Below, in pieces: positions 1 to 64,000 of a DNA stretch of 64,000 bases. The notes beneath the pieces are model-generated. The model had not been told where the DNA came from, searched no databases, and saw only the letters and a list, made by a program, of their open reading frames with translations. The DNA comes from Aquiflexum gelatinilyticum (GTDB lineage Bacteria > Bacteroidota > Bacteroidia > Cytophagales > Cyclobacteriaceae). Both the position numbers and the translations under genes were made by a program. The stretch spans positions 372,001 to 436,000 of the forward strand of contig NZ_JANSUY010000002.1 of NCBI RefSeq assembly GCF_024741135.1, read 5' to 3'. Every line of letters begins with the position of its first letter. Positions within the stretch are counted from its first letter, which is position 1.

Positions 1-876
1 ATTGCAAAAGCCATCGCATTTACCGGTTCACATTATGGTGGTATGGCACTGTTCAAGACAGCAAGCCAAAGGAATGAACCGATACCTGTTTATGCCGAAA
101 TGGGTTCTGTGAATCCGATTTTTACCTTCGAGCAAAAACTTTCCAAAGACATTGCAGGAAGTGCCAAAGCATTTATATCTTCTTTGACCCTTGGGGTGGG
201 GCAGTTCTGTACCAATCCGGGTTTGATCTTTGTCCCAAAAAGTCTGCAAAAGGAATTTGCGGCAGCAATAAAATCCGAAATCGAGGACATAGCCGCCGCA
301 CCGATGCTGCATGAAGGCATTGCGGATGCTTATTACAATGCACTGCAATACCTTCAGGGCAGAGAAGAATTGGAATGGGTCAAAGTAGCTGCAGCCAAAG
401 ACTTGATCAAAGGCCATCCTGCCTTGGCAAAAATCAAAGCCAAGGATTGGTTGAGTGATGACAAATTCCAACAGGAAGTTTTCGGGGCATTTGCGCTGAT
501 GGTGGTGTATGAAGGGGAAGATGATTTGCTTGCCATAGCCGAAAAACTCCATGGGCAGCTGACCATTACCATTTGGGCGGAAGAAGAAGAACTCAGCGAC
601 AAACTTTTTCTGATCAATCTTCTTGAGGAGAAATGCGGCAGAATGCTGTACAAAGGCGTTCCGACCGGAGTGGAAGTCGGCTATGCCATGCAACATGGAG
701 GTCCTTATCCATCCACCTCTGACAGCAGAAGTACTTCCGTCGGTGTCTATGCAATCAAGAGATTTGCAAGACCGATAGCATTCCAAGACATGCCGGATAT
801 TTTATTGCCTGATGCACTGAGAGAAAGCAATCCATTGGGGATATGGAGAACAATAGACGGAGAATTCATAAAGTAG
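1..876 (+). CDS. 2,5-dioxovalerate (alpha-ketoglutarate semialdehyde) dehydrogenase, ALDH family, 5' end missing
   Basis: The reading frame is open from base 1, so the N-terminal part of this aldehyde dehydrogenase lies outside the window; 291 residues are visible. The fragment carries the ALDH core: the general-base glutamate in 'YAEMGSVNP' (codon 97-99) and the nucleophilic cysteine in 'GVGQFCTNPG' (codon 208-210). The 'AEMGS' and 'QFCTNPG' forms are typical of NADP-type ketoglutarate semialdehyde dehydrogenases rather than of general ALDHs. The enzyme oxidises 2,5-dioxopentanoate to 2-oxoglutarate. The two following genes encode a hydroxyproline epimerase and a D-amino-acid oxidase, so hydroxyproline breakdown is the likely context. 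The substrate is inferred from neighbours and motif style. Confidence 0.88.
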   Translation: MAKAIAFTGSHYGGMALFKTASQRNEPIPVYAEMGSVNPIFTFEQKLSKDIAGSAKAFISSLTLGVGQFCTNPGLIFVPKSLQKEFAAAIKSEIEDIAAAPMLHEGIADAYYNALQYLQGREELEWVKVAAAKDLIKGHPALAKIKAKDWLSDDKFQQEVFGAFALMVVYEGEDDLLAIAEKLHGQLTITIWAEEEELSDKLFLINLLEEKCGRMLYKGVPTGVEVGYAMQHGGPYPSTSDSRSTSVGVYAIKRFARPIAFQDMPDILLPDALRESNPLGIWRTIDGEFIK

Positions 877-895
877 GCAGAAAAAAATTGTTTTT

Positions 896-927
896 GTCAA
901 CAGTCAACAGTCCATAGTCCACAGATC
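896..927 (+). repeat. Degenerate GTCCACAG-word repeat, copy a
   Basis: This block lies 20 nt after the ALDH stop codon and consists of overlapping words such as GTCAACAG, GTCCATAG and GTCCACAG. It belongs to a family seen at five other places in the window, always just downstream of a stop codon. Confidence 0.7.
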
Positions 928-954
928 GGCTTAAATTGGAAGTTAGGTGATATA

Positions 955-1026
955 TAACATTCCAACTTTCAAAACCTTACAACATTGCAACATTAAATTT
1001 TCGGATTTTCCCAATCTTCCAATTTC
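955..1026. repeat. Degenerate AACATT/AACCTT-word repeat abutting a start codon
   Basis: This low-complexity block is made of words such as CCAACTTTC, AAAACCTTAC, AACATTGCAAC and CCAATCTTCC. It ends two bases before the ATG of the epimerase gene. Its reverse complement (words GTTGTAAGGTTTTG, AAAGTTGG) resembles the blocks at 5943-6015 and 46384-46427. No ribosome-binding site is visible. Confidence 0.55.
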
Positions 1027-1028
1027 TT

Positions 1029-2033
1029 ATGTCCACTAGAAGTACCTTCTCCTGTATAGACGCCCACACCTGTGGCAACCCTGTACGTGTTGTCTCAGGT
1101 GGTGTGCCTTTTTTGAAAGGTAACAACATGCTCGAAAAGCGTCAATATTTTTTGGATAAACTGGATTGGATAAGGAGAGGTCTGATGTTTGAACCACGGG
1201 GTCACGATATGATGTCAGGCTCCATGCTATTCCCACCCCATGACCCTGAAAATGACTTTGCGGTGCTTTTTATCGAGACCTCAGGTTGTCTTCCTATGTG
1301 TGGGCACGGGACCATCGGTACCATCACCATCGCCATTGAGGAAGGATTGATCCATCCAAAGACTCCGGGATTTTTGAGGATGGAGGCCCCGGCAGGATTG
1401 GTTTTGGTATCCTACAAACAGGAAGGCAAGAAAGTTAAATCCGTCAAACTCACCAATGTCAAAAGTTATCTTGCTGCCGAAAGTCTGGAGATCGAGACCG
1501 AAGAACTCGGAAAACTCATCGTGGATGTGGCTTATGGCGGCAACTTCTATTGCATAGTCGATCCGCAAAAAAATTTTCCTGGATTGGAGCATTTCAGGGC
1601 AGAGCAGTTGATCTCTATGGCTAGGAATCTCAGACAAAAAATGAATGAAACCTATGAATTTGTTCATCCTGAACATTCCCAAATCCGCGGTTTATCACAT
1701 GTGATGTGGACCGGAAAAACCCTTGATCCAACAAGTTCCGCAAGAAATGCGGTTTTCTACGGAGACAAAGCCATCGACCGCTCACCCTGCGGGACGGGCA
1801 CTTCGGCCAGGATGGCTCAGTGGTTTGCCAAAGGACTTTTGAAGCCCGGAGATGATTTTATTCATGAGAGTTTTATCGGGTCCAAATTTACAGGACGGAT
1901 AGAAGAAGTGACTGAGATCGGAGACAAACCCGCCATTGTTCCAAGTATCGAAGGATGGGCCAAGGTATATGGCTACAATACAATCATCTTGGATGATGAT
2001 GATCCTTATGTGCATGGATTTCAGGTAATCTGA
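1029..2033 (+). CDS. 4-hydroxyproline 2-epimerase (proline racemase family)
   Basis: The 334-residue product is a PLP-independent racemase of the proline racemase fold, which interconverts trans-4-hydroxy-L-proline and cis-4-hydroxy-D-proline using two cysteines as acid and base. Both are present: Cys91 in 'MCGHGTIG' and Cys254 in 'SPCGTGTSA'. A threonine at the second site would have indicated the dehydratase subfamily. The protein begins 'FSCIDAHTCGNPVRVV', as is usual for the family, which supports the ATG at 1029. It lies between a ketoglutarate semialdehyde dehydrogenase and an FAD amino-acid oxidase, which fits a hydroxyproline pathway; the cytoplasmic deaminase step is not in the window. 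Proline racemase activity cannot be excluded by sequence alone. Confidence 0.9.
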   Translation: MSTRSTFSCIDAHTCGNPVRVVSGGVPFLKGNNMLEKRQYFLDKLDWIRRGLMFEPRGHDMMSGSMLFPPHDPENDFAVLFIETSGCLPMCGHGTIGTITIAIEEGLIHPKTPGFLRMEAPAGLVLVSYKQEGKKVKSVKLTNVKSYLAAESLEIETEELGKLIVDVAYGGNFYCIVDPQKNFPGLEHFRAEQLISMARNLRQKMNETYEFVHPEHSQIRGLSHVMWTGKTLDPTSSARNAVFYGDKAIDRSPCGTGTSARMAQWFAKGLLKPGDDFIHESFIGSKFTGRIEEVTEIGDKPAIVPSIEGWAKVYGYNTIILDDDDPYVHGFQVI

Positions 2034-2035
2034 AA

Positions 2036-2095
2036 GAAGCGAGAAGCTAGAGGCGAGAACCTAGAACCGAGAGGCGAGAAGCGAAAAAGAAAGAA
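2036..2095 (+). repeat. Degenerate GCGAGAAGC-word repeat
   Basis: Starting two bases after the epimerase stop codon, the sequence repeats purine-rich words such as GCGAGAAGC, TAGAGGCGAGAA and CTAGAACCGAGA with small variations. It encodes nothing recognisable. Confidence 0.55.
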
Positions 2096-2132
2096 ATTAG
2101 AACCCTTTACTATCCGCCAACGCGTAGCAGAT

Positions 2133-2163
2133 AACTATGACAACGCGAAGCGGACAACAATTA
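2133..2163 (-). repeat. Dispersed 31-nt element, copy 1
   Basis: The reverse complement of this stretch matches 23050-23080 at 30 of 31 positions by eye; the core word is GCTTCGCGTTGTCATAGTT. Just upstream, the word AACGCGTAGCAGATAACT looks like a diverged tandem copy of AACGCGAAGCGGACAAC. Confidence 0.75.
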
Positions 2164-2202
2164 CACCAACAACAACATTTAAATCCAAACATTACCAGAA
2201 TT

Positions 2203-2237
2203 CAGTCTCATGTCTCACGTCTTTCATCTTACGTCTA
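2203..2237 (+). repeat. GTCTCATGTCTCACGTC-word repeat abutting a start codon
   Basis: This block of near-repeats (GTCTCATG, TCTCACG, TCTTTCATC, TTACGTC) ends one base before the ATG of the oxidase gene. A very similar block occurs at 23323-23364 upstream of guaB. Confidence 0.65.
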
Positions 2238-2238
2238 A

Positions 2239-3483
2239 ATGAAACCAACCATCATCATCGGCGGCGGGATCGTCGGACTGTTTACTGCGTATTTCCTTCA
2301 AAAATCAGGAACGGAAGTCATCATCATCGACAAAGGTGACATGCAGGTCAATTGCTCCACCGGCAATGCAGGTATGATCGTGCCGAGTCACATCATTCCG
2401 CTAGCCGCGCCTGGCATGATCAGCAAGGGGATTTCATGGATGTTTTCCTCCAAAAGCCCCTTCTATATCCACCCTAGATTTGACCGAAAACTGTTGCAGT
2501 GGTCATGGTTGTTTTACCAATCAGCCAACAAATCCCACGTCGAAAAGAGCATTCCTTATCTGAAAAACCTCAGCCTGATGAGCAAAGCGTTGTACCAACA
2601 GTTCAAGGCTGAGCACATCGAGTCAAACTTGGGGTTGGTAGAAAAAGGTTTGATGATGATCTACCAAACTGCCGAGGTTGAAAAGGAAGAGATTGAATTT
2701 GCACATTTGGCGCAGAAACATGGTTTGGCTGCAGAAATCCTAAGCCCCGCGGATATCCGGAATATTGAACCCAACCTTGAGGTAAAAGCACGTGGGGCAG
2801 TTTTATTTCCCGGTGATGCCCACCTTTCCCCCGCTGCTTTGTATGGCTTTTTGAAAAATCATTTGGAAGAAAATGGTGTGCAGTTCAAGAACAAAGTGAC
2901 AGTCACCGGATTTGAAACAAAATCCGACAAAGTCATCGGCGTATTGACTTCGGAAGGAAAAATCGAAGGGGATAAGTTTGTGCTTTGCGGAGGCGCTTGG
3001 TCTGCCGAATTGGCTAAGATGTTGGATTTTTCACTTCCTATGATGGGCGGAAAAGGGTACAGTTTTATCCAGGATAACAAGCCTGAAATCAAGCAGGCGA
3101 GCATTTTGACGGAAATGAAAGTTGCCGTCAGTCCTTATGGCAATCAGATCCGTTTTGGAGGCACGATGGAAATCGCCGGCACGGACGAGTCCATCAACAT
3201 CAACCGGGTCAAGGGAATCTTCGAATCCATCAACCGGTATTATCCGGATTTTCAATCCAAATTCCCCGAAACCGATCAGATCTGGAAAGGCCTGAGACCC
3301 TGTTCACCGGACGGTTTGCCGTATATCGGTTTTGCGCCAAATTGGAAGAATGTCCTTGTCGGCAGCGGCCATTCCATGATGGGAATCAGTTTGGCACCCG
3401 CGACAGGAAAGATCCTTGCAGAACTCTATGCCCAAAAATCCCCAAGTATGGAATTGGCAGGGTTTAAGGTGGATAGGTTTTGA
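2239..3483 (+). CDS. FAD-dependent D-amino-acid oxidase/dehydrogenase, probable cis-4-hydroxy-D-proline oxidase
   Basis: The 414-residue product is a DAO-family flavoprotein. It opens with the dinucleotide-binding motif 'IIIGGGIVGLFTAYFL' (glycines 8-13), followed by an acidic residue in 'VIIIDKG' for the ribose. The C-terminal FAD contact region reads 'GLRPCSPDGLPYIG' and 'LVGSGHSMMG', as in DadA-like dehydrogenases. Such enzymes oxidise a D-amino acid to the imine. Next to a hydroxyproline epimerase, the likely substrate is cis-4-hydroxy-D-proline, giving pyrroline-4-hydroxy-2-carboxylate. No signal peptide is visible, so it should act at or in the cytoplasm. The 205-nt gap before it is filled with repeat words. 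The family is certain; the substrate is inferred from context. Confidence 0.87.
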   Translation: MKPTIIIGGGIVGLFTAYFLQKSGTEVIIIDKGDMQVNCSTGNAGMIVPSHIIPLAAPGMISKGISWMFSSKSPFYIHPRFDRKLLQWSWLFYQSANKSHVEKSIPYLKNLSLMSKALYQQFKAEHIESNLGLVEKGLMMIYQTAEVEKEEIEFAHLAQKHGLAAEILSPADIRNIEPNLEVKARGAVLFPGDAHLSPAALYGFLKNHLEENGVQFKNKVTVTGFETKSDKVIGVLTSEGKIEGDKFVLCGGAWSAELAKMLDFSLPMMGGKGYSFIQDNKPEIKQASILTEMKVAVSPYGNQIRFGGTMEIAGTDESININRVKGIFESINRYYPDFQSKFPETDQIWKGLRPCSPDGLPYIGFAPNWKNVLVGSGHSMMGISLAPATGKILAELYAQKSPSMELAGFKVDRF

Positions 3484-3640
3484 GCATTCCCCTGTGTATG
3501 GATTGGATAATTAACTAAAAGAGTTTAAGTTTAGGTAATTGAAAATAACAGCAATACTGTTGATTCCAGCCCAGATTGGGTAGATTTAAATTGGTCTTGT
3601 TGATTTACAATTGTTGGCAGCAAGTTTTTTGGGAAAAAGG

Positions 3641-4048
3641 ATGAACAAGAAATTACTTCCATTATGGATTTTTTTTGCAGGGATAAACTTATTCCTAACA
3701 ATTTATTTTTACCGTGGGACAATTCAAGAACTCGGACACATCTTCGCGTTAATAGGACTCTTTGGAATAGTGATGATTTTTGAAATCATTAGAAAACACA
3801 AAGACTTTAAACTATCGGGAGACAAATTAATTATCCGACAAATATTAAGACCCGAGAGGAAATTGAACTTAGGACAGCTACAGAGTTGGACTGAAAACAA
3901 CTTCTATTTCCACGGACAAGTGAACAGAAACTTGATTTTAAAAATTAAAGACAGTGACAAAATTGATTTATCAGAAAAAGACGACTTGACCGAGTTTGAG
4001 CGACTCTTTCATTATTTGAGAGTTAACCATTTGAAGATTCGAGAATAA
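3641..4048 (+). CDS. Hypothetical two-TM membrane protein, AT-rich
   Basis: The 135-residue product is not recognised. Two hydrophobic segments lie near the N-terminus ('LLPLWIFFAGINLFLTIYFY' and 'IFALIGLFGIVMIFEII'), followed by a soluble tail of about 85 residues that could fold as a small beta-rich, PH-like domain. An in-frame TTG at 3611 is possible, but the ATG at 3641 is preceded by GGGAAAAAGG and starts a conventional membrane N-terminus. The gene is visibly richer in A and T than its neighbours, stands alone, and is followed by a repeat-rich 520-nt gap. These features suggest recent acquisition. No function is proposed. Confidence 0.6.
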   Translation: MNKKLLPLWIFFAGINLFLTIYFYRGTIQELGHIFALIGLFGIVMIFEIIRKHKDFKLSGDKLIIRQILRPERKLNLGQLQSWTENNFYFHGQVNRNLILKIKDSDKIDLSEKDDLTEFERLFHYLRVNHLKIRE

Positions 4049-4571
4049 AAACCAGCTGCCAATTTTTTGCTTATGCTAGCTGTGGGTGCCGTGAGATTAA
4101 GACTAAAAGGAGAAAGGGATGTTTACGAAGATTTGGGTGCCACGCCCTTGAAAAGGATAGGGATACATGTTCTTATGTCTTCTCGTTTGATGAATATCCC
4201 AATGGATTTCAAATCAAAATCATTTCAGATTGACAATGGGGCGTAGCCCTTCAATCTTTGTAATTACCAAGTCAATATCGGTACCAAGAGGGGCGTAGCC
4301 CTGAAATCATAATGCCTATGGCAAATACGCATGAATGATAGATCTCAGGGCTACGCCCCTTTCGTTCATTTACCATGTCAATTTGCTACGAAGATTTAAG
4401 GGCTACGCCCCACCTATTTATGTATGCTATGATGCCAGCAAAATGATAACTTGATATAATTCTTGGCCAAACACTGAGAAGCCCGATACTTCCGACTTCC
4501 GACTTTGGTCTTCCGTCCTGTTTGAAGTATAATTTAACCTTACTGGAAAAGAAGCCGATAACCACTTAATC
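4049..4571. other. Non-coding 523-nt gap with REP-like repeats
   Basis: No plausible gene is seen on either strand. The gap contains five copies of a GGGCGTAGCCC-type word: four in the nested inverted repeat at 4238-4411 and one degraded copy near 4124-4147 (TACGAAGATTTGGGTGCCA followed by CGCCC). The remainder is AT-rich sequence without a recognisable signal. Confidence 0.7.
4238..4411. repeat. Nested inverted repeat with four GGGGCGTAGCCCT words (REP/MITE-like)
   Basis: Two copies of GGGGCGTAGCCCT (4238-4250 and 4290-4302) are followed by two inverted copies (4347-4360 and 4399-4411). The inner arms 4289-4308 and 4341-4360 are complementary at 19 of 20 positions. The outer arms, about 4238-4261 and 4388-4411, also match closely. 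Each word is itself a small palindrome (GGGC-GTA-GCCC). The whole could fold into a long double-layered hairpin around a centre near 4325. No transposase is nearby, so it is best described as a non-autonomous REP/BIME- or MITE-like element. Confidence 0.8.
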
Positions 4572-5309
4572 CTATTCCTCAAAAACCTGATCTTCTGCAT
4601 CGATAATAATCCTGATAAACCGGATGATATGGTCTATTTCCTCCCATGAAAAACCCAGATTTCCCTGAGAGTGGGCAAGTGCATCGCGCAACTGTCCGAT
4701 GTCATTCATCATCTTGACAAAGCGGTCTCTGCTATACTCCGGATCAAATTTTTTGAAGCGTAGGTTTTTGGAAAAGATTGAACCCAAGTCACCAAACTGC
4801 AGGCATTGCACCAAATCTATTTCTTCCTTCCTTCCCTTTTTCCACTCATAAAGTGACCGGGCACTGTTGAGCCGGTTTTCGGAAATGCTTTCTTCCCAAT
4901 GCGGCAGGTATTTGCGGATCAGTTCCTTCAGGTGGGTTTCCAATAGGCTGATCAATCCAAAAAACCCAATCCTGAGCGGAATCTTGTCGAGGTCAGTCCG
5001 GGTGACGATGTGTGCGATTTTCCCATCTTCTTCAATGAAATACCGTCTCTTTTCGATAAGTTTTCGGAAAGCAAATAATAGAGGCGTATCTGACGGCAAA
5101 ATATCTTCCGAAGCGATAGGAACCGGCCTCTCGTCATCCAAGTCAAACTTCATCAAAACCCCATTCACGTCCACAACGGCCGATTGGAAATTCCGTTTTT
5201 CCATTTCTTCCCTGTAATTTTCAATTCCAAAAACAAGCAGATCTTCAGCGATGGGCATGACATTGATCTGTTCTTCAAATAGCAGGCGGAGCCGGTCAAG
5301 GGATTTCAT
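4572..5309 (-). CDS. CBS-domain protein with HEPN-like C-terminal region
   Basis: The 245-residue product is not a named gene. Residues about 15-110 look like a CBS pair: 'SAVVDVNGVLMKFD' and 'RRYFIEEDGKIAHIVTRTDL' have the beta-strand/turn pattern of CBS halves, which usually bind adenine nucleotides. The remainder is helical and includes 'GQLRDALAHSQ' (about 206-215), in which R208 and H213 form an R-x4-H spacing like that of HEPN RNases. It is divergent from the KOW-like gene at 5391, with 81 nt between the starts. A nucleotide-sensing RNA-binding or RNA-cutting role is an inference; HEPN domains may also be inactive. Confidence 0.6.
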   Translation of the reverse strand: MKSLDRLRLLFEEQINVMPIAEDLLVFGIENYREEMEKRNFQSAVVDVNGVLMKFDLDDERPVPIASEDILPSDTPLLFAFRKLIEKRRYFIEEDGKIAHIVTRTDLDKIPLRIGFFGLISLLETHLKELIRKYLPHWEESISENRLNSARSLYEWKKGRKEEIDLVQCLQFGDLGSIFSKNLRFKKFDPEYSRDRFVKMMNDIGQLRDALAHSQGNLGFSWEEIDHIIRFIRIIIDAEDQVFEE

Positions 5310-5390
5310 ACTTTGTTGTTTTGGTTTTGTGAATTTATAAAAATACCCTTTATATTGACCGGATAGTTAGGTAACAAAATCATATATTTT

Positions 5391-5939
5391 ATGTCAGCAA
5401 TGGAATTGGGAATCGGCAGTCAAGTCAGACATCCAAAATTTGGAAAAGGGGTAGTCGTGGAGGCAGACGCTTCCTATTACAAGATTTATTTCAACTTTAT
5501 CGCAGAGGTCAAAACCATCGCAAGGGACTTTCAGCATTTTGAACTCATCGAAAAGAAAGAAGCAGAACCGATAGCATTCAGCCTTGCGGATATCGAAAGG
5601 GCAGTAGAAAACGCCATCAAAAAAATCCCACCTGCGGAAGCTTTGCCAAAGGTCAGCATGGCCCAAAAGTGGCTCAAAGGTACCATGATTCTCAATCCCT
5701 ACAATCCCGAACTGAGCAACAAGGAAGTGCCGATCGCGACATTTTTTCACAAGATCGTCATGGTCAGGGAGCGACTCCGCGTGCTTGAGCAAAATATCAA
5801 CAACCACGAGAAACTCGACGATCAGGACAGGATCGCACTGCAGCAATATATCACCCGAGCATACGGTTCACTGACCACTTTCAATGTGCTCTTTGCCGAT
5901 AAGGAAGATTACTTTAAAGGGGCGGGGAAGGAGGATTGA
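5391..5939 (+). CDS. KOW/Tudor-like N-terminal domain protein of unknown function
   Basis: The 182-residue product starts with a small beta-barrel-like segment, 'GSQVRHPKFGKGVVVEAD' (from about residue 8), which resembles the Tudor-like tail of PcrA/UvrD helicases and CarD/KOW domains that contact nucleic acid or RNA polymerase. The rest is a helical domain with no recognised signature. It is soluble and has no signal peptide. Two ATG codons lie close together (5391 and 5400); the first is used here. The role is unknown, and a link to transcription or repair is only suggested by the N-terminal domain. Confidence 0.65.
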   Translation: MSAMELGIGSQVRHPKFGKGVVVEADASYYKIYFNFIAEVKTIARDFQHFELIEKKEAEPIAFSLADIERAVENAIKKIPPAEALPKVSMAQKWLKGTMILNPYNPELSNKEVPIATFFHKIVMVRERLRVLEQNINNHEKLDDQDRIALQQYITRAYGSLTTFNVLFADKEDYFKGAGKED

Positions 5940-5942
5940 TTA

Positions 5943-6015
5943 AGTTTGAAGGTTTCAAGGTTAAAAAAGTTTTAAAGTTGGGAATTGGGTAAGAAGTTGA
6001 AGGTTTGAGGTGAAA
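5943..6015 (+). repeat. Degenerate AAGGTT/AAAGTT-word repeat after a stop codon
   Basis: Three bases after the stop of the preceding gene the sequence repeats words such as GTTTGAAGGTTTC, AAGGTTAAAAAAG, TTTTAAAGTTGGG and GAAGTTGAAGG. The same family appears in the same relative position at 46384-46427. Confidence 0.6.
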
Positions 6016-6172
6016 AGTAGGAGGATCGAAGTTTTTGAGATATGGAAAGATGCGGATTGTCTTAATGACTTGTTAAAATTGATTTTGTGAAATGTGAAAA
6101 ATAAAGAGTTCGATTCGAGGTATTCTGTTATTGAAAACACATTTTTTTTATATTTGATTAAATCGAAGAGGT

Positions 6173-6355
6173 ATGTTGACAAAAACTATGGTTAAAAAGC
6201 AATTGGAAAAACTGCCTGAAGAGTTTTCTTTGGATGAATTGGTAGGACAATTGATTTTGATCCAAAAAGTAGAAAAAGGCTTGATGGACTCCAATGAGGG
6301 AAGATTTATTTCTGAAGAAGAACTCGAAAAGGAAATCGGCAAATGGTTCGAATAA
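6173..6355 (+). CDS. Antitoxin of a ParE/RelE-type toxin-antitoxin pair
   Basis: The 60-residue product is acidic and helical ('MVKKQLEKLPEEFSLDELV', then 'ISEEELEKEIGKWFE'), as in the short antitoxins that precede ParE/RelE toxins in Bacteroidota. Its last 13 bases overlap the toxin start, so the pair is translationally coupled. A TATATTTG hexamer-like -10 element lies at 6149-6156, but a good -33 element was not seen. Such antitoxins usually bind their own promoter. Assignment rests mainly on size and on the adjacent toxin. Confidence 0.75.
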   Translation: MLTKTMVKKQLEKLPEEFSLDELVGQLILIQKVEKGLMDSNEGRFISEEELEKEIGKWFE

Positions 6356-6657
6356 ATTGGACCGCACAATCGGTTATTGATTTGAAGGAAATTGCGGAAT
6401 ATATAAGCAAAGACTCAAAAAAGTATGCCTCGCTTCAAATCCAAAGAATTAAGAATAGAACGCAAATCCTTAAGACAAACTCATATTCTGGTCAGATTTT
6501 AGAATTCTTCGGCAAGAAAGAAATTAGACATCTTGTTGAAGGAAATTATTTAATAATATATAGAATTGTTGATGAATCAAGGATAGATATTCTGACAATT
6601 CACCATTCAGCTAGAGATCTAGGAAAAAGGATTGATATTTTTACTCCAATAGTTTAG
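6343..6657 (+). CDS. Type II toxin, RelE/ParE family
   Basis: The 104-residue product has the RelE/ParE layout: 'INWTAQSVIDLKEIAEYISKDS' forms the N-terminal helical hairpin, and 'EIRHLVEGNYLIIYRIVDESRIDILTIHHSARDL' gives the central beta-sheet ending in the typical 'HHSARDL'. This pattern is closest to ParE-type toxins, which act on gyrase, although RelE-like mRNA cleavage cannot be excluded. The start ATG at 6343 lies within the antitoxin gene. The pair stands in an accessory stretch between repeats and a DUF4256 gene, as is common for mobile toxin-antitoxin modules. Confidence 0.87.
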   Translation: MVRINWTAQSVIDLKEIAEYISKDSKKYASLQIQRIKNRTQILKTNSYSGQILEFFGKKEIRHLVEGNYLIIYRIVDESRIDILTIHHSARDLGKRIDIFTPIV

Positions 6658-6668
6658 TAGGAAGAGCC

Positions 6669-7250
6669 ATGGATACTAAAAAGGAATTGTCAAGCGATCA
6701 GCGCGAAGTGCTTTTCAGAACGTTGAAATCCAGGTTTGAGAAAAACAAAAACCGTCACCAAGGCTTGGAATGGGCTTCGGTCCAATCCAAATTGGAATTC
6801 CATCTCAATGGCAAAGGAAGCCTAGAAAAGCTTTGGTCACTGCATCAAATGGAAATCACAGGCGGAGAACCTGATGTGGTCGGCTTCGATGACAACACTG
6901 GAGAATTTATTTTTTATGACTGTTCGGCAGAAAGCCCAAAAGGCCGTAGGAGCATTTGCTTTGACCGGGAAGGATTGGAATCGAGGAAAGATTTTCCCCC
7001 TGCAAACAACGCTGTAGACATTGCTGCTGAAATGGGCATTGACATCCTGACCGAATCCGAATACCGGGAATTTCAGCAGTTGGGTGAGTTCGATACCAAA
7101 ACCTCAAGTTGGATCCAAACACCCGATGCCGTCAGGAAACTTGGGGGAGCACTTTTTTGCGACCGTCGCTATGACCATGTTTTTACCTATCATAATGGAG
7201 CCCAATCTTATTATGGAGTCCGGGCATTCCGCGGGAAGCTTCGGATCTGA
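6669..7250 (+). CDS. DUF4256 family protein
   Basis: The 193-residue product matches the DUF4256 family in length and in its ordered motifs: 'LKSRFEKNKNRHQGLEWASVQ' near the N-terminus, 'LEKLWSLHQMEITGGEPDVVG', 'FYDCSAESPKGRRSICFDREGLESRK' and 'FDTKTSSWIQTPDAVRKLGGALFCDRRYD'. The family has no established activity. The protein is soluble and has no signal peptide. It starts 11 nt after the toxin gene and could share its transcript, but a functional link to the toxin-antitoxin pair is not implied. Confidence 0.85.
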   Translation: MDTKKELSSDQREVLFRTLKSRFEKNKNRHQGLEWASVQSKLEFHLNGKGSLEKLWSLHQMEITGGEPDVVGFDDNTGEFIFYDCSAESPKGRRSICFDREGLESRKDFPPANNAVDIAAEMGIDILTESEYREFQQLGEFDTKTSSWIQTPDAVRKLGGALFCDRRYDHVFTYHNGAQSYYGVRAFRGKLRI

Positions 7251-7304
7251 TTTCAATCTTCCAGAATGTATTTTCAGGTAATTGTTTTGGATCAATGATT
7301 TGCG

Positions 7305-7360
7305 ATGAGTTATAAAAATCAGATTTATAACTCATAATTTGCCCAATTTTGAGTTATAAA
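7305..7360. repeat. Inverted repeat ATGAGTTATAAA plus a third copy
   Basis: ATGAGTTATAAA (7305-7316) pairs perfectly with TTTATAACTCAT (7324-7335) around a 7-nt loop, and GAGTTATAAA recurs directly at 7351-7360. No T-tract follows, so it is not a standard terminator. Confidence 0.6.
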
Positions 7361-7408
7361 ATTTTACCCAAGATTCTATTTCAATCAAAATCAATATTTT
7401 CTAAAATG

Positions 7409-7442
7409 AAAATAGCTACCCGATATCTCAGGTAGCTATTTC
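7409..7442 (-). terminator. Hairpin terminator after the M14 operon
   Basis: AAATAGCTACC (7410-7420) and GGTAGCTATTT (7431-7441) form a perfect 11-bp stem with a 10-nt loop. On the minus strand the stem is followed by a T-rich run. It lies about 50 nt beyond the stop of the M14 gene at 7494. Confidence 0.7.
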
Positions 7443-7448
7443 TATTTG

Positions 7449-7491
7449 GTGACTATCCACCGTGGACCGTAGACCGTCAACTGTGGACAAT
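7449..7491 (-). repeat. Degenerate GTCCACAG-word repeat, copy b
   Basis: On the minus strand, two to three bases after the M14 stop codon, the words GTCCACAG, GACGGTC, ACGGTCCACGG and TGGATAGTC follow one another. The order closely resembles copy e at 54350-54392. Confidence 0.75.
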
Positions 7492-7493
7492 TA

Positions 7494-9233
7494 TTACTTC
7501 TTCCAGCTTGCTTTTCCGCCTTTGGCAGAATCTACATTGATGCTGTAGCTGCTGTTGCCGGAGACGATCCATCTTACTTTTACCGCACCCATTCCCGGGA
7601 TATTGGCAACTGAGATTTTTTCAGGATTTGTCTTTTGCTCGGAAAGTCTGTTGAAATCCTCATTGTCCACCACAAAACCTGCCACTACTTTGGCGCCGGT
7701 GATGCTGACATAATCAGGTCTTTCGATTTTGTATTTCAGATCTTGGCTGGAGTGGGTTGGGATCAATCTTTCGTTGTAGATCGTCGCTGTAACTGCTTTT
7801 AATCCTCCTCCAAGGTCTTCTTCTTTGACATCCATCACGCTGAGTTTTGGAGTATGGTAGCCGTGGAGGATGGTGAAGGCGGCATTTCTATGGGCATCTT
7901 GCTCCAAAAGGAATCCCGGGTGCAGACGGCCAAAGTTTTTCTTGAATCCGCCGACTTCGATTTTGCCATATTGAGGGTGGTCATATTCTGCCCAGTTGAC
8001 AAATGCATCGCCAAAAGTCAGGTAAGTGTCCACCATCATTTGCTCATCCTGATTGCCTCTTCCTGCATTTTTGTGCACATAGAGATAAGAAGTCATCAAT
8101 TCATTGGAATAGGTGAAAATTCCCCTTCCGCCATAGAACCAATCCAATTGACCGCCAAATACGGAGTAAAGGTCTTTGTACACCACCAGGTATTTATAAC
8201 CCGGCATGAATTCTTCGCCTTTCTTGGCAATAGCATCATAGATTCGGATGTCAGTTTGGTTATACGTTCCCAAGTCCTCTTCAGCCCCCGGACCTCTGAG
8301 GATCATGCCGCCATAGTTGTGGTAGCTTTGCGCTGCGGCAATGTTGGGATGCTTCATCACATATTCCATTACGGCCTTGTTTTCAGGCACGCTGAAAGGA
8401 TACTTCCAAGCACCGCGCTGTACATAATCCGGCTGCCAGTTCCATCCCCAATCACGGTTAGGGTCATAATACCCGATGGCATCGTCGTTGATTTCACCGT
8501 CACCGTCATTGTCTATTCCTTCAAAACCCAACATTTCATATTCTCCTTTTTGATCAGGAGCGACCATGATGAGCTTTCTAGGATCCATTTGGTCCTTGAT
8601 ATAACGGCCTGTAGGTGATTTTCTGATCATCATCGTGATATGACCGTCTTTGTTGATGTCATCAAAAGGATCCTCGCCGATCATCCCGTCGCCGTCATCA
8701 TCCATATTCATCATGCCTGATCGTGGAGAATTCAGCGTGTTTGGTTCCTTGATAAAGTTATCGTGCGCATCCGGATTGATGGTAGGTGCGATATAGAAGG
8801 TTTTGTCTTTGAGCAATTGGGTGATGAATTCCAGTTCGCCATACATTTCAGAAAGGTACCAAGCGGTGTAAAGGGTGAATTCAGTTCCCTGAATCTCGTT
8901 GGAGTGGATGTTGCCATCGATCCACATACCCGGTTTGTCCTCAGCTTTGCCCGCTTTGAAGTCCGTGACGATCAATACCCAAATGTCGTTTCCTTGGAAA
9001 GATTTACCGATACTTTCGAGCTTCACCAGATCGGGATGCTTTTTGGCCATATCCTTCATGATTTCCTCCAAAGCAAGGTTGGTATGGTACCTGTTCCAGG
9101 AAACAGGAACTTTGGGATTGTGCGGAGTACCGATGGCGCGGAAATATTTTTCCTGTGCGTTGGTCTCCTGAATGCCTGCAAAACCGATTGCCAGTCCTAA
9201 GGCAGTTGTATATATCCAGTTTTTGAATTTCAT
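7494..9233 (-). CDS. Exported M14-family zinc carboxypeptidase (active-type paralogue)
   Basis: The 579-residue product has a signal peptide ending near 'ETNAQEK' and an M14 peptidase domain. The zinc ligands are visible as H110 and E113 in 'GNIHSNEIQGTE' and H305 in 'QSYHNYGG'; a candidate catalytic glutamate is E378 in 'TYSNELM'. EF-hand-like acidic loops are inserted in the domain ('MDDDGDGMIGED', 'DINKDGHIT', 'DNDGDGEIND'), which suggests calcium binding. The C-terminal third is probably a beta-sandwich. The enzyme should cleave C-terminal residues from peptides in the periplasm or outside the cell. It starts 12 nt after a paralogue that has lost these ligands, so both are probably transcribed together. 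Confidence 0.9.
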   Translation of the reverse strand: MKFKNWIYTTALGLAIGFAGIQETNAQEKYFRAIGTPHNPKVPVSWNRYHTNLALEEIMKDMAKKHPDLVKLESIGKSFQGNDIWVLIVTDFKAGKAEDKPGMWIDGNIHSNEIQGTEFTLYTAWYLSEMYGELEFITQLLKDKTFYIAPTINPDAHDNFIKEPNTLNSPRSGMMNMDDDGDGMIGEDPFDDINKDGHITMMIRKSPTGRYIKDQMDPRKLIMVAPDQKGEYEMLGFEGIDNDGDGEINDDAIGYYDPNRDWGWNWQPDYVQRGAWKYPFSVPENKAVMEYVMKHPNIAAAQSYHNYGGMILRGPGAEEDLGTYNQTDIRIYDAIAKKGEEFMPGYKYLVVYKDLYSVFGGQLDWFYGGRGIFTYSNELMTSYLYVHKNAGRGNQDEQMMVDTYLTFGDAFVNWAEYDHPQYGKIEVGGFKKNFGRLHPGFLLEQDAHRNAAFTILHGYHTPKLSVMDVKEEDLGGGLKAVTATIYNERLIPTHSSQDLKYKIERPDYVSITGAKVVAGFVVDNEDFNRLSEQKTNPEKISVANIPGMGAVKVRWIVSGNSSYSINVDSAKGGKASWKK

Positions 9234-9245
9234 TTTTTTGTCGGT

Positions 9246-10862
9246 TTAGAGTTTCACATTGAGTGTGGCGATACCGGTATGTGCTGCACCGGCTTTGATA
9301 TCCACTGAGCCGCTTCCTTTGACGACCCATGACAGCGTAATTTTGCCATAAGCATCAAGCTTATTGATCAGCTTGATTTTTTCACCGGAAACTAAGTCCG
9401 CAGCATCTTTGCTGATGTCTACCCTGATATTCCTCAACCAACGGGATTTTTCACCCATTTCAGAATGTGTCGGCAAAGAAGAATTGTTGAAAAGGTCTGC
9501 GGTGATTCTAGTCAGACCGTTGCCAAGTTTCTCTGATTTCACATTGTGAAACTCCAGCTTTGGACTCATCTCGGCTAGCTTCAAGATAAATGCCGTATGC
9601 TCAATAGCAATTGAATCCACTTTGGCAAAAGGAGGATTGTACATCACAAAAGGCTTGATGCCGCCTACTTCTACTTTTTGTCCCGGGAAATCGGGGTGCG
9701 TCACCGCTGTCCAAGGTGCGAATACATTGGAAAGGTTTTCTTTGGCTGCCCAAGCGAGGAAGTTGATTTCTGCATTGTTGTTTGACTTTCCGTCTTCTCC
9801 TTTGACCTCAGGAACCCACCATCCCGGGGTGCTGAAGCTGAGTCTTCCAAAGTGGAAATATGCCCATTGGAAGAAGTCTCCATCTGTACCCTGATTGTTT
9901 TGGTTAAAGGCCTTTTGGCTGATGGTTTCATTGTAAATTCCTGAAACCATACTGTTGAGCGCTACATCTTTTTCCAACATAGAGGTGATGATTCTCTTTC
10001 TTGCATCACCGGCATTGTATTTAAGTGGGGCCGAAAGGTTGTTAGCCGGACTGAAAGTCACGAAAGCGAAGATGTTCCACTGATTGAAAAGGTAATCTAA
10101 TAAGGCGCGGCTTTCCACTTGCGATACCGCAAAATCACCTGCCAATGGTTGGAAAATCGGGAATTTGTAAGTCTGATTTTTGTTGAAGGCGATACCTTCA
10201 GACAAGTCTTCACCAAAGCTGCCATCTTTGTCTTTGTCCATGCTTTCGGGCATCATTATGTAATTCCCTTTTTGGCCTTTGGACCTGTCAGCTTTGACCA
10301 ATACCCTGTCATCTTTGTCACTGACCATGTACTCACCCATCGGGCTTTCGACACGCATCATCGTGATGAGTCCGTCTTTATTAAGGTCTTCATATCCGTC
10401 CTCTGAGACTTGTCCGTCACGGTCGTGATCGACTTTGGCAGCATTGCCTCTTCTTTCATATTTTAGGGCAGCATGGTACTGCTCATAGGCATCAGGTGAC
10501 ATGTTTGGAAAAACGTAAAAAGTATTTTTGTCCAATGCTGCTGCATGGTCTTTGACCAGTCTTTCGGCAAATTGGACTGCCAATTCCACGCTGAGGACAT
10601 GGAAACCTTCTGCTCCGCCGACTACTGCGATGGCGGGCTTGTTATCCAGATCTCCTTTTCCGATTTTGACTACCCAGATGTCTTTCCCGCCCTCGGTCTT
10701 GGTTAGGGAACTGAGTTTGGCTGCACTACCGCTTCCGGAAATTGCCTGAAGCCTTTGGGTAACCTGGCCCAATGTGGGATAATCCCCTTGCGCCAGCGTG
10801 AAAGCGTTTACGGAAAAGAGCAATCCCGCACCCGCTACCAACGATAAATACATTTTCTTCAT
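9246..10862 (-). CDS. Exported M14-like protein lacking the zinc site (probable pseudopeptidase)
   Basis: The 538-residue product is a paralogue of the downstream M14 peptidase in length, signal peptide ('MKKMYLSLVAGAGLLFSVNA'), EF-hand-like loops ('DHDRDGQVSED', 'DLNKDGLIT', 'DKDKDGSFGED') and C-terminal domain. The HxxE zinc motif is replaced: the equivalent stretch reads 'GGAEGFHVLSVE', giving E85 and H88 in swapped order. The third ligand position reads 'TFSPANN' (S271 instead of His), and the catalytic-Glu region reads 'FSTPGWW'. The start is set at the ATG at 10862, because upstream codons add a non-signal extension. It is probably inactive as a peptidase and may bind peptides or assist its active neighbour (inference). 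Confidence 0.85.
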   Translation of the reverse strand: MKKMYLSLVAGAGLLFSVNAFTLAQGDYPTLGQVTQRLQAISGSGSAAKLSSLTKTEGGKDIWVVKIGKGDLDNKPAIAVVGGAEGFHVLSVELAVQFAERLVKDHAAALDKNTFYVFPNMSPDAYEQYHAALKYERRGNAAKVDHDRDGQVSEDGYEDLNKDGLITMMRVESPMGEYMVSDKDDRVLVKADRSKGQKGNYIMMPESMDKDKDGSFGEDLSEGIAFNKNQTYKFPIFQPLAGDFAVSQVESRALLDYLFNQWNIFAFVTFSPANNLSAPLKYNAGDARKRIITSMLEKDVALNSMVSGIYNETISQKAFNQNNQGTDGDFFQWAYFHFGRLSFSTPGWWVPEVKGEDGKSNNNAEINFLAWAAKENLSNVFAPWTAVTHPDFPGQKVEVGGIKPFVMYNPPFAKVDSIAIEHTAFILKLAEMSPKLEFHNVKSEKLGNGLTRITADLFNNSSLPTHSEMGEKSRWLRNIRVDISKDAADLVSGEKIKLINKLDAYGKITLSWVVKGSGSVDIKAGAAHTGIATLNVKL

Positions 10863-10892
10863 AAAGTATATCAGGTTTAGTTCTTTAATGAA

Positions 10893-10915
10893 AAAAGACA
10901 CGGTCGGTGTCTTTT
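10893..10915 (-). promoter_or_regulatory. Terminator-like hairpin in the leader of the M14 pair
   Basis: AAAAGACAC (10893-10901) pairs perfectly with GTGTCTTTT (10907-10915), and on the minus strand the stem runs into six T residues. It lies about 30 nt upstream of the M14-like start codon, with no gene upstream that it could terminate. A second inverted repeat (AAACCG/CGGTTT, 10938-10960) lies further upstream. Attenuation is possible but unproven. Confidence 0.5.
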
Positions 10916-11103
10916 GCCGTGCTATGTTACAAAATTTAAACCGTTAAATAAAAGCGGTTTCGTCCTATTGATTTGCACGTTTTTAAAAGGTTTTCAGCAT
11001 GGATAAGTGGGATCTGATTTTGGGCCGTTTAAAAAACAAAGCTGAAAAAGTTATTTCCAAGCCAAAAAAAATGGTATTTTTCCACAAATACTGGTTCCTA
11101 GTT

Positions 11104-11934
11104 ATGTTTCGTAAAATTGCCCTTGCTATCGCTTTCTCTCCAAGAATGGAGGCTTTGATTGCCGAATCCAAAAGACTAAAAGATCTCTTTCAAGCCGAAT
11201 TGTTGCTCATCCATGTCGGAGAAAAAACCGTGGCCTTGGAAGAAAAACTCAATGAACTGCTTCAAAAACATGGTCTTTTGGGAAGCGAAGTGAAGACGAT
11301 CTGGACCGAAGGCAAGCCTGCCAAAAGAATACTTCAGACCTGTGAAGCCGAAAATGTGGATCTTCTCGTGGCTGGGGCGCTCAAAAGTGAAAGCCTTTTG
11401 AATTACTACATTGGATCTATAGCAAGAAAAATCATAAGGAATTCAAAATGTTCTGCATTGGTATTGATAGAGCCCTTGGAAAAGCCTACTCCGTTTGACA
11501 AAGTTGTTATCAATGGAACAGAACAGGATCAGACTCCTCTGGTCATTCAAAAGGGACTTGAATGGTGCAAAAAAGACGGAGCCAAACAGATCTATATAGT
11601 AAACGAAATCAAAATGTATGGCTTTCAAATGGCAACTGCCGGAGAAGGAGGAGAAGAAGAAATTGCATCGACCCGTAGGAAACTTGTTGCAGATGAAGTT
11701 GCGTATGTCAATAATATCCTAAAAGACCTTGACAAAGGTGACCTCAAAGTCAATGTTAAAGTCACTTGCGGCAAATGGGCAATTGAGCTCGCGAAATTTG
11801 CTGAAGATGTCAAAGCAGACTTACTCATTGTAGGCGATGAGGGAAAACTTGGGTTTTTGGATAGACTTTTTCCCCATGACTTGGAAGAAATCCTTAACAA
11901 CCTACCCTGCAATTTATTGATACTTAAAAAATAA
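11104..11934 (+). CDS. Tandem-domain universal stress protein (UspA family)
   Basis: The 276-residue product holds two Usp domains. The first begins 'MFRKIALAIAFSPRMEALI', and each half ends in a typical strand ('CSALVLIE' near residue 120; 'CNLLILKK' at the C-terminus). Motifs 'VDLLVAGA' and 'ADLLIVGDEGKLGFLDRLF' match the Usp core, although the full ATP-binding G-2x-G-9x-GS pattern is incomplete in both halves. The ATG at 11104 is chosen because the upstream in-frame extension is unlike Usp. It precedes a cation/proton antiporter by nine bases, an arrangement that suggests a role in sensing or tuning ion stress. No promoter of the TAnnTTTG type was found in the divergent 240-nt region. Confidence 0.88.
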   Translation: MFRKIALAIAFSPRMEALIAESKRLKDLFQAELLLIHVGEKTVALEEKLNELLQKHGLLGSEVKTIWTEGKPAKRILQTCEAENVDLLVAGALKSESLLNYYIGSIARKIIRNSKCSALVLIEPLEKPTPFDKVVINGTEQDQTPLVIQKGLEWCKKDGAKQIYIVNEIKMYGFQMATAGEGGEEEIASTRRKLVADEVAYVNNILKDLDKGDLKVNVKVTCGKWAIELAKFAEDVKADLLIVGDEGKLGFLDRLFPHDLEEILNNLPCNLLILKK

Positions 11935-11943
11935 CAAGGCTAC

Positions 11944-13170
11944 ATGGAGAGTTTATCACATCAAGATGTAGTCAATCTTTTTCTGCAATTGGCAGCAATG
12001 CTGTTGCTGGCAAGGATTTTTGCGGAGGTTGCGCAAAAGTTCAAGCAGCCTGCTGTTGTTGGGGAATTACTCGCAGGAATACTTTTGGGACCGACGATCC
12101 TTGGTACCTTTGTTCCAGAATTTCATGAATACCTCTTCATGAGCAATCCCAATGCAAATCTTGCTTTGGATGGTTTTGTGCAGATTGCTGTTGTGCTTTT
12201 ATTGTTCATCGCAGGTCTTGAGGTAGAACTGCACCTTGTATGGTCCCAAGGAAAAGCCGCATTGAGCATTAGTTTACTTGGGTTGTTTGTCCCGTTTATT
12301 CTTGGATTTGTATTTCCCTATTTCTTTTCATCATTTTTTGGTTTGGCAGATGGAGACAGGCTTTTGTTTTCCCTTTTTATGGGGACAGCTATGTCCATTA
12401 CAGCCTTACCGGTGGTGGTCAGGATCTTGATGGATCTCAACCTTTTCAAGACCAAAATGGGGATGTTGATCGTGGCATCAGCGATGGTGAATGACATTAT
12501 AGGATGGCTGATTTTCTCGGTGATTCTTTCCTTTATGGGAAAAAGCGGAAACCTTTCCCTCATTCAGACGGTGGGGATCACACTTTTATTTACCTTTTTT
12601 ATGTTGACCTTGGGTAAGTTTATTATCAACAGGGTGCTGCCTTGGGTCAATAAAAAACTGGCCTGGCCAGGAGGAGTGCTTTCGCTTTCAATGGCTTTTT
12701 GCTTCCTGGCTGCGGCATTTACTGAATGGTTGGGTATTCATGCTATTTTCGGTGCTTTCCTTCTCGGGGTTGCTTTAGGAGATTCGGAACATATGTCCGA
12801 AAGAGCCAAAGAGATCGTCCACCAATTCATCAACAATATCTTTGCGCCGCTGTTTTTTGTTTCCATTGGATTGAAAATCAACTTCTTTACAAATTTTGAA
12901 ATCCTCCTTACTCTGGCAATTCTGGTGATTTCTTTTGCCGGAAAGATAATCGGCAGCGGATATGGCGCTTCAAGAGGGGGATTCAATTTCAAGGAATCAT
13001 TGGCAGTTGGGTTTGGGATGAATGCCCGAGGTGCAATGGAAATAATCTTGGGTTTAATTGCTCTGGAAAATGGATTGATAGATGAAAAAGTTTTTGTCGC
13101 TTTGGTAGTAATGGCCATTGTCACAAGCATGTCAAGCGGTCCGTTGATGAAGTGGGCTTTGAAAAAGTAA
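11944..13170 (+). CDS. Cation:proton antiporter, CPA2 family
   Basis: The 408-residue product is an integral membrane protein with about 12-13 hydrophobic segments. CPA2 hallmarks are present: 'KQPAVVGELLAGILLGPTILG' near the N-terminus, 'LLFIAGLEVEL' (about 90-105), 'SITALPVVVRIL', 'DIIGWLIF' and 'GMNARGAMEIILG' near the end. It lacks the KTN/TrkA regulatory tail found in KefB/KefC. It should exchange Na+ or K+ for protons at the inner membrane. The Usp gene directly upstream is probably co-transcribed and may act as a cytoplasmic regulator in place of the missing tail (inference). The ion specificity cannot be read from sequence. Confidence 0.9.
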   Translation: MESLSHQDVVNLFLQLAAMLLLARIFAEVAQKFKQPAVVGELLAGILLGPTILGTFVPEFHEYLFMSNPNANLALDGFVQIAVVLLLFIAGLEVELHLVWSQGKAALSISLLGLFVPFILGFVFPYFFSSFFGLADGDRLLFSLFMGTAMSITALPVVVRILMDLNLFKTKMGMLIVASAMVNDIIGWLIFSVILSFMGKSGNLSLIQTVGITLLFTFFMLTLGKFIINRVLPWVNKKLAWPGGVLSLSMAFCFLAAAFTEWLGIHAIFGAFLLGVALGDSEHMSERAKEIVHQFINNIFAPLFFVSIGLKINFFTNFEILLTLAILVISFAGKIIGSGYGASRGGFNFKESLAVGFGMNARGAMEIILGLIALENGLIDEKVFVALVVMAIVTSMSSGPLMKWALKK

Positions 13171-13455
13171 ATATTTACCTTGAGTGATAATTCCCCTATA
13201 AGCAAAATCCCTGTCCATTCTGAACAGGGATTTTGGTTTTTTCTGAACTTGGTATGAATAAGTTGCTGAAAAAGACCTGCCATCCATCGTCATACTTTCC
13301 AATTGGATATTCACTTTTACCTATTTGTTAGGATTTTATCTGTGGGTAATTATGGCCAAGAGATGTTCAATATTTCCCCTATCTCTGGAAGTAAACTTTT
13401 GTGTTGGATAAAAAATTTTCGGTTTATTTTATTATCCCTGGTAATATGATTTGTC
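13171..13455. other. Non-coding gap between convergent genes
   Basis: Apart from the terminator at 13204-13242 nothing recognisable is seen between the antiporter and the convergent CarboxypepD_reg gene. Confidence 0.5.
13204..13242 (+). terminator. Rho-independent terminator of the Usp-antiporter operon
   Basis: AAAATCCCTGT (13204-13214) and ACAGGGATTTT (13224-13234) form an 11-bp stem with a 9-nt loop, followed by GGTTTTTT. It lies 33 nt after the antiporter stop codon. Confidence 0.85.
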
Positions 13456-14721
13456 TCATTTATTATCCGTTTCATACTCCAAAGGCAATTGGTCACCGAT
13501 TTTTTCCCAAGCCATATAACCTTGCAGAAAAAGGTCAAATGGATGGTAGTAGCTCCCGTTTTCAAATACCTGTACAGCTTTGGCCCTCAGCAACAGGATA
13601 CTAAGTTGACCGGGTCTCTTTTCTTCAGATTCGCCGGACTCTGATCCCAAATTCCGAATGGTAAAATTTAGGTTCCTCAAACTATAAGGGAAAAATGAGC
13701 TTTCCTCGATTTCCCGTGAAAAATTGATGTAAACCGGCTTATTGTATGTGATAAATACCTTTCCGTCTGCTGTTTTTTGGATTAATTTCGCCGGATCAAT
13801 AGGTTCGTTGAAAGGGACATCTAAGGAATCCATAGCTTTGAACCCTACAGGCCTTTCTTGTTTAGCAGGTCTGTCTTCATCCTTTGAATCATCATCCGGA
13901 TTAATTATTTCCGAAGAGGCCTGTTTTTGGGAATTGGGATTGGGTACCCTCTGAGTAGCAAAAACCTTGAAACCTGAAGATTCTATTTCATCCTTGTACA
14001 GACTTCGCATAAAATGCATCACACTTCCCTGGTAGGCTTTTTCCCTGTTTTCATAAACTTTTTTCTGTCTCCTTTTCGGGAGATTTTCTTCCTGGAAATA
14101 AGGATATCCGGCATAGGTAATCTGCCCTTGCTCTTTGTCATATTCAAAGCCTGTCAGTACATATTTGATGTTATAGCCGAGGTTAGGGTTTTCGATTTCG
14201 AGGATATCTTTTGCGCGGGCGGTAAGGCGGCCGGGTACTGTCTCCCCATCCAATATCAATACTTCGGGGTTTTTGATTTCGCAATTGGAAGCGTTGACAC
14301 TAGTTCCTAAAAACAAGGTCTTGAATACCGCAAGGTTATCATACCAAGATTTGTCTCTTTTTTCTTTTACTTCACTTTCTTCGAGCTCTACGGTTTCCTG
14401 CAATATTCTAAATTCATAAAAGGGTCTCAACACTTTGGTCGATATGGCATAGCTGAAAGTTTGGAAACCGATATAGCTGATTACGAGTTCATGGTTTCCT
14501 TCGGGAATGGTAAGTTCAAATTCCCCGCTCTTGTTGGTAGAGGTTCCTATGCTTGAATTACTGATAAATACAGTAGCAAAAAGTAAGGGCTCCAATGTTT
14601 CCGCATCCACCACCCTACCTTTGAGACTGTATTGGGCAAGAATTTCAGTGGTTACACCCAACCAGATTATCCCAAAGGCAACCAAAAATTTTAAGTTGTA
14701 CTCGAAAGTGTAACTTTTCAT
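13456..14721 (-). CDS. Exported carboxypeptidase-like regulatory domain protein
   Basis: The 421-residue product begins with a signal peptide ending near 'TEILAQYS', followed by a CarboxypepD_reg-like domain ('LKGRVVDAETLEPLLFATVFI...GTSTNKSGEFELTI'), which is an Ig-like fold usually found at the N-terminus of TonB-linked outer-membrane proteins. The remaining 300 residues are not recognised and no TonB-dependent barrel follows. The ATG at 14721 is preferred over a TTG one codon upstream. It starts eight bases after the stop of the MG2/TonB-plug protein, so the two form an operon and may act together at the outer membrane. The function is unknown. Confidence 0.75.
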   Translation of the reverse strand: MKSYTFEYNLKFLVAFGIIWLGVTTEILAQYSLKGRVVDAETLEPLLFATVFISNSSIGTSTNKSGEFELTIPEGNHELVISYIGFQTFSYAISTKVLRPFYEFRILQETVELEESEVKEKRDKSWYDNLAVFKTLFLGTSVNASNCEIKNPEVLILDGETVPGRLTARAKDILEIENPNLGYNIKYVLTGFEYDKEQGQITYAGYPYFQEENLPKRRQKKVYENREKAYQGSVMHFMRSLYKDEIESSGFKVFATQRVPNPNSQKQASSEIINPDDDSKDEDRPAKQERPVGFKAMDSLDVPFNEPIDPAKLIQKTADGKVFITYNKPVYINFSREIEESSFFPYSLRNLNFTIRNLGSESGESEEKRPGQLSILLLRAKAVQVFENGSYYHPFDLFLQGYMAWEKIGDQLPLEYETDNK

Positions 14722-14729
14722 CAAACAGT

Positions 14730-17228
14730 TTATTTTACCTGAAATCGATATGTAGCACGGATAGGTTCTCCGGATTTTGAGATTCCCTGTAGGTCGACAT
14801 TAACCTCCGGTTTGCTTTCCGTCAACCTAAATTGAAATCGGGCTTTGCCTTCACTGTCGGTGATGACTTGTGGATTCCAATAGATGGTGGACCTGAAGTC
14901 TATCGCAATCGGGGCATTGATGTCATATACACCTGAAGGGGTATAAAATTCCCGAATAGGATCATAGCCTTTGGCTTTGATGGCGGCATTTCCGATGACG
15001 GGTTCGTCTTTCCAATCATAGTTTGGATTTCCGGCTTTGGTCAGTACATTGATGACTCCTCCTGCCCCGTCAGCACCGTAAACCGCTCCTTTGCTTAGAC
15101 CTGTAAGGATGTCGATCCTTTCTATTTCCGAAACAGGCAGCAATGCTACCATTCCAGGCATGGCTCTCATGCCATCAATTAAAAATGTCGCACCACCGGC
15201 ATTTACAATGGACGCACCTCCACCACGGATTATTACACTTGGGGGTGGGTTGATGCTAAACACATCTCCTACCACATTCACACCGGGAAATCTTCCCCTC
15301 AGCAATTGGAATATATTCTGAAAATAGTAATATTCTTCAGTCACAGGCAGCGCCCGATCCGGGCTGTTGTTATATTGTATAGCACGCTTGTCCGGGATAG
15401 GTTCACTTCTCCTTCCTCTGACTGTAACTTCCCCCAATTCTATCTCTTGACTGAGTCTAAACTGCTCAAGCATGTCCTTGGCTTCTTTGACCGACACAAG
15501 GTATTCATCGAAATCCTGAAATTTATCTCCTGAAGGAAGCAATGCTTTGTTTCTGATTTGAAAGTCGGGTGTTGTTGGCACAGACATCACTACCTCATTT
15601 CTTTTAAGTTCAGTGGTATCTCCGTTGTTTTTTTCTTTTTCGGTAAATGCCTGCAGGTAGATCCCGACTGAATCCTGATAATCCATTCCTACAAAAGAAA
15701 AACTGCCGGATTGGTCCGTTTTGCCTTCATATAAAATGGGCAATCCATATTCATGGGTTACCAACATACGCAGTTCGTGTGGAGCTTCAATCGGTTTGTC
15801 ATTTACCTTGTATACTTTTCCGCTCAAAGAAAGCCCCTCTTCAAATCCAAAAGCCGGAGGGTTGGCTAATTTTGCCAGGTTTTCCCAAGAGAACCTTCTC
15901 CAGCCTTGGGTCAAAAGGAGGTTATCCAAGTATTTTTCAGCATTTGGGTTTTCAGGATTGAAGTAATAATCGGGTTGCTCGATTTCTCCTTTGACTTCCG
16001 AACTCAGCTGAAAGTAAGAATAGATGTTTTCCCCGTTTTCAGGGTGCAAAACCTGGAACGCGTCCGTTATTGATACCGAGAAATTTCCTTCCACAGGACT
16101 GCCAAATTCATCCACGATGGCGATCTCCATCTGCACAAGTTCTTTGGGTTTATATTCTGGTTTTTCAGATTTGAAATTTGCCATTGCCTGAGAAAATGGA
16201 TAAACATAAACCAACCTTTCTGCCAAAAGGGTGGTTTCCTCATCCATCAGGGTAAACGTGATGATTCCCGGGAAAAAATCCTCTTTGGAGATCAATACAG
16301 AATGATCGGCCTTTTCTCCATCAAATTCCTTTTCATATACTTTTTGGCCTTTGGACAAACCTATCAAGTATAATTTCTTGCGCTCATTCCCCTTCCCTAG
16401 GTTGTGATGGATAGTCACTTTGATCTCACTTTCTGAATAAAGTGGATCGAAATCAAGCACATATCCTTGTTTTAAAATCCGGCTTAGGGCAAACTTCATC
16501 CAATTCTGTTCGGCAGATTTGGCATAGACCTCATAAGCTTCATTCTCTTTTGGGGTAAATTCAAAGCTCCCTATCCCCAAATGTTCTGATTCAAACCTAA
16601 TCAGTGTATCAGATTTGCTGTTGAGTATGTATCCAATGACATCCGTACTCCGTCCATAAGCATCGGTGGCTTTGAATCCGATTTTGCTTTGAATCCCCTC
16701 CACGAGGTCACCGCTTTCGGGAAAAAACCCCAGATTCAGCTTAGAGTCTCCTCCAACATATTCCCAATTTTCACCCAGTTCTCCCACCCAAATATCTTTA
16801 TGAAAAAATGCAGGATCCCCAAAGTTTCTCATCCATTGGGTATAGGCCCTCAGGGAATAGGATCCGGGTTCAAGGTCTTTTGGTAGCACAATATCCCCCT
16901 GACCTTTGCCTTCTTCAAGTTTGATGATGATCCTGTCGATATATCTTTCAAATTTGGCATCGTAAAGGTCCACATATAGTGGTACCGATTTGGTTGCTTC
17001 AGGGGATTCTCCGCCATTTTCAATCATCCCATAGGCTTTTATCCAAATGGTATCGTTCAAGAAATAATGGGGTTTATCGGTATGGAGGAAGACTTTTTCC
17101 CAGGGGTAAGTTTTATTGTACTCCTCGAAGGATTCGCTTAGTTTATCTTTAGCAGTCTGCGCAAAAAGGCTAAAATTTAAAAAGGTAAATATCCCAAGGC
17201 TGAGAAATAAAGACAGACATTTTTTCAT
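14730..17228 (-). CDS. MG2-domain surface protein with TonB-dependent receptor plug, no barrel
   Basis: The 832-residue exported product starts with a signal peptide ('LFLSLGIFTFLNFSLFAQ'). Residues about 35-135 form an MG2 (macroglobulin) domain ('EKVFLHTDKPHYFLNDTIW', 'GSYSLRAYTQWM'). After further Ig-like segments, a TonB-receptor plug domain follows (about 610-740: 'LRGRFPGVNV', 'VIIRGGGAS', 'FLIDGM', 'IERIDILTG', 'YGADGAGGVINVLTK'). The protein ends in an A2M-like strand region ('IYWNPQVITDSEGKARFQF') rather than a 22-strand barrel. It therefore cannot be a classical transporter. Such proteins are common in Bacteroidota but their roles are not settled. It is co-transcribed with the CarboxypepD_reg protein. 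Confidence 0.85.
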   Translation of the reverse strand: MKKCLSLFLSLGIFTFLNFSLFAQTAKDKLSESFEEYNKTYPWEKVFLHTDKPHYFLNDTIWIKAYGMIENGGESPEATKSVPLYVDLYDAKFERYIDRIIIKLEEGKGQGDIVLPKDLEPGSYSLRAYTQWMRNFGDPAFFHKDIWVGELGENWEYVGGDSKLNLGFFPESGDLVEGIQSKIGFKATDAYGRSTDVIGYILNSKSDTLIRFESEHLGIGSFEFTPKENEAYEVYAKSAEQNWMKFALSRILKQGYVLDFDPLYSESEIKVTIHHNLGKGNERKKLYLIGLSKGQKVYEKEFDGEKADHSVLISKEDFFPGIITFTLMDEETTLLAERLVYVYPFSQAMANFKSEKPEYKPKELVQMEIAIVDEFGSPVEGNFSVSITDAFQVLHPENGENIYSYFQLSSEVKGEIEQPDYYFNPENPNAEKYLDNLLLTQGWRRFSWENLAKLANPPAFGFEEGLSLSGKVYKVNDKPIEAPHELRMLVTHEYGLPILYEGKTDQSGSFSFVGMDYQDSVGIYLQAFTEKEKNNGDTTELKRNEVVMSVPTTPDFQIRNKALLPSGDKFQDFDEYLVSVKEAKDMLEQFRLSQEIELGEVTVRGRRSEPIPDKRAIQYNNSPDRALPVTEEYYYFQNIFQLLRGRFPGVNVVGDVFSINPPPSVIIRGGGASIVNAGGATFLIDGMRAMPGMVALLPVSEIERIDILTGLSKGAVYGADGAGGVINVLTKAGNPNYDWKDEPVIGNAAIKAKGYDPIREFYTPSGVYDINAPIAIDFRSTIYWNPQVITDSEGKARFQFRLTESKPEVNVDLQGISKSGEPIRATYRFQVK

Positions 17229-17302
17229 AAGCTTGAACAGGTTTTTTAAACTTAATAAAATAACGTCTGAATAAAAAAATAGTTTTTGCTTTTTTTGGGA
17301 TT

Positions 17303-18442
17303 CTAAATCACCTCATTTAAACCAAAATAAAAGGCGCGCTGATCTCCAAAGGCTATGTCCAAACGGATATTTAATCCTTCATCATTGAGTTTGTACCGAA
17401 AACCAAATCCTGCGCCATACCTAAACCTTTTCCATCCAAAATCTCCGACTTTTGGAGCCACTTGTCCTGCATGACCAAAAAGTACCATTCCGAGATTTCG
17501 GTAAACAGGTAAACGGTACTCTGCTTGATGGACCATGGCATGATTGTCCCTAAATCTTCCTTCAAAAAATCCACGCATTCTGTCGCTACCACCGATTAGG
17601 GAAATATGCTGAAATGGCGGATTTCCCGTAGTAAAACTCCACCAAGACTGCAGAGCAAGGACGTGGGTATCTGAGGTTTTGAAGTATTTTCTAAAATCTG
17701 TCGTGTATTGGTTGAAGCTGAAGTTACTTCCCAAAAAAGAAGTAAATCCCATCCAACTGAACCTGTTGTTCCATCCTTTGGTGGGTTGGAAGATATTGTC
17801 TCTTGTGTCATGGTTGAGGTTTAATCCCAAACCGGAAAGCCGCTGCCCGTCGTATCCCGGGACTTGTGTGGTTTCCAATATTCCTCCGGGAACCCGCCTG
17901 TAAATGTCATCTACCCGAAATTCATATCTCGGCCCGAAGAATATTCCCGGTATGATTTGGCGAAGGTAATTCAGGTGAAAATAGGCGAAGCGGGTGGTGT
18001 AGGATTCGCCTTCATCTGTGATGGGGTCATTGCCAATGCCATAAAATTTGAAAGGAAAATTGGAAAGTTCGAGGCGTGCATTCAGGTATTCCTTGTTTTC
18101 ATTTGCCCACAGGTCAAGTTCTGTGGTGAAGATCGTCTGATTGTTGAGGGTGTACAAAACCGTGATAGGAATCGAGGAAGGACGGAGGTTGGGATCGGTC
18201 TCTCCCTTGTGTTTGAAAACCCTGATTGCACGGACCCCAAGCCCTAATCTTGTCTCAGGGGAATAAGTGACCGCCGGAATAAAGGCCCATTTTTCCCCCG
18301 AAATCAAATCGATGACTCGATCTCCTACATCAAAAAATTTATCAATTGCTCCGGATGTCGGAATGGTATCATTTACTTCTTGAGCATTTGTCAAAGAAAT
18401 CGTGATTGAAAAAAAGAGAAACAAAAAAAGGGCTGTTTTCAT
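17303..18442 (-). CDS. BamA/TamA-family outer-membrane beta-barrel protein
   Basis: The 379-residue product has a signal peptide ('MKTALFLFLFFSITISLTNAQ') and a C-terminal surface-antigen (D15/BamA-like) barrel: 'LGLGVRAIRVFKHKG', 'LNARLELSNFPFKFYGIGN', 'SGLGLNLNHDTRDNIFQPTKG', 'GGSDRMRGFFEGRFRDN' and 'FGHAGQV'. The 'GGSDRMRGF' motif corresponds to the conserved VRGF/Y loop-6 motif of Omp85 proteins. POTRA domains are absent, as in short patatin-associated or stand-alone barrels. The ATG at 18442 is preferred over an upstream TTG. The role may be surface export or assembly of a partner; the partner is not evident here. Confidence 0.82.
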   Translation of the reverse strand: MKTALFLFLFFSITISLTNAQEVNDTIPTSGAIDKFFDVGDRVIDLISGEKWAFIPAVTYSPETRLGLGVRAIRVFKHKGETDPNLRPSSIPITVLYTLNNQTIFTTELDLWANENKEYLNARLELSNFPFKFYGIGNDPITDEGESYTTRFAYFHLNYLRQIIPGIFFGPRYEFRVDDIYRRVPGGILETTQVPGYDGQRLSGLGLNLNHDTRDNIFQPTKGWNNRFSWMGFTSFLGSNFSFNQYTTDFRKYFKTSDTHVLALQSWWSFTTGNPPFQHISLIGGSDRMRGFFEGRFRDNHAMVHQAEYRLPVYRNLGMVLFGHAGQVAPKVGDFGWKRFRYGAGFGFRYKLNDEGLNIRLDIAFGDQRAFYFGLNEVI

Positions 18443-18475
18443 CAGCCCCAAAAGTAAGGAATGTTTTCAAATACC

Positions 18476-19018
18476 TTAATCCATAAATTTTTCAACTTCT
18501 TCTCTGATGATGACATATTGGAAGAGGTCGCCGACTTTACCGTTTTTGATGTAGGCATGTTTCAAAATAGCCTCAGGTTCATAACCTGCATTTTCTAGGA
18601 TTTTCATTGATGGCACATTGAAATCAAAAACCTGGGCATAAATCCTTTTTATGGACGGAAATTTTTCTAGCACATATTCAGTAAACAACTGCACAGCTTG
18701 TGTGGCGATTCCCTTTCCCCAAAACTGTTCAGCCACCCAAAATCCGATTTCCATATTTGTCCGGAGCTCTTCCTTGCCTATTTCACATCCCACAGATCCC
18801 ACCAATTTGCCTTCATATTCGATTGCGAAATTTTGGGGTGGGTTGAATTTTTGATTATGCTCGATCCAGTGTCTCGCATCGTGAATGGTGTAAGGAGAGG
18901 GAAAACTGTCTCTCAGGTTTTTGGCAATATTTGGGTTGTTGGCGATAGGATATAGGCTGTGGTAATGGCCCTCATGCCATGTTACCAAACTTACATTTCC
19001 TTTTCCTTGAATCTTCAT
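18476..19018 (-). CDS. GNAT-family N-acetyltransferase (RimJ/RimL type)
   Basis: The 180-residue product carries the GNAT core: 'FAIEYEGKLVGSVGCEI' (strands 3-4), 'EIGFWVAEQFWGKGIATQAVQLF' (the acetyl-CoA pyrophosphate loop with Q/R-x-x-G-x-A form) and 'IKRIYAQVFDFNVPSMKILENAGYE', typical of the RimJ/RimL subgroup. Such enzymes transfer an acetyl group from acetyl-CoA to an amine, often a protein N-terminus or an antibiotic. The acceptor cannot be deduced. It stands alone between the BamA-like gene and prfA. Confidence 0.88.
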   Translation of the reverse strand: MKIQGKGNVSLVTWHEGHYHSLYPIANNPNIAKNLRDSFPSPYTIHDARHWIEHNQKFNPPQNFAIEYEGKLVGSVGCEIGKEELRTNMEIGFWVAEQFWGKGIATQAVQLFTEYVLEKFPSIKRIYAQVFDFNVPSMKILENAGYEPEAILKHAYIKNGKVGDLFQYVIIREEVEKFMD

Positions 19019-19226
19019 TTTATGGCTGGTTATTGCTCTTTAAGATAACGGAGTTTTTTGAGTTTCCTTAAAAAGAATTCGTGTTTTTTTGATTTGAGGC
19101 AATCATCATTCCCTTTTTAAATACCCTTGAGATAAAATTCCAATTTTAATTTAAATTTTGATGAATCTTCTTCCACGCTATTCTGGCCAATGATTTTGAG
19201 AATATGTTTTGAGGTTCAATTTCTCC

Positions 19227-19257
19227 AACTGTCGACTGCTGCCTGTAAACTGTAGAC
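19227..19257 (-). repeat. Degenerate GTCCACAG-word repeat, copy c
   Basis: On the minus strand, eight bases after the prfA stop codon, the words GTCTACAG, TTTACAGG and CAGTCGACAG follow one another. This is a more diverged member of the family seen at 896, 7449, 39018, 54350 and 61906. Confidence 0.6.
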
Positions 19258-19264
19258 TTTTTCC

Positions 19265-20341
19265 TCAATCCTCCAAACCTGAAGCATTCATCCTTTCAAG
19301 ATTTTCCGAAAGTCTCAATGCAGAAATGAAATCTTCAATATTTCCCTCCATCACATCAGGAAGATTATAGACAGTTTTGTTGATGCGGTGGTCAGTGACA
19401 CGGCTTTGGGGATAATTGTAGGTTCGGATTTTGTCAGAGCGGTCCCCGCTACCTACCATTGTCCTTCTTTGGGCGCCTACTGCTTCATTGTGTTTATCCA
19501 ATTCGATTTCGTACAAGCGGGACCGAAGTACTTTCAATGCTTTTTCAAAGTTTTTGATCTGGGATTTTTCATCCTGACAAGTTACGACTAGGCCTGATGG
19601 AATGTGTGTTAACCTGACTGCTGAATAAGTCGTGTTGACCGATTGTCCACCCGGACCGGAGGAGCAATAGGTATCCTTTCGGATTTCATTCATGTTGATG
19701 TTAACCTCGACTTCATCCATTTCGGGAAGTACTGCGACGGTGGCAGCGGAGGTATGGACACGGCCTTGAGTTTCAGTGGCAGGTACCCGCTGCACTCGGT
19801 GGACACCTGATTCATATTTCATCATTCCATACACATCCTCGCCGGTGATGGTGCTGATGATTTCCTTATATCCTCCCGAGGAGCCAAAAGTAAGGTCGAG
19901 TACAGTCAGTTTCCAACCCTTTTTTTCGCAAAAACGCTGGTACATCCTAAACAAATCCCCGGCGAAAATCGCCGCTTCATCTCCTCCGGTACCGCCCCTG
20001 ATCTCGAGGATACAATCCTTGGAATCATTCGGGTCTTTTGGGATCAGTTGCTGTCTGAGTGACTCCTCCAATTCTTCTTCCCTTTGCTTCAGTTCGTCAA
20101 GTTCAGCTTTGGCCATTTCGCGAAAGTCCGGATCTTTTTCTTTTTCCAGAATTTCCTTGGTACTGGTAATATTTTCTTTGACCAACTTATATTCATCATA
20201 CAGGTTTACCACTTTTTCGAGGTCCCTGTATTCCTTGTTTAGTTTGGTGTACTTGGACATGTCGGACATGGAGTCCGGCTGAATGATCAGTTGGCCTACT
20301 TCTATAAATCGGTCTTTAAGCGCTTGTAATTTGTCAAGCAT
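19265..20341 (-). CDS. prfA: Peptide chain release factor 1
   Basis: The 358-residue product is a full-length class I release factor. The peptidyl-tRNA hydrolysis motif GGQ is at residues 231-233 ('[12 protein letters not shown]'), and the codon-recognition tripeptide reads 'PAT' (187-189, in '[12 protein letters not shown]'), which identifies RF1 (UAG/UAA) rather than RF2. The N-terminal coiled helices and the C-terminal '[12 protein letters not shown]' are also typical. It terminates translation in the cytoplasm and is expected to be methylated at the GGQ glutamine by PrmC, which is not in this window. It is divergent from the rsmB-like gene. Confidence 0.97.
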
Positions 20342-20403
20342 AATTCAAATATTGATTGGCGGGTGCAAAATTAACAAAAATATCGGTTTTGGGATTTTAA
20401 ACC

Positions 20404-20438
20404 TTTGTCTATCGGGCATCGGAATCCTGTTATCTTTG
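20404..20438 (+). promoter_or_regulatory. Bacteroidota-type promoter of the rsmB-like gene
   Basis: TTTG at 20404-20407 and TATCTTTG at 20431-20438 are separated by 23 nt, matching the TTTG/TAnnTTTG consensus of the primary sigma factor in this phylum. The start codon follows 21 nt later. Confidence 0.7.
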
Positions 20439-20459
20439 TGCCTCATATAAATATTTGCC

Positions 20460-21647
20460 ATGAAACTCTTTACCAACACAGTCAGCGCTGTCATTGAATC
20501 CCTGGATGAAATTTTTAACCAAAACAGGTATGCTGATAAAGTGATTGAAAGAAAATTGAAATCCAATCCAAAATGGGGAGCAAGGGACAGAGGATTTATT
20601 GCCGAGTCTATCTATGAAATGGTAAGATGGTGGAGGCTACTCAATCAACTTAGCCCATCGGATGACTTCTACCATCTTTTTGGTACCTATTGGGTGCTTC
20701 AGGGAAATGAACTTCCGGATTGGAGGGAATTCAAAGGCTTGGATCCAAAATTCATCAAAGCAAATTATGACAGGATCCAAGAAAGGGCAATCCTTCAATC
20801 TATTCCCGATTGGCTTGATGACATGGGTGCTGAACTTTTGGGAGAAAATTGGGAGAAAGAAATCGAAACTCTCAACCAAGAAGCAGATGTCGTCCTTAGG
20901 GTCAACACACTCAAAGTCACCCGCGAGCAACTCATGAAAAGGCTTGCTGACGATGGCATCGAATCCTATGCTCCCAAAGGCTACAAAGACGCATTGGTAC
21001 TTGCCAAAAGGCAGAATATTTTCAAAAATCCGGCCTTTAAAGAAGGGCTTTTTGAGATTCAGGATGCCTCGTCCCAACTCGTGGCAGCAGCTTTGGAAGT
21101 GGAACCTGGCATGCGGGTGATTGATGCCTGTGCGGGTTCTGGAGGAAAATCACTTCACCTAGCCGCCTTGATGCAAAATAAAGGTAGGATCCTATCCATG
21201 GACGTGGAGGCATGGAAACTGCAAAACACCAAACTGAGGGCGAGAAGGAACGGGATTAGCATCATTGAACCCAAAGTAATCGAAGGAAATAAGACAATTA
21301 AAAGATTAAAGGAATCTGCTGACCGGGTGCTGTTGGATGTGCCCTGCTCGGGATTGGGAGTATTGAAACGCAATCCGGATACCAAGTGGAAACTGACTCC
21401 TGAATCCATAGAAAAGGTTCAGACTATCCAACAGGAAATTCTTCAAAACTATGCCGGGATGGTCAAGCCGGGCGGATTATTGGTCTATGCGACCTGTAGT
21501 ATCCTACCGACTGAAAACCAGATGCAGGTGGAAAAATTCCTTGCTTCCGAAAACGGCAAAAACTTTGAGTTGGTAGAAGACCAAAAAGTCTTGGCACAGG
21601 ATAGCGGGTATGATGGTTTTTATATAGCAAAGATCAAGAGGAAATAA
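20460..21647 (+). CDS. RsmB/NOP-family rRNA (cytosine-C5) methyltransferase
   Basis: The 395-residue product has the SAM-binding signature 'VIDACAGSGGKSLHLA' (220-235) and the two catalytic cysteines of m5C methyltransferases: C296 in 'DVPCSGLGVLKRNPD' (nucleophile partner motif IV) and C346 in 'YATCSILPTENQ' (motif VI). The N-terminal half is helical, as in NusB-like/RsmB proteins, but is shorter than E. coli RsmB. It probably modifies a cytosine in 16S rRNA; the exact position cannot be deduced. A second enzyme of the family is encoded at 39145-40527. Confidence 0.92.
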   Translation: MKLFTNTVSAVIESLDEIFNQNRYADKVIERKLKSNPKWGARDRGFIAESIYEMVRWWRLLNQLSPSDDFYHLFGTYWVLQGNELPDWREFKGLDPKFIKANYDRIQERAILQSIPDWLDDMGAELLGENWEKEIETLNQEADVVLRVNTLKVTREQLMKRLADDGIESYAPKGYKDALVLAKRQNIFKNPAFKEGLFEIQDASSQLVAAALEVEPGMRVIDACAGSGGKSLHLAALMQNKGRILSMDVEAWKLQNTKLRARRNGISIIEPKVIEGNKTIKRLKESADRVLLDVPCSGLGVLKRNPDTKWKLTPESIEKVQTIQQEILQNYAGMVKPGGLLVYATCSILPTENQMQVEKFLASENGKNFELVEDQKVLAQDSGYDGFYIAKIKRK

Positions 21648-21756
21648 AATTAGGGTTAGAAAATGATGGTATTCATTTAAACTGAACTGTTTTTTTTGAA
21701 TCAGAGATTCTTGTATTCTAGCCTATTCTAGAATAATAATTACGTTTCCAAATTTT

Positions 21757-21786
21757 TCTTCGTGCCTTTGCGCCTTTGCGGGATAA
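21757..21786. repeat. CTTTGCGCCTTTGCGGG-word repeat
   Basis: Near-tandem words TCGTGCCTTTGCGCC and TTTGCGGGATAA lie upstream of the ABA4-like gene. A related form (AATCTGCGACATCTGCGGG) occurs at 53411-53444. Confidence 0.5.
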
Positions 21787-21824
21787 TTTTCCCTAAATTT
21801 AAAATAACCAAACATCCGATCCGC

Positions 21825-22265
21825 ATGACACTAGAAGCTGTTTTTGGCATGGCCAGCACGTTGGCCTTTTTTTCATGGATTGCACTGTTTATTTTTTATC
21901 CAAGGAAATGGATTTACCAAACGTTGTTTTCAGGAGTTTTTATTTTGATGGCAATTACTTATGGGTTTTATATCATTCCGGCTTTGTTTAATGGAGGGGA
22001 AGGGGGATTCAGTACATTGTCTGAAGTGAGGTTGCTTTTCGGTTCAGATGAAGCCCTTTTGGCAGGATGGATTCACTACCTTGCCTTTGACCTGTTTGTC
22101 GGGATGTGGATCGCTCAGGATGCCTGGGGAAAAGATATCAGCCGGTGGTTGGTTCTGCCCTGTCTGATTTTGACCTTTATGATGGGTCCGGTTGGCTTGT
22201 TGTTGTACTTTTTAGTCAGGGCATCCAAAATCAAAAGACTCAATCAGAGTCCTTATCACCCATGA
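21825..22265 (+). CDS. ABA4-like (DUF4281) membrane protein
   Basis: The 146-residue product has four hydrophobic segments and the ABA4-like family layout: 'TLEAVFGMASTLAFFSWIAL' at the start, a conserved 'GGEGGFSTLSEVRLLFGSDEALLAGWIHYLAFDLFVGMWIAQDA' in the centre and 'MMGPVGLLLYFLVR' at the end. Plant ABA4 is linked to neoxanthin formation, but bacterial members have no established activity. The ATG at 21825 is chosen because the upstream extension is not membrane-like. The stop codon overlaps the start of the next gene (ATGA). Confidence 0.82.
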   Translation: MTLEAVFGMASTLAFFSWIALFIFYPRKWIYQTLFSGVFILMAITYGFYIIPALFNGGEGGFSTLSEVRLLFGSDEALLAGWIHYLAFDLFVGMWIAQDAWGKDISRWLVLPCLILTFMMGPVGLLLYFLVRASKIKRLNQSPYHP

Positions 22266-23023
22266 TATTTATCAGAAAGATTTTCAAAAGAAGCAAGTCC
22301 CTTGGGCAGTTCGGCCTGCTCAATTTTCTTGCATTTTTGGTTATGTTGGTCATTTCGTTTTTTGATGACAGGACTTTAAATGGGGTCAATGTCTGGATGA
22401 AACCGATGAAATTTGCTGTTTCCATTGGAATCTTTTCTTGGACAATGGCTTGGTATTTATTTTATCTCCCCCAAATCCGAAAAGTCCAGAAGATCAAACT
22501 AACCATTATCACCGCTATGATAATCGAGATGGTAATCATCATCTATCAGGCTTCTAGGGGAGAGCTCTCCCATTTCAATGTCAGTTCTGTAGGCAATGCG
22601 GTTTTGTTCCAAATCATGGGCATTGCCATTCTCATAAATACCATCATGGTTTTTTGGGCCTATCGATTATTTTCAGTTGTGGAATCCCTTTTTGCAGGAT
22701 ATAAGAGAGGTATCCAACTTGGCATGTTAATATTCGTGGTGGCAAGTATGGAGGGATACTTGATGGCTGCCAACCTGAGTCATACCGTTGGAGCGCCCGA
22801 TGGCCAGGAGGGAATTTTCTTCCTGAATTGGGCAAAGGCCTATGGTGACCTTCGGATTTTTCATTTTTTCGGAATTCATGCCTTGCAGGCAGTACCGCTT
22901 TTTGCCTGGTATTTTGCAAGAAAGGATGTCAAGAAGGTAAATATTTTTGCTGTCATTTATTTCATTTTCTCCTTGGGCACTTTCTGGAATGCAATGGCAA
23001 GTAGGGGGATATTTTGGGGATGA
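22262..23023 (+). CDS. Multi-pass membrane protein of unknown function
   Basis: The 253-residue product has about seven hydrophobic segments ('FGLLNFLAFLVMLVISFF', 'FAVSIGIFSWTMAWYLFYL', 'LTIITAMIIEMVIIIY' and others). It is not recognised with certainty; it contains charged/polar intramembrane motifs such as 'WMKPMKFA' and 'FFGIHALQAVPLFAWYF'. The ATG at 22262 overlaps the stop of the ABA4-like gene, so the two are translationally coupled and likely work together in the membrane. The upstream in-frame extension is a shadow of the preceding gene. Confidence 0.75.
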   Translation: MIFIRKIFKRSKSLGQFGLLNFLAFLVMLVISFFDDRTLNGVNVWMKPMKFAVSIGIFSWTMAWYLFYLPQIRKVQKIKLTIITAMIIEMVIIIYQASRGELSHFNVSSVGNAVLFQIMGIAILINTIMVFWAYRLFSVVESLFAGYKRGIQLGMLIFVVASMEGYLMAANLSHTVGAPDGQEGIFFLNWAKAYGDLRIFHFFGIHALQAVPLFAWYFARKDVKKVNIFAVIYFIFSLGTFWNAMASRGIFWG

Positions 23024-23025
23024 AA

Positions 23026-23108
23026 TGGTTGTAGTGGTTATAGTTGTTGTAATTGTTGTCAGCTTCGCGTTGTCATAGTTGTCAAGTTATCAGGTTGTCA
23101 GGTTGTCT
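23026..23108 (+). repeat. Degenerate GTTGTCATAGTTGTC-word repeat with dispersed 31-nt core
   Basis: Starting almost at the stop codon of the membrane protein, the sequence repeats words such as GTTGTAGTGG, TTATAGTTGTTG, GTTGTCATAG and TCAGGTTGTC. The core at 23050-23080 matches the reverse complement of 2133-2163 at 30 of 31 positions. Confidence 0.75.
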
Positions 23109-23109
23109 A

Positions 23110-23268
23110 GCGTCACCCTGAGGCACGAAGGGTCTCACCTAAGGCAAATGAGATCCTTCACTTCCCGAAGAAAACGGGACAGGCTGTTCCTCTTTCAGGA
23201 TGACGAGGAAACCAATGTAAGTTTCTGAAGAAAACGGAACAGTCTGAACCTCTTTCGAAATGACAAGG
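23110..23268. repeat. Imperfect palindromic element CACCCTGAGGCACGAAGGGTC...AGGATGACG with tandem tail
   Basis: CGTCACCCTGAGGCACGAAG (from 23111) and GAGATCCTTCACTT...CAGGATGACGA (23150-23206) are imperfect inverted arms. The segment 23165-23207 (words GAAGAAAACGGGACAG, CCTCTTTCAGGATGAC) recurs about 60 nt later at 23225-23268 with changes (GAAGAAAACGGAACAG, CCTCTTTCGAAATGAC). Elements of this wording are dispersed in many Bacteroidota genomes; their function is unknown. Confidence 0.7.
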
Positions 23269-23322
23269 GAATACGTTTTTGGTAAGATGATCCAAGTCTT
23301 GAATCTTGTGTGTTGCGTTTAC

Positions 23323-23364
23323 AATCTTAAGTCTTCCATCTCATGTCTCACGTCTCACATCTCC
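23323..23364 (+). repeat. GTCTCACGTCTCACATC-word repeat
   Basis: Near-repeats AAGTCTTCCATC, TCATGTCTCACG and TCTCACATCTCC lie upstream of the guaB promoter and closely resemble 2203-2237. Confidence 0.65.
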
Positions 23365-23387
23365 GAATTAATTTATTTTCAAACCGA

Positions 23388-23420
23388 TTTGATTGACAAC
23401 TGAAAATGTTCTTATCTTTG
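23388..23420 (+). promoter_or_regulatory. Bacteroidota-type promoter of guaB
   Basis: TTTG (23388-23391) and TATCTTTG (23413-23420) are separated by 21 nt. The leader contains a short palindrome, GGTTACCTAACC, before the start codon at 23454. Confidence 0.75.
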
Positions 23421-23432
23421 ACGGGCAAATAG

Positions 23433-24932
<1,500 letters not shown>

Positions 24933-24964
24933 GCAAAGTTTAAAATGAAAGTGATAACTACTAG

Positions 24965-24995
24965 AAAAAGCGGCGGGTCCTACCCGTCGCTTTTT
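24965..24995 (+). terminator. Rho-independent terminator of guaB
   Basis: AAAAAGCGGCGGGT and ACCCGTCGCTTTTT form a GC-rich stem with one mismatch around a CCT-type loop, ending in a T-tract, 33 nt after the guaB stop. Confidence 0.9.
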
Positions 24996-25125
24996 CGATT
25001 TCAGAGGGAATAAGACCCGGAGAAGATGGGTAATTTGCTAAAAGGGAAATTCCTAAGTTCCACAATGAAGTCAACACAGGAAATTTGTGGCAACGAAAAA
25101 AGAGTACACAAATTCAATTTTGAAT

Positions 25126-25443
25126 TCAATTTCTTAAATCAGGATCATAACTCAATTTTTTAAGCATATCATCTGTCAGCGGATCGGAGTATATACCATA
25201 GCCATTGACCAAGACCCCTTTCAAATTGAATTTGTCGGAAGATACGGCATAGAGGACCGATTGGTCATCAGGATCAGAATTTCCCTCAAATCTAAAAACC
25301 TTATCTATTTGAAATTCATCGTGTAAAATGCGGAATTCACCCCCACGGCATTCAATGCAAAATTCTTTGAGGTTGAAATCCTCAGTATATCCTTGACTTT
25401 TCAGTCCGTTTATTGCTTGTGATAGTGTTTCGTAATTTTCCAT
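25126..25443 (-). CDS. Small conserved Bacteroidota protein of unknown function
   Basis: The 105-residue soluble product ('MENYETLSQAINGLKSQGYTED', 'FCIECRGGEFRILHDEFQIDKVFRFEG', 'DPDDQSVLYAVSS', 'KGVLVNGYGIY') belongs to a small family frequent in Bacteroidota. Members are sometimes labelled phosphoribosylpyrophosphate synthetase in databases, but nothing in this sequence resembles the PRPP-binding motif of that enzyme, so the label should not be carried over. It has no signal peptide and stands alone between guaB and a deacetylase gene. The function is unknown. Confidence 0.75.
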   Translation of the reverse strand: MENYETLSQAINGLKSQGYTEDFNLKEFCIECRGGEFRILHDEFQIDKVFRFEGNSDPDDQSVLYAVSSDKFNLKGVLVNGYGIYSDPLTDDMLKKLSYDPDLRN

Positions 25444-25653
25444 AACTATCTAGGTTTATTTGATTACAGAATATTGAATAAGGATAAGACCAGGGTCTGA
25501 ATTTGATAAGAGTTTTTCTCCTGTTTCGGATTGAATCTTTATTCAGAAAACGAAATTTTTGAAAATCGGTTTTTATAAATATTGGTTGTTATATGCTTTT
25601 AATATTATTTTCTGACCGGTTTCGTCGATTCGTATAAGTAGACTTGTCAAGTC

Positions 25654-26601
25654 TTAAAGTCCGAGGCTGTCCATTTTTGCCTTAAGGTAATCACCATTTT
25701 CAGCAGGATAGCGGAGATCTTTGTCATACTTTCCACTTTGCTTGGCAAGGGTCCAAATTAGACTTTCTCCGGCAGGAATTACCATTGGGACTTCTTCAAA
25801 TATGGGATCCTTAAAGGCCTCATCCGCATCCATGATTTCCCATCCTTTTTCTTTGAAATGTACGATCAGGTCATCCAAGAACAATGCCGACGCAAGGTTA
25901 TGGTGAAGCAGGATCGTATGGTTGATTTTCCTACCGGTCAATTGGTCAGCCAATCCATCATAAAATAAAGCTCGGTCATACATGTGTTCGATGTAAAAAT
26001 CCCTAAACCCGCTGATGTCGGCCTGCGGATTTTCTTTGAGCCTATCTACCAATCTGCTGGCGATATACCAATCAGAGGCATCTATGGTAACATGGCCGTT
26101 TTTGTAACCTTTTTCTATCATAAAAGCCCTGAATCCTTCCACTTTCTCTTTTGTTTCACCCTCCTTGAGGTAAGGGAATCTGAAGTATTGGTAGAAGTTG
26201 GGATAGGCACGGATCACAGCATCATTTCTAATGAGCTCTGTCTTGAACATCTCCAAAGTCGTCTTCGGATCGCTGAATCTCGGATGGGTAAAAGTGTGGT
26301 TTGCAATCCGGTGGCCTTCTTTGTCCCAAGAAGAAAGTACATACCTGCCTTTGTCATTGTCCAAGGGTCCGACAGTAGCAAATAGAACCGCTTTGGCATC
26401 ATGTTTTTTCAAGCTTGTAAGTATCATTTGGTTCCACTCCTCCAATTTTAGATTAGGCATATCACGTGTGGACCCATCATCAAAAGTAAAAGCAACCTTG
26501 GGTCGGATGGATGATTGTTCCTTTTCCTGTGATTTGATTACTGTCATATCGCCTAGATTTAGAACGATGGACAGAATTAGGAAGTAGATAGTATTGGCCA
26601 T
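25654..26601 (-). CDS. Exported polysaccharide deacetylase family protein
   Basis: The 315-residue product has an N-terminal hydrophobic signal segment ('NTIYFLILSIVLNLG') and a NodB-homology domain. Motif 1 is 'VAFTFDDGSTRDM' (two aspartates, base and metal ligand) and motif 2 is 'IANHTFTHPRFSD' (the H-x3-H metal site). 'YFRFPYLKEGETKE' matches motif 3 (the RxPY-type arginine), and 'TILLHHN' provides the late histidine. It should remove acetyl groups from an N-acetylated polysaccharide or related substrate outside the cytoplasm. The gene stands alone; the substrate cannot be told. Confidence 0.9.
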   Translation of the reverse strand: MANTIYFLILSIVLNLGDMTVIKSQEKEQSSIRPKVAFTFDDGSTRDMPNLKLEEWNQMILTSLKKHDAKAVLFATVGPLDNDKGRYVLSSWDKEGHRIANHTFTHPRFSDPKTTLEMFKTELIRNDAVIRAYPNFYQYFRFPYLKEGETKEKVEGFRAFMIEKGYKNGHVTIDASDWYIASRLVDRLKENPQADISGFRDFYIEHMYDRALFYDGLADQLTGRKINHTILLHHNLASALFLDDLIVHFKEKGWEIMDADEAFKDPIFEEVPMVIPAGESLIWTLAKQSGKYDKDLRYPAENGDYLKAKMDSLGL

Positions 26602-26836
26602 TTTGGAAGACTAGGTTTGGTATATATTTACAATCTAATCAACATTCAATTCGATAGTAAGGAAGATTATGCAAATGGATAAAAATCCGGCTTAAAGTAA
26701 AACAGGCTTACATACTCCTTGGGAGACTTCTTTTGAAATCTCCTTCTTTGGATTTATTGTATATTTGGGAAATATGGACTTTTGTTTGCCAACATTCCAT
26801 AATCCGATCAACAAATCAACATTAACAAGCCCAAAG

Positions 26837-28183
26837 ATGAGAAACCGGTTTTTTATTTTATTTGGATGGCTATTGATAATTGCATCCTGCCAATCTCCAA
26901 ATGAAACTCAGGGAGAAAAAGAGGAACAGACAAAACCACAAAAAGTCTCTATTGCCGAAATAGAAATAGGGATCAAAGCCTATATTGAAAAGGAAACAGA
27001 GACAGGTGACGGCTATTTTCAAGTCAATGACGAAAGAGGAAATTTCAATTTGAAGCTCGTTCGTGTCCATACTGAGTACCTTTCGAACCTTGGTCCGAAA
27101 AAATATTTCGCCTGTGTGGATTTGGCGGATGAAAAAGGAGATGTCTATGATGTGGATTTTTTTATGGAGGGTGAACCGGGAAACATGAGGGTAACAGAAA
27201 CTTCCCTTCACAAACTGAACGGCAAGCCATTTTACACTTGGAAGCAGGTGGTGGACAAAACCTGGCGGAGAGTCCCGGTTGAAACTGCATCCACGGATTT
27301 GTTAGGAGTTGTCGAAGGTCAGGATGAATTTGATTTTCATTACTATTCCAAACTTCCCAAGATTGACGGATCTGCCAAAATGTGGATTCCTATCGCCAAA
27401 AGTGACAGTTTCCAAAATGTTGAGGTGGTCAAAATGAACCTTCCTGGAAAACATCAAATGTTGAAAGAACAGGATTTTGACAATACGATTCTTTACCTAG
27501 AACTCGGGCCAGAGGATAGCGGAAAGGAAATTGACATTACCTATCAGGTGGCAAGGAAAGAAAAAGGTCCTTATGATGCTTTTGATCCCGTCGACAAGAA
27601 ATACTTACAGCCAAATCTTTTGATGCCAATCGGCGGTAGGTTTGAAGAAATAGCCAAAGAAGCCATCAAAGGCAAGGAAAATGACAATAAACTCGTCCAA
27701 GCTCGGGCTTTGTATGATTATATTATTGACAACATGCGGTATATGAAATTTGGTAAATTCGGCCGCGGGGATTCCAATTATGCCTGCGATTCCAAGACGG
27801 GAAACTGCACTGAGTTTCATTCTTTTTTCATTTCCTTGGCGAGATCAATTGATATTCCGGCGAGGTTTTCCATAGGCGCCTCAATTCCCTCAGATAGGGA
27901 CGAGGGAGGTATTGATGGGTATCATTGTTGGGCCGAATTCTACGCAGATGGCAAGTGGTGGCCGGTGGATATCAGTGAGGGTAACAAGTACACAGCCCTT
28001 GCTACATATTATTTTGGAAGGCATCCTGCCAATAGGATTGAATTCAGTCAGGGCCGCGACCTCAAAGTAAGCCCTGGTCCATCTGGAGGACCGATCAATT
28101 TTATGGCTTATCCCATCATGGAAATAAACGGAGAACCTGCTTTTCCACAAACTGTATTTTCATTCAACAGAAAATCAGAGTAA
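26837..28183 (+). CDS. Transglutaminase-like lipoprotein
   Basis: The 448-residue product starts with a lipoprotein signal ('RFFILFGWLLIIASCQS', lipobox Cys at about residue 18). The C-terminal half carries a transglutaminase/protease-like domain with the C-H-D triad visible: C324 in 'GNCTEFHSFF', H363 in 'GYHCWAEF' and D378 in 'PVDISEGN'. The middle section looks beta-rich. The ATG at 26837 is chosen because it places the signal peptide at the N-terminus; the upstream in-frame ATG at 26765 would bury it. Such proteins are probably thiol peptidases or cross-linkers in the envelope; the substrate is unknown. Confidence 0.85.
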   Translation: MRNRFFILFGWLLIIASCQSPNETQGEKEEQTKPQKVSIAEIEIGIKAYIEKETETGDGYFQVNDERGNFNLKLVRVHTEYLSNLGPKKYFACVDLADEKGDVYDVDFFMEGEPGNMRVTETSLHKLNGKPFYTWKQVVDKTWRRVPVETASTDLLGVVEGQDEFDFHYYSKLPKIDGSAKMWIPIAKSDSFQNVEVVKMNLPGKHQMLKEQDFDNTILYLELGPEDSGKEIDITYQVARKEKGPYDAFDPVDKKYLQPNLLMPIGGRFEEIAKEAIKGKENDNKLVQARALYDYIIDNMRYMKFGKFGRGDSNYACDSKTGNCTEFHSFFISLARSIDIPARFSIGASIPSDRDEGGIDGYHCWAEFYADGKWWPVDISEGNKYTALATYYFGRHPANRIEFSQGRDLKVSPGPSGGPINFMAYPIMEINGEPAFPQTVFSFNRKSE

Positions 28184-28285
28184 ACTTGACCATTTTTCTG
28201 AAAAACGTGGGAATTCCTTTCATGGGATTTTGATAATGCCTTCTGATTTTTTTGATTTGGTAAGATTGGATATGGAGGAAAAAAG

Positions 28286-28331
28286 AAGTGTCTGAAAAAA
28301 CCATATCCTGAGAGCCGGTTTCCAGACACTT
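28286..28331 (-). terminator. Hairpin terminator between convergent genes
   Basis: AAGTGTCTG (28286-28294) and CAGACACTT (28323-28331) form a 9-bp stem with a large internal loop. On the minus strand it is followed by CTTTTTTCC. It should end the small lipoprotein transcript. Confidence 0.6.
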
Positions 28332-28350
28332 TTAAAACGCCTTTTTGAAA

Positions 28351-28581
28351 TTAATTGGTAGCAGTTGTGTCTGCAGGATGTTCTGAAGTAGAATCAGTGG
28401 GGTGTTCTGCACCATCGGATGGATGTTCAGCACCTTCAGCAGGATGCTCGGCACTTTCTACTTGTTCGGTTGATTCTTCTCCTTCTTTTTTACCTCCACA
28501 AGAACTAACGGTTGCTACGAAAAGGAAGCCAAAGGCCAATACCAATAGGGTACTTGATTTCAGTTTTTTTAACAGGGTCAT
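28351..28581 (-). CDS. Small lipoprotein with EHP repeats
   Basis: The 76-residue product has a lipoprotein signal ('TLLVLAFGFLFVATVSSCGG') and a short acidic tail made of four near-repeats around the tripeptide EHP ('AEHPAEG', 'AEHPSDG', 'AEHPTDS', 'SEHPADT'). The period is about seven residues. Small envelope lipoproteins of this kind occur in Bacteroidota without known function; the regular histidines could bind metal (speculation). It is followed by a hairpin terminator and convergent with the transglutaminase-like gene. Confidence 0.75.
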   Translation of the reverse strand: MTLLKKLKSSTLLVLAFGFLFVATVSSCGGKKEGEESTEQVESAEHPAEGAEHPSDGAEHPTDSTSEHPADTTATN

Positions 28582-28786
28582 AGTCTTTCTGTTTTGTTGT
28601 TGGTGATTTGTTTTTAGGCTAATCTAATTTAAGCCAAAACAAATTTACGATTTTTTGCCAGTTTCAAGAATTTATTTGCCATTTCAAAAGTCTTTGCCAT
28701 TTTTTTTCTTTGGTTTTGAATTGGTTTTCAGATCACCGGATACTATTTTTTTGCCTTGTTTCAACCTTTTGTTTTGACTTTGAATT

Positions 28787-29596
28787 TTATTTACTAATGA
28801 TCACCCTAGTCGGGGTTGGTCCGGAGATACTGTTTTTGTCAAAAGCTGATCTGATTTCTTCTTGAACAGAGAAGAACGCATCCCAATAATGTGCAGGAGA
28901 TGAATAAGGCCTGATGGCAAGAGTGACCATTCCATCACCTACTTTCAATACATTGACAGAAGGAGCCGGTTCTTCCAATACAAACTCATTTGCTTTTAAT
29001 ACTTCTAAGGCAACATTTTTTGCTTTGACCACATCACTGTCTGGGGCGACAGCCATGGTGATATCTACACGGAGATTGCCATGACGGGAATAATTGACGA
29101 TCGTACCGTTAGAGACAGCGCCGTTTGCAAGAATGACGGTTTTGTTTTCTGCCGTCAGCAGGATTGTATTGAAAATTTGGATTTCGTTGACCACGCCGGT
29201 CTGACCGTTTGATTCTATCAGGTCTCCGATTTTAAAAGGCTTAAAAACCAGGATCAATACCCCGCCGGCAAAATTGGCAAGCGAACCCTGTAAAGCCAAA
29301 CCCACAGCTAAACCCAAAGCACCGACGACTGCCACAAATGAAGTAGTCTGAATTCCAAGCATGCCCGCGACAGAAATCAGCAATAGCACCTTTAAACCCC
29401 CACTCACGAGACTACCCAAAAATGATTGCAGGGAAACTTCTATTCCTCTTTTGTTAAGTGCCTTTGAAACAAGCTTCGAAATGAAATTGACCACGTAAAG
29501 GCCAATGATAAATACTGCAAATGCACCTAGTAATTTTGGACCGAAAACGTATACCCAGTCCATAAACTTTGTTGTGTAAGTGGTTACTTCTTCCAT
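28787..29596 (-). CDS. MscS-family mechanosensitive ion channel
   Basis: The 269-residue product has three N-terminal membrane segments and an MscS core. The pore helix TM3 reads 'ALGLAVGLALQGSLANFAGGVLILVFKPFKIGD', with the Ala/Gly packing of MscS. The beta domain follows ('VNEIQIFNTILLTAENKTVILANGAVSNGTIVNYSR'). The length is close to that of E. coli MscS (286). It should open on membrane tension during osmotic downshock. A TATCTTTG box lies upstream on the minus strand (29722-29729), but no well-spaced TTTG element was found. The gene is monocistronic. Confidence 0.93.
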   Translation of the reverse strand: MEEVTTYTTKFMDWVYVFGPKLLGAFAVFIIGLYVVNFISKLVSKALNKRGIEVSLQSFLGSLVSGGLKVLLLISVAGMLGIQTTSFVAVVGALGLAVGLALQGSLANFAGGVLILVFKPFKIGDLIESNGQTGVVNEIQIFNTILLTAENKTVILANGAVSNGTIVNYSRHGNLRVDITMAVAPDSDVVKAKNVALEVLKANEFVLEEPAPSVNVLKVGDGMVTLAIRPYSSPAHYWDAFFSVQEEIRSAFDKNSISGPTPTRVIISK

Positions 29597-29834
29597 AGAT
29601 TGTATTTTAAATGAAGATTGTATAAAATTAAAATTCTATAAAAATATAAAAATGATGTGAAATATTTTACCGTTAAGTAGGCCTAGTTTATTGATTTATT
29701 ATGAAAAAAGAGGATAAAAATCAAAGATATCTAACCTTGGCAATAAATTATTAATTAGCAATTTAATAGGGACATTGGTCTTAATCTTTGGCAGGATCTT
29801 CAATATAATAAGTAAGTTCAGGAGCATTAAAAGC
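29597..29834. other. AT-rich non-coding gap
   Basis: No gene is seen. The gap is very AT-rich and holds only a candidate TATCTTTG box on the minus strand (29722-29729). Confidence 0.5.
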
Positions 29835-29868
29835 AAAAAACCCAATGATATTTATCATTGGGTTTTTT
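29835..29868 (-). terminator. Bidirectional terminator after the PLP decarboxylase
   Basis: AAAAAACCCAATGATA and TATCATTGGGTTTTTT form a 16-bp perfect stem with a 2-nt loop (29835-29868), with runs of A and T on both sides. It lies 11 nt after the decarboxylase stop codon. Confidence 0.88.
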
Positions 29869-29879
29869 TAAGAAAGAAC

Positions 29880-31136
29880 TTATTTCCTAAGGTTGGATTG
29901 GATTTCACCTTCCAGTTCCATCAGGAAGCTGTCAATCGTTCCCGGCTTGACGTGGGGCATGACGACGATTTTGTACCATTCCGGTTCAAATTCATAGGAA
30001 TTGGCAACGAGGTAGTATTTGTATGCCAATTCTTTGGATAGGTATTTGGCTTTTATCGCGATGATATTCAGGTAAGGATTTCTGAAATATTCCACTCCCA
30101 TTCTTTCTAATCTCTTGCAAATTCGCTCTGTTTGGTCGCAAAGGGTTTCCATTTTGTATTTCCATCCTTCCGATCCATGGATCTGCAATATCATCCACAT
30201 AGAGATGGCATTGGCTCCGGACCGGCTTCCGCTGACGGTATAATCTTTTCCGGGGATATATTGCGCTTCTTCCGTTTTGACATAGTCAAAAAACCCTTTT
30301 CGGATCAAGAAAAGCCCTGTTCCGTAGGGTGTCTGAAGCATTTTGTGTCCATCTGCTGTAATGGAATTCATGTAAGGATTTTGGAATGTAAACCTGCTCA
30401 TTGGGTTTGTAAAAGGGTAAATAAACCCTCCATAAGCGGCATCTACATGGATTTTGAATGGTACATTGAGATTAGTGAAAAAATCGCCTAGTATATCGAT
30501 GCCATCTACAGACCCAAACATGGTAGTGGAAAGATTTGCGATGACGATGAAATACTTAATGCCTTCTTGCATGGCGGTATTTACTTTGGACTCTAAGGAT
30601 TCCTTGGTGATCTGCCTGCTTTCCGGTTCCACTTCCAGGATGATGCTGGTAAGGTTAAGCAGATTGGCACCTTTAGGCATGGAATAATGAGAGTCTTGGG
30701 AATAAACCAGTCCGATTTCACCAAGTCTGGCATCATATTCTTTTTTGAAAAAATTCCTGTAAATCCACATGGCCTGAATATTGGCTTCTGTTCCGCCGGT
30801 TGCCACATATCCGTCTTGTTGGTTTGGATCTCCATTAAGGATTTCCTCTGCTACCAAGCGGATCAGGTCCTTTTCGATTTTCTGGGTACCTTCAAATATC
30901 TCCAGGACCGATTTGTCGCTGAGGGTATGCACCCCGATGTGATTGGGATTGCGGACCATTGCGGACATATAGGGAGCATCCTTCAAAAATGGGGCATCAG
31001 GATAAAATTCTGCCGTATCCAGGTATGTTCCGGGAATTCCAAGTATGGGGTGATCGCCTCTATAATCCAGATTTTGGGAAAGGGCATTGAATATAGTTTC
31101 TTTGATTTGTTCGTGTGATTGTTTTTTCCAATACAT
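29880..31136 (-). CDS. Pyridoxal-phosphate-dependent group II decarboxylase
   Basis: The 418-residue product is a fold-type I PLP enzyme. The Schiff-base lysine is K265 in 'TADGHKMLQTPYG', the pyridine-nitrogen aspartate is D232 in 'HVDAAYGG', and the ring-stacking histidine is H150 in 'SQDSHYSMPKG'; 'TGGTEANIQA' binds the phosphate. The ATG at 31136 is chosen because the upstream extension does not resemble the family. Members of this group decarboxylate histidine, tyrosine, aspartate, glutamate or related amino acids; the substrate cannot be decided here. It follows aroE by 28 nt and is probably in one operon with it. Confidence 0.88.
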   Translation of the reverse strand: MYWKKQSHEQIKETIFNALSQNLDYRGDHPILGIPGTYLDTAEFYPDAPFLKDAPYMSAMVRNPNHIGVHTLSDKSVLEIFEGTQKIEKDLIRLVAEEILNGDPNQQDGYVATGGTEANIQAMWIYRNFFKKEYDARLGEIGLVYSQDSHYSMPKGANLLNLTSIILEVEPESRQITKESLESKVNTAMQEGIKYFIVIANLSTTMFGSVDGIDILGDFFTNLNVPFKIHVDAAYGGFIYPFTNPMSRFTFQNPYMNSITADGHKMLQTPYGTGLFLIRKGFFDYVKTEEAQYIPGKDYTVSGSRSGANAISMWMILQIHGSEGWKYKMETLCDQTERICKRLERMGVEYFRNPYLNIIAIKAKYLSKELAYKYYLVANSYEFEPEWYKIVVMPHVKPGTIDSFLMELEGEIQSNLRK

Positions 31137-31164
31137 GGTAATGATATTAAAATGTGAAAAGAAA

Positions 31165-31905
31165 TCAATTCCAGATCTTCCAGGCAGCTTCTGCCTGAAG
31201 TTGGAGCATTTCCAATCCATTCTTTACCAATGCACCGCGCGCCTCAAGGGAGCGCATCAAAAAAGTTTTTTCAGGATTGTACACCAAGTCATAGACCTTG
31301 TGCATTCCTGTAATGTAATTTGGGTTGATTTCCGGCATTTCTTCGGTTTTTGGAAATGTCCCTACTGGAGTGGTATTGATGATAAGCTGATGGGACTCAA
31401 GTATGGTGGGATTTGACTCCAAATCTCGGTAATTGATCCAACCAGGTTTTTCAGAAGAATTTCTAGAAACCATCAATAAAGAAATTCCCATATCTGAAAG
31501 CGCCTGCACCACTGCTTTGGATGCTCCTCCGGTTCCCAGAACCAATGCTTTTGGCTTGCTCGATCCAAGAAAACCCTCAAGTGATTGTCTAAATCCTATA
31601 TAGTCGGTATTGTAACCTTTGAGTTTTCCTCCTTTGATTTGGATGCAATTGACTGCACCGATTTCTTTGCAGGCAGGATCCATTTCATCTAGAAATGGAA
31701 TAACCTTTTCCTTGTAAGGAATGGTGACATTAATGCCTTCCAGTTCAGTATTTTCGGACAGGATTTTGGGAAAAAGTGAAATTTCGGGGATTTCATATAA
31801 ATCGTATTGACAGTCAACGATTCCCTCCCTTTCGAATTTAGAAGTAAAATACTTCTTGGAAAAAGAATGGGTCAACGGAAAACCTATCAATCCGAATTTT
31901 CTCAT
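31165..31905 (-). CDS. aroE: Shikimate dehydrogenase
   Basis: The 246-residue product reduces 3-dehydroshikimate to shikimate with NADPH. The shikimate site is visible in 'GFPLTHSFSKKYF' and 'INVTIPYKE' with catalytic K65, 'AVNCI', and 'GYNTDYIGF' with D101. The nucleotide-binding loop is 'LVLGTGGASKAVVQAL', followed by 'INTTPVGTFP'. It is slightly shorter than E. coli AroE. Its ATG overlaps the stop of the DUF368 gene by four bases (ATGA), which indicates translational coupling. Confidence 0.95.
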   Translation of the reverse strand: MRKFGLIGFPLTHSFSKKYFTSKFEREGIVDCQYDLYEIPEISLFPKILSENTELEGINVTIPYKEKVIPFLDEMDPACKEIGAVNCIQIKGGKLKGYNTDYIGFRQSLEGFLGSSKPKALVLGTGGASKAVVQALSDMGISLLMVSRNSSEKPGWINYRDLESNPTILESHQLIINTTPVGTFPKTEEMPEINPNYITGMHKVYDLVYNPEKTFLMRSLEARGALVKNGLEMLQLQAEAAWKIWN

Positions 31906-32837
31906 GATCGCTTCAGGTAATTAGCTGTTCTTTCAATTCCCAGAACCAATAGGATTCCAAACAAAAATGACAACACTGCATAAAGTATCAGCGGTTCCTG
32001 TCCAGTCACTTCCAAATAATGTTGGGGCCAAATATTTTCGGTTAGGAAAGGTTTCTGTTCTCCAGAAGAAGACATCCTATAAGAGAGGATTTCTTTCCAA
32101 GGCCAGATTTTGTTAAGTGATCCTAGCATAAATCCGGACAGAACACCGATAGTCACTGCATGGTAATGTTTCAGCAACCAAGAAATCAACCTACTGAAAG
32201 AAAGCAATCCGACAACACAGCCAGATCCGAACAATGCGATGATCAGAAAGTCTCTTTCACTGACAGCATCAAGGATTCTTTCATATTGACCCATCACAAG
32301 GAGCAAAAAACTCCCCGAAATGCCGGGTAAAATCATCGCACAGATCGCAATTCCTCCAGCAACAAAAGTGAACCAAAGGGTATCAGGAGTGGTAGTGGGC
32401 GGTAAGCCGGTAATCCAATAGGCAGTTATTGTTCCTAAAAGTAGAGAAAGGATCACGCCAACATTCCATCTCTTGATGTCTCTTAGGATAATTACCGCAG
32501 AAATGATGATCAATCCGCAAAAAAACGACCACAGAGGAATCGGATGGTTGTCCATCAGGTAAGTGATTACCTTTGAAAGAGAAAAAATACTTGTCAGAAT
32601 CCCAGCAAGCAAGGTGAATAGAAAACCCCCATTGATATGCTCCCAAAGGCTCTTAATTTCAAATTTGAATAGAAAACCTAGGGCAGTTTTATCAATGGAC
32701 TTGATACTGTCGAGAAGTTTTTGGTAAATGCCTGCTATCAGGGCAATAGAACCTCCTGAAACTCCGGGAACGACATCAGCAGCTCCCATGGACATGCCTT
32801 TGAGGAAGGTTAAAATATAATCTTTGAGATAGTTCAT
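31902..32837 (-). CDS. DUF368 (PopT-type) polyprenyl-phosphate transporter
   Basis: The 311-residue product has about nine hydrophobic segments and the internal duplication of the DUF368 family: 'ADVVPGVSGGSIALIAGIY' (about 20-38) and 'CAMILPGISGSFLLLVMGQY' (about 166-185). PopT/DUF368 proteins have been implicated in returning undecaprenyl phosphate across the cytoplasmic membrane for reuse in cell-wall synthesis. The gene is downstream of the terminator after the phosphosulfolactate synthase and overlaps aroE. The family assignment is firm; the transport role comes from homologues. Confidence 0.88.
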   Translation of the reverse strand: MNYLKDYILTFLKGMSMGAADVVPGVSGGSIALIAGIYQKLLDSIKSIDKTALGFLFKFEIKSLWEHINGGFLFTLLAGILTSIFSLSKVITYLMDNHPIPLWSFFCGLIIISAVIILRDIKRWNVGVILSLLLGTITAYWITGLPPTTTPDTLWFTFVAGGIAICAMILPGISGSFLLLVMGQYERILDAVSERDFLIIALFGSGCVVGLLSFSRLISWLLKHYHAVTIGVLSGFMLGSLNKIWPWKEILSYRMSSSGEQKPFLTENIWPQHYLEVTGQEPLILYAVLSFLFGILLVLGIERTANYLKRS

Positions 32838-32844
32838 TGTGGAT

Positions 32845-32878
32845 CAAAAAAAGGACTGCCTTCTTAATCAGGCAGTCC
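32845..32878 (-). terminator. Rho-independent terminator after comA
   Basis: GGACTGCCT (32853-32861) and AGGCAGTCC (32870-32878) form a perfect 9-bp stem with an 8-nt loop. On the minus strand it is followed by CCTTTTTTTG. It separates the phosphosulfolactate synthase transcript from the DUF368 gene. Confidence 0.88.
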
Positions 32879-32888
32879 AGAAATAGTA

Positions 32889-33659
32889 TTACATAAGGTG
32901 TGCACCTAGAAAATGGTCAAAAGTGTCTCCTCTGAGACCTAATCGGATGGTTTCTAGGGGAATAAGTTCATTTGGGGCAATATTGCCCAGATTGACGTTG
33001 GCTCCAAGAAGTTTTACAAACCAAACTTGTTGCTCTTTTTGGGGAGCTTCCCAAATAATTCTGTCCTCAGGGATTTTGGTAAGAATTTCTTCCACCAGAC
33101 CCTGTCTGACTTCTCCTGAATCTCTGAACAAACCCACGTTTCCGCCTTCTCTTGCTTCCCCGATTACTTTCCACGAACCCGCATCAAGTTCACTTTGCAT
33201 CTGTTCGATCCATTTGTATGGAGGGATGATTTTAGCAGCATCTTTTGATCCAACTTCTGACAAAACGGTGACATCCTTAGATAAAATTTGGATGTATTCA
33301 CATTTTTTGCCGTGGTTGAGGCTGATTGATCCGTCAGAGACCTCTGCAAAGGAAAGGTCAAATTTTTCCAGAACCCTTCTGTAATCCTCAAATTGACCTC
33401 TGATGACAAATGCCTCAAACAAAGTACCTCCCAAATAGACAGGGATCCCTGCATCTTTGTAAATCTGGATTTTCTGTGCAAGATTTTTAGTGAGATAGGA
33501 AGTAGCCCAGCCTAGCTTGACAATGTCCACAAAATCACTGTTGGCCTCAACGAAGTTTTCAACCTCCCTGATACCCATGCCTTTGTCCATAACCATGGTA
33601 AACCCCGTAGTACGTGGTTTTTCAGTTCGTACAGGCAGATTCTTCAGAACGTAATTCAT
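32889..33659 (-). CDS. comA: Phosphosulfolactate synthase
   Basis: The 256-residue product is a ComA-type TIM barrel, which adds sulfite to phosphoenolpyruvate to give (R)-phosphosulfolactate. The family's ordered motifs are clear: 'KLGWATSYL', 'YLGGTLFEAF', 'FAEVSDGSI', 'LSEVGSKD', 'EAREGGNVGLF', 'IIWEAPQKEQQ' and 'LGANVNLGNI'. In methanogens this starts coenzyme M synthesis; no comB, comC or comDE is seen here. Bacteroidota make sulfonolipids, so a sulfonate role is possible but not shown. It starts 20 nt after the TPR gene and shares a transcript with it. Confidence 0.88.
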   Translation of the reverse strand: MNYVLKNLPVRTEKPRTTGFTMVMDKGMGIREVENFVEANSDFVDIVKLGWATSYLTKNLAQKIQIYKDAGIPVYLGGTLFEAFVIRGQFEDYRRVLEKFDLSFAEVSDGSISLNHGKKCEYIQILSKDVTVLSEVGSKDAAKIIPPYKWIEQMQSELDAGSWKVIGEAREGGNVGLFRDSGEVRQGLVEEILTKIPEDRIIWEAPQKEQQVWFVKLLGANVNLGNIAPNELIPLETIRLGLRGDTFDHFLGAHLM

Positions 33660-33679
33660 TAAGTTCGAATTTCAGGTAA

Positions 33680-35107
33680 TTAATTGTTTAGATCGGATGA
33701 TGTATCGGCATCCTTATATTGGGAGATGATTTTGAAAATAGCCTTTTGGTGTTTGATCTCCGGCATCAAATCGTACAACAATGTGTGTCTCCCAAAGTCC
33801 AAAGTTAATGCATTTTCTAAATATGAAAAGGCTTCCTTGTATTTAGCTGATTTAATCAGATAGACCACGAGTCTGTAATATAATTCAGCTTCTTCGGGCA
33901 ATTCTTCAATACCTTCCTTGATGACGTCTTCAGCTTCCTCAAACCTGTTTTGGTCAAAATAGATGATAGAAAGGTTGACATAGGTTTCTATAATCCCCGG
34001 TTCAAGGGTGATGGCTTCTTCATACGCTTCAGAACTGGCCTGAAGGTTGCCGAGGTTGTATTCCGCATCCGCAAGTCCTACCCAATAGGTGGCATTTTCT
34101 TTGGTAAGTTTGATTGCTTTTTTGAAATAATGAATGGCTTCAAAGAATTTTTCTTTTTTGAGCATGCACATTCCCAATCCAAACCAGGCATCGTCATATT
34201 CAGGATCAAGCTTGGCTGATTTCTTGAAATTTTTGAAAGCCAGGTCTATTTGATCCAATTTTTCATAGGCGGCACCGAGATAGCAGCAGTTTTCGGCATT
34301 TGCACCCTCACAGTTAATGGTGTTTTGGTATGCTTCAAGTGCAAGCTCAAATTGGTTGGTATTCATATAGGCATTGCCCAAATTGAAATAGGCAGAGGCG
34401 AAAGCATCATCAATAATCAGGGCATAATCATAGGCCTGTATGGCTTCCTCAAACCTTCCAAGTCTGTTGTAAACCACGCCTAGGTTATACCAAGCACCTG
34501 CGCTGTACGGGTCCTGATCTATAAATTCCCTATAAAAATCAAGGATTTCATCAAAAGAACCCTCTTCCTCAGTGATCATTGCCAATTGGAACAGTGCATC
34601 CTCATGGTTGATCCTGATTTTGACACATTCCTTATAATAATATGTGGCTTTTTCGTTGTTTTCGTTGGCTTTGTAAAGGTTGCCAAGTGTATAATACACT
34701 TCAGCTTTGTCCTCGGCCATAGGTAAAAAATTCTCCAGCAGTTCGATCGCTTCTTTGATATTGCTGTTGATCATCAAGGCCTGACTGAGTGCTAAAACGA
34801 TATCCTCGTTGTTCGGAGACAGGTTGTTGAGATTCTCGAGAATTTCCAATCCCTCCTCCAGTTCATCATTGAATATTAGGCACTGCGCCTTCAACAGCTT
34901 GATTTCGACGCTGAAGGGAAATTTTTCCAAAGCATGTGCAGATGCTTTTAGTGCTTTTACAAATTTCTGTTGATCAAAATAAAACCGGACTATGTTTTCT
35001 AATTCCTCTTCCTCAAAATAAAGATCCATATTGGATTTAAGTGAATTTTCAAACCGTTCTACGAGTTCTTTGTCTTCTTCCCAATCGTTATCAAAATCTC
35101 CGGTCAT
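33680..35107 (-). CDS. Tetratricopeptide repeat protein
   Basis: The 475-residue soluble product is a solenoid of roughly twelve TPR units of 34 residues, with repeated pattern W/Y-x2-LG-x2-Y-x8-A-x3-Y/F ('AWYNLGVVYNRLGRFEEAIQAYDYAL', 'AYFNLGNAYMNTNQFELALEAY', 'AWFGLGMCMLKKEKFFEAIHYF'). It has no signal peptide and no catalytic domain, so it probably scaffolds a protein complex in the cytoplasm. It is co-transcribed with comA. The partner is unknown. Confidence 0.9.
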   Translation of the reverse strand: MTGDFDNDWEEDKELVERFENSLKSNMDLYFEEEELENIVRFYFDQQKFVKALKASAHALEKFPFSVEIKLLKAQCLIFNDELEEGLEILENLNNLSPNNEDIVLALSQALMINSNIKEAIELLENFLPMAEDKAEVYYTLGNLYKANENNEKATYYYKECVKIRINHEDALFQLAMITEEEGSFDEILDFYREFIDQDPYSAGAWYNLGVVYNRLGRFEEAIQAYDYALIIDDAFASAYFNLGNAYMNTNQFELALEAYQNTINCEGANAENCCYLGAAYEKLDQIDLAFKNFKKSAKLDPEYDDAWFGLGMCMLKKEKFFEAIHYFKKAIKLTKENATYWVGLADAEYNLGNLQASSEAYEEAITLEPGIIETYVNLSIIYFDQNRFEEAEDVIKEGIEELPEEAELYYRLVVYLIKSAKYKEAFSYLENALTLDFGRHTLLYDLMPEIKHQKAIFKIISQYKDADTSSDLNN

Positions 35108-35254
35108 CTGTTTCTTTTAATAGTTTACTTAAGATAAAAAATTATTTTTTGGTACAAAACCCCTCTTTGATTATTTTTTTATGGAAGTGGCCAATATGTG
35201 CCAAATCCCCCAAAAAGAGGATTTTGAAATTTTAAATGGATTAACGTCCAGAAT

Positions 35255-36220
35255 TTAATTTTCGTTCGACTTCGCCCACCTGAAACTGTCTTCCAAAGAA
35301 TGGTACCTGAATTTGATTGCTTCCGTCACTTTTCTATTGTCCATGGTAATCGAAAGCTGTGCAAGCATCGCTGTCTGCTTGTTTAGCGGATTTTTGCTTA
35401 TTCCCAAGAGCCTTCCTATTCCAATAAAAAATATCGCTAGTTTGATCTGAAAAGGGCTGACTTTCTTGGCAGGAGCCTTTTTTTCAAAAACCTTTGCCAT
35501 AGTTTCAAAAAAATCCTTGTACAATACAGCGCTGTTGTTTAGAATAAATTTTTCTCCCCAGAGGTTTTTTTTAAATAGTTGATGGGTGATTTCTACGGCA
35601 TCCCTGATATCAATGAAATTGACAGTACCTGCAGGGTAGTATTTACTTTCTTCCAGGACATAATGGTAGATCTGTGTACTACTGCGGTCATCACTGACTT
35701 TGCCCAAAATGATCGAAGGCAGTATCACTATTGCCTCCAAACCTTCCTGTACGCCCCTCCAGACTTCCAGTTCGGCCTGGTATTTAGAGATAGCATAGGG
35801 AGTGTTAAGCGTAGATTCTACCCAAGGGGTATTTTCATCAGCAACTTTTGCCTCGGCGGTTCTTCCCAAAGCCGAAACTGAACTGACATGGATCAGTTTA
35901 TTGACTCCTTTGGCTAGCATTGCGTTTACCACATTGGCAGTGCCATCTACATTGATTTTCATCAATTTACTTTCATCTCCGGGATTGAACGAAACCATTC
36001 CAGCTGCATGGATTACGAGATCTACTTTATCCATAGCCTCCTCCAAGGAAAGAGGATCCAAAATATCTCCCTCGACCCAAGTAATTCCCGAATCAGAATT
36101 TTCCAATAAACCCTTAGACCTGTGCTCTCTTTTCAAGGCCAGGATTTCCCCTTCTCCCATAAATTTTTTAGAAAGGTAACTTCCAAAAAGTCCGGTAGCT
36201 CCTGTGATCAGAATTTTCAT
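35255..36220 (-). CDS. NAD-dependent epimerase/dehydratase (extended SDR)
   Basis: The 321-residue product opens with 'ILITGATGLFGSYLSKKF' (GxxGxxG nucleotide-binding motif) and has the active-site triad pattern 'HVSSVSALG' (Ser) and 'TPYAISKYQAE' (Y-x3-K). 'VIHAAGMVSF' and 'LPSIILG' are typical of dihydroflavonol-4-reductase-like enzymes. The substrate is not evident. Its ATG overlaps the stop of the CpsB-type phosphatase by four bases, so it is translationally coupled to a surface-polysaccharide pair. Confidence 0.88.
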   Translation of the reverse strand: MKILITGATGLFGSYLSKKFMGEGEILALKREHRSKGLLENSDSGITWVEGDILDPLSLEEAMDKVDLVIHAAGMVSFNPGDESKLMKINVDGTANVVNAMLAKGVNKLIHVSSVSALGRTAEAKVADENTPWVESTLNTPYAISKYQAELEVWRGVQEGLEAIVILPSIILGKVSDDRSSTQIYHYVLEESKYYPAGTVNFIDIRDAVEITHQLFKKNLWGEKFILNNSAVLYKDFFETMAKVFEKKAPAKKVSPFQIKLAIFFIGIGRLLGISKNPLNKQTAMLAQLSITMDNRKVTEAIKFRYHSLEDSFRWAKSNEN

Positions 36221-36969
36221 AGATAGGTATTGAATATGGAAATTTCCTGGATTTTGTCGTAATATTTACTCTGGGTCAATGATTCCAAAGCATCTAGATA
36301 TCGGTGATTATGAGTGTCGGTTCCTACGTATTTAATCCTGTTTTCTTTCACCAGCAATTCAGCAAAAGCCTGGACATGCCTGGAATAAAATCCGGTAAGG
36401 GACAAAAGATTGAGCTGAAAATAAATATCCCTATCAATCATTTCATGAAGCAATTTTTTGTCTTGGGCAAGGTATTGATAGCGCTCAGGATGTGCCAGTA
36501 TCGGTTTATATCCGTTCATTTCCATTTCAAAAAATATCTCCACCAGCATCAGCGGTTTTGTTACAAACCCTGTCTCCACCAAAACGTGATTTTTGTATAC
36601 AGTGAGGAGTGGTTCGCCACTTCTGACTTTTTCGAGGAAGAATTCATCTAGGTAATATTCTGCGGCTGCGTTTATTTCTATGTCAATGGATTCTTTTTGA
36701 AGGGCTTCCTTCACTTTTTTCAATCCACCAAGAATAATCTCAGGCGTATTTTTATAAAATTCGGACATGATATGGGGGGTAGTCACGATTTTCTTGACCC
36801 CAAAGTCCTTTAACCTTGAAATCATTTCCAAAGATTCTTCCAATGACTTAGAGCCATCGTCTATGCCCGGAATAAGGTGCGAATGCATATCAGTCTGCAT
36901 CCAGCCCAGATCGAGTTTATTTGGGGTTAGTGCTTTGCTTTTGCTCTTCAAAAAATCAAATAATCCCAT
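36217..36969 (-). CDS. CpsB/CapC-type tyrosine-protein phosphatase (PHP domain)
   Basis: The 250-residue product has a PHP metal site: 'TDMHSHLIPGIDDG' (H29, H31), 'VTTPHIM', 'AAEYYLDEFF', 'ILAHPERYQYL' and 'GTDTHNHRY'. This matches CpsB/YwqE phosphatases, which dephosphorylate the tyrosine kinase that controls capsule or exopolysaccharide chain length. The ATG overlaps the stop of rfbC (TAATG), and the stop overlaps the next start. No Wzc-type tyrosine kinase is encoded in the window. Confidence 0.9.
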   Translation of the reverse strand: MGLFDFLKSKSKALTPNKLDLGWMQTDMHSHLIPGIDDGSKSLEESLEMISRLKDFGVKKIVTTPHIMSEFYKNTPEIILGGLKKVKEALQKESIDIEINAAAEYYLDEFFLEKVRSGEPLLTVYKNHVLVETGFVTKPLMLVEIFFEMEMNGYKPILAHPERYQYLAQDKKLLHEMIDRDIYFQLNLLSLTGFYSRHVQAFAELLVKENRIKYVGTDTHNHRYLDALESLTQSKYYDKIQEISIFNTYL

Positions 36970-37520
36970 TATAGTCCTCCTTTGGTCATTTCTGTAAATT
37001 CTTCGAATGTTGGAAGAATTTGGTCTTTGGCAGAAATTATGGGTGTATCCACCTGCCAGTCAATATTTAAAATTGGGTCATTCCATATTACTCCGCCTTC
37101 GCTCGCTTTGTTGTAATAATTGGAACATTTATAAGAAAATACCGCATCTTCCAACACAGAAAACCCATGTCCAAATCCCTCAGGAACGAAGAGCATGTTA
37201 TGGTTTTGGTCATCCAGAATTTTGCTGTACACTTTTCCATAGGTCTTTGAACCTTTTCTTAGGTCAACCACTACATCTAGAACTTTTCCGCTGATAACTT
37301 TGACAAGTTTGGCTTGAGCATGAGGTTCATTTTGATAGTGAAGACCACGAATGGTGCCAACTTTGGAGAATGATTGGTTTTCCTGAACCCATTCTTTGTC
37401 GATGCCCTGAGAGAGGAGAGCTTCTTTTCTGAATGACTCGAAAAAATAACCGCGTTCGTCCTTAAAAATCACAGGATATATTTCAAAAAGACCCTCAATG
37501 GGCGTTGCTGTTATTTTCAT
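36969..37520 (-). CDS. rfbC: dTDP-4-dehydrorhamnose 3,5-epimerase
   Basis: The 183-residue product is a cupin-fold RmlC. The catalytic histidine lies in 'GTIRGLHYQ', the product-binding stretch in 'GKVLDVVVDLRKGS', the second conserved region in 'FVPEGFGHGFSVLE' and the tyrosine in 'YKCSNYYN'. It epimerises C3 and C5 of dTDP-4-keto-6-deoxyglucose on the way to dTDP-rhamnose. It is the first gene of a coupled three-gene operon. rfbA, rfbB and rfbD are not present in the window. Confidence 0.95.
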   Translation of the reverse strand: MKITATPIEGLFEIYPVIFKDERGYFFESFRKEALLSQGIDKEWVQENQSFSKVGTIRGLHYQNEPHAQAKLVKVISGKVLDVVVDLRKGSKTYGKVYSKILDDQNHNMLFVPEGFGHGFSVLEDAVFSYKCSNYYNKASEGGVIWNDPILNIDWQVDTPIISAKDQILPTFEEFTEMTKGGL

Positions 37521-37750
37521 TGTTTGTTGTTACAGGTAAATATGATAGCTAGAATCCGATAATTAATTTTGGGTATAGACCAAAAAACGGAAACTATTTG
37601 TGAGAATTGAATTTAGGATATTACCAGGTCATGGGGTTTTAATGTCGCAAATATAAGGCTTATTGTCCTTAGGATGTTAAATTTGTAGGACATTCCTGTT
37701 TGGAACTATTTTCAGTCAGCTTCTCTTTTTCCAATATATCGCCAAAATGT

Positions 37751-39013
37751 ATGAGTAAAATTTCAAGGAAATTCCAAAAATTATTTGAAACTGCCCCTAT
37801 TCAGGAAACTGCCGTCATGGTAGCCCTGATCCGTCAGGGTCAGACCGAGCAACAGGTCCATGAATATCTTGAAGAGCTTGCATTTCTGACAGAGACTCTT
37901 GGTGCAAAAACAGTATATAAATTTACCCAAAGGCTGGAGAGACCTGACGTGCGGACATTTGTGGGTACCGGAAAGCTGGAGGAAATCAAAGCATATGTGA
38001 CACATTTTGAGGTGGATATGGTGATTTTTGATGATGATCTTTCTCCCTCCCAAATGAGGAATCTTGAAAATGAGCTCAAAGTAAAAGTCTATGATAGGTC
38101 TTTGTTGATTTTGGATATTTTTCTCAATAGGGCGCAGACGGCACAAGCCAAAACCCAAGTTGAGTTGGCAAGGTTCCAATACCTCCTACCAAGACTTACG
38201 CGAATGTGGACTCACCTTGAAAGACAGAGAGGCGGTACGGGTACAAGAGGCGGAGCAGGTGAAAAAGAAATTGAAACAGATAAAAGGGATATCAGAAATA
38301 AGATCACCCTGCTCAAGGAAAAGCTGAAAGAAATAGAAAAACAGAGTGCTACACAGCGAAAAGGAAGAAAGGGAATCGTAAGGGTGGCTTTGGTTGGATA
38401 TACCAATGTCGGCAAAAGTACATTGATGAACCTGACCACAAAATCGGATATATTGGCTGAAAACAAACTGTTTGCCACCGTCGATTCCACGGTCAGAAAG
38501 GTGGTATATGAAAATATTCCTTTCCTCCTTTCAGACACTGTCGGATTTATCAGAAAGCTGCCGACACACCTTATAGAATCTTTCAAATCAACTTTGGATG
38601 AAATCAGGGAAGCCGATCTTTTGGTGCATGTGGTTGATCTTTCCCATCCAAACTTCGAGGACCATATCAATGTCGTCAACAATACGCTCAATGAGATCGG
38701 CGCAGGAGACAAACCGGTTCTTTTGGTATTCAACAAAATTGACCTAGTTCCAAAAATGCCCACAGAGGAGCAGATGATGCACATGACAGAATTGGAAGTG
38801 GCGGAAAGTAAGTACTTGGATTTTGAAAAACTGTCAATTGCGTATCAAAAGAAATATGGGATAACCCCCGTATTTATGGCTGCCGGTGATGGGACCAATG
38901 TGGAGGCATTTAGGGAATCCCTCGTGAAAGAAGTAAAAAAACAACACCTCAAAATCTATCCGCATTACCTTGAAGACGAAGTGGTGGATATGTCAAAGTT
39001 TGAGGGGGAATGA
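37751..39013 (+). CDS. hflX: Ribosome-associated GTPase HflX
   Basis: The 420-residue product has the HflX N-terminal domain ('VALIRQGQTEQQVHEYLEELAFL', 'TFVGTGKLEEI', 'VIFDDDLSPSQMRNLE', 'VYDRSLLILDIFLNRAQTAQAK'), the glycine-rich linker 'RQRGGTGTRGGAGE', a coiled segment and a GTPase domain with G1 'GYTNVGKST', G3 'DTVGFIRKLP' and G4 'NKID'. HflX splits stalled 70S ribosomes under stress. The ATG at 37751 gives the normal N-terminus; the upstream in-frame extension is not conserved in type. It is monocistronic. Confidence 0.95.
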   Translation: MSKISRKFQKLFETAPIQETAVMVALIRQGQTEQQVHEYLEELAFLTETLGAKTVYKFTQRLERPDVRTFVGTGKLEEIKAYVTHFEVDMVIFDDDLSPSQMRNLENELKVKVYDRSLLILDIFLNRAQTAQAKTQVELARFQYLLPRLTRMWTHLERQRGGTGTRGGAGEKEIETDKRDIRNKITLLKEKLKEIEKQSATQRKGRKGIVRVALVGYTNVGKSTLMNLTTKSDILAENKLFATVDSTVRKVVYENIPFLLSDTVGFIRKLPTHLIESFKSTLDEIREADLLVHVVDLSHPNFEDHINVVNNTLNEIGAGDKPVLLVFNKIDLVPKMPTEEQMMHMTELEVAESKYLDFEKLSIAYQKKYGITPVFMAAGDGTNVEAFRESLVKEVKKQHLKIYPHYLEDEVVDMSKFEGE

Positions 39014-39017
39014 AAAT

Positions 39018-39046
39018 AGCCCACAGGTTACAGTCCACAGCAATGG
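39018..39046 (+). repeat. Degenerate GTCCACAG-word repeat, copy d
   Basis: Four bases after the hflX stop codon, the words GCCCACAG, GTTACAG and GTCCACAGCAATGG follow one another. The border word ACAGCAAT is shared with copies e and f. Confidence 0.65.
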
Positions 39047-39144
39047 ATTTCAAACCTTTATTATTTGTTCAGATGCAAGTAATTGTATAAAAATTAAATT
39101 TTATTAAGTAAAATCAGGTTGTATAAAAAACAAGCTCTGAAAAA

Positions 39145-40527
39145 CTATTTCATCCTGATCCGCCAATCTTTTGGGTAGTAATTGTTGGTCCGGTTGCCAA
39201 GGTTTTTAAGCCATCCCAAAGGCATGTTTTTAAATGTCACCAAAACCCAACCTTCCGGTAAATCCTTTAAAGGAATATCCTCTTTTCTCAAATAATCCAA
39301 GGCCTCCTTCAAGTCAAGGTCATAGGTCAAAAATCCTGATTTTGGTAAAATACTTACGGCGAATTCATGGTTGGGAATGAATTGCTGCTTGTTGATTTTG
39401 CCAAGTTCTACTCCAAAATACCGGATATTCAAAAACCTGCACAGGTATTCGAAATGCTGCTGAAAATCTTTGTTAACCCAAAAATAGCTGTCCTGAAGGC
39501 TATAAAAACCGCTATATTCAGGTAGTCCAATTTGAACCATCAGCTTTTCTGCTTCTTGTTTTCCAACTGGTTTGATATAAGGATGCTTGAAATCTTTGGT
39601 TCTTTTTGGCTCGTGAACTAAAGCGTTTTCCGGCCTTTTGAAAACTGTAATAAAAAATCCCTCTCCTTCCAAACGGTGAGGGAAAAATCGGTACCCAAAA
39701 AAACTGATTCCGTCTATGTCAACTTGCGATTCCACAATTCCCCAAGTGCCATCCAAAGTAATTTTGACAGGTTCATATTCGTATTCAGACACGATAAACC
39801 TGATCATTTCCTCATTTTCTTTTTGGTTGAAAGTACATGTGCTGTAAATCAGATAGCCTCCGCCTTTGACAAATGAGCCAGCCTGGTCCATGATTCTTTC
39901 CTGTCTTGCGGCACATAGGGCCACGTGATCTGGAGACCATTCCGACATGGCGTCCGGATCTTTGCGGAACATCCCTTCGCCAGAACAGGGAGCGTCCACC
40001 AATACCAAATCAAAAAAACCTGCCAAATCCCCAAAATGCTCAGGGTCATTCTGGGTGACAAGGGTGTTTCCGATCCCCCATTTGATGATATTTTCTTTGA
40101 GAATACCTGCTCGGGATTTTATGACCTCATTGGCCACCAAAAAACCGTTGTTCCCCAAATAGCTACTCAATAAAGTAGACTTGCCTCCGGGCGCAGCAGC
40201 GAGATCCAAATAAATGCCGTCTTGAGGAGCCTCGATACTCTTCAGTATTTGTTGGATAAACATCGAGGAAGCTTCCTGTACATAATAACATCCTGCGTGA
40301 AAAAGTGGATCTAGGGTAAATGAAGGCCTTTCCTCCAAAAAATAGCCATCTTCATTCCAAGGTACGTGTTTGCAGTTTTCAGGTTGGAAGTTTGTTTTAT
40401 GCCTGTTGAGCCGAATGGACACCCTTGGCTCTTTTTCCAATGCCTCGACAAATTCCCTGAATTCATTTTCGCCCAAATAGGATTTCATTTGGGTTTCAAA
40501 TGCTAAGGGAAGGTTGATTTCGGACAT
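39145..40527 (-). CDS. RsmF-like rRNA (cytosine-C5) methyltransferase
   Basis: The 460-residue product carries the m5C methyltransferase core in its first half: 'YLDLAAAPGGKSTLLSSYL' (SAM), 'VDAPCSGEGMFRKDPDA' and 'YSTCTFNQKENEEM' with the two catalytic cysteines. The C-terminal extension ('GVELGKINKQQFIPNHEFAVS', 'WVLVTFKNMPLGWLKNLGNRTNNYYPKDWRI') is the PUA-like/RsmF domain. It probably methylates a 16S rRNA cytosine. The start ATG at 40527 fits the family N-terminus. Confidence 0.92.
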   Translation of the reverse strand: MSEINLPLAFETQMKSYLGENEFREFVEALEKEPRVSIRLNRHKTNFQPENCKHVPWNEDGYFLEERPSFTLDPLFHAGCYYVQEASSMFIQQILKSIEAPQDGIYLDLAAAPGGKSTLLSSYLGNNGFLVANEVIKSRAGILKENIIKWGIGNTLVTQNDPEHFGDLAGFFDLVLVDAPCSGEGMFRKDPDAMSEWSPDHVALCAARQERIMDQAGSFVKGGGYLIYSTCTFNQKENEEMIRFIVSEYEYEPVKITLDGTWGIVESQVDIDGISFFGYRFFPHRLEGEGFFITVFKRPENALVHEPKRTKDFKHPYIKPVGKQEAEKLMVQIGLPEYSGFYSLQDSYFWVNKDFQQHFEYLCRFLNIRYFGVELGKINKQQFIPNHEFAVSILPKSGFLTYDLDLKEALDYLRKEDIPLKDLPEGWVLVTFKNMPLGWLKNLGNRTNNYYPKDWRIRMK

Positions 40528-40574
40528 CTTGGTTTTTTAACAAAAATAGGGATAAACATGGAACAGGAAGGAAT

Positions 40575-41366
40575 TCATTCCTGGATAATGGCCGTTTCAT
40601 CTAAATTCATGGTCTTTATTTCAAAATCTTTTTTCAATTCCTTGATTTCGGCCAATTGCTCTTTGAGAGTTGTTTGGATAATTTTAAGACTGCTTTTATT
40701 GGCCTTGTTCTTTTTCATCCAAAGTTCCGTCCGGTGGAGGTCATGCCATTTTCCGATTTTATCCTGAAGAAGATCCAGGTAAGACCAGTTTAACTGCAGG
40801 TCTCCGATTTGGTCGAATGCAGGTATTTCATGGAGATGAATCAAAACCTTAAGGGATTTTCGGCTTTCATGTAAGTGGTTGAACAGAAGCTTTCTTTTAA
40901 GATTTTTAGCCGCGAGATTTAAATGGAATCTGTAAAAATCCAATCCTTTTTCTTCCTTTATTGGTTCTATTCTCTTGAGGGTTTTTTTTAGACTTTTATT
41001 TAGCTGATCCTCAAAATCCCCGATTTTAGAAAGAAAATCTTTTGTTTGTTTCTGGACAATATTTTGAAGACGAAGCTTCATTTTCTCATCTTGAATTTGA
41101 AATGATTCCAAGTTTTCCAGATTCAACTGAGCTTCTCTAATTAGGCCTGCCTTTTTAAAAATTTTCCTTATAGGACGAAAAAAATAAACGGTTTTGGTTT
41201 TGGGATTTTTAAACTCCAGAAGTTTCAATAGGGAATTTGCCTTTTTGACTTCAACCCTCACTTGGTGGAGGGCTTCATGGTTTTGGTCTTTGACAAAAAG
41301 GGATAAATGGTCTGATACTGATTTTATCCTTTCTTTGATGTAATCCTTTTGGGCAGCTTTTTTCAA
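40575..41366 (-). CDS. CHAD domain protein, TTG start
   Basis: The 263-residue product is an all-helical CHAD protein with conserved basic-His motifs ('HEALHQVRVEVKKANSLLKLL', 'LHESRKSLKVLIHLHEIPAF', 'LQDKIGKWHDLHR'). CHAD domains bind inorganic polyphosphate; some accompany polyphosphate-linked enzymes. The predicted start is TTG at 41366, preceded by GAGG, because no ATG or GTG lies nearby in frame. It has no signal peptide. The function of stand-alone CHAD proteins in this phylum is not established. Confidence 0.82.
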   Translation of the reverse strand: MKKAAQKDYIKERIKSVSDHLSLFVKDQNHEALHQVRVEVKKANSLLKLLEFKNPKTKTVYFFRPIRKIFKKAGLIREAQLNLENLESFQIQDEKMKLRLQNIVQKQTKDFLSKIGDFEDQLNKSLKKTLKRIEPIKEEKGLDFYRFHLNLAAKNLKRKLLFNHLHESRKSLKVLIHLHEIPAFDQIGDLQLNWSYLDLLQDKIGKWHDLHRTELWMKKNKANKSSLKIIQTTLKEQLAEIKELKKDFEIKTMNLDETAIIQE

Positions 41367-41429
41367 CCTCTGATTATTTTTAGAAGTTAAATATACCGGT
41401 ATTTGATTTTTTCTGGAAAAAAGACTTTG

Positions 41430-42341
41430 CTATTTCCTTTTGAAAGAAAAACCAATGCCCATGTTGTATCGAATTTTTGAAAAATCAAATCCCACAAGAC
41501 TTGTTCCCCCACGGAGATTGAAACCATTAAAATCCAAAATAAAGCCACTTTCTACCAATGCCTGATTGAGGTTGATTTCAGTGTTTCTTGCCCAAATTTC
41601 ACCCAAGCTGTTGCCGTTTTCTTCAAAAATTGTTACCTCCCAAAACTCCCTGGAGTGGTTGAGTCCTGCACCAGCATACCACCATAAAGGTTGGTGTATT
41701 TTCCACGTCACCCCCATGACAAATTCAGCGGTTCCTTTCCTTATTTTACCTGTTGCCTCTGAATCTTTATTTTGGGTACCATAAATATTCCCATTGCTCC
41801 TTACAGTGATTTCGCCACTTTTTGTAAGAATTTCTGAATTTCCTCTGACTTGAAGATAAGTAGCGATCCCATGATGGTTGATACTGCCTACTGCTATGCC
41901 AAAAGGTAATTTAGAATCATATGAAAAAGAAAGGAACGACCTGTCGTAAAGCCTTATTCCTTTTTTTGGATCATAGTTCAAAAAGAAAGTTTCTTTGATT
42001 CCCTTGTTTTCACCCGAATTCAATCTGTCATGCAGTTCTTTTATTTTGGGGTCTAATTCTGTTTGATCCATTTTTCTCAAGTGGTTCATATAGGGCTTGG
42101 CCATCTTATTTTTTCCAAGGTTATAAAATGCAAGGGCTGAATAATAATATCCTTCTTCGCGTTCAACGTCAGATTTGATCTGTGATTTTGCAAGTTCAAG
42201 TACTCTCAGCCACTCCCCATTATTGATTGCAGACTGAACCTGAGCGTCCAAATCAAGGAATGTAAGGTCTTGTGCATTTACACTGATAGTAATGACAAAT
42301 GGCAGAATAGCCAAAAATAGAATACGTCTTAGGCATTTCAT
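41430..42341 (-). CDS. Exported protein with N-terminal TPR-like region and probable beta-rich C-terminus
   Basis: The 303-residue product has a signal peptide ('ILFLAILPFVITISVNAQ'), then about 100 residues of TPR-like helices ('LRVLELAKSQIKSDVEREEGYYYSALAFYNLGKNKMAKPYM') and a C-terminal part rich in alternating hydrophobic strands that ends 'LVGFDFSKIRYNMGIGFSFKRK', as in small outer-membrane barrels. It is not a recognised family member. It may be an outer-membrane or periplasmic protein. It stands alone, 63 nt downstream of the CHAD gene in map order. Confidence 0.7.
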   Translation of the reverse strand: MKCLRRILFLAILPFVITISVNAQDLTFLDLDAQVQSAINNGEWLRVLELAKSQIKSDVEREEGYYYSALAFYNLGKNKMAKPYMNHLRKMDQTELDPKIKELHDRLNSGENKGIKETFFLNYDPKKGIRLYDRSFLSFSYDSKLPFGIAVGSINHHGIATYLQVRGNSEILTKSGEITVRSNGNIYGTQNKDSEATGKIRKGTAEFVMGVTWKIHQPLWWYAGAGLNHSREFWEVTIFEENGNSLGEIWARNTEINLNQALVESGFILDFNGFNLRGGTSLVGFDFSKIRYNMGIGFSFKRK

Positions 42342-42614
42342 GGGAAATGAAATTTTTGCTGAAAATTGAAGAGTTATAGTTTAAAATGGGGGGTGATCGC
42401 ATTTTAAATTCAGATGAAATAACAAATAAAAATCAAATTTACCAAATTTTATTTTGAATATAGAGACTTGCCTTTCGCCTCCAAAAAAATGTGGTTATAA
42501 CTTATATGAAATAGGCAGTTTAGTTTGTCTTGGAATTAAATTGTAAAAACATATTAGTTTCCTTCCATTGCTAAAGATTGCCGGAAAACTTTTTTTCTTC
42601 TTCAAAAAATCAAG
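42342..42614. other. AT-rich non-coding gap
   Basis: Nothing beyond AT-rich sequence is seen between the exported TPR protein and mazG; no gene, hairpin with T-tract or clear promoter box was found. Confidence 0.4.
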
Positions 42615-43415
42615 TCATAGCTTTTTGGCTTCTTCCCAGTAAACATCCATCTCGGCTAGGCTCATGTCTTCTATTTTTCTGCCGGCTGATTTTGCGGCAT
42701 TTTCGAGGTATTGGAAGCGTTTGATAAACTTGAGGTTGGTCCGTTCCAATGCTTCCTCAGGATTGATATCGATAAACCTTGCGTAATTGATCAAAGAAAA
42801 AAGTAAATCTCCAAACTCCCCGGTTGCCTTTGTTTTGTCAATTTCCTGTCCCTCCAAGGTGTTGAATTCTTCCTTGAATTCCTGCATTTCCTCTTCCACT
42901 TTTTCCCATACCTGATGCTTTTCTTCCCAGTCAAAACCCACGCCCCGTGCTTTTTCCTGGATCCTCATGGCTTTGATCAAGGCAGGCAAGGACTTCGGAA
43001 CACCGCCGAGAACAGACGTATTTCCTTTTTCACTGAGTTTGATTTTCTCCCAGTTTTGTTTGACGGTTTCCTCATCTTTGGCCACGGTATCCCCATAGAT
43101 GTGTGGGTGACGGCGGATGAGTTTTTCACATAGACTGTCAATTACTGAGCCGATATCGAAGGCTTCTTTTTCGGATCCTATTTTGGCATAGAAAACAATA
43201 TGGAGGAGAATATCCCCCAATTCCTTTTTGATTTCTTCTAGGTTGTTTTCAAGGATTGCGTCTGACAATTCAAAAGTTTCTTCGATAGTAAGGTGCCTGA
43301 GGCTCTCAAGGGTCTGTTTTCTATCCCAAGGGCATTGCTCTCGGAGCTCATCCATAATGGTCAAAAGTCTGTCAAACGATTCCAGTTGGTCTTTTCTATG
43401 AGATATATCAGTCAT
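42615..43415 (-). CDS. mazG: Nucleoside triphosphate pyrophosphohydrolase MazG
   Basis: The 266-residue product is a two-domain MazG. The N-terminal catalytic half reads 'ECPWDRKQTLESLRHLTIEETFELSDAILENNLEEIKKELGDILLHIVFYAKIG', giving the EExxE...ExxD magnesium site; the C-terminal half repeats the fold ('GEFGDLLFSLINYARF'). It hydrolyses NTPs to NMP and pyrophosphate and helps clear non-canonical nucleotides. It is divergent from the small membrane protein gene at 43486. Confidence 0.95.
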   Translation of the reverse strand: MTDISHRKDQLESFDRLLTIMDELREQCPWDRKQTLESLRHLTIEETFELSDAILENNLEEIKKELGDILLHIVFYAKIGSEKEAFDIGSVIDSLCEKLIRRHPHIYGDTVAKDEETVKQNWEKIKLSEKGNTSVLGGVPKSLPALIKAMRIQEKARGVGFDWEEKHQVWEKVEEEMQEFKEEFNTLEGQEIDKTKATGEFGDLLFSLINYARFIDINPEEALERTNLKFIKRFQYLENAAKSAGRKIEDMSLAEMDVYWEEAKKL

Positions 43416-43485
43416 GCGTGGGAAACTAATCGGAAAGTGAGGACGTTTTCAAAGTATTACGTAAATTTGCGCAAATTATATTGAT

Positions 43486-43716
43486 ATGGCAACCTTGTAT
43501 TTGACTTTGGGATTCTTGGCATTGTTCTTCGTTTTGATGTCTGTAAGGCTTATTTTCCTCAAAAACGGTGAGTTTAAAGGTACTTGTGCTTCGCAAAATC
43601 CTTACCTGAACAAAGATGGAGGTACTTGTAGCTATTGCGGCAAAACAGTAGATGCAAACAGTTCCTGTGGCAATCCAGACAATGAAGTGGACAAAGTTTT
43701 GGCCAAATTCAAATAA
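43486..43716 (+). CDS. Small membrane protein with four-cysteine tail
   Basis: The 76-residue product has one N-terminal membrane segment ('LYLTLGFLALFFVLMSVRLIFL') and a short tail with four cysteines ('FKGTCASQ', 'GTCSYCGKTV', 'NSSCGNP'). Size and 'GEFKGTCA' are reminiscent of NqrM/DUF539 proteins, which help metallate the Na+-pumping NADH:quinone reductase, but the resemblance is weak. It precedes glmM with a terminator in between. Function unknown; metal binding by the cysteines is plausible. Confidence 0.75.
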   Translation: MATLYLTLGFLALFFVLMSVRLIFLKNGEFKGTCASQNPYLNKDGGTCSYCGKTVDANSSCGNPDNEVDKVLAKFK

Positions 43717-43728
43717 AAACTTTTCATC

Positions 43729-43750
43729 TCCCGGATTTACCGGGATTTTT
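43729..43750 (+). terminator. Rho-independent terminator before glmM
   Basis: TCCCGG (43729-43734) and CCGGGA (43740-43745) form a 6-bp GC stem with loop ATTTA, followed by TTTTT. It lies 12 nt after the small membrane protein stop codon. Confidence 0.75.
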
Positions 43751-43775
43751 CAATTAGCACTTAAAACTCTTCAAT

Positions 43776-45167
43776 GTGGCGTTAATCAAATCTATTTCCG
43801 GTATCAGAGGTACTATTGGAGGTAAACCCGGTGAGGGCTTGACTCCTTTGGATGTTGTCAAATTTACTTCAGCCTATGGCAGTTGGGTGATCAACCAAAC
43901 AAAAAATCCAAAAGTGGTCATCGGCAGGGATGCAAGGATTTCAGGTGAAATGGTCTCCAAACTTGTTGCTGCGACCCTTCAGGGTTTGGGAATTGATGTG
44001 ATCGACCTTGGTCTGAGCACTACCCCGACTGTCGAATTTGCCGTTCCTTTGGAAAAAGCCGGTGGAGGTATCATCCTTACCGCAAGCCATAATCCTATTC
44101 AATGGAATGCCTTGAAACTGCTCAATGACAAAGGAGAATTTATATCAGACCTGGAAGGAAAATCCATTTTGGATAGCGCTGAGAAAGAAAATTTCTCCTT
44201 TGCTGAAGTCAAAAAATTGGGGAAATATACCCAAATCGACGATTATATTGACCGACATGTGCAGCATGTTCTTGGTCTTAAGCTTGTAGACAAAGAGGCC
44301 ATTGCTGCCAAAAAATTTAAAGTTGTCATTGATTGTGTGAATTCTACAGGAGGCATCGCCTTACCAAAATTACTTAGAGCCCTTGGAGTGGAAGATATTG
44401 AGGAAATGTATTGTACCCCAGATGGGCATTTTCCGCATAATCCCGAACCGCTTCCAGAAAATCTCCGCGACATTTCCGACAAGCTTCAAAAAGGAAAATA
44501 TGACCTGGGTATTGTCGTGGATCCTGACGTTGACAGACTTTGCTTTATGAATGAGGACGGCAGTCCTTTTGGTGAGGAATATACCTTGGTAGCTGTGGCG
44601 GATTACGTGCTTTCGCAGACTCCCGGCAATACCGTTTCCAACCTGAGTTCTACACGGGCGTTGAGAGACGTTACCGAAAAAAGAGGTGGACACTACCACG
44701 CAGCGGCTGTTGGCGAAGTCAACGTTGTCAATAAAATGAAGGAGACAAATGCGATCATCGGTGGGGAAGGCAACGGCGGGGTCATTTATCCGGAATCCCA
44801 TTATGGACGTGATGCATTGGTGGGAATCGGTTTGTTTTTGACGCATTTGGCCAAGTTTGGTAAGACAATCTCCAGACTGAGAGCGAGCTATCCGAATTAC
44901 CATATTTCTAAAAACAAAATCGAACTGACTCCAGAAATCAACGTGGACAAGATCCTAGAGGAAGTCAAAAAGAAATATAAAAAGCAGCCGATCAATGACA
45001 TTGACGGTGTCAAAATAGAGTTTGACAAGGAATGGGTGCATTTAAGAAAATCAAATACAGAACCCATCATCAGGATTTATTCTGAGTCCGAAAGTCAGGC
45101 CACTGCTGACCACTTGGCCAATAAAATCATTCTTGATATCAAAGAAGTGGTGACGAGCTCAAAGTGA
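43776..45167 (+). CDS. glmM: Phosphoglucosamine mutase
   Basis: The 463-residue product is an alpha-D-phosphohexomutase. The phosphoserine loop is 'LTASHNPIQWNALK' (S104), the metal loop 'VVDPDVDRLCF', the sugar-binding loop 'GGEGNGGVIYP' and the phosphate-binding loop 'RKSNTEPIIRIYSES'. GlmM converts glucosamine-6-phosphate to glucosamine-1-phosphate for UDP-GlcNAc synthesis; a phosphomannomutase or phosphoglucomutase role is not fully excluded. The start is GTG at 43776; an ATG two bases upstream is in another frame and reaches a stop at once. Confidence 0.88.
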   Translation: MALIKSISGIRGTIGGKPGEGLTPLDVVKFTSAYGSWVINQTKNPKVVIGRDARISGEMVSKLVAATLQGLGIDVIDLGLSTTPTVEFAVPLEKAGGGIILTASHNPIQWNALKLLNDKGEFISDLEGKSILDSAEKENFSFAEVKKLGKYTQIDDYIDRHVQHVLGLKLVDKEAIAAKKFKVVIDCVNSTGGIALPKLLRALGVEDIEEMYCTPDGHFPHNPEPLPENLRDISDKLQKGKYDLGIVVDPDVDRLCFMNEDGSPFGEEYTLVAVADYVLSQTPGNTVSNLSSTRALRDVTEKRGGHYHAAAVGEVNVVNKMKETNAIIGGEGNGGVIYPESHYGRDALVGIGLFLTHLAKFGKTISRLRASYPNYHISKNKIELTPEINVDKILEEVKKKYKKQPINDIDGVKIEFDKEWVHLRKSNTEPIIRIYSESESQATADHLANKIILDIKEVVTSSK

Positions 45168-45175
45168 TTTCAACT

Positions 45176-45199
45176 ATTGTTTGTGAAGACACAAACAAT
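45176..45199 (+). promoter_or_regulatory. Intercistronic hairpin between glmM and the cysteine desulfurase
   Basis: ATTGTTTGT (45176-45184) and ACAAACAAT (45191-45199) form a perfect 9-bp stem. No T-tract follows, so it may be an RNA-processing or stabilising hairpin rather than a terminator. Confidence 0.45.
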
Positions 45200-45239
45200 G
45201 GCTGATAAAAACAAAATACCCGGACCCAAATAGAAGAAA

Positions 45240-46382
45240 ATGAGAGTTTATTTAGACAATGCCGCCACCACTGCCATGGACGACCGCGTGATCGAGGCCA
45301 TGCTTCCTTTTATGAGACAGCATTACGGCAATCCTTCATCCGTGCACAGTCATGGAAGGGAAGTCCGGTCTGCTATCGAAAAGGCAAGAAAGAAAGTGGC
45401 GGAATTGCTCAATGCCTCTCCTGCTGAAATATTTTTTACTTCAGGCGGTACAGAAGCTGACAATACTGCACTTGTCTGCGGCATAGAAACTCACGGGATC
45501 AAGCATGCCATCACTTCCCCGATAGAGCACCATGCCGTTTTGCATACCTTGGAAGATTGTGCCAAAAAAGGAAAGGTGAAGCTCAGCCTTTTGGATGTCA
45601 ATAATAAAGGAGAAATCAACCTTGACCAACTCAGGGAATTGCTTCAGGCAAATCCCAATTCGTTGGTTTCCCTGATGCATGCCAACAATGAAATCGGAAA
45701 TATCAATGACTTGGCTGCCATCGGTGGTATGACAAAAGAATACGGGGCTTTCTTCCATTCGGACACCGTGCAGACCATGGGACATTTTGTCCACGATCTC
45801 AAAAATCTTCCCGTGGATGCCATCGTGGCCGGTGGGCACAAATTCCATGGACCAAAAGGTTCAGGTTTTTTATATGTGAGAAAGGATAAAAAAATCCATC
45901 CCTTCATCCACGGCGGTGCGCAAGAAAGAAATATGCGAGGAGGTACCGAAAATGTCATCGGCATCGTAGGCATCGCCAAAGCATTGGAACTTGCCTATGA
46001 AGACATGGCAGGACACCGTGCACACATTGAAGGATTGAAAAAACATTTTATTGAATCACTCCAATACCATATTCCTGAAGTCGGATTCAATGGGCTTTCA
46101 GCGGATTTTGGAAAAAGTCTTTATACAGTTTTGAACGTGAGTTTGCCTCCTTCTGAAGAAAACAGAGGCATGTTGCTTTTCAACCTTGACCTCCATGGGA
46201 TATCGGCTTCCGGCGGTTCGGCATGCAGCAGCGGTGCCACTGTCGGTTCGCATGTACTCCGGGCAATCAACCACGATCCCGAAAGAGAATCCGTGAGGTT
46301 TTCCTTCAGCAGGTTCACTACCAAAGAAGAGATCGATTATACTGTGGAGAAGTTGAAAGAATTGTATGGGGTGACGGTTTGA
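45240..46382 (+). CDS. Cysteine desulfurase (NifS/IscS family)
   Basis: The 380-residue product is a PLP enzyme that takes sulfur from cysteine for Fe-S clusters and thiolation. The Schiff-base lysine is K201 in 'VAGGHKFHGPKGSGFLYV', the persulfide cysteine is C329 in 'SASGGSACSSGATVGSH', and 'SGGTEADN', 'SPIEHHAV' and 'HSDTVQTMG' complete the cofactor site. The active-site loop with SSG belongs to the IscS-like class. No iscU or other isc gene is adjacent. A strong terminator follows. Confidence 0.93.
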   Translation: MRVYLDNAATTAMDDRVIEAMLPFMRQHYGNPSSVHSHGREVRSAIEKARKKVAELLNASPAEIFFTSGGTEADNTALVCGIETHGIKHAITSPIEHHAVLHTLEDCAKKGKVKLSLLDVNNKGEINLDQLRELLQANPNSLVSLMHANNEIGNINDLAAIGGMTKEYGAFFHSDTVQTMGHFVHDLKNLPVDAIVAGGHKFHGPKGSGFLYVRKDKKIHPFIHGGAQERNMRGGTENVIGIVGIAKALELAYEDMAGHRAHIEGLKKHFIESLQYHIPEVGFNGLSADFGKSLYTVLNVSLPPSEENRGMLLFNLDLHGISASGGSACSSGATVGSHVLRAINHDPERESVRFSFSRFTTKEEIDYTVEKLKELYGVTV

Positions 46383-46383
46383 A

Positions 46384-46427
46384 AGGGTTTTAAGGTTGTA
46401 AAGTTTTAAGGTTGAAAGGTTTGGGAT
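46384..46427 (+). repeat. Degenerate AAGGTT-word repeat after a stop codon
   Basis: One base after the cysteine desulfurase stop the words GTTTTAAGGTTG, TAAAGTTTTAAGGTTG and AAAGGTTTGGG follow one another. It is the best-preserved member of the family at 5943-6015. Confidence 0.65.
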
Positions 46428-46460
46428 ACTGACTTCAACTTATTTTCCTTAATGATTAAT

Positions 46461-46490
46461 TAAGCCATGATGAGACCATGGCTTTTTTTT
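46461..46490 (+). terminator. Rho-independent terminator after the cysteine desulfurase
   Basis: AGCCATG (46463-46469) and CATGGCT (46477-46483) form a 7-bp stem, followed by eight T residues. Confidence 0.88.
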
Positions 46491-46546
46491 AACTATATCT
46501 TCCATAATTTGAATTGGATCCTTATTTTTCCCGAAACTTCTTATAA

Positions 46547-47680
46547 ATGAATAAGCTCTTTCTTTTGGTCGCAATACTGATTCTTATATCCTGTTCAAAA
46601 AATAATAATGAAAACTCCACAGGTGCAATTGGTGAAATTAATTTGGAGATAGACACTGTCCTAGTTGATTCTAAAGGAGAAGTGCTAATGGCAGGGACTT
46701 TTTTGGGAGTGTTTGATTTATCTGAAGATAAAAAGTACCTATATAATTTCGATGGCAGTTCCCATCAGATCGAAGTTATTGATTTGGATAAACTTGTGTT
46801 GGATAGAAAAATCCAGCTGGAAAAGGAGGGTCCAAACGGTATCGAAAATCCCAATGGCCTTCTTGATCTTGGTGAAGGCCGTTTTCTTTTCTCAAATTTT
46901 AACTCGTGGACTGTAGTTAACCAAGATGCCCAAAAAATTTCAATGTTCAATTATGAAAAAGAAAAACTCTCCGGAGATAGTCTTTTTGGAAAGGAGGACC
47001 TTAATCCTCATTACTTATTCGTGGAAGGTAAAAAAGAGTTTTACACCATTATTGATCAAATTGATCAAAACAGTACCACAATTGGATTGGTCAATCTGGA
47101 TACTAAAACCCTAAAAAGAATTGAAATTCCCCAACTGGAAAAACTAAAGGATTTTAGAGTGTTGATGACCATGTCTGGTTCTATAGCGTCAAATAAACCA
47201 GTGGTAAGCATGTATTCATGGAATGATAAAATCTTAATTGGTAACAATGCCATAAATCAATTTATCATTTTTGATCCAAAATTGGAATCAGTTAATGTAA
47301 AAACCTTTGAAAGTAAACTTACCCCTAATCAAAAAACGCCGAATGAAAAGGTTGAAGTAGGTTCCATTGAAGAATTAATTGCGGCAGGCAAAAAATTGAA
47401 TGAACAAATTGATTTCAAGAATTTAAATTGGGATTCCGATTCCCAAAGATTTTATAGGCTTTCTAGTATTTCTTTACCAAAGCCTGAGGGTGAAACAATT
47501 AATAAGGCTGATGTATTCCTAACGGTTTTTGATAAGGAACTCAATATGATTGGGGAGATGAAGTTGGATGGTTTTACCAAACCGCCGGTTACAAGTTTTT
47601 TCAAAGACGGAGCAATCTGGATACACCAAAACCTCAATGATGAATTGGGTTTTATAAGAATAAAAGTTTTAGAAAATTGA
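46547..47680 (+). CDS. DUF4221 lipoprotein
   Basis: The 377-residue product has a lipoprotein signal ('LFLLVAILILISCSKNN') and a beta-propeller-like body with repeated strand motifs ('LYNFDGSSHQIEVIDLDKLVLDRKIQLEKEGPNG', 'TTIGLVNLDTKTLKRIE', 'KADVFLTVFDKELNMIGEMKL'). This matches the DUF4221 family common in Cyclobacteriaceae, where many paralogues occur without known function. The gene is AT-richer than average. It precedes the TlpA-DUF3738 gene by 55 nt. Confidence 0.8.
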   Translation: MNKLFLLVAILILISCSKNNNENSTGAIGEINLEIDTVLVDSKGEVLMAGTFLGVFDLSEDKKYLYNFDGSSHQIEVIDLDKLVLDRKIQLEKEGPNGIENPNGLLDLGEGRFLFSNFNSWTVVNQDAQKISMFNYEKEKLSGDSLFGKEDLNPHYLFVEGKKEFYTIIDQIDQNSTTIGLVNLDTKTLKRIEIPQLEKLKDFRVLMTMSGSIASNKPVVSMYSWNDKILIGNNAINQFIIFDPKLESVNVKTFESKLTPNQKTPNEKVEVGSIEELIAAGKKLNEQIDFKNLNWDSDSQRFYRLSSISLPKPEGETINKADVFLTVFDKELNMIGEMKLDGFTKPPVTSFFKDGAIWIHQNLNDELGFIRIKVLEN

Positions 47681-47735
47681 AGGCTTGTGAGGAAAGTCAA
47701 GATCTGCAAATTGCTTCTTTAATAACTCCACGTTA

Positions 47736-48956
47736 ATGTTTAAAAAACCTCTAAATATGAACCCATACCCAAGTGTGAGATTTGTTTGTCTGATCCTTGC
47801 TTTTACGCTTGTTAGTCACTTTTCCATGTCCCAAAAGATAGGTTTGGGAGAAAAAATTCCTTCCTTCGAAGTAATTGATCTTAAAACTGATGAAGTGAAG
47901 AAAGTTGAAAGTGATTCTGAAAAGATTATCCTAATCGACTTTTGGGCAACATGGTGCGGACCTTGTATTGCGGGAATGCCGCATTTGGAAAGTCTCCAAA
48001 AGACTTTTTCTTCTGAACTTCTCGTGCTCGCCGTCAGTGATGAAAGTCCGGAAAGAATTAAAAAATTTATGGTGAACAGGCCCTTCGGTTTTTCCTTTGT
48101 ATCAGATAAAGAGAAGAATCTGCAGAAATATTTCCCACACAGGATTATCCCTCACACAGTTTTGATTGATAAGTACGGCGAAGTGATAGCCATTACCTCA
48201 CCGGATCAAATCACCGAAAAAACAATCCGGGACTTATTGGATGGAGAAAAACCTATTATGCCATTAAAACAGGAGCAGGTAGGTTTTGATCCCAGCCATG
48301 ATTTTTTTGAAGTGGCCGAGGATATGGATCAATATTTTGTGATCCAAAAGGAATTCGAAGGTGTTCCCACTTTTTCTAAGGTTCCAAATCAAGGAACATT
48401 TGCTAATAGAAGAATAACAGCCCATAATTTCTCAATAGAAGGACTTTATAGGTTGGCATTTCAAAAAAGCTCCATGAGGTTAGAGTATTTAATTGATAAA
48501 GAATTGGTAGCCTATAAACCTGGAAACCTGTATAGCGTGGACGTGATTGTGTCGAAAGGAAGTGAATCTTACCTTTATGAGTATTTTGCAAAAGGGCTTA
48601 CTGAATGGTTTGAGATAAAGGGAAAACTTGAAAAAAGGACTACCGAGGTAATTGTTTTGTATTCAAAAGGTCAGGCAAACCTGACAGAATCAAAAGATTA
48701 TAGCTCCTACAGCGGGCGAAGCGGTACCTTTCAAAGTGAGGGAGCTTCTTTGAATGATTTGGTCGAATATCTTGAGGATTTTGATATTTTGGGCTTACCT
48801 GTAGTAAACGAAACCAATCTCAATGGCACTTATTTCTTTGACCTGAATTTTGAACCGGAAAATCCCCAAAGTCTAATCGATGCCTTAAATGGTTTAGGCT
48901 TGGCAATCAAAAAAGAATCAAGAGAAATTGATGTATTGGTGTTGTATAAGGATTAA
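47736..48956 (+). CDS. TlpA-like thioredoxin fused to a DUF3738 (TIGR03435-type) domain
   Basis: The 406-residue exported product has a signal region ('FVCLILAFTLVSHFSMSQ'), a TlpA thioredoxin domain with the redox motif C74-G-P-C77 in 'DFWATWCGPCIAGMP', then a C-terminal domain of about 200 residues ('NRRITAHNFSIEGLYRLAF', 'NDLVEYLEDFDILGLPVVNETNLNGTYFFDL') of the DUF3738 type. The start may also be the ATG at 47757. TlpA proteins reduce or exchange disulfides in the periplasm; the role of DUF3738 is unknown. Codon use is AT-rich, like its DUF4221 neighbour. Confidence 0.85.
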   Translation: MFKKPLNMNPYPSVRFVCLILAFTLVSHFSMSQKIGLGEKIPSFEVIDLKTDEVKKVESDSEKIILIDFWATWCGPCIAGMPHLESLQKTFSSELLVLAVSDESPERIKKFMVNRPFGFSFVSDKEKNLQKYFPHRIIPHTVLIDKYGEVIAITSPDQITEKTIRDLLDGEKPIMPLKQEQVGFDPSHDFFEVAEDMDQYFVIQKEFEGVPTFSKVPNQGTFANRRITAHNFSIEGLYRLAFQKSSMRLEYLIDKELVAYKPGNLYSVDVIVSKGSESYLYEYFAKGLTEWFEIKGKLEKRTTEVIVLYSKGQANLTESKDYSSYSGRSGTFQSEGASLNDLVEYLEDFDILGLPVVNETNLNGTYFFDLNFEPENPQSLIDALNGLGLAIKKESREIDVLVLYKD

Positions 48957-48972
48957 GGTTTCAATTCCATTT

Positions 48973-50763
48973 CTACTCCGCAAACTGCAACCTCACCAGA
49001 TTGGCATAAAACCCATCTTCCTGCAAAGCCAGTTGTTCGTGGGTTCCCTCCTCGACAATCTCCCCTTCCTTGAGCACATAAATCCTGTCCACCTTGCGAA
49101 TCGTGGATAAGCGGTGCGCGATGATAATGGTCGTCCTGTTTTTCATCAGTTCATCCAAAGCCTCCTGTACCAATGCCTCAGATTCAGCATCCAATGAGGA
49201 TGTCGCTTCATCCAAAATCAAAATCGCAGGATCCTTCAGTATGGCCCGGGCAATAGCCACACGCTGACGCTGTCCACCGGAAAGTTTGATCCCCCGCTCA
49301 CCGACTTTGGTTTCCATTCCTTCTGGAAATTTGCTGATAAACTGCCAGGCATTTGCTTTTTTGGCGGCTTCGATGATTTCTTCCTCTGAAGCATCGGGCT
49401 TGGCATAGGCAATATTTTCTTTGATGCTTCCACCAAATAATAAGACCTCTTGAGGGACGATTCCGATGTTTGATCGGAGTTGCTTCAGGTTCCAGGTGTC
49501 GATTGATTTGCCATCAATCAAAATCTGACCTTTGTCTATCGGGTAAAACTTCAACAAAAGCTGGATAATGGTAGACTTGCCAGCTCCGCTTTGACCTGCT
49601 AAAGCGACTTTTTCGCCGGCAGGAATTTCAAAGTCTATGCTTTTGAGCACTTCCATTTCGGGACGGGTAGGATAAGAAAACCGCACACCCCGGAAGCTTA
49701 CTTTTCCTTCCATCGGGACTTTTTGGAAATCTGCTGTGGAGACTTCCGGTGCCTCGCCCAAGATTTCCAAAACCCGCTCAGACGATCCTATGGCTTTTTG
49801 GAGTTGGCCATAAATGTCTCCCAAGCCCGCAATCGACCCGCCGATAAAGGTGGTATACAGTACAAATGAAACCAAATCTCCCACGCTCATGTCTCCCGAA
49901 GCCACCAAAGTCGCCCCGTACCACATCACCGCTACAATGCCGCCAAACAAAGCAAAAATGATAAATGAGATAAAAGCGCCTCGGAATCCCGCAGCTTTCA
50001 AAGCCACAACCACGACTTTATTCAATCCTTTTCTATACCTGTTGGATTCGTATTCCTCACCAGCAAAGGATTTGACAGTCATGATGGACTGCAATGTCTC
50101 TTCCACTATCACATTGGCAGCAGCAAGTTCATCTTGGGTTTCTTTGGAGAGTTTACGGATAAATTTCCCAAAGACCATCGCAATGATCACCAAAACCGGG
50201 AATGTCGCCAACATAAAAAGCGTCAATTTGGGCGTGGTCATCATCAGGAAAATCACCCCAGCTACCAAAGTGATGATTTGTCTCAGGAGTTCAGCCAAGG
50301 TTGTCGAGAAAGTATCCTGCAACATGCTGACATCTGCCGTGATCCTGCTGATCAATTCTCCTGTTCTTCTTTTGTCAAAAAAGGTCATCGGCAACTGCAC
50401 CAATTTACTGTACAATGAAATCCTGATGTCCCGCATACTTCGCTCGGATACTTTGGCAAAAAGCCAAACCCTGAAAAAAGAGAAAATACTCTGAACCAAT
50501 AATATTCCCAGCAGGATAAAAGCGATTCCGTTGATGTCATCTACCAACCATGTTTTCCCTGAAGCTGTATCGATGAGTTTTCCCGCCACATAGGGAAAAG
50601 TCAAAAGTGTAAGACTTGAAAATATGAGGAAAAGCATCCCCAAGAAAAAATTCAATTTGTAAGGTAAGATAAACCTAAAAATCCCCCCAAGCTTACTCAG
50701 ATTCTGTTTGGTCAGCTTGCGCTTTTCGTGCTCTTCAAGGGCATTGCCTCTCTTTTTTGCCAT
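48973..50763 (-). CDS. ABC exporter, fused permease and ATPase (MsbA/MDR type)
   Basis: The 596-residue product has six membrane segments in the first 320 residues and an ATPase domain: Walker A 'GQSGAGKSTI', Q-loop 'GIVPQEVLLFGG', signature 'KLSGGQRQRVAIARAI', Walker B 'ILILDEATSSLD' and H-loop 'IIAHRLSTI'. The protein forms homodimers or heterodimers that export lipids or drugs. The ATG at 50763 is preferred because 'MAKKRGNALEEHEKRKLT' is a typical N-terminus. It is convergent with the TlpA-DUF3738 gene and divergent from the PhyH gene. The substrate is unknown. Confidence 0.93.
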   Translation of the reverse strand: MAKKRGNALEEHEKRKLTKQNLSKLGGIFRFILPYKLNFFLGMLFLIFSSLTLLTFPYVAGKLIDTASGKTWLVDDINGIAFILLGILLVQSIFSFFRVWLFAKVSERSMRDIRISLYSKLVQLPMTFFDKRRTGELISRITADVSMLQDTFSTTLAELLRQIITLVAGVIFLMMTTPKLTLFMLATFPVLVIIAMVFGKFIRKLSKETQDELAAANVIVEETLQSIMTVKSFAGEEYESNRYRKGLNKVVVVALKAAGFRGAFISFIIFALFGGIVAVMWYGATLVASGDMSVGDLVSFVLYTTFIGGSIAGLGDIYGQLQKAIGSSERVLEILGEAPEVSTADFQKVPMEGKVSFRGVRFSYPTRPEMEVLKSIDFEIPAGEKVALAGQSGAGKSTIIQLLLKFYPIDKGQILIDGKSIDTWNLKQLRSNIGIVPQEVLLFGGSIKENIAYAKPDASEEEIIEAAKKANAWQFISKFPEGMETKVGERGIKLSGGQRQRVAIARAILKDPAILILDEATSSLDAESEALVQEALDELMKNRTTIIIAHRLSTIRKVDRIYVLKEGEIVEEGTHEQLALQEDGFYANLVRLQFAE

Positions 50764-50939
50764 GGATACTTTTAATTCTGAATTCCTAACCTGCAAATCT
50801 AAACAATATGCCCGTAGACCGAAGATAAAAGATCAGATTTTCAGGGAGAGAACCTGACTGTTGGAATATTTATTTTGAAAATAGGCTGGCAGTCCAATTA
50901 CAAGTTGTGTATTTTTATAAAAAACCAAATTCCAAACCC

Positions 50940-51797
50940 ATGAGCCTCTCTACCTTGACTCCCGCCCAAGTAGCTGATTTTCACCGGGACGGTTACGTCC
51001 TGGTCAAAGGATTCTGTTCTAAAGAAGAGACAGAAAAAATGTACAGGACAGCCATTGAAGACGATGCCATGAGAAAAAACGCATTGGACCTCAATGACCT
51101 TTCAGGGAAGAAAACAAGACTTTCACTTTGGTTTAAGCCTGGCAATGATGTTTTTGGATACCTGACAAGGAGTGAAAAAATGGTGAAGTCAGTGGCTAAA
51201 TTGTTGGACAGTGATGCACCTGTCTGTCACTTTCATTCCAAACTCATGCAAAAAGAACCACGTGTTGGCGGAGCTTGGGAATGGCATCAAGACTATGGGT
51301 ATTGGTACAAGAACCAGTTTGTGTTTCCGGACCAACTCCTCAGCGTCATGGTGGCATTGACGGAAGCCAACAAGGAAAATGGCTGCCTTCAGGTAATAAA
51401 AGGTTCCCACAAATTGGGCAGGGTTAATCACGGGTTTTCCGGGGAACAGGTCGGTGCGGACATGGTCATGGTCGAAAATGCCCTCAAAACAATGGAATTG
51501 GTTTATTGTGAAATCGATCCGGGAGATGCCTTGTTTTTTCACAGCAATTTGCTGCACAGGTCAGAAGCCAATCTTTCTGACAAACCCCGTTGGTCGATCA
51601 TTGCCTGTTACAATTCCCAATCCAACCTAGCCTACAATGAAACATCCACTTCTTGGAAAACTCCTGTAGACATGGTTCCGGATGAAGCCATTTTGGAATG
51701 GGAGGCAGACTCACTTTCCTCTGCCGATTTTCTCAAAAAGGAAAATGATCCCGCGCTCAAAGAAACAGGTTGGGAAAAAGATGTAAAGTCCTCTTGA
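50940..51797 (+). CDS. Phytanoyl-CoA dioxygenase (PhyH) family oxygenase
   Basis: The 285-residue product is an Fe(II)/2-oxoglutarate oxygenase. The facial triad is visible as H116 and D118 in 'WEWHQDYGYW' and a distal histidine in 'FHSNLLHRSEANLSDKPRWSI' (H206 most likely), with R217 for 2-oxoglutarate. 'NGCLQVIKGSH' is typical of the family. The ATG at 50940 gives the normal start. It precedes a TIM-barrel isomerase by 16 nt and is probably co-transcribed; the substrate may be a sugar- or polyol-like compound (inference). Confidence 0.9.
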   Translation: MSLSTLTPAQVADFHRDGYVLVKGFCSKEETEKMYRTAIEDDAMRKNALDLNDLSGKKTRLSLWFKPGNDVFGYLTRSEKMVKSVAKLLDSDAPVCHFHSKLMQKEPRVGGAWEWHQDYGYWYKNQFVFPDQLLSVMVALTEANKENGCLQVIKGSHKLGRVNHGFSGEQVGADMVMVENALKTMELVYCEIDPGDALFFHSNLLHRSEANLSDKPRWSIIACYNSQSNLAYNETSTSWKTPVDMVPDEAILEWEADSLSSADFLKKENDPALKETGWEKDVKSS

Positions 51798-51813
51798 TTC
51801 CAATTTCATCAAT

Positions 51814-52626
51814 ATGAAAATAGCATACTTTTGCCCGCTTTGGGGCTCCGAAGCCATCCCTTTTGAAGATTTCTTAAACCGTGTTTTGGAGGTAGGGTAT
51901 GACGGTGTGGAAATGAGTTTTCCTTTGGATGAAAAGGAAAGAGATCAAAGGGCAAATCTGATTAATTCCTATGGTTTAAAATTGATAGCCCAACATTGGG
52001 AAACTGTCGATGCTGATTTTGTGGTCCACAGCAAAAATTTTGAAAGAAGGCTGAGAAATTTGGCTGCGACCAATCCCCTTTTTATCAATTCCCAAACAGG
52101 AAAGGATTACTATACTTTTGAGCAAAACAATGCCCTTTTTATCTTGGCAGCAGAGATTTCAAAAGAAACAGGGATTCCGGTTTTTCATGAAACCCATCGT
52201 GGTAAATGGAGTTTTGCTGCCCATGTTACCAAAGGTTACCTTGATCTCCTTCCTGAACTGAAAATCGCCTTGGATATTTCGCATTGGTGTGTGACTGCGG
52301 AATCCTTTTTGGAAGACCAAGAAGAGGCTGTTCAAGCGGCCATAAGGTCGACAGCGCACCTTCATGCGAGAGTGGGATATACGGAAGGCCCACAAGTCCC
52401 TGATCCAAGAGTTCCTGAATGGAAACCCGCTTTGGAAAGGCACTTTATGTGGTGGGATCAAGTAATAGAAAAAGCTGCTAAAGAAGGTGAAAAAACCTTC
52501 ACGGTGACACCGGAATTTGGGGCTCCTCCCTATATGGTCCTGCATCCTCAGACTGGTAAACCACTCGTCAATCAATGGGAAGTAAATGCATGGATGATGG
52601 AAGCTTTCAAAAAAAGGTATCTTTAA
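51814..52626 (+). CDS. Sugar phosphate isomerase/epimerase family TIM-barrel protein
   Basis: The 270-residue product begins 'MKIAYFCPLWGSEAIPFEDFLNRVLEVGYDGVEMSF', the usual opening of xylose-isomerase-like TIM barrels. Metal-ligand candidates are the glutamate in 'GVEMSF', the 'FHETHRGKWS' segment, the aspartate/histidine of 'ALDISHWC', the histidine of 'AHLHARVG' and the glutamate of 'TPEFGAPP'. It has no signal peptide and is cytoplasmic. It follows the PhyH oxygenase. The substrate is unknown. Confidence 0.87.
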   Translation: MKIAYFCPLWGSEAIPFEDFLNRVLEVGYDGVEMSFPLDEKERDQRANLINSYGLKLIAQHWETVDADFVVHSKNFERRLRNLAATNPLFINSQTGKDYYTFEQNNALFILAAEISKETGIPVFHETHRGKWSFAAHVTKGYLDLLPELKIALDISHWCVTAESFLEDQEEAVQAAIRSTAHLHARVGYTEGPQVPDPRVPEWKPALERHFMWWDQVIEKAAKEGEKTFTVTPEFGAPPYMVLHPQTGKPLVNQWEVNAWMMEAFKKRYL

Positions 52627-52694
52627 TCAAAATTTATTTCCCGCAGATCACACATATCAAGCAATTTAAAACAACACAAAAGCAACTCATCAGC

Positions 52695-53336
52695 TTGGCA
52701 AAAGAACTTTATATATTCAGTGGACTTGGAGCAGATGAAAGAGTTTTCCAAAATCTAGACTTCTCTGACTTTTCGACAACTTTTATTAAATGGATTATTC
52801 CACATGAAGATGAGGCAATTGAGAATTATGCAACTCGGCTTCTTGACCAAATTTCGACTACAAAACCCACACTAATCGGACTGTCATTTGGTGGAATCAT
52901 GGCAATTGAAGTGGCCAAACAAATTGACACTAAAAAGGTGATTGTGATTGCTTCAGCCAAGACAAAAAAAGAAATTCCATTTTACTATCGTTTTGCGGGG
53001 AAACTTGGATTATATAAACTTTTGCCGATAAGACTTTTAAAGAGCTCAAACTTTATTACAAATTGGTTTTTCGGAACAAGTTCAGAATTTGATAAACTGC
53101 TTTTAAAACAAATCCTCAAAGACACTGACCCTACTTTCCTAAAATGGGCTATTGGCAAAATTGTACAGTGGAAAAACCTTTTACCTCCAAAAAACATATT
53201 TCATATTCATGGTACGAGTGATAGAATTTTACCTTTAATTTTTGTAAAGAGTAACTTTAAAGTTAAAAATGGTGGACATTTAATGACTTTAAACCAAGAA
53301 AAAGAACTGAATCAAATATTGAGGTCACAGCTTTGA
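52695..53336 (+). CDS. Alpha/beta hydrolase, TTG start, AT-rich
   Basis: The 213-residue product opens 'AKELYIFSGLGADERVFQNLDF', has the nucleophile elbow 'LIGLSFGGIMAIEVA' (G-x-S-x-G), a late 'IHGTSDRILP' acid region and the histidine in 'KNGGHLMTL'. No ATG lies near the conserved start; TTG at 52695 gives the expected N-terminus, whereas the ORF from 52575 overlaps the preceding gene and is unlikely. The base composition is visibly AT-richer than both neighbours, and the gene splits two isomerase genes, so recent insertion is likely. The substrate is unknown. Confidence 0.75.
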   Translation: MAKELYIFSGLGADERVFQNLDFSDFSTTFIKWIIPHEDEAIENYATRLLDQISTTKPTLIGLSFGGIMAIEVAKQIDTKKVIVIASAKTKKEIPFYYRFAGKLGLYKLLPIRLLKSSNFITNWFFGTSSEFDKLLLKQILKDTDPTFLKWAIGKIVQWKNLLPPKNIFHIHGTSDRILPLIFVKSNFKVKNGGHLMTLNQEKELNQILRSQL

Positions 53337-53410
53337 CTGAAAAAAATGGCAAACAGTCAAAATGATTTGTGCCTATAAACCTTATTCTTGCCAAGTTTAT
53401 GTGTAGTTTA

Positions 53411-53444
53411 TTTCTGCGAAAATCTGCGACATCTGCGGGATTTT
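53411..53444. repeat. ATCTGCGACATCTGCGGG-word repeat
   Basis: Three near-tandem words (TTTCTGCGAAA, ATCTGCGAC, ATCTGCGGGA) lie between the hydrolase and the following exported isomerase. A related block is at 21757-21786. Confidence 0.5.
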
Positions 53445-53490
53445 TCCTAATGATGAATCTTATTAAAATCATAACCAAAAAGATCAAAAA

Positions 53491-54348
53491 ATGAACAAGT
53501 TCTTATTTACCACATTGATAATAAGCCTGCTTTTGGTAGGAAATAGTGAAGCCCAATCCAAAAAAGCACTGTTTCCTGACACACCCGGGATGGTTTCTTA
53601 TACTTATCGCGACAGTTTCAAAAAGGATGTAGCGGCCACTTTGGATACTTTGCAGGACATGGGCATCAAGGACATGGAGTTTTCCAATCTCTTTGGAAAG
53701 ACGGCAGCGGACTTAAGGGCAATGTTGGATGAGCGCGACATGTTTTGTTCGTCTTTTGGGGTGAGTTATGCCGATATGATGGAAAAAACCGATCAGGTGG
53801 CAGAAAATGCCAAAACGCTTGGTGCAAAATATGTCCGAATTGCTTCGATACCATATACTGCACCTTTTGACTTGGCAGAGGCTGAAAAAGCAATCGCTGA
53901 TTTTAATGCAGTTGGGAAAGTGTTGAAAGAAAAGTATGACCTGACTTTTTGCTACCATAACCATGGTTTTGAGTTTCAACCCCATGGAGACGCAACCCTT
54001 TTTGACCTAATGATTCAGAAGAATGATCCCAAATATGTGAGTTATGAAATGGACATTTTGTGGACGTTTTTTCCCGGAGCAGATCCTGTGTTGTATCTCG
54101 AAAAATACGGAGAAAGGTTTGCTTTGATGCATTTGAAAGACTTGCGAAAAGGAGTGGAAGGAAACATGTCGGGAGGAACACCTGTAGAAAATGATGTCGC
54201 TCTTGGTACCGGACAATTGGATATTCCGGCGATATTGGTTGCTGCCAAAAAAGCCAAAGTAAAGCATTACTACATTGAGGATGAAAGTCCGGTTTATTAC
54301 AAGCAGGTTCCCCAAAGTATGGAGTATTTGAAAAGCTTGAAAAAATAA
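53491..54348 (+). CDS. Exported sugar phosphate isomerase/epimerase-like TIM barrel
   Basis: The 285-residue product has a signal peptide ('FLFTTLIISLLLVGNSEAQ') followed by a xylose-isomerase-like TIM barrel: 'TLDTLQDMGIKDMEFSNLFG', 'AKYVRIASIPYTAPFDL', 'FCYHNHGFEF' (paired histidines), 'YVSYEMDILWTF', 'LMHLKDLRKG' and 'HYYIEDESPV' at the end. Ligand residues of the family are retained, so it is probably active in the periplasm. With the PhyH oxygenase and the cytoplasmic isomerase it may form a sugar-modifying group now interrupted by the hydrolase. Confidence 0.88.
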   Translation: MNKFLFTTLIISLLLVGNSEAQSKKALFPDTPGMVSYTYRDSFKKDVAATLDTLQDMGIKDMEFSNLFGKTAADLRAMLDERDMFCSSFGVSYADMMEKTDQVAENAKTLGAKYVRIASIPYTAPFDLAEAEKAIADFNAVGKVLKEKYDLTFCYHNHGFEFQPHGDATLFDLMIQKNDPKYVSYEMDILWTFFPGADPVLYLEKYGERFALMHLKDLRKGVEGNMSGGTPVENDVALGTGQLDIPAILVAAKKAKVKHYYIEDESPVYYKQVPQSMEYLKSLKK

Positions 54349-54349
54349 T

Positions 54350-54392
54350 TAGTCCACAGTCCACGGTCGATAGTCCATAGCCACAGCAATTG
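54350..54392 (+). repeat. Degenerate GTCCACAG-word repeat, copy e
   Basis: Starting directly after the isomerase stop codon, the words GTCCACAG, TCCACGGTC, GATAGTCCATAG and CCACAGCAATTGG follow one another. It is the longest clear member of the family and shares its order with copy b (7449-7491). Confidence 0.8.
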
Positions 54393-54531
54393 GACTTCAC
54401 TCCGAGTGTTAGAATGGTTAATGGCAAGAATGAGTAGCTATGTAAAAAACTGTGGGCTTAGGATAATATCCATGAATATCAAATATCTATTAATATCCAT
54501 TTAGAAAAATTCGGTTCATTCATTTAATGAC

Positions 54532-54849
54532 CTATTTCCTTCCAATTATCCTCCTAAAAAACTGTTTCTCCTTTTCCCAAAAGAAGGAAAACTGACCAAA
54601 TACAAATCCCCACATCAGGAGGATAATCTGGTAAAGCGGCAATACCAAGACCAGGTAGAGTACGGTTTTCCAAAACCCGCCCCTTTCCATACTGACTCCC
54701 AAAAAGTCAAAAATCGGTTTTTTGATAAATAAAATCGTAAAGCCAGTCAGTGCAAAGACGATGAGAATCAAGATAACCTGCATCAAGCTATTCAGTTTCC
54801 ATTTGGTCTGAAGGCGGGTGAGAAAATTCGGTTTGGGTTCTTGAGACAT
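54532..54849 (-). CDS. Small two-TM membrane protein (DUF6787-like)
   Basis: The 105-residue product has a short soluble N-terminus, two hydrophobic segments ('LMQVILILIVFALTGFTILFI' and 'TVLYLVLVLPLYQIILLMWGFVFGQ') and a basic C-terminus ('FFWEKEKQFFRRIIGRK'). The pattern, with 'FGQF.FFW' followed by an arginine-rich end, resembles the DUF6787 family of Bacteroidota membrane proteins. No function is known. It lies between the isomerase and an M14 peptidase gene and may be co-transcribed with the latter. Confidence 0.7.
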   Translation of the reverse strand: MSQEPKPNFLTRLQTKWKLNSLMQVILILIVFALTGFTILFIKKPIFDFLGVSMERGGFWKTVLYLVLVLPLYQIILLMWGFVFGQFSFFWEKEKQFFRRIIGRK

Positions 54850-54925
54850 TTTTGATTTTTTAATGTAAAGGGAATCTCGGGGATTTTCAGAAATTACTTT
54901 GGGTGAATTTTAAGGGAGAGTAGAT

Positions 54926-56659
54926 TCAATTTTCGATCCTAAAGACAGGATAGCGGTTGTGTTCTTTCTCCTTCCAAGGGGAGCGCTCATGAACCCATCT
55001 CAATTGTGCACCAGCATTCTTGGCCAATTCCTCATCTTTTGCTTTTTCCTCTTCAAGCTGTTTCCTGAGTTCGGGATTTTGCTTCAGGTATTCAGCAGCC
55101 AAATCTTCAAAAACATAGGCTGAAAAACCCTCCTTGGCTTGGAGAATGGTGTCGAAGAAATTCCATGCAAAAAAGCTGTCCTCTCCTTGCGGTTCCAATA
55201 CTTCCATGATATAGCGGTTGGTTTCCTGATTCATTTCAATTATGAAATCCCCTTTTCTGAAAGTCAATGCAGACTGAGATTTTTCAACCTGTATCCCAGT
55301 ATGCAGGTAATGTCCTTCAAATGGACGCTGCCCAGTCTGGAAATCCTTGATATGATAAACTGTAACCTGGATTGTCGTATCCGATTTCAGCTGTTCGGTT
55401 CTGATTCCGTTTCTTTGGAGGTTTTCAATCACCGGATACCAAGCTTGGGGAATGATATAGGCTTTTGGTTTTTCGATAACCAAGCCATCTGAATAGGTGT
55501 CAAAGAATTTTACTTCTTTGGAAAAGGGCTTCCTCCGGTCATAATATAGCCTGGGAAGCCCTGAGATTTCTGAAGGTTTTTGACCTGATTCATAGCCGTT
55601 AAACTCAATCAGTGAATGTTGATTTTTGTCCAAGACGTGGTTTAAGGCAAATTCTTTTTGGGTTTTTCTTGCCATCCGGTCTGCCTTGGCCATTTCAACC
55701 ATTTTTTCACCGTCTTTTTGGAAGACTTCAATAAAGGTTTCAAACAGCGCATAGGTGGATTTCACCCTTTGGTCATAGGGCTTCAGCATGTGAGTCTCCG
55801 GCATGAAACTCAGCGTACTGAAAAGCGCCGCATAGCCGCTGCTATACCTGCCGCTGTCCTTGAATTGGTTCCAACCGTCTTCGGGCTTTGAACCATAAGC
55901 ATTGACATAGGGAACCATCGGGAATTCCCTTGCTTTCATCTTTTCATACAGCATTGGATTCATTTCTTGATCCAGATAGCTGCCCAATTTGCCACCAAGT
56001 CTGTTGTGTTGGGTGGAGATCAAAGTCATCACATGCTGGTAATCGGCACCGTTGCTGACGTGGGTATCGATGAATACCTGCGGCCTCAGCCAATTGAAAA
56101 TCTGCTGGAATGACTTGGCATTTTTTGTATCTGCTTTTATAAAATCCCTGTTGAGGTCAAAGTTTCTTGCATTGCCTCGGAAACCGAATTCCTCTGGACC
56201 GTTTTGGTTGACGCGGCTAAATGAGCCTCTGTTCAGGTGGCCGCCGATATTATATACCGGGATGATGGCCATGGCGAGGTTTTCTGGAACCTCGATTTTT
56301 TTGAGCAAAACATCCCTCAAAAACATCATCGAGGCGTCTATGCCATCGGGTTCGCCGGGGTGGATGGCATTATTGATGAAGAGCACGAGCCGGTTGGTAT
56401 CATGCCATTCTTTGGGATCAAATGCGCCTTTTCGGTCAAATAGGACCACATGCAGTGGAAGTCCGGCATCTGTCATGCCCATCTCCACAATTCTTACTTC
56501 CTTAAAATCATCAGCCAGAATTTGAAAGTATCCGATCACATCATGGTAAGTTGGCGTTTCCTTTCCGCCGCTGGATTCAAATTGGGTCTGATATTTCTTT
56601 TGGGCAATAGCTGAAAAGCCAAGGCAAAATGCCATCAATAGGAAGAAAGGTTTTTTCAT
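54926..56659 (-). CDS. Exported M14-family zinc carboxypeptidase
   Basis: The 577-residue product has a signal peptide ('KKPFFLLMAFCLGFSAIAQ') and an M14 domain with zinc ligands H100 and E103 in 'NNAIHPGEPDG' and a third histidine in 'VFIDTHVSNGADY'. A glutamate in 'FMPETHMLKPYDQR' is a candidate for the catalytic base. It differs clearly in sequence from the pair at 7494-10862 and has no EF-hand-like loops. It should act on peptides in the periplasm or outside the cell. Confidence 0.9.
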   Translation of the reverse strand: MKKPFFLLMAFCLGFSAIAQKKYQTQFESSGGKETPTYHDVIGYFQILADDFKEVRIVEMGMTDAGLPLHVVLFDRKGAFDPKEWHDTNRLVLFINNAIHPGEPDGIDASMMFLRDVLLKKIEVPENLAMAIIPVYNIGGHLNRGSFSRVNQNGPEEFGFRGNARNFDLNRDFIKADTKNAKSFQQIFNWLRPQVFIDTHVSNGADYQHVMTLISTQHNRLGGKLGSYLDQEMNPMLYEKMKAREFPMVPYVNAYGSKPEDGWNQFKDSGRYSSGYAALFSTLSFMPETHMLKPYDQRVKSTYALFETFIEVFQKDGEKMVEMAKADRMARKTQKEFALNHVLDKNQHSLIEFNGYESGQKPSEISGLPRLYYDRRKPFSKEVKFFDTYSDGLVIEKPKAYIIPQAWYPVIENLQRNGIRTEQLKSDTTIQVTVYHIKDFQTGQRPFEGHYLHTGIQVEKSQSALTFRKGDFIIEMNQETNRYIMEVLEPQGEDSFFAWNFFDTILQAKEGFSAYVFEDLAAEYLKQNPELRKQLEEEKAKDEELAKNAGAQLRWVHERSPWKEKEHNRYPVFRIEN

Positions 56660-56796
56660 TCCCGAATTTGGATAAAATGGTCAAATAATGCTAAAAGAGA
56701 TTGCAATTATTGGGATTGAAAATCTGAAATCCATTTTACCCTTTGGGTAACGGAACTCTAAAAAATCAGATTTGTAAATGATAGGTTTCGAGAAAT

Positions 56797-56836
56797 AAAA
56801 AAACCCACCCGATCAAGTGATTTTGGGTGGGTTTTT
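56797..56836 (-). terminator. Rho-independent terminator after the aspartate kinase gene
   Basis: AAAAACCCACCC (56799-56810) and GGGTGGGTTTTT (56825-56836) form a 12-bp stem with a 14-nt loop, with T residues after it on the minus strand. It lies 20 nt after the stop codon. Confidence 0.9.
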
Positions 56837-56855
56837 CAATTCTGAGGATTATTGC

Positions 56856-58175
56856 TTACCATTCAAACAAACCTTCATTCAGGCTTTTCAAGGCCTCATT
56901 TTTATACTTTGCTTCCAAAAGGAGAGACACATTGTGGCGGCTTCCTCCATAAGAAACCATCCTGATCGGATAATCCTTCAGGCAATTCATGATTTTGGCC
57001 ATGGTTCCTTTGGATTCGGCTATCATATTTCCCACGATCGAAACGATTGTCTGATTGCTGTCCACCTCAACTGTTCCGTAAATTTCAAGTTCTTTGACGA
57101 TTACTGCCAAATGTGAAAGGTCATCAATAGTCACCGAAACAGCCACCTCTGAAGTAGTGATCATGTCGATGGATGTTTTGTACTTCTCAAATACCTCAAA
57201 CACTTTTCTCAAAAAGCCATAAGCCAAAAGCATTCTACTGGATTTGATTTTGATGGCAGTGATGCCATCTTTGGCTGCTAGGGCTTTCACTCCTGAGCCC
57301 TGTTCTTTGGCGGTGATGGTAGTTCCGGGTGCATCCGGTTCCATGGTATTCAGCAACTTGACCGGGATGTTATATTGTTGGGCAGGCCATATGGAGGCAG
57401 GGTGGAGGATTTTTGCTCCGAAATAAGCCAATTCAGCTGCTTCATCAAAAGACATCTGTGCAATAGGACGGGTTTTGTCCACGATCCTCGGGTCATTGTT
57501 GTGCATGCCATCGATGTCAGTCCAGATTTCAATCACTTCAGAATTGATGGCTGCCCCGATCAGTGATGCCGAATAATCAGAACCTCCTCTTTTGAGGTTG
57601 TCGACTTCATTTCTGTGGTTTTTGCAGATATAACCCTGTGTCACAAAAATCCTGTCTTGGGGATAGTTTGCGAGAATAGCTTTGAGTTTTTCAGAGATTT
57701 TCTTCAGCTCAGGCTCATGGTTTTCGTCGATACTCATGAAATCCAAGGCAGGCAAAAACACTGCATTAATCTCTAATTCCTGCAACAGGGTAAAGAAAAG
57801 CTTGGTAGAAAGGAGTTCTCCCTGAGCCAGAATATCCCTGTTGATGGCTTCATTAAAGGAGATTTTCAAAATAATATTCAGGAACTCAAAATGCTCTTTG
57901 ATGATTTTTTCTGCCTTGTTTCGGGCGGCTTCTGTCTTCAGCAATTCTTTGTAAAAGGTAAGATAATGCTGGTGTAGGACATCGATTCTTTGTTTTGCCA
58001 AGTCTTTATTGGCATCTTCCAAAGCTTCTCCAATCCCCACAAGGGCATTTGTAGTCCCGGAAAGTGCTGAGAGGACAACGATTTTTTTGTCATTGTCTCG
58101 GGTTATCAGGTCTTTGACTTGGTGCATTCTCTCGGGTTTGCCTACTGAGGTTCCCCCGAACTTCATTATTTTCAT
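56856..58175 (-). CDS. Aspartate kinase
   Basis: The 439-residue product is a monofunctional class-III-type aspartokinase. The N-terminal kinase motif is 'KIMKFGGTSVGKPERM', with the aspartate site in 'LKRGGSDYSASLIGAAI' and 'IWTDIDGMHNNDPRI'; the C-terminal tandem ACT region ('LLAYGFLRKVFEVFEKYKTSIDMITTSEVAVSVTIDD') provides amino-acid feedback control. It phosphorylates aspartate in lysine, threonine and methionine synthesis. It starts 40 nt after ribH and is probably co-transcribed with it. Which amino acid inhibits it cannot be told. Confidence 0.94.
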   Translation of the reverse strand: MKIMKFGGTSVGKPERMHQVKDLITRDNDKKIVVLSALSGTTNALVGIGEALEDANKDLAKQRIDVLHQHYLTFYKELLKTEAARNKAEKIIKEHFEFLNIILKISFNEAINRDILAQGELLSTKLFFTLLQELEINAVFLPALDFMSIDENHEPELKKISEKLKAILANYPQDRIFVTQGYICKNHRNEVDNLKRGGSDYSASLIGAAINSEVIEIWTDIDGMHNNDPRIVDKTRPIAQMSFDEAAELAYFGAKILHPASIWPAQQYNIPVKLLNTMEPDAPGTTITAKEQGSGVKALAAKDGITAIKIKSSRMLLAYGFLRKVFEVFEKYKTSIDMITTSEVAVSVTIDDLSHLAVIVKELEIYGTVEVDSNQTIVSIVGNMIAESKGTMAKIMNCLKDYPIRMVSYGGSRHNVSLLLEAKYKNEALKSLNEGLFEW

Positions 58176-58215
58176 AATGGATATGGTTTAAAAGGTTTGT
58201 TCTTTTTGGAGTGGG

Positions 58216-58692
58216 TCAAAAGCCCAACATTTTGATAGCGGTGATGGCTGCTTCATCTCCTTTGTTACCGTGTTTTCCACCGGACCTATCCAAAGCCTGC
58301 TGAAGGGTATTGGGAGTCAAAACACCAAAAATTATCGGTTTGTTGAACTTCAGAGCAACATTGGTAATTCCATGGGCTACGGCATCACAGATAAAATCAA
58401 AGTGCCTTGTTTCTCCCTGAATTACACATCCTAGGCAAATGACGGCATCGATTTCTTCCAATTCAGCAAGCCATTGAGCCCCAAGGGTCAGCTCAAAGGA
58501 ACCCGGCACATTCTTTCGGAATATGTTTTCTTTCTTGGCACCGTGCATCAACAATGTTTCTACTGCACCGGAGAAAAGGGATTCCGTCACCTGCTCATTC
58601 CATTCAGAAACGACTATGCCAAATTTTTTACCGGAAATATCCTGGATGTTTTTGTCAGAATACTGACTTAGACTTTTCAATGAAGTTGCCAT
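58216..58692 (-). CDS. ribH: 6,7-dimethyl-8-ribityllumazine synthase
   Basis: The 158-residue product is a standard-length lumazine synthase: 'GIVVSEWNEQVTESLFSGA', 'VPGSFELTLGAQ', the catalytic histidine H97 in 'IQGETRHFDFI', 'PIIFGVLTPNTLQQALDRSGG' and 'KHGNKGDEAAITAI'. It makes the penultimate intermediate of riboflavin, assembling as pentamers or capsids. The ATG at 58692 is used; the upstream in-frame extension overlaps a terminator-like hairpin. Confidence 0.97.
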   Translation of the reverse strand: MATSLKSLSQYSDKNIQDISGKKFGIVVSEWNEQVTESLFSGAVETLLMHGAKKENIFRKNVPGSFELTLGAQWLAELEEIDAVICLGCVIQGETRHFDFICDAVAHGITNVALKFNKPIIFGVLTPNTLQQALDRSGGKHGNKGDEAAITAIKMLGF

Positions 58693-58710
58693 GGGAGTTT
58701 GGTTTTTGGT

Positions 58711-58748
58711 ATAAATAAAAAAGAGTAAGACCACAGGGCCTTACTCTT
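58711..58748 (-). terminator. Hairpin with T-tract between the TPR gene and ribH
   Basis: AAGAGTAAG (58721-58729) and CTTACTCTT (58740-58748) form a perfect 9-bp stem, and TTTTTTATTTAT follows on the minus strand. It could end the TPR transcript or attenuate ribH, whose ATG is 19 nt further on. Confidence 0.75.
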
Positions 58749-58775
58749 CCAAAATGCTTTTGAAATATCAAAGCA

Positions 58776-59489
58776 TTACTTAGAGGCAAGGCCTTCCAAG
58801 CGCGCTTTGTGTTTTCGTGCGTTAGTATATTCAAATGACTCAAAGTACTTGTCTTCGATTTCGCCATATGCTTTGATAGCATTGTCAAGGTCGCCTGCTT
58901 CTTCGTAAGCCACGGCTAATTTGCTCAGGTAACGAGGTGCGAAAAATTTATTTTCCTTATGGTCAATGGCTCTTTTATAAGCAGCGATCGCGTCTTTGGT
59001 ATTGTCCAACTCCATGTAAGCATCTCCCAATAGGGCAAATGCTCTTGCCTGAACAAAAAAGTCATCTGCAGAGAATTGCTTTAGGTGATCGACAGCTTTT
59101 TGAAATTCGCCTTGAGACAAATAAATCGAACCTACATAGAAGTGGGCAAGGTTAGCTACATCTGTTCTTCCATAGTCATCAATGATTTTTAGAAAACCTG
59201 CGTTAGAACCGTCACCGTTCAGCGCAAATTCTATGCTGTCCTGCTCAAAGTAATACACAGCCTGAAACATTTCAGCCTGGGCTTTGGTGTTTTTATTTTG
59301 TGTATCTATCTGCAAGTACAAAATAGCTGCGATCAATAAGATTACACCAACGAGTATACCGCCAAATATTTTTGAATTCTTTCTGATAAAGGCTTCCCCT
59401 CTTTCCAATCTTCCTTTGATTTCTTCCGGATTTTCCAGAAGCTCATGTTGATGTTCAGATTGGGATTTCTTTGTTTGTTTCGTAGCCAT
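58776..59489 (-). CDS. Membrane-anchored TPR protein (YfgM-like)
   Basis: The 237-residue product has a polar N-terminus, one membrane segment ('KIFGGILVGVILLIAAILYLQI', about 40-61) and a periplasmic TPR region ('ANLAHFYVGSIYLSQGEFQKAVDHLKQF', 'ARAFALLGDAYMELDNTKDAIAAYKRAI'). The architecture is that of YfgM/ancillary SecYEG TPR proteins. It lies upstream of ribH as in many Bacteroidota. It has its own promoter. Confidence 0.88.
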   Translation of the reverse strand: MATKQTKKSQSEHQHELLENPEEIKGRLERGEAFIRKNSKIFGGILVGVILLIAAILYLQIDTQNKNTKAQAEMFQAVYYFEQDSIEFALNGDGSNAGFLKIIDDYGRTDVANLAHFYVGSIYLSQGEFQKAVDHLKQFSADDFFVQARAFALLGDAYMELDNTKDAIAAYKRAIDHKENKFFAPRYLSKLAVAYEEAGDLDNAIKAYGEIEDKYFESFEYTNARKHKARLEGLASK

Positions 59490-59508
59490 TCTTTAAAATT
59501 TTCCGCCG

Positions 59509-59538
59509 CAAATATAAGGCTTTTACTTAATTCACAAA
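59509..59538 (-). promoter_or_regulatory. Bacteroidota-type promoter of the TPR gene
   Basis: On the minus strand, TTTG (59535-59538) and TATATTTG (59509-59516) are separated by 18 nt. The start codon follows about 20 nt downstream. Confidence 0.65.
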
Positions 59539-59549
59539 TAACAATAAAA

Positions 59550-59593
59550 AAAACCAGTCATGAATAAATGAATCTATATCCAAGACCGGTTTT
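59550..59593 (-). terminator. Hairpin terminator after pdhA
   Basis: AAAACCAGTC (59550-59559) and GACCGGTTTT (59584-59593) pair with one mismatch around a 24-nt loop, and a T-rich run follows on the minus strand. Confidence 0.65.
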
Positions 59594-59607
59594 GTTTTAG
59601 GTTTTAA

Positions 59608-60627
59608 TTATTCCATTACAAAAGGATAATCCTCCTGCATATATACATCTTCAAATGCCTTTTGTCCATCAGGCCAAGGAGATTCTTCCGCAAATTTGAC
59701 AGAATCATCCACTTGCTGTTTTACTCTTTTATCGATTTCGGCTAATTTTTCCTCTGTCAATATTTTATTGTCCAAGATGGTTTTTTTAACCTGCTCGATA
59801 GGATCTCTTTGCTTATATTCCTCTACTTCCTCCCTTGTTCTATATTTTTGTGGATCTGACATGGAGTGACCCTTGTATCGGTAAGTTCTGAATTCCAACA
59901 ATGTCGGTCCATCGCCTCTTCTTGCCCTGTCTGCAGCTTCAGCTACAGCTTCGTGGATCGCTTCTACATTCATCCCGTCTACCGGGAATGAAGGCATGTC
60001 GTATGCTTCGCCTATAGTGTATAATTCAGTGACATTGGAAGTTCTTTCTACAGAAGTTCCCATAGCGTAGCCGTTGTTTTCGATGACGAAGATGACAGGA
60101 GTTTTGTACAGCATGGCAAGGTTCAACGCTTCATGCACTGCACCTTGTCTTACAGCACCATCACCCATGTGGCAGATACAAAGGTTTTTGGTCCCTCTGT
60201 ATTTCTCAGCAAAACCGATTCCAAGGCCCATAGGAACCTGTGCACCCACGATTCCGTGGCCTCCCATGAATCCTCTTTCCTTGTCAAAAATGTGCATAGA
60301 TCCACCCTTACCTTTTGTGGTGCCGGTAGCTTTTCCATACAATTCAGCCATCACAGCTCCTGGATCAGTACCCAATCCAAGTGGATGGGCATGGTCACGG
60401 TAAGCTGTAATCCATTTATCATCTTTTTCAAGTGCAGTGATCGCGCCAGCTGCGCAGGCTTCCTGTCCGATATATAAATGACAAAATCCTCTGATTTTTT
60501 GTTGTCCGTATAATTGACCTGCTTTTTCCTCAAACTTCCTCATCAACAGCATGCTTTCATACCAGAATGCATAAGTTTCTTCGGAATATTTCACTTTCGC
60601 TTTGGGAGCTGTACTCTTCTTTGCCAT
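59608..60627 (-). CDS. pdhA: Pyruvate dehydrogenase E1 component, alpha subunit
   Basis: The 339-residue product is a thiamine-diphosphate E1 alpha subunit. The ThDP motif GDG-x(~24)-NN is 'HMGDGAVRQGAVHEALNLAM...VIENNGYAMGTSVER'; 'YRDHAHPLGLG' and 'GGHGIVGAQVP' are typical of PdhA, as is the phosphorylation-loop region 'RYKGHSMSDPQKYRTREEVEEY'. With the beta subunit (not in the window) it decarboxylates pyruvate for acetyl-CoA. The ATG at 60627 is chosen over an upstream in-frame codon. It is divergent from recF. Confidence 0.95.
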   Translation of the reverse strand: MAKKSTAPKAKVKYSEETYAFWYESMLLMRKFEEKAGQLYGQQKIRGFCHLYIGQEACAAGAITALEKDDKWITAYRDHAHPLGLGTDPGAVMAELYGKATGTTKGKGGSMHIFDKERGFMGGHGIVGAQVPMGLGIGFAEKYRGTKNLCICHMGDGAVRQGAVHEALNLAMLYKTPVIFVIENNGYAMGTSVERTSNVTELYTIGEAYDMPSFPVDGMNVEAIHEAVAEAADRARRGDGPTLLEFRTYRYKGHSMSDPQKYRTREEVEEYKQRDPIEQVKKTILDNKILTEEKLAEIDKRVKQQVDDSVKFAEESPWPDGQKAFEDVYMQEDYPFVME

Positions 60628-60731
60628 ATCGTATAATGTAAAATATGCTAAATTAGGCCTCAAATATAATCAAACAGGCTGAATTTTAACGCCGAGTGCG
60701 AAATTAGTCAAAAACCCCACAGATTCTAAGC

Positions 60732-61841
60732 ATGCACCTCAAAAATATCCGCCTTAAGCAGTTTAAGAATTACCAAAAGGCAGAAGTGCAGTTTTCCACT
60801 GATATCAATTGTTTTGTCGGAATCAATGGCAGCGGTAAGACCAACCTTTTGGATGCGATACATTACCTCTGTCTGACCAAAGGGGCTATCAACGGCGTAG
60901 ACCAACTCAATGTGCTTCATGACCAAGAATTTTTTACAGTTTTTGGAGACTTTGACCTTGAGGGAAAAGAAATCGAGGTCAGGTGTATTTTTGAGAGTGG
61001 AAAGAAAAAGCAGTTGCTGCAAAACGGTAAAGCAATTGAGAAAATGAGCGAACACGTTGGGCTTTTGCCGATAGTCATGATTGCACCTGATGACACGATG
61101 CTAATCAAGGATGGAAGCGAAGAGAGAAGGAGGTTTTTTGACAACATGCTTTGCCAAATGGACAAGCAGTACCTTGAAAAACTGGTCAGGTACCAGCATT
61201 TTCTCAAACAAAGAAATGCCCTGATCAAGCAATTTGCCGATAGAGGAAGGTGGGAAAAGTCCCATGTTGAGCCATATGACAGGGAGATCATTGTGCTTTC
61301 GCAGTTCTTGGCAGCGGCAAGGAATGCCTTTTTGGAGGAATACCTTCCTCTGCTCCAAGAATATTATGCCATCATATCAGATAACCACGAGGCGGTGAGC
61401 ATCACTTACGAAACCACGTGTCTGGATGGGAACTTCCCAAATGAATTTCTTCAGAATGCCCAAAGGGATTTCATCTTGAAGCGAACCAATATGGGAATCC
61501 ATAAAGATGATTTTGTCTTTGAAATCGGAGGTTATCCTATCAAAAAATTCGGATCTCAGGGACAGCAGAAATCATTTGTAATCGCCCTCAAGCTGGCGCA
61601 GTTTCAGATTTTCCTGACCCACAAGAAAACCAAGCCTGTTTTGCTGTTGGATGATATTTTTGACAAGCTTGATGACAACAGAATCGAAAAGCTGATGAAG
61701 TTGGTGGCTGACCACCGCTTTGGTCAGCTTTTTATCACCGATGCAAGGCCAGAGAGGTCAAAAGCGATCCTAAGTGAAATTGGTGCCGAAAGCAGGTTTT
61801 TCCTAATCGAAGATGGGGGAGTTTCGCTCTGGAATACTTAA
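60732..61841 (+). CDS. recF: DNA replication and repair protein RecF
   Basis: The 369-residue product has the RecF Walker A 'CFVGINGSGKTNLLDAIHYLCL' (G30-K36), the signature-like 'FGSQGQQKSFVIALKLAQF' and Walker B 'PVLLLDDIFDKLD', with the arm region between. It loads RecA at gaps with RecO and RecR. It is divergent from pdhA. The C-terminal 'QLFITDARPERS' matches the family. Full length, no anomalies. Confidence 0.97.
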   Translation: MHLKNIRLKQFKNYQKAEVQFSTDINCFVGINGSGKTNLLDAIHYLCLTKGAINGVDQLNVLHDQEFFTVFGDFDLEGKEIEVRCIFESGKKKQLLQNGKAIEKMSEHVGLLPIVMIAPDDTMLIKDGSEERRRFFDNMLCQMDKQYLEKLVRYQHFLKQRNALIKQFADRGRWEKSHVEPYDREIIVLSQFLAAARNAFLEEYLPLLQEYYAIISDNHEAVSITYETTCLDGNFPNEFLQNAQRDFILKRTNMGIHKDDFVFEIGGYPIKKFGSQGQQKSFVIALKLAQFQIFLTHKKTKPVLLLDDIFDKLDDNRIEKLMKLVADHRFGQLFITDARPERSKAILSEIGAESRFFLIEDGGVSLWNT

Positions 61842-61905
61842 TCTTATTCATGACCAAAGCCGAGTTACCTTAAGTTATAAAAATCAAGGGTTGGGGTTTA
61901 AAAGC

Positions 61906-61937
61906 AATTGCTGTTGACCGTGGTCTGTGGTCAATTA
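61906..61937 (-). repeat. Degenerate GTCCACAG-word repeat, copy f
   Basis: Read on the minus strand, about 50 nt after the DoxX stop codon, the words GACCACAGACCACGGTC and AACAGCAATTG follow one another. The border ACAGCAAT is shared with copies d and e. It is in the sense orientation relative to the DoxX gene. Confidence 0.65.
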
Positions 61938-61987
61938 TCTGCACACCAGCTTTCAAACTAGTTTATTGATCCAGTTGCGGATAATTT

Positions 61988-62392
61988 TCACTTTTTGATC
62001 TGACCATCAACAGAATATTTTCCCGGTCCTGCAAAAAACAGGAAGATGAAAATCAGGAGAAAAAGCAAGGGTTTTTCTTTTGAACCAAAGGGATCATCCG
62101 CATGGGCAATAAAGGCAGCGACAGACATCGTAATCATCAATGGGATCAGTGAAAGTCTGGTAAGAAAACCAAAAGCCAACAAAATCGCGCAGAAAAACTC
62201 TGCAAAAATAGCGAGCTGAAGAGAAATAGCCGGGCCCAAGCCTATCGGATCGCTGAATTTGACAAGGTAGGTGCTGAAATTTGCAATTTTCGGCCAACCA
62301 TGTGTCAACATCAGCAAAGCTGCGCCGATCCGTAAAATTGCCAATGAGATGTCCTGAAAATAGGATGAGGTCGAGAAGATAAGTTTTTTCAT
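61988..62392 (-). CDS. DoxX family membrane protein
   Basis: The 134-residue product has four hydrophobic segments and the DoxX layout: 'DISLAILRIGAALLMLTHGWPKIANF', 'LAIFAEFFCAILLAFGFLTRLSLIPLMITM' and 'PLLFLLIFIFLFFAGPGKYSVDG'. The ATG at 62392 is preferred over a TTG five codons upstream. DoxX-type proteins are linked to redox or quinone-related functions; the exact role is unknown. Confidence 0.88.
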   Translation of the reverse strand: MKKLIFSTSSYFQDISLAILRIGAALLMLTHGWPKIANFSTYLVKFSDPIGLGPAISLQLAIFAEFFCAILLAFGFLTRLSLIPLMITMSVAAFIAHADDPFGSKEKPLLFLLIFIFLFFAGPGKYSVDGQIKK

Positions 62393-62510
62393 TTTTTTGG
62401 AAATCAAATGGATAAGAATATGGTTTAATCAATCAAAGGTAACAAGAAATCTAAATCAGATTTCTAAATTGTACCCCTAATACCTCGAATTAATCATCCA
62501 AACAATTGAT

Positions 62511-63650
62511 ATGAAATCATCTCGCAGTTTCATTTTACAGGCTTTGTTCCTGTTTTTCACCTTTTCGGCCCACTTGACGGCATCAGCCCAAACCCCAACC
62601 CAAGCTTATTTGGACTATATGTCAGGCTTGGAAAATTATGTCCAAAACGACCTCTATGGAAAAGTTTCAATCATCCTGTATGATGCTGAAGCCGCACCAT
62701 CAGCGGATGATTACATCCAATTTTGCAAAGGAGTGAAAGCCGAAATCGGTCAATTTTACGAGCAAAATTCCAAAGGGCTTTTGGAACAGGAGAAAATCGG
62801 GGCCCAGACCTTTTCCCATACCATGTTGCTTCAACTTGGCGAACTCTATCTGGATAGGGTGCAGGACCTAGAACCCGGACAAAAACTGGGTTTCTTGGAT
62901 CAATATTTTGAAGGTATCGGCCTGAATTCAGACATTGATCGCCTTTCAGAGGACCTGTCTAGGTCGATGATGATGACCTTACATGCTGCCATGGGGATCC
63001 CTTTTGGGATGCCAAACACCGAAGTCGAAGCTTATATCAATGGAATGGCTGAACCAAAAAAAGAGCTATTTCAGGCAGCCTTTATCTTGAATGACATGCT
63101 TATGCTGACAGGAGGCTATGAATCGAGCAAAAATCAAGTGGCAGGTTTCAGGAATTCTTATCCCAATTCCATCTATTTGGCAGATGTCAATAAAAGTCTC
63201 TCTGCCATCGAAAAACTCAAAGAAGGAGCAGTTATAGAAAATTTTTCTTTCGTCGATTTGGAAGGAAAGTCCGTTAGTCTGATGGATTACAAAGACAAGA
63301 TTATATATCTAGACCTTTGGGCATCTTGGTGCGGACCGTGCATCAATACTTTCCGGACCAAGACACCATTTTTCGAAAAGAAGCTGAAAGGAAATCCAGA
63401 CATTGTCCTGATGTATATATCTATCGATGAGCAACCCGAACCGTGGAAAAACTACCTCAGCAAAAACAAAATGGGCGGCGTACACCTCTTTGCAGGCAAG
63501 GGATTCGAAGCAGAGATCATGAAATACTTTAAAGTATGGGGAATACCCCGCTACCTGATTATCGGCAAAGACAACAAGATCATTGATGTCAATGCACCAA
63601 GACCTGGAGATGAGGCCTTTGAGGTTTTGAAGGATATTTCGGGGATGTGA
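62511..63650 (+). CDS. Exported TlpA-family thioredoxin-like protein
   Basis: The 379-residue product has a signal peptide ('FILQALFLFFTFSAHLTASAQ'), a helical region of about 200 residues and a C-terminal TlpA thioredoxin domain with C274-G-P-C277 in 'DLWASWCGPCINTF', then the cis-proline region 'VWGIPRYLIIG'. The two cysteines and the conserved proline indicate an active disulfide exchange site. Such proteins in Bacteroidota are thought to handle envelope disulfides. A 238-nt AT-rich gap follows. Confidence 0.87.
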   Translation: MKSSRSFILQALFLFFTFSAHLTASAQTPTQAYLDYMSGLENYVQNDLYGKVSIILYDAEAAPSADDYIQFCKGVKAEIGQFYEQNSKGLLEQEKIGAQTFSHTMLLQLGELYLDRVQDLEPGQKLGFLDQYFEGIGLNSDIDRLSEDLSRSMMMTLHAAMGIPFGMPNTEVEAYINGMAEPKKELFQAAFILNDMLMLTGGYESSKNQVAGFRNSYPNSIYLADVNKSLSAIEKLKEGAVIENFSFVDLEGKSVSLMDYKDKIIYLDLWASWCGPCINTFRTKTPFFEKKLKGNPDIVLMYISIDEQPEPWKNYLSKNKMGGVHLFAGKGFEAEIMKYFKVWGIPRYLIIGKDNKIIDVNAPRPGDEAFEVLKDISGM

Positions 63651-63773
63651 TAACCTTGTCTGTTTAGGTAATAGAATATTGTTAAGATTTCATTGGGATA
63701 TAATTTTTGATTGCTTCATCACCCTTCATTTTTATAAACTATTTATATAGAAATCATAATGAATAATTATTAT

Positions 63774-63793
63774 AAATTTTGATATCAAAATTT
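63774..63793. promoter_or_regulatory. 20-bp perfect palindrome upstream of the last gene
   Basis: AAATTTTGATATCAAAATTT is a perfect palindrome lying about 95 nt upstream of the final start codon, within an AT-rich gap (63651-63888). It could be an operator or a fortuitous product of base composition. Confidence 0.35.
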
Positions 63794-63888
63794 TGCAATA
63801 AAAAAAAAATAGTTTTAAGTTTAAGCAACTTCTAGTTTGAAGCGACTTTTGGCCGAAAGTTAATCTCACATTTTAAACTTAAAAAACA

Positions 63889-64000
63889 ATGAAAAAGATT
63901 TTATTCGGAAGCCTTATGGTTTCATTCCTACTTAGTCCAATGGTATTGTTTGGGCAAGCATCTATACCTCCTGATACGGGTTTTGCTGCGGCAGAACATC
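63889..64000 (+). CDS. N-terminal part of an exported protein, cut by the window edge
   Basis: The visible 37 residues begin 'MKKILFGSLMVSFLLSPMVLFGQASIPPDTGFAAAEH', split as a signal peptide ending near 'LFGQA' and the start of a mature region. The coding frame runs off the window. Nothing more can be said of its function. Confidence 0.7.
   Translation, partial: MKKILFGSLMVSFLLSPMVLFGQASIPPDTGFAAAEH

What the first reader, a model, noticed from the sequence alone, without database searches (positions are those of the whole stretch)
54350..54392. A word-repeat family sits at the 3' ends of genes, always in the same orientation
Six blocks built from degenerate words such as GTCCACAG, ACGGTC and ATAGTC occur at 896-927, 7449-7491, 19227-19257, 39018-39046, 54350-54392 and 61906-61937. 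Read on the strand of the gene that ends beside them, all six are in the same orientation and begin about 1-50 nt after that gene's stop codon (ALDH, M14 peptidase, prfA, hflX, isomerase, DoxX). Copies d, e and f share the border word ACAGCAAT, and b and e share word order. They have no conventional stem plus T-tract. Position and strand bias suggest a 3'-UTR role (processing, termination or RNA-protein binding) or a mobile element that targets gene ends. I do not know a described system that fits.
Basis: partly seen in the sequence, partly recalled or inferred. Interest (0 to 1): 0.75.

Follow-up and report, generated by a model that had tools for sequence, protein, structure and literature searches.

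The report
Portable seven-base repeat arrays after genes
Short stretches of a seven-base repeat sit just after many bacterial genes, and they look like gene-less relatives of a widespread small element whose own gene encodes a five-part ring protein that may grip such repeats, one unit per part.

Summary
The six blocks are degenerate tandem heptads (RGTCMAY); a profile scan of the window returns just these six above 21 bits, shuffles reach 19.7. In stretches of three congeners 36 of 77 usable arrays begin within 25 nt after a stop codon in sense (7.2 expected) and 1 antisense. The same position rule is in print for G-rich heptamers of Xanthomonas and Nostoc (PMC4692102).

Beyond that: genes of the four-helix-bundle/S23 family (PF05635, 8-13 per genome in this genus; the protein of 23S rRNA intervening sequences) are commonly flanked by inverted heptad arrays, here and in other phyla. 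Heptad type follows protein clade; RGTCMAY belongs to one clade. Among AG runs at exact 7-nt spacing five is the favoured count, and two solved relatives have five chains.

Best reading: these arrays are gene-less relatives of such elements and binding sites of pentameric rings, one AG per subunit. Association shown; binding and mobility inferred; transfer mechanism unknown. Against: two of five congeners have many arrays but no detected cognate gene.

The parts
896..924 (+). Array a, GTCAACAGTCAACAGTCCATAGTCCACAG, 19 nt after the aldehyde dehydrogenase stop
   Evidence: 44.3 bits; neighbour
7451..7488 (-). Array b, 5 nt after the M14 peptidase stop
   Evidence: 45.0 bits; array also at this site in G004
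7409..7441 (-). Ordinary hairpin with T-rich tail downstream of array b (intrinsic terminator); the array lies between stop codon and terminator
   Evidence: read by eye from the sequence; coordinates counted by hand
19228..19258 (-). Array c, 6 nt after the prfA stop; an array lies at this gene's 3' end in all five congeners (about 170 nt away in G004)
   Evidence: 26.2 bits
39016..39040 (+). Array d, 2 nt after the HflX-like GTPase stop; sisters carry another heptad type (by eye) or none
   Evidence: 21.2 bits
54350..54386 (+). Array e, 1 nt after the isomerase-like gene stop; present in all five congeners
   Evidence: 49.4 bits
54381..54440 (+). Conserved tail of the dispersed unit (consensus ACAATTGAACTTCAATCCGAGTTTTAAATGGTTAG)
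   Evidence: nhmmer E=2.7e-10 (this copy was in the training set); consensus
61911..61930 (-). Array f, 57 nt after the DoxX gene stop
   Evidence: 25.7 bits
2031..2095 (+). Heptad array of another type (GAGAAGC) directly after the proline racemase stop; resembles a four-helix-bundle element type of the genus
   Evidence: lag-7 scan, profile correlation 0.92 with the flanks of L092/L095 (no null for the correlation)
2203..2236 (-). Heptad array (AGACRTG type) on the antisense strand before the next start codon
   Evidence: correlation 0.90 with the flanks of L089
4485..4519 (-). Heptad array (GACGGAA type) after the stop of the gene 4572-5309(-)
   Evidence: correlation 0.85 with the flanks of L106
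23331..23369 (-). Heptad array (AGACRTG type) on the antisense strand before the IMPDH start
   Evidence: correlation 0.87 with the flanks of L089/L090

Best explanation
The six arrays belong to a superfamily of small elements. In complete form (outside the window, e.g. G000:C20:5021-5519) an element is a gene for a four-helix-bundle protein (PF05635/TIGR02436, the S23 protein of 23S rRNA intervening sequences) between two inverted arrays of a 7-nt unit. Each array reads (AG N5) about five times on the strand that runs into the element. The arrays in the finding are gene-less relatives of the AGTC-type element: an array of four to five heptads, in many copies with a conserved ~65-nt tail. They lodge at the edge of intergenic regions, most often a few nt after a stop codon. 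Because the AG-form end faces outward to the gene boundary, an array after a stop lies in the sense strand and is read into the 3' UTR. Shown: array anatomy, placement, association of S23-family genes with inverted heptads, heptad type following protein clade, five as the favoured AG count, occupancy differing between sister species. Inferred: the pentamer binds the AG-form array as a single strand (RNA or ssDNA), one AG per protomer, and this binding is what the copies share; the solo arrays descend from gene-bearing elements. Unknown: the enzyme or pathway that spreads them.
For: Association: period 7 in 89 of 154 flanks of 80 named S23-family loci, against 3 of 137 far flanks; inverted match between a gene's own flanks above the 95th percentile of mismatched pairs in 52 of 74. 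Seen again in plasmid loci, 18 of 28 flanks, and in a sample of the phylum, 22 of 60, one of them a run of N. Specificity: Mantel r 0.276, 0 of 2000 permutations. AGTC-flanked genes L100, L104, L112, L309 and L311 cluster: 2 changes on a 153-row tree, 0 of 500 shuffles as low (L104 and L112 are near-copies). Stoichiometry: AG runs at 7-nt spacing in 156 flanks of the 80 loci are four 18, five 41, six 15, seven 5; at least 4 in 83 of 156, against 4 of 137 far flanks. Solo arrays (AG or GG): four 23, five 29, six 13 of 80. The predicted fold matches 2gsc and 2rld (five chains each); [quoted passage not shown] Mobility: one carboxyltransferase/M42-peptidase junction carries AGTC-type elements in G000, G003 and G002 and a different (GGTTATT) S23 element in G001 and G004. 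After hflX, G000 has an AGTC array, G001 and G002 a GACGGAA-like array (by eye), and G005 has no array and almost no gap.
Against: AGTC-type S23 genes were found in only 3 of 5 congeners: intact in G002, with an in-frame stop in G000 and G003, none detected in G001 or G004, which have 80 and 90 array matches. Of six other genomes with array matches, two had an AGTC-flanked gene (L309 on one side only at threshold) and one an AGTCGGC-flanked gene of another clade; in three none was found, 46 of the 50 listed gene matches looked at. The solo tail was not found in the flanks of S23 genes by nhmmer, so descent of the solos from gene-bearing elements is not shown. Only 1 of 5 congeners has a detected reverse transcriptase, so an RT route is not supported. 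No nucleic-acid binding was tested. 42% of flanks in the named set and 63% in the phylum sample show no period 7 at the threshold. Runs of 1-3 AG are common in all sets, and the plasmid set shows no peak at five. In the window's six blocks the RG count runs from 3 to 7. The prfA comparison shows no clear core constraint. Some subfamilies use 8-nt units.
Confidence: 0.6

Rival explanations
1. The arrays are host regulatory sites in 3' UTRs, bound by an ordinary host RNA-binding protein that controls mRNA decay or termination; the link to S23-family genes is indirect.
For: Isomerase-site orthologues in five species differ at core positions in 3 of 80 cells but at degenerate positions in 16 of 68 and in the tail in 45 of 197 (Fisher p 0.0004 and 0.00004; cells share ancestry). 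Fourteen orthologous pairs give core 9 of 247 against degenerate 43 of 189 (chosen because both carry the pattern). Arrays persist where no cognate gene is detected.
Against: The same heptad flanks an S23-family gene in three congeners and two other genera. Sister species swap one heptad type for another at the same gene end (the second type by eye). Genes beside arrays are of mixed function. prfA gives core 24 of 72 against degenerate 25 of 52.
Confidence: 0.2
2. Plain simple-sequence repeats grown by replication slippage in intergenic DNA, with period 7 as a polymerase preference (a view attributed to Mrazek 2007 in PMC4679880).
For: Heptanucleotides are reported there as the most abundant class of long repeats in most of the repeat-rich genomes surveyed (passage read); unit numbers vary between orthologues.
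Against: Slippage predicts neither sense placement after stops (36 against 1 antisense), nor inverted pairs at S23-family genes, nor a shared tail at dispersed sites, nor five as favoured count.
Confidence: 0.07
3. G-quadruplex elements, the interpretation given for heptamers of Xanthomonas and Nostoc.
For: Same position rule and inverted pairs in PMC4692102; some S23-gene flanks in cyanobacterial plasmids are G-rich.
Against: RGTCMAY and most heptads seen here have no G-tracts, yet the RGTCMAY arrays follow the same rule.
Confidence: 0.03
4. RNA-processing modules: inverted arrays form stems that RNase III cuts, as in 23S rRNA intervening sequences, and solo arrays are half-stems left behind.
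For: The Coxiella intervening sequence has a 28-bp terminal stem cut by RNase III and heptameric GACAGAT repeats before the S23 gene (passages of PMC4990558). A hairpin form occurs at G000:C13:11460-11507.
Against: Nine forward-reverse pairs within 900 nt were found among the scored arrays, so most solo arrays have no such partner; alifold finds no structure. Does not explain protein-clade-specific heptads. Compatible with the best explanation as an added step.
Confidence: 0.1

Closest known systems
GGGAATC / GGGGA(C/T)T heptamer repeats of Xanthomonas and Nostoc (Rehm et al. 2015, PMC4692102; parts of the abstract, one section and passages seen)
   Same: 7-nt unit, intergenic; within 50 bp after a stop on the sense strand or before a start on the antisense strand; nearer the 5' neighbour; inverted pairs; most arrays four units, which is five unit starts if a partial fifth follows
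   Different: Read there as G-quadruplexes, generally not associated with mobile elements; no link to an S23-family gene in the passages seen, although the solved S23-family protein 2gsc is from Xanthomonas
TAACTGA repeats of Beggiatoaceae, cyanobacteria and five Bacteroidetes (MacGregor 2015, PMC4679880; abstract, one section and passages read)
   Same: Intergenic heptads; the complement holds AGTTATC, close to the GGTTATT/AGTTATT type here; mostly oriented towards start codons, as the reverse arrays here
   Different: Exact rather than degenerate units; proposed as translational regulation sites; binding protein not identified
23S rRNA intervening sequence with S23 gene (Coxiella IVS, PMC4990558; passages read)
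   Same: S23 gene, inverted terminal repeats, tandem heptamers holding AG before the start codon, variable heptamer number
   Different: Lies inside a 23S rRNA gene; the elements here lie between protein genes and have gene-less relatives
REP sequences and their RAYT transposases (recalled)
   Same: Short dispersed intergenic units with a rarer gene-bearing form flanked by inverted copies
   Different: REPs are palindromic with a Y1 transposase; here tandem heptads and a four-helix-bundle protein without known catalysis
Avd of diversity-generating retroelements (4dwl, 8ube, 8ub7)
   Same: Fold (TM 0.75-0.80 for the chains listed, Foldseek probability 1.00 but E 0.07 and above); a pentamer by recall
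   Different: About 10% identity, works with a reverse transcriptase; 1 of 5 congeners has a detected RT

Membership tests
Intergenic heptamer repeats as in Xanthomonas/Nostoc | Tandem 7-nt units in intergenic regions | tested here: met
   9 of 89 arrays fell inside long-ORF calls
Intergenic heptamer repeats as in Xanthomonas/Nostoc | Sense just after stop, or antisense just before start; nearer the 5' neighbour | tested here: met
   36 of 77 sense after stop, 4 antisense before start, 1 antisense after stop, 36 further than 25 nt; 70 of 77 nearer the 5' neighbour
Intergenic heptamer repeats as in Xanthomonas/Nostoc | G-tracts able to form quadruplexes | tested here: not met
   unit RGTCMAY has no G-tract
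23S rRNA intervening sequence / S23 element | PF05635/TIGR02436 gene inside the element | tested here: met
   complete form at G000:C20 and relatives; the six window arrays themselves have no such gene
23S rRNA intervening sequence / S23 element | Inverted terminal repeats | tested here: met
   (complete form)
23S rRNA intervening sequence / S23 element | Located inside a 23S rRNA gene | tested here: not met
   the copies whose neighbours I read lie between protein genes
23S rRNA intervening sequence / S23 element | Excised from RNA by RNase III | not testable with these tools
   needs RNA work
REP/RAYT | Y1 (HUH) transposase gene linked to the repeats | tested here: inconclusive
   ORFs in five array regions were read by eye and none looked like a transposase; no family search for Y1 was made
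REP/RAYT | Palindromic unit with a GTAG/GGAG-type head (recalled) | tested here: not met
   tandem heptads, alifold 0.0 on 34 copies
Intrinsic terminator | G+C-rich stem followed by T-tract | tested here: not met
   no consensus structure; separate terminator after block b (by eye)

The most novel reading that the evidence does not exclude
S23/four-helix-bundle proteins are pentameric rings that read a spaced code, (AG N5)x5 (or N6 in some clades), in single-stranded nucleic acid, with the variable bases set by the protein clade. A phylum-crossing class of intergenic elements is built on this code, and the heptamer repeats known from cyanobacteria, Xanthomonas, Beggiatoaceae and rRNA intervening sequences are all its traces, placed at gene ends where each becomes a portable protein-binding site in host mRNAs.
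Probability: 0.4. Interest if true: 0.92.

Novelty: new variant of a known kind. Interest (0 to 1): 0.8.

Why it matters
Two old puzzles meet here: what the S23/intervening-sequence protein does, and why so many bacterial genomes carry intergenic heptamer repeats. If the repeats are the cognate sites of the protein, both become testable with one binding assay per protein-array pair, and many such pairs are already visible in sequence (157 of 198 sampled genomes of the phylum carry the family). A favoured count of five with varying heptads would also make an unusual natural series for studying how a ring protein reads spaced single-stranded sites.

Tried and rejected
Rfam over the window: no match at gathering thresholds. 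Conserved RNA structure of array plus tail: RNAalifold 0.0 on 34 aligned copies. Tail as a piece of the S23 element leader: I thought so by eye; nhmmer with a 30-row tail profile found no tail in L100, L104, L112, so I dropped it. S23-gene remnants between inverted array pairs: only the two known genes were found among nine pairs, the rest gave chance-level matches (E 0.076 and above where any). RT-based spread: reverse transcriptase in 1 of 5 congeners. Clean empty site for array a: G002 has a different downstream gene, uninformative. Literature: nothing linking four-helix-bundle/S23 genes to intergenic heptads turned up in the listings of searches of the open library (subscription papers and preprints are not held, so absence is weak).

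Mantel used 49 of those 80 and 34 of 49 genus loci with a clear array in both flanks; the script failed at its last print, after the tests. The placement test used 77 of 89 arrays; 9 lay in long-ORF calls and 3 lacked usable neighbours; stretches of G002 and G004 were taken from a listing that was cut. Gene ends are longest-ORF calls, not curated. The orthologue comparison used pairs that both carry the pattern. The first 150 nt of the G004 prfA flank were left out. The tail alignments used the best 34 and 24 copies. AG counts in the other sets used 25 clustered of 49 genus loci, 14 plasmid, 30 phylum and 23 of the loci.

Full report
Observation. The six blocks are real and are tandem heptads, consensus RGTCMAY. 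The window is G000:C12:372001-436000 of a 4,999,169-bp genome in 57 contigs. RGTCNAYRGTCNAYRG matches 61 times in that genome and its backward control 3 times. The four sampled congeners have 80, 72, 49 and 90 matches (G001-G004). Of the other 93 genomes most have 0-3; higher are G091 98, G030 31, G021, G024 and G061 12 each, G018 10, G076 10 (its control 11) and G063 8.

Placement. In stretches of G000, G002 and G004 I scored 89 arrays; 77 were usable. Thirty-six start within 25 nt after a stop codon on the same strand (null mean 7.2, maximum 17 in 2000 simulations), 1 is antisense after a stop (null 6.8), 4 are antisense just before a start, none is sense before a start, and 36 are further off. 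Seventy of 77 lie nearer the neighbour on their 5' side. So the leading edge of the array tends to face a gene boundary. This is the rule that Rehm et al. [quoted passage not shown]

Complete elements. Between a carboxyltransferase and an M42-type peptidase (named by eye), G000:C20 has two inverted arrays with a four-helix-bundle gene between them. PF05635 has 8-13 copies per genome in the five congeners and none in 14 control genomes. In the 30 loci first looked at, the best inverted match between the two flanks of the gene scores 14.5-31.5 and is mostly heptadic, each gene type with its own heptad: AGTACYA, AAGACAY, GAGAYRT, GACCGAT, GACGGAA, AGGTRAG, GGTTATT and others; some are weak (L111, L113) or 8-nt (L107-L109). 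The 80 named loci, the best of a capped list, come from Bacteroidota, Acidobacteriota, Chloroflexota, Bacillota, Planctomycetota, Pseudomonadota and others. There, 89 of 154 flanks show period 7 at 17 of 24 or better against 3 of 137 far flanks; no other period except 14 exceeds 0.10. Plasmid copies, mostly annotated 'four helix bundle protein' or 'S23 ribosomal protein', repeat this (18 of 28 flanks), and some lie between genes of one operon: nrdB/nrdA, cas6/cas4 twice, cas10/cmr3. The phylum sample gives 22 of 60 flanks, one of them a run of N, and lag 8 in 0.183. The published Coxiella intervening sequence also has heptamers (GACAGAT) before its S23 gene (passage).

Specificity. Heptad similarity rises with protein identity: Mantel r 0.276 in the named set (47 rows after clustering, 0 of 2000 permutations), 0.263 overall (67 rows, 0 of 2000), 0.176 within the genus (20 rows, 62 of 2000). 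As a prediction I looked at six other genomes with RGTCMAY matches. G024 has an S23-family gene with RGTCMAY arrays on both sides (L311) and G018 one with a long array downstream and only fragments upstream by eye (L309); both proteins are close to L104/L112/L100 at 50-55% identity (L309 is nearest L313 of G021, 61%). G061 has an AGTCGGC-type flank at a gene of another clade. In G021, G030 and G091 I found no RGTCMAY-flanked gene; L313 of G021 lies in the same clade and has AGTC words in its leader by eye. On a tree of 153 rows the five AGTC-flanked genes need 2 changes, 0 of 500 shuffles as few; with the GACCGAT and GACGGAA types and L313 they form one supported group (97/89). The bootstrap had not settled, and near-copies help such a result.

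Five units. Counting the longest run of AG at exact 7-nt spacing on the outward-facing strand, the 80 named loci give, over 156 flanks, none to three 73, four 18, five 41, six 15, seven 5, more 4; the opposite strand reaches 4 or more in 12. Far flanks reach 4 or more in 4 of 137. In the genus, phylum and other-genome sets five is the commonest count among runs of four or more (12, 13 and 9 flanks), though runs of one or two are commoner still; the 28 plasmid flanks are broad (four 4, five 3, six 2, eight 2, two longer). Solo arrays, counting AG or GG: three 9, four 23, five 29, six 13 of 80. In flanks without such a run, AG at 8-nt spacing gives five in 14 and six in 5 (dinucleotide taken as the best of seven, so weaker). 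AG is the dinucleotide with most runs of four or more (83 flanks; next GT 48). [quoted passage not shown]

Turnover. The carboxyltransferase/peptidase junction carries AGTC-type genes in G000 and G003 (each with an in-frame stop), a diverged intact one in G002, and a different S23 element in G001 and G004; in another genus, G024, the AGTC-type gene L311 is at what looks by eye like the same junction. After prfA all five congeners have the array; in G004 about 170 nt with a GACGGAA-like array (by eye) separate it from the stop. After hflX, G000 has AGTC, G001 and G002 a GACGGAA-like array (by eye), G003 and G004 other sequence, and G005 no array and almost no gap. In the window all seven period-7 stretches found lie outside genes and each resembles a heptad of an S23-gene type found in the genus (correlation 0.85-0.92, no null computed; five shuffles give 0-2 stretches). 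Three of the seven are blocks a, b and e; c, d and f fall below that scan's threshold.

Constraint. At the isomerase site (all five species, not selected for the pattern) core positions differ in 3 of 80 cells, degenerate ones in 16 of 68, tail in 45 of 197. prfA does not show it clearly (24 of 72 against 25 of 52).

Reading. The elements end in arrays whose AG form faces outward on each strand, so a transcript that runs on from the upstream gene carries (AGN5)5 right after its stop codon. Seven nt per subunit and five subunits suit a single strand laid round a ring (inference; comparable in idea to TRAP, recalled), and fit B-DNA poorly because 7 is out of phase with 10.5 bp. What spreads the copies is not known; the S23-family protein has no catalysis known to me and reverse transcriptases are rare in the genus. 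The strongest result against a simple site-plus-protein model is that G001 and G004 keep many arrays without a detected AGTC-type gene; related clades (GACCGAT, GACGGAA) might serve, or the arrays are relics.

Noticed in passing
window 54470-54500; also C27 and several G004/G002 loci: A second dispersed repeat, built of AATATCCATTAATATC-like words, often follows the heptad element (by eye).
   Followed up: no
window 2031-2095 and 2203-2236: Two different heptad types occupy the two ends of one intergenic region, forward after the stop and reverse before the next start.
   Followed up: partly
G000:C13:11460-11507: Forward and reverse AGTC arrays joined by a short loop, a hairpin by eye; G002 has two arrays 471 nt apart at what appears to be the same place.
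   Followed up: partly
L289, L292, L295: Four-helix-bundle genes sit between cas genes on cyanobacterial plasmids; PMC3936711 (passage) found 18 such genes in cas loci among functions associated with CRISPR, but flanking heptads in L289 and L292 (not L295) suggest insertion instead.
   Followed up: partly
L309 (G018) 1977-2212: A compound array of AGTC heptads and a CTTTTA-like spacer repeated about ten times after an S23-family gene.
   Followed up: no
L107-L109, L113, L201, L202: S23-family types whose flanking unit is 8 nt rather than 7.
   Followed up: partly
G000:C27:10355-12051 and G004:C3:697263-698974: An operon read by eye as rnf-like, with many arrays of both orientations in two successive gaps in both species.
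   Followed up: no
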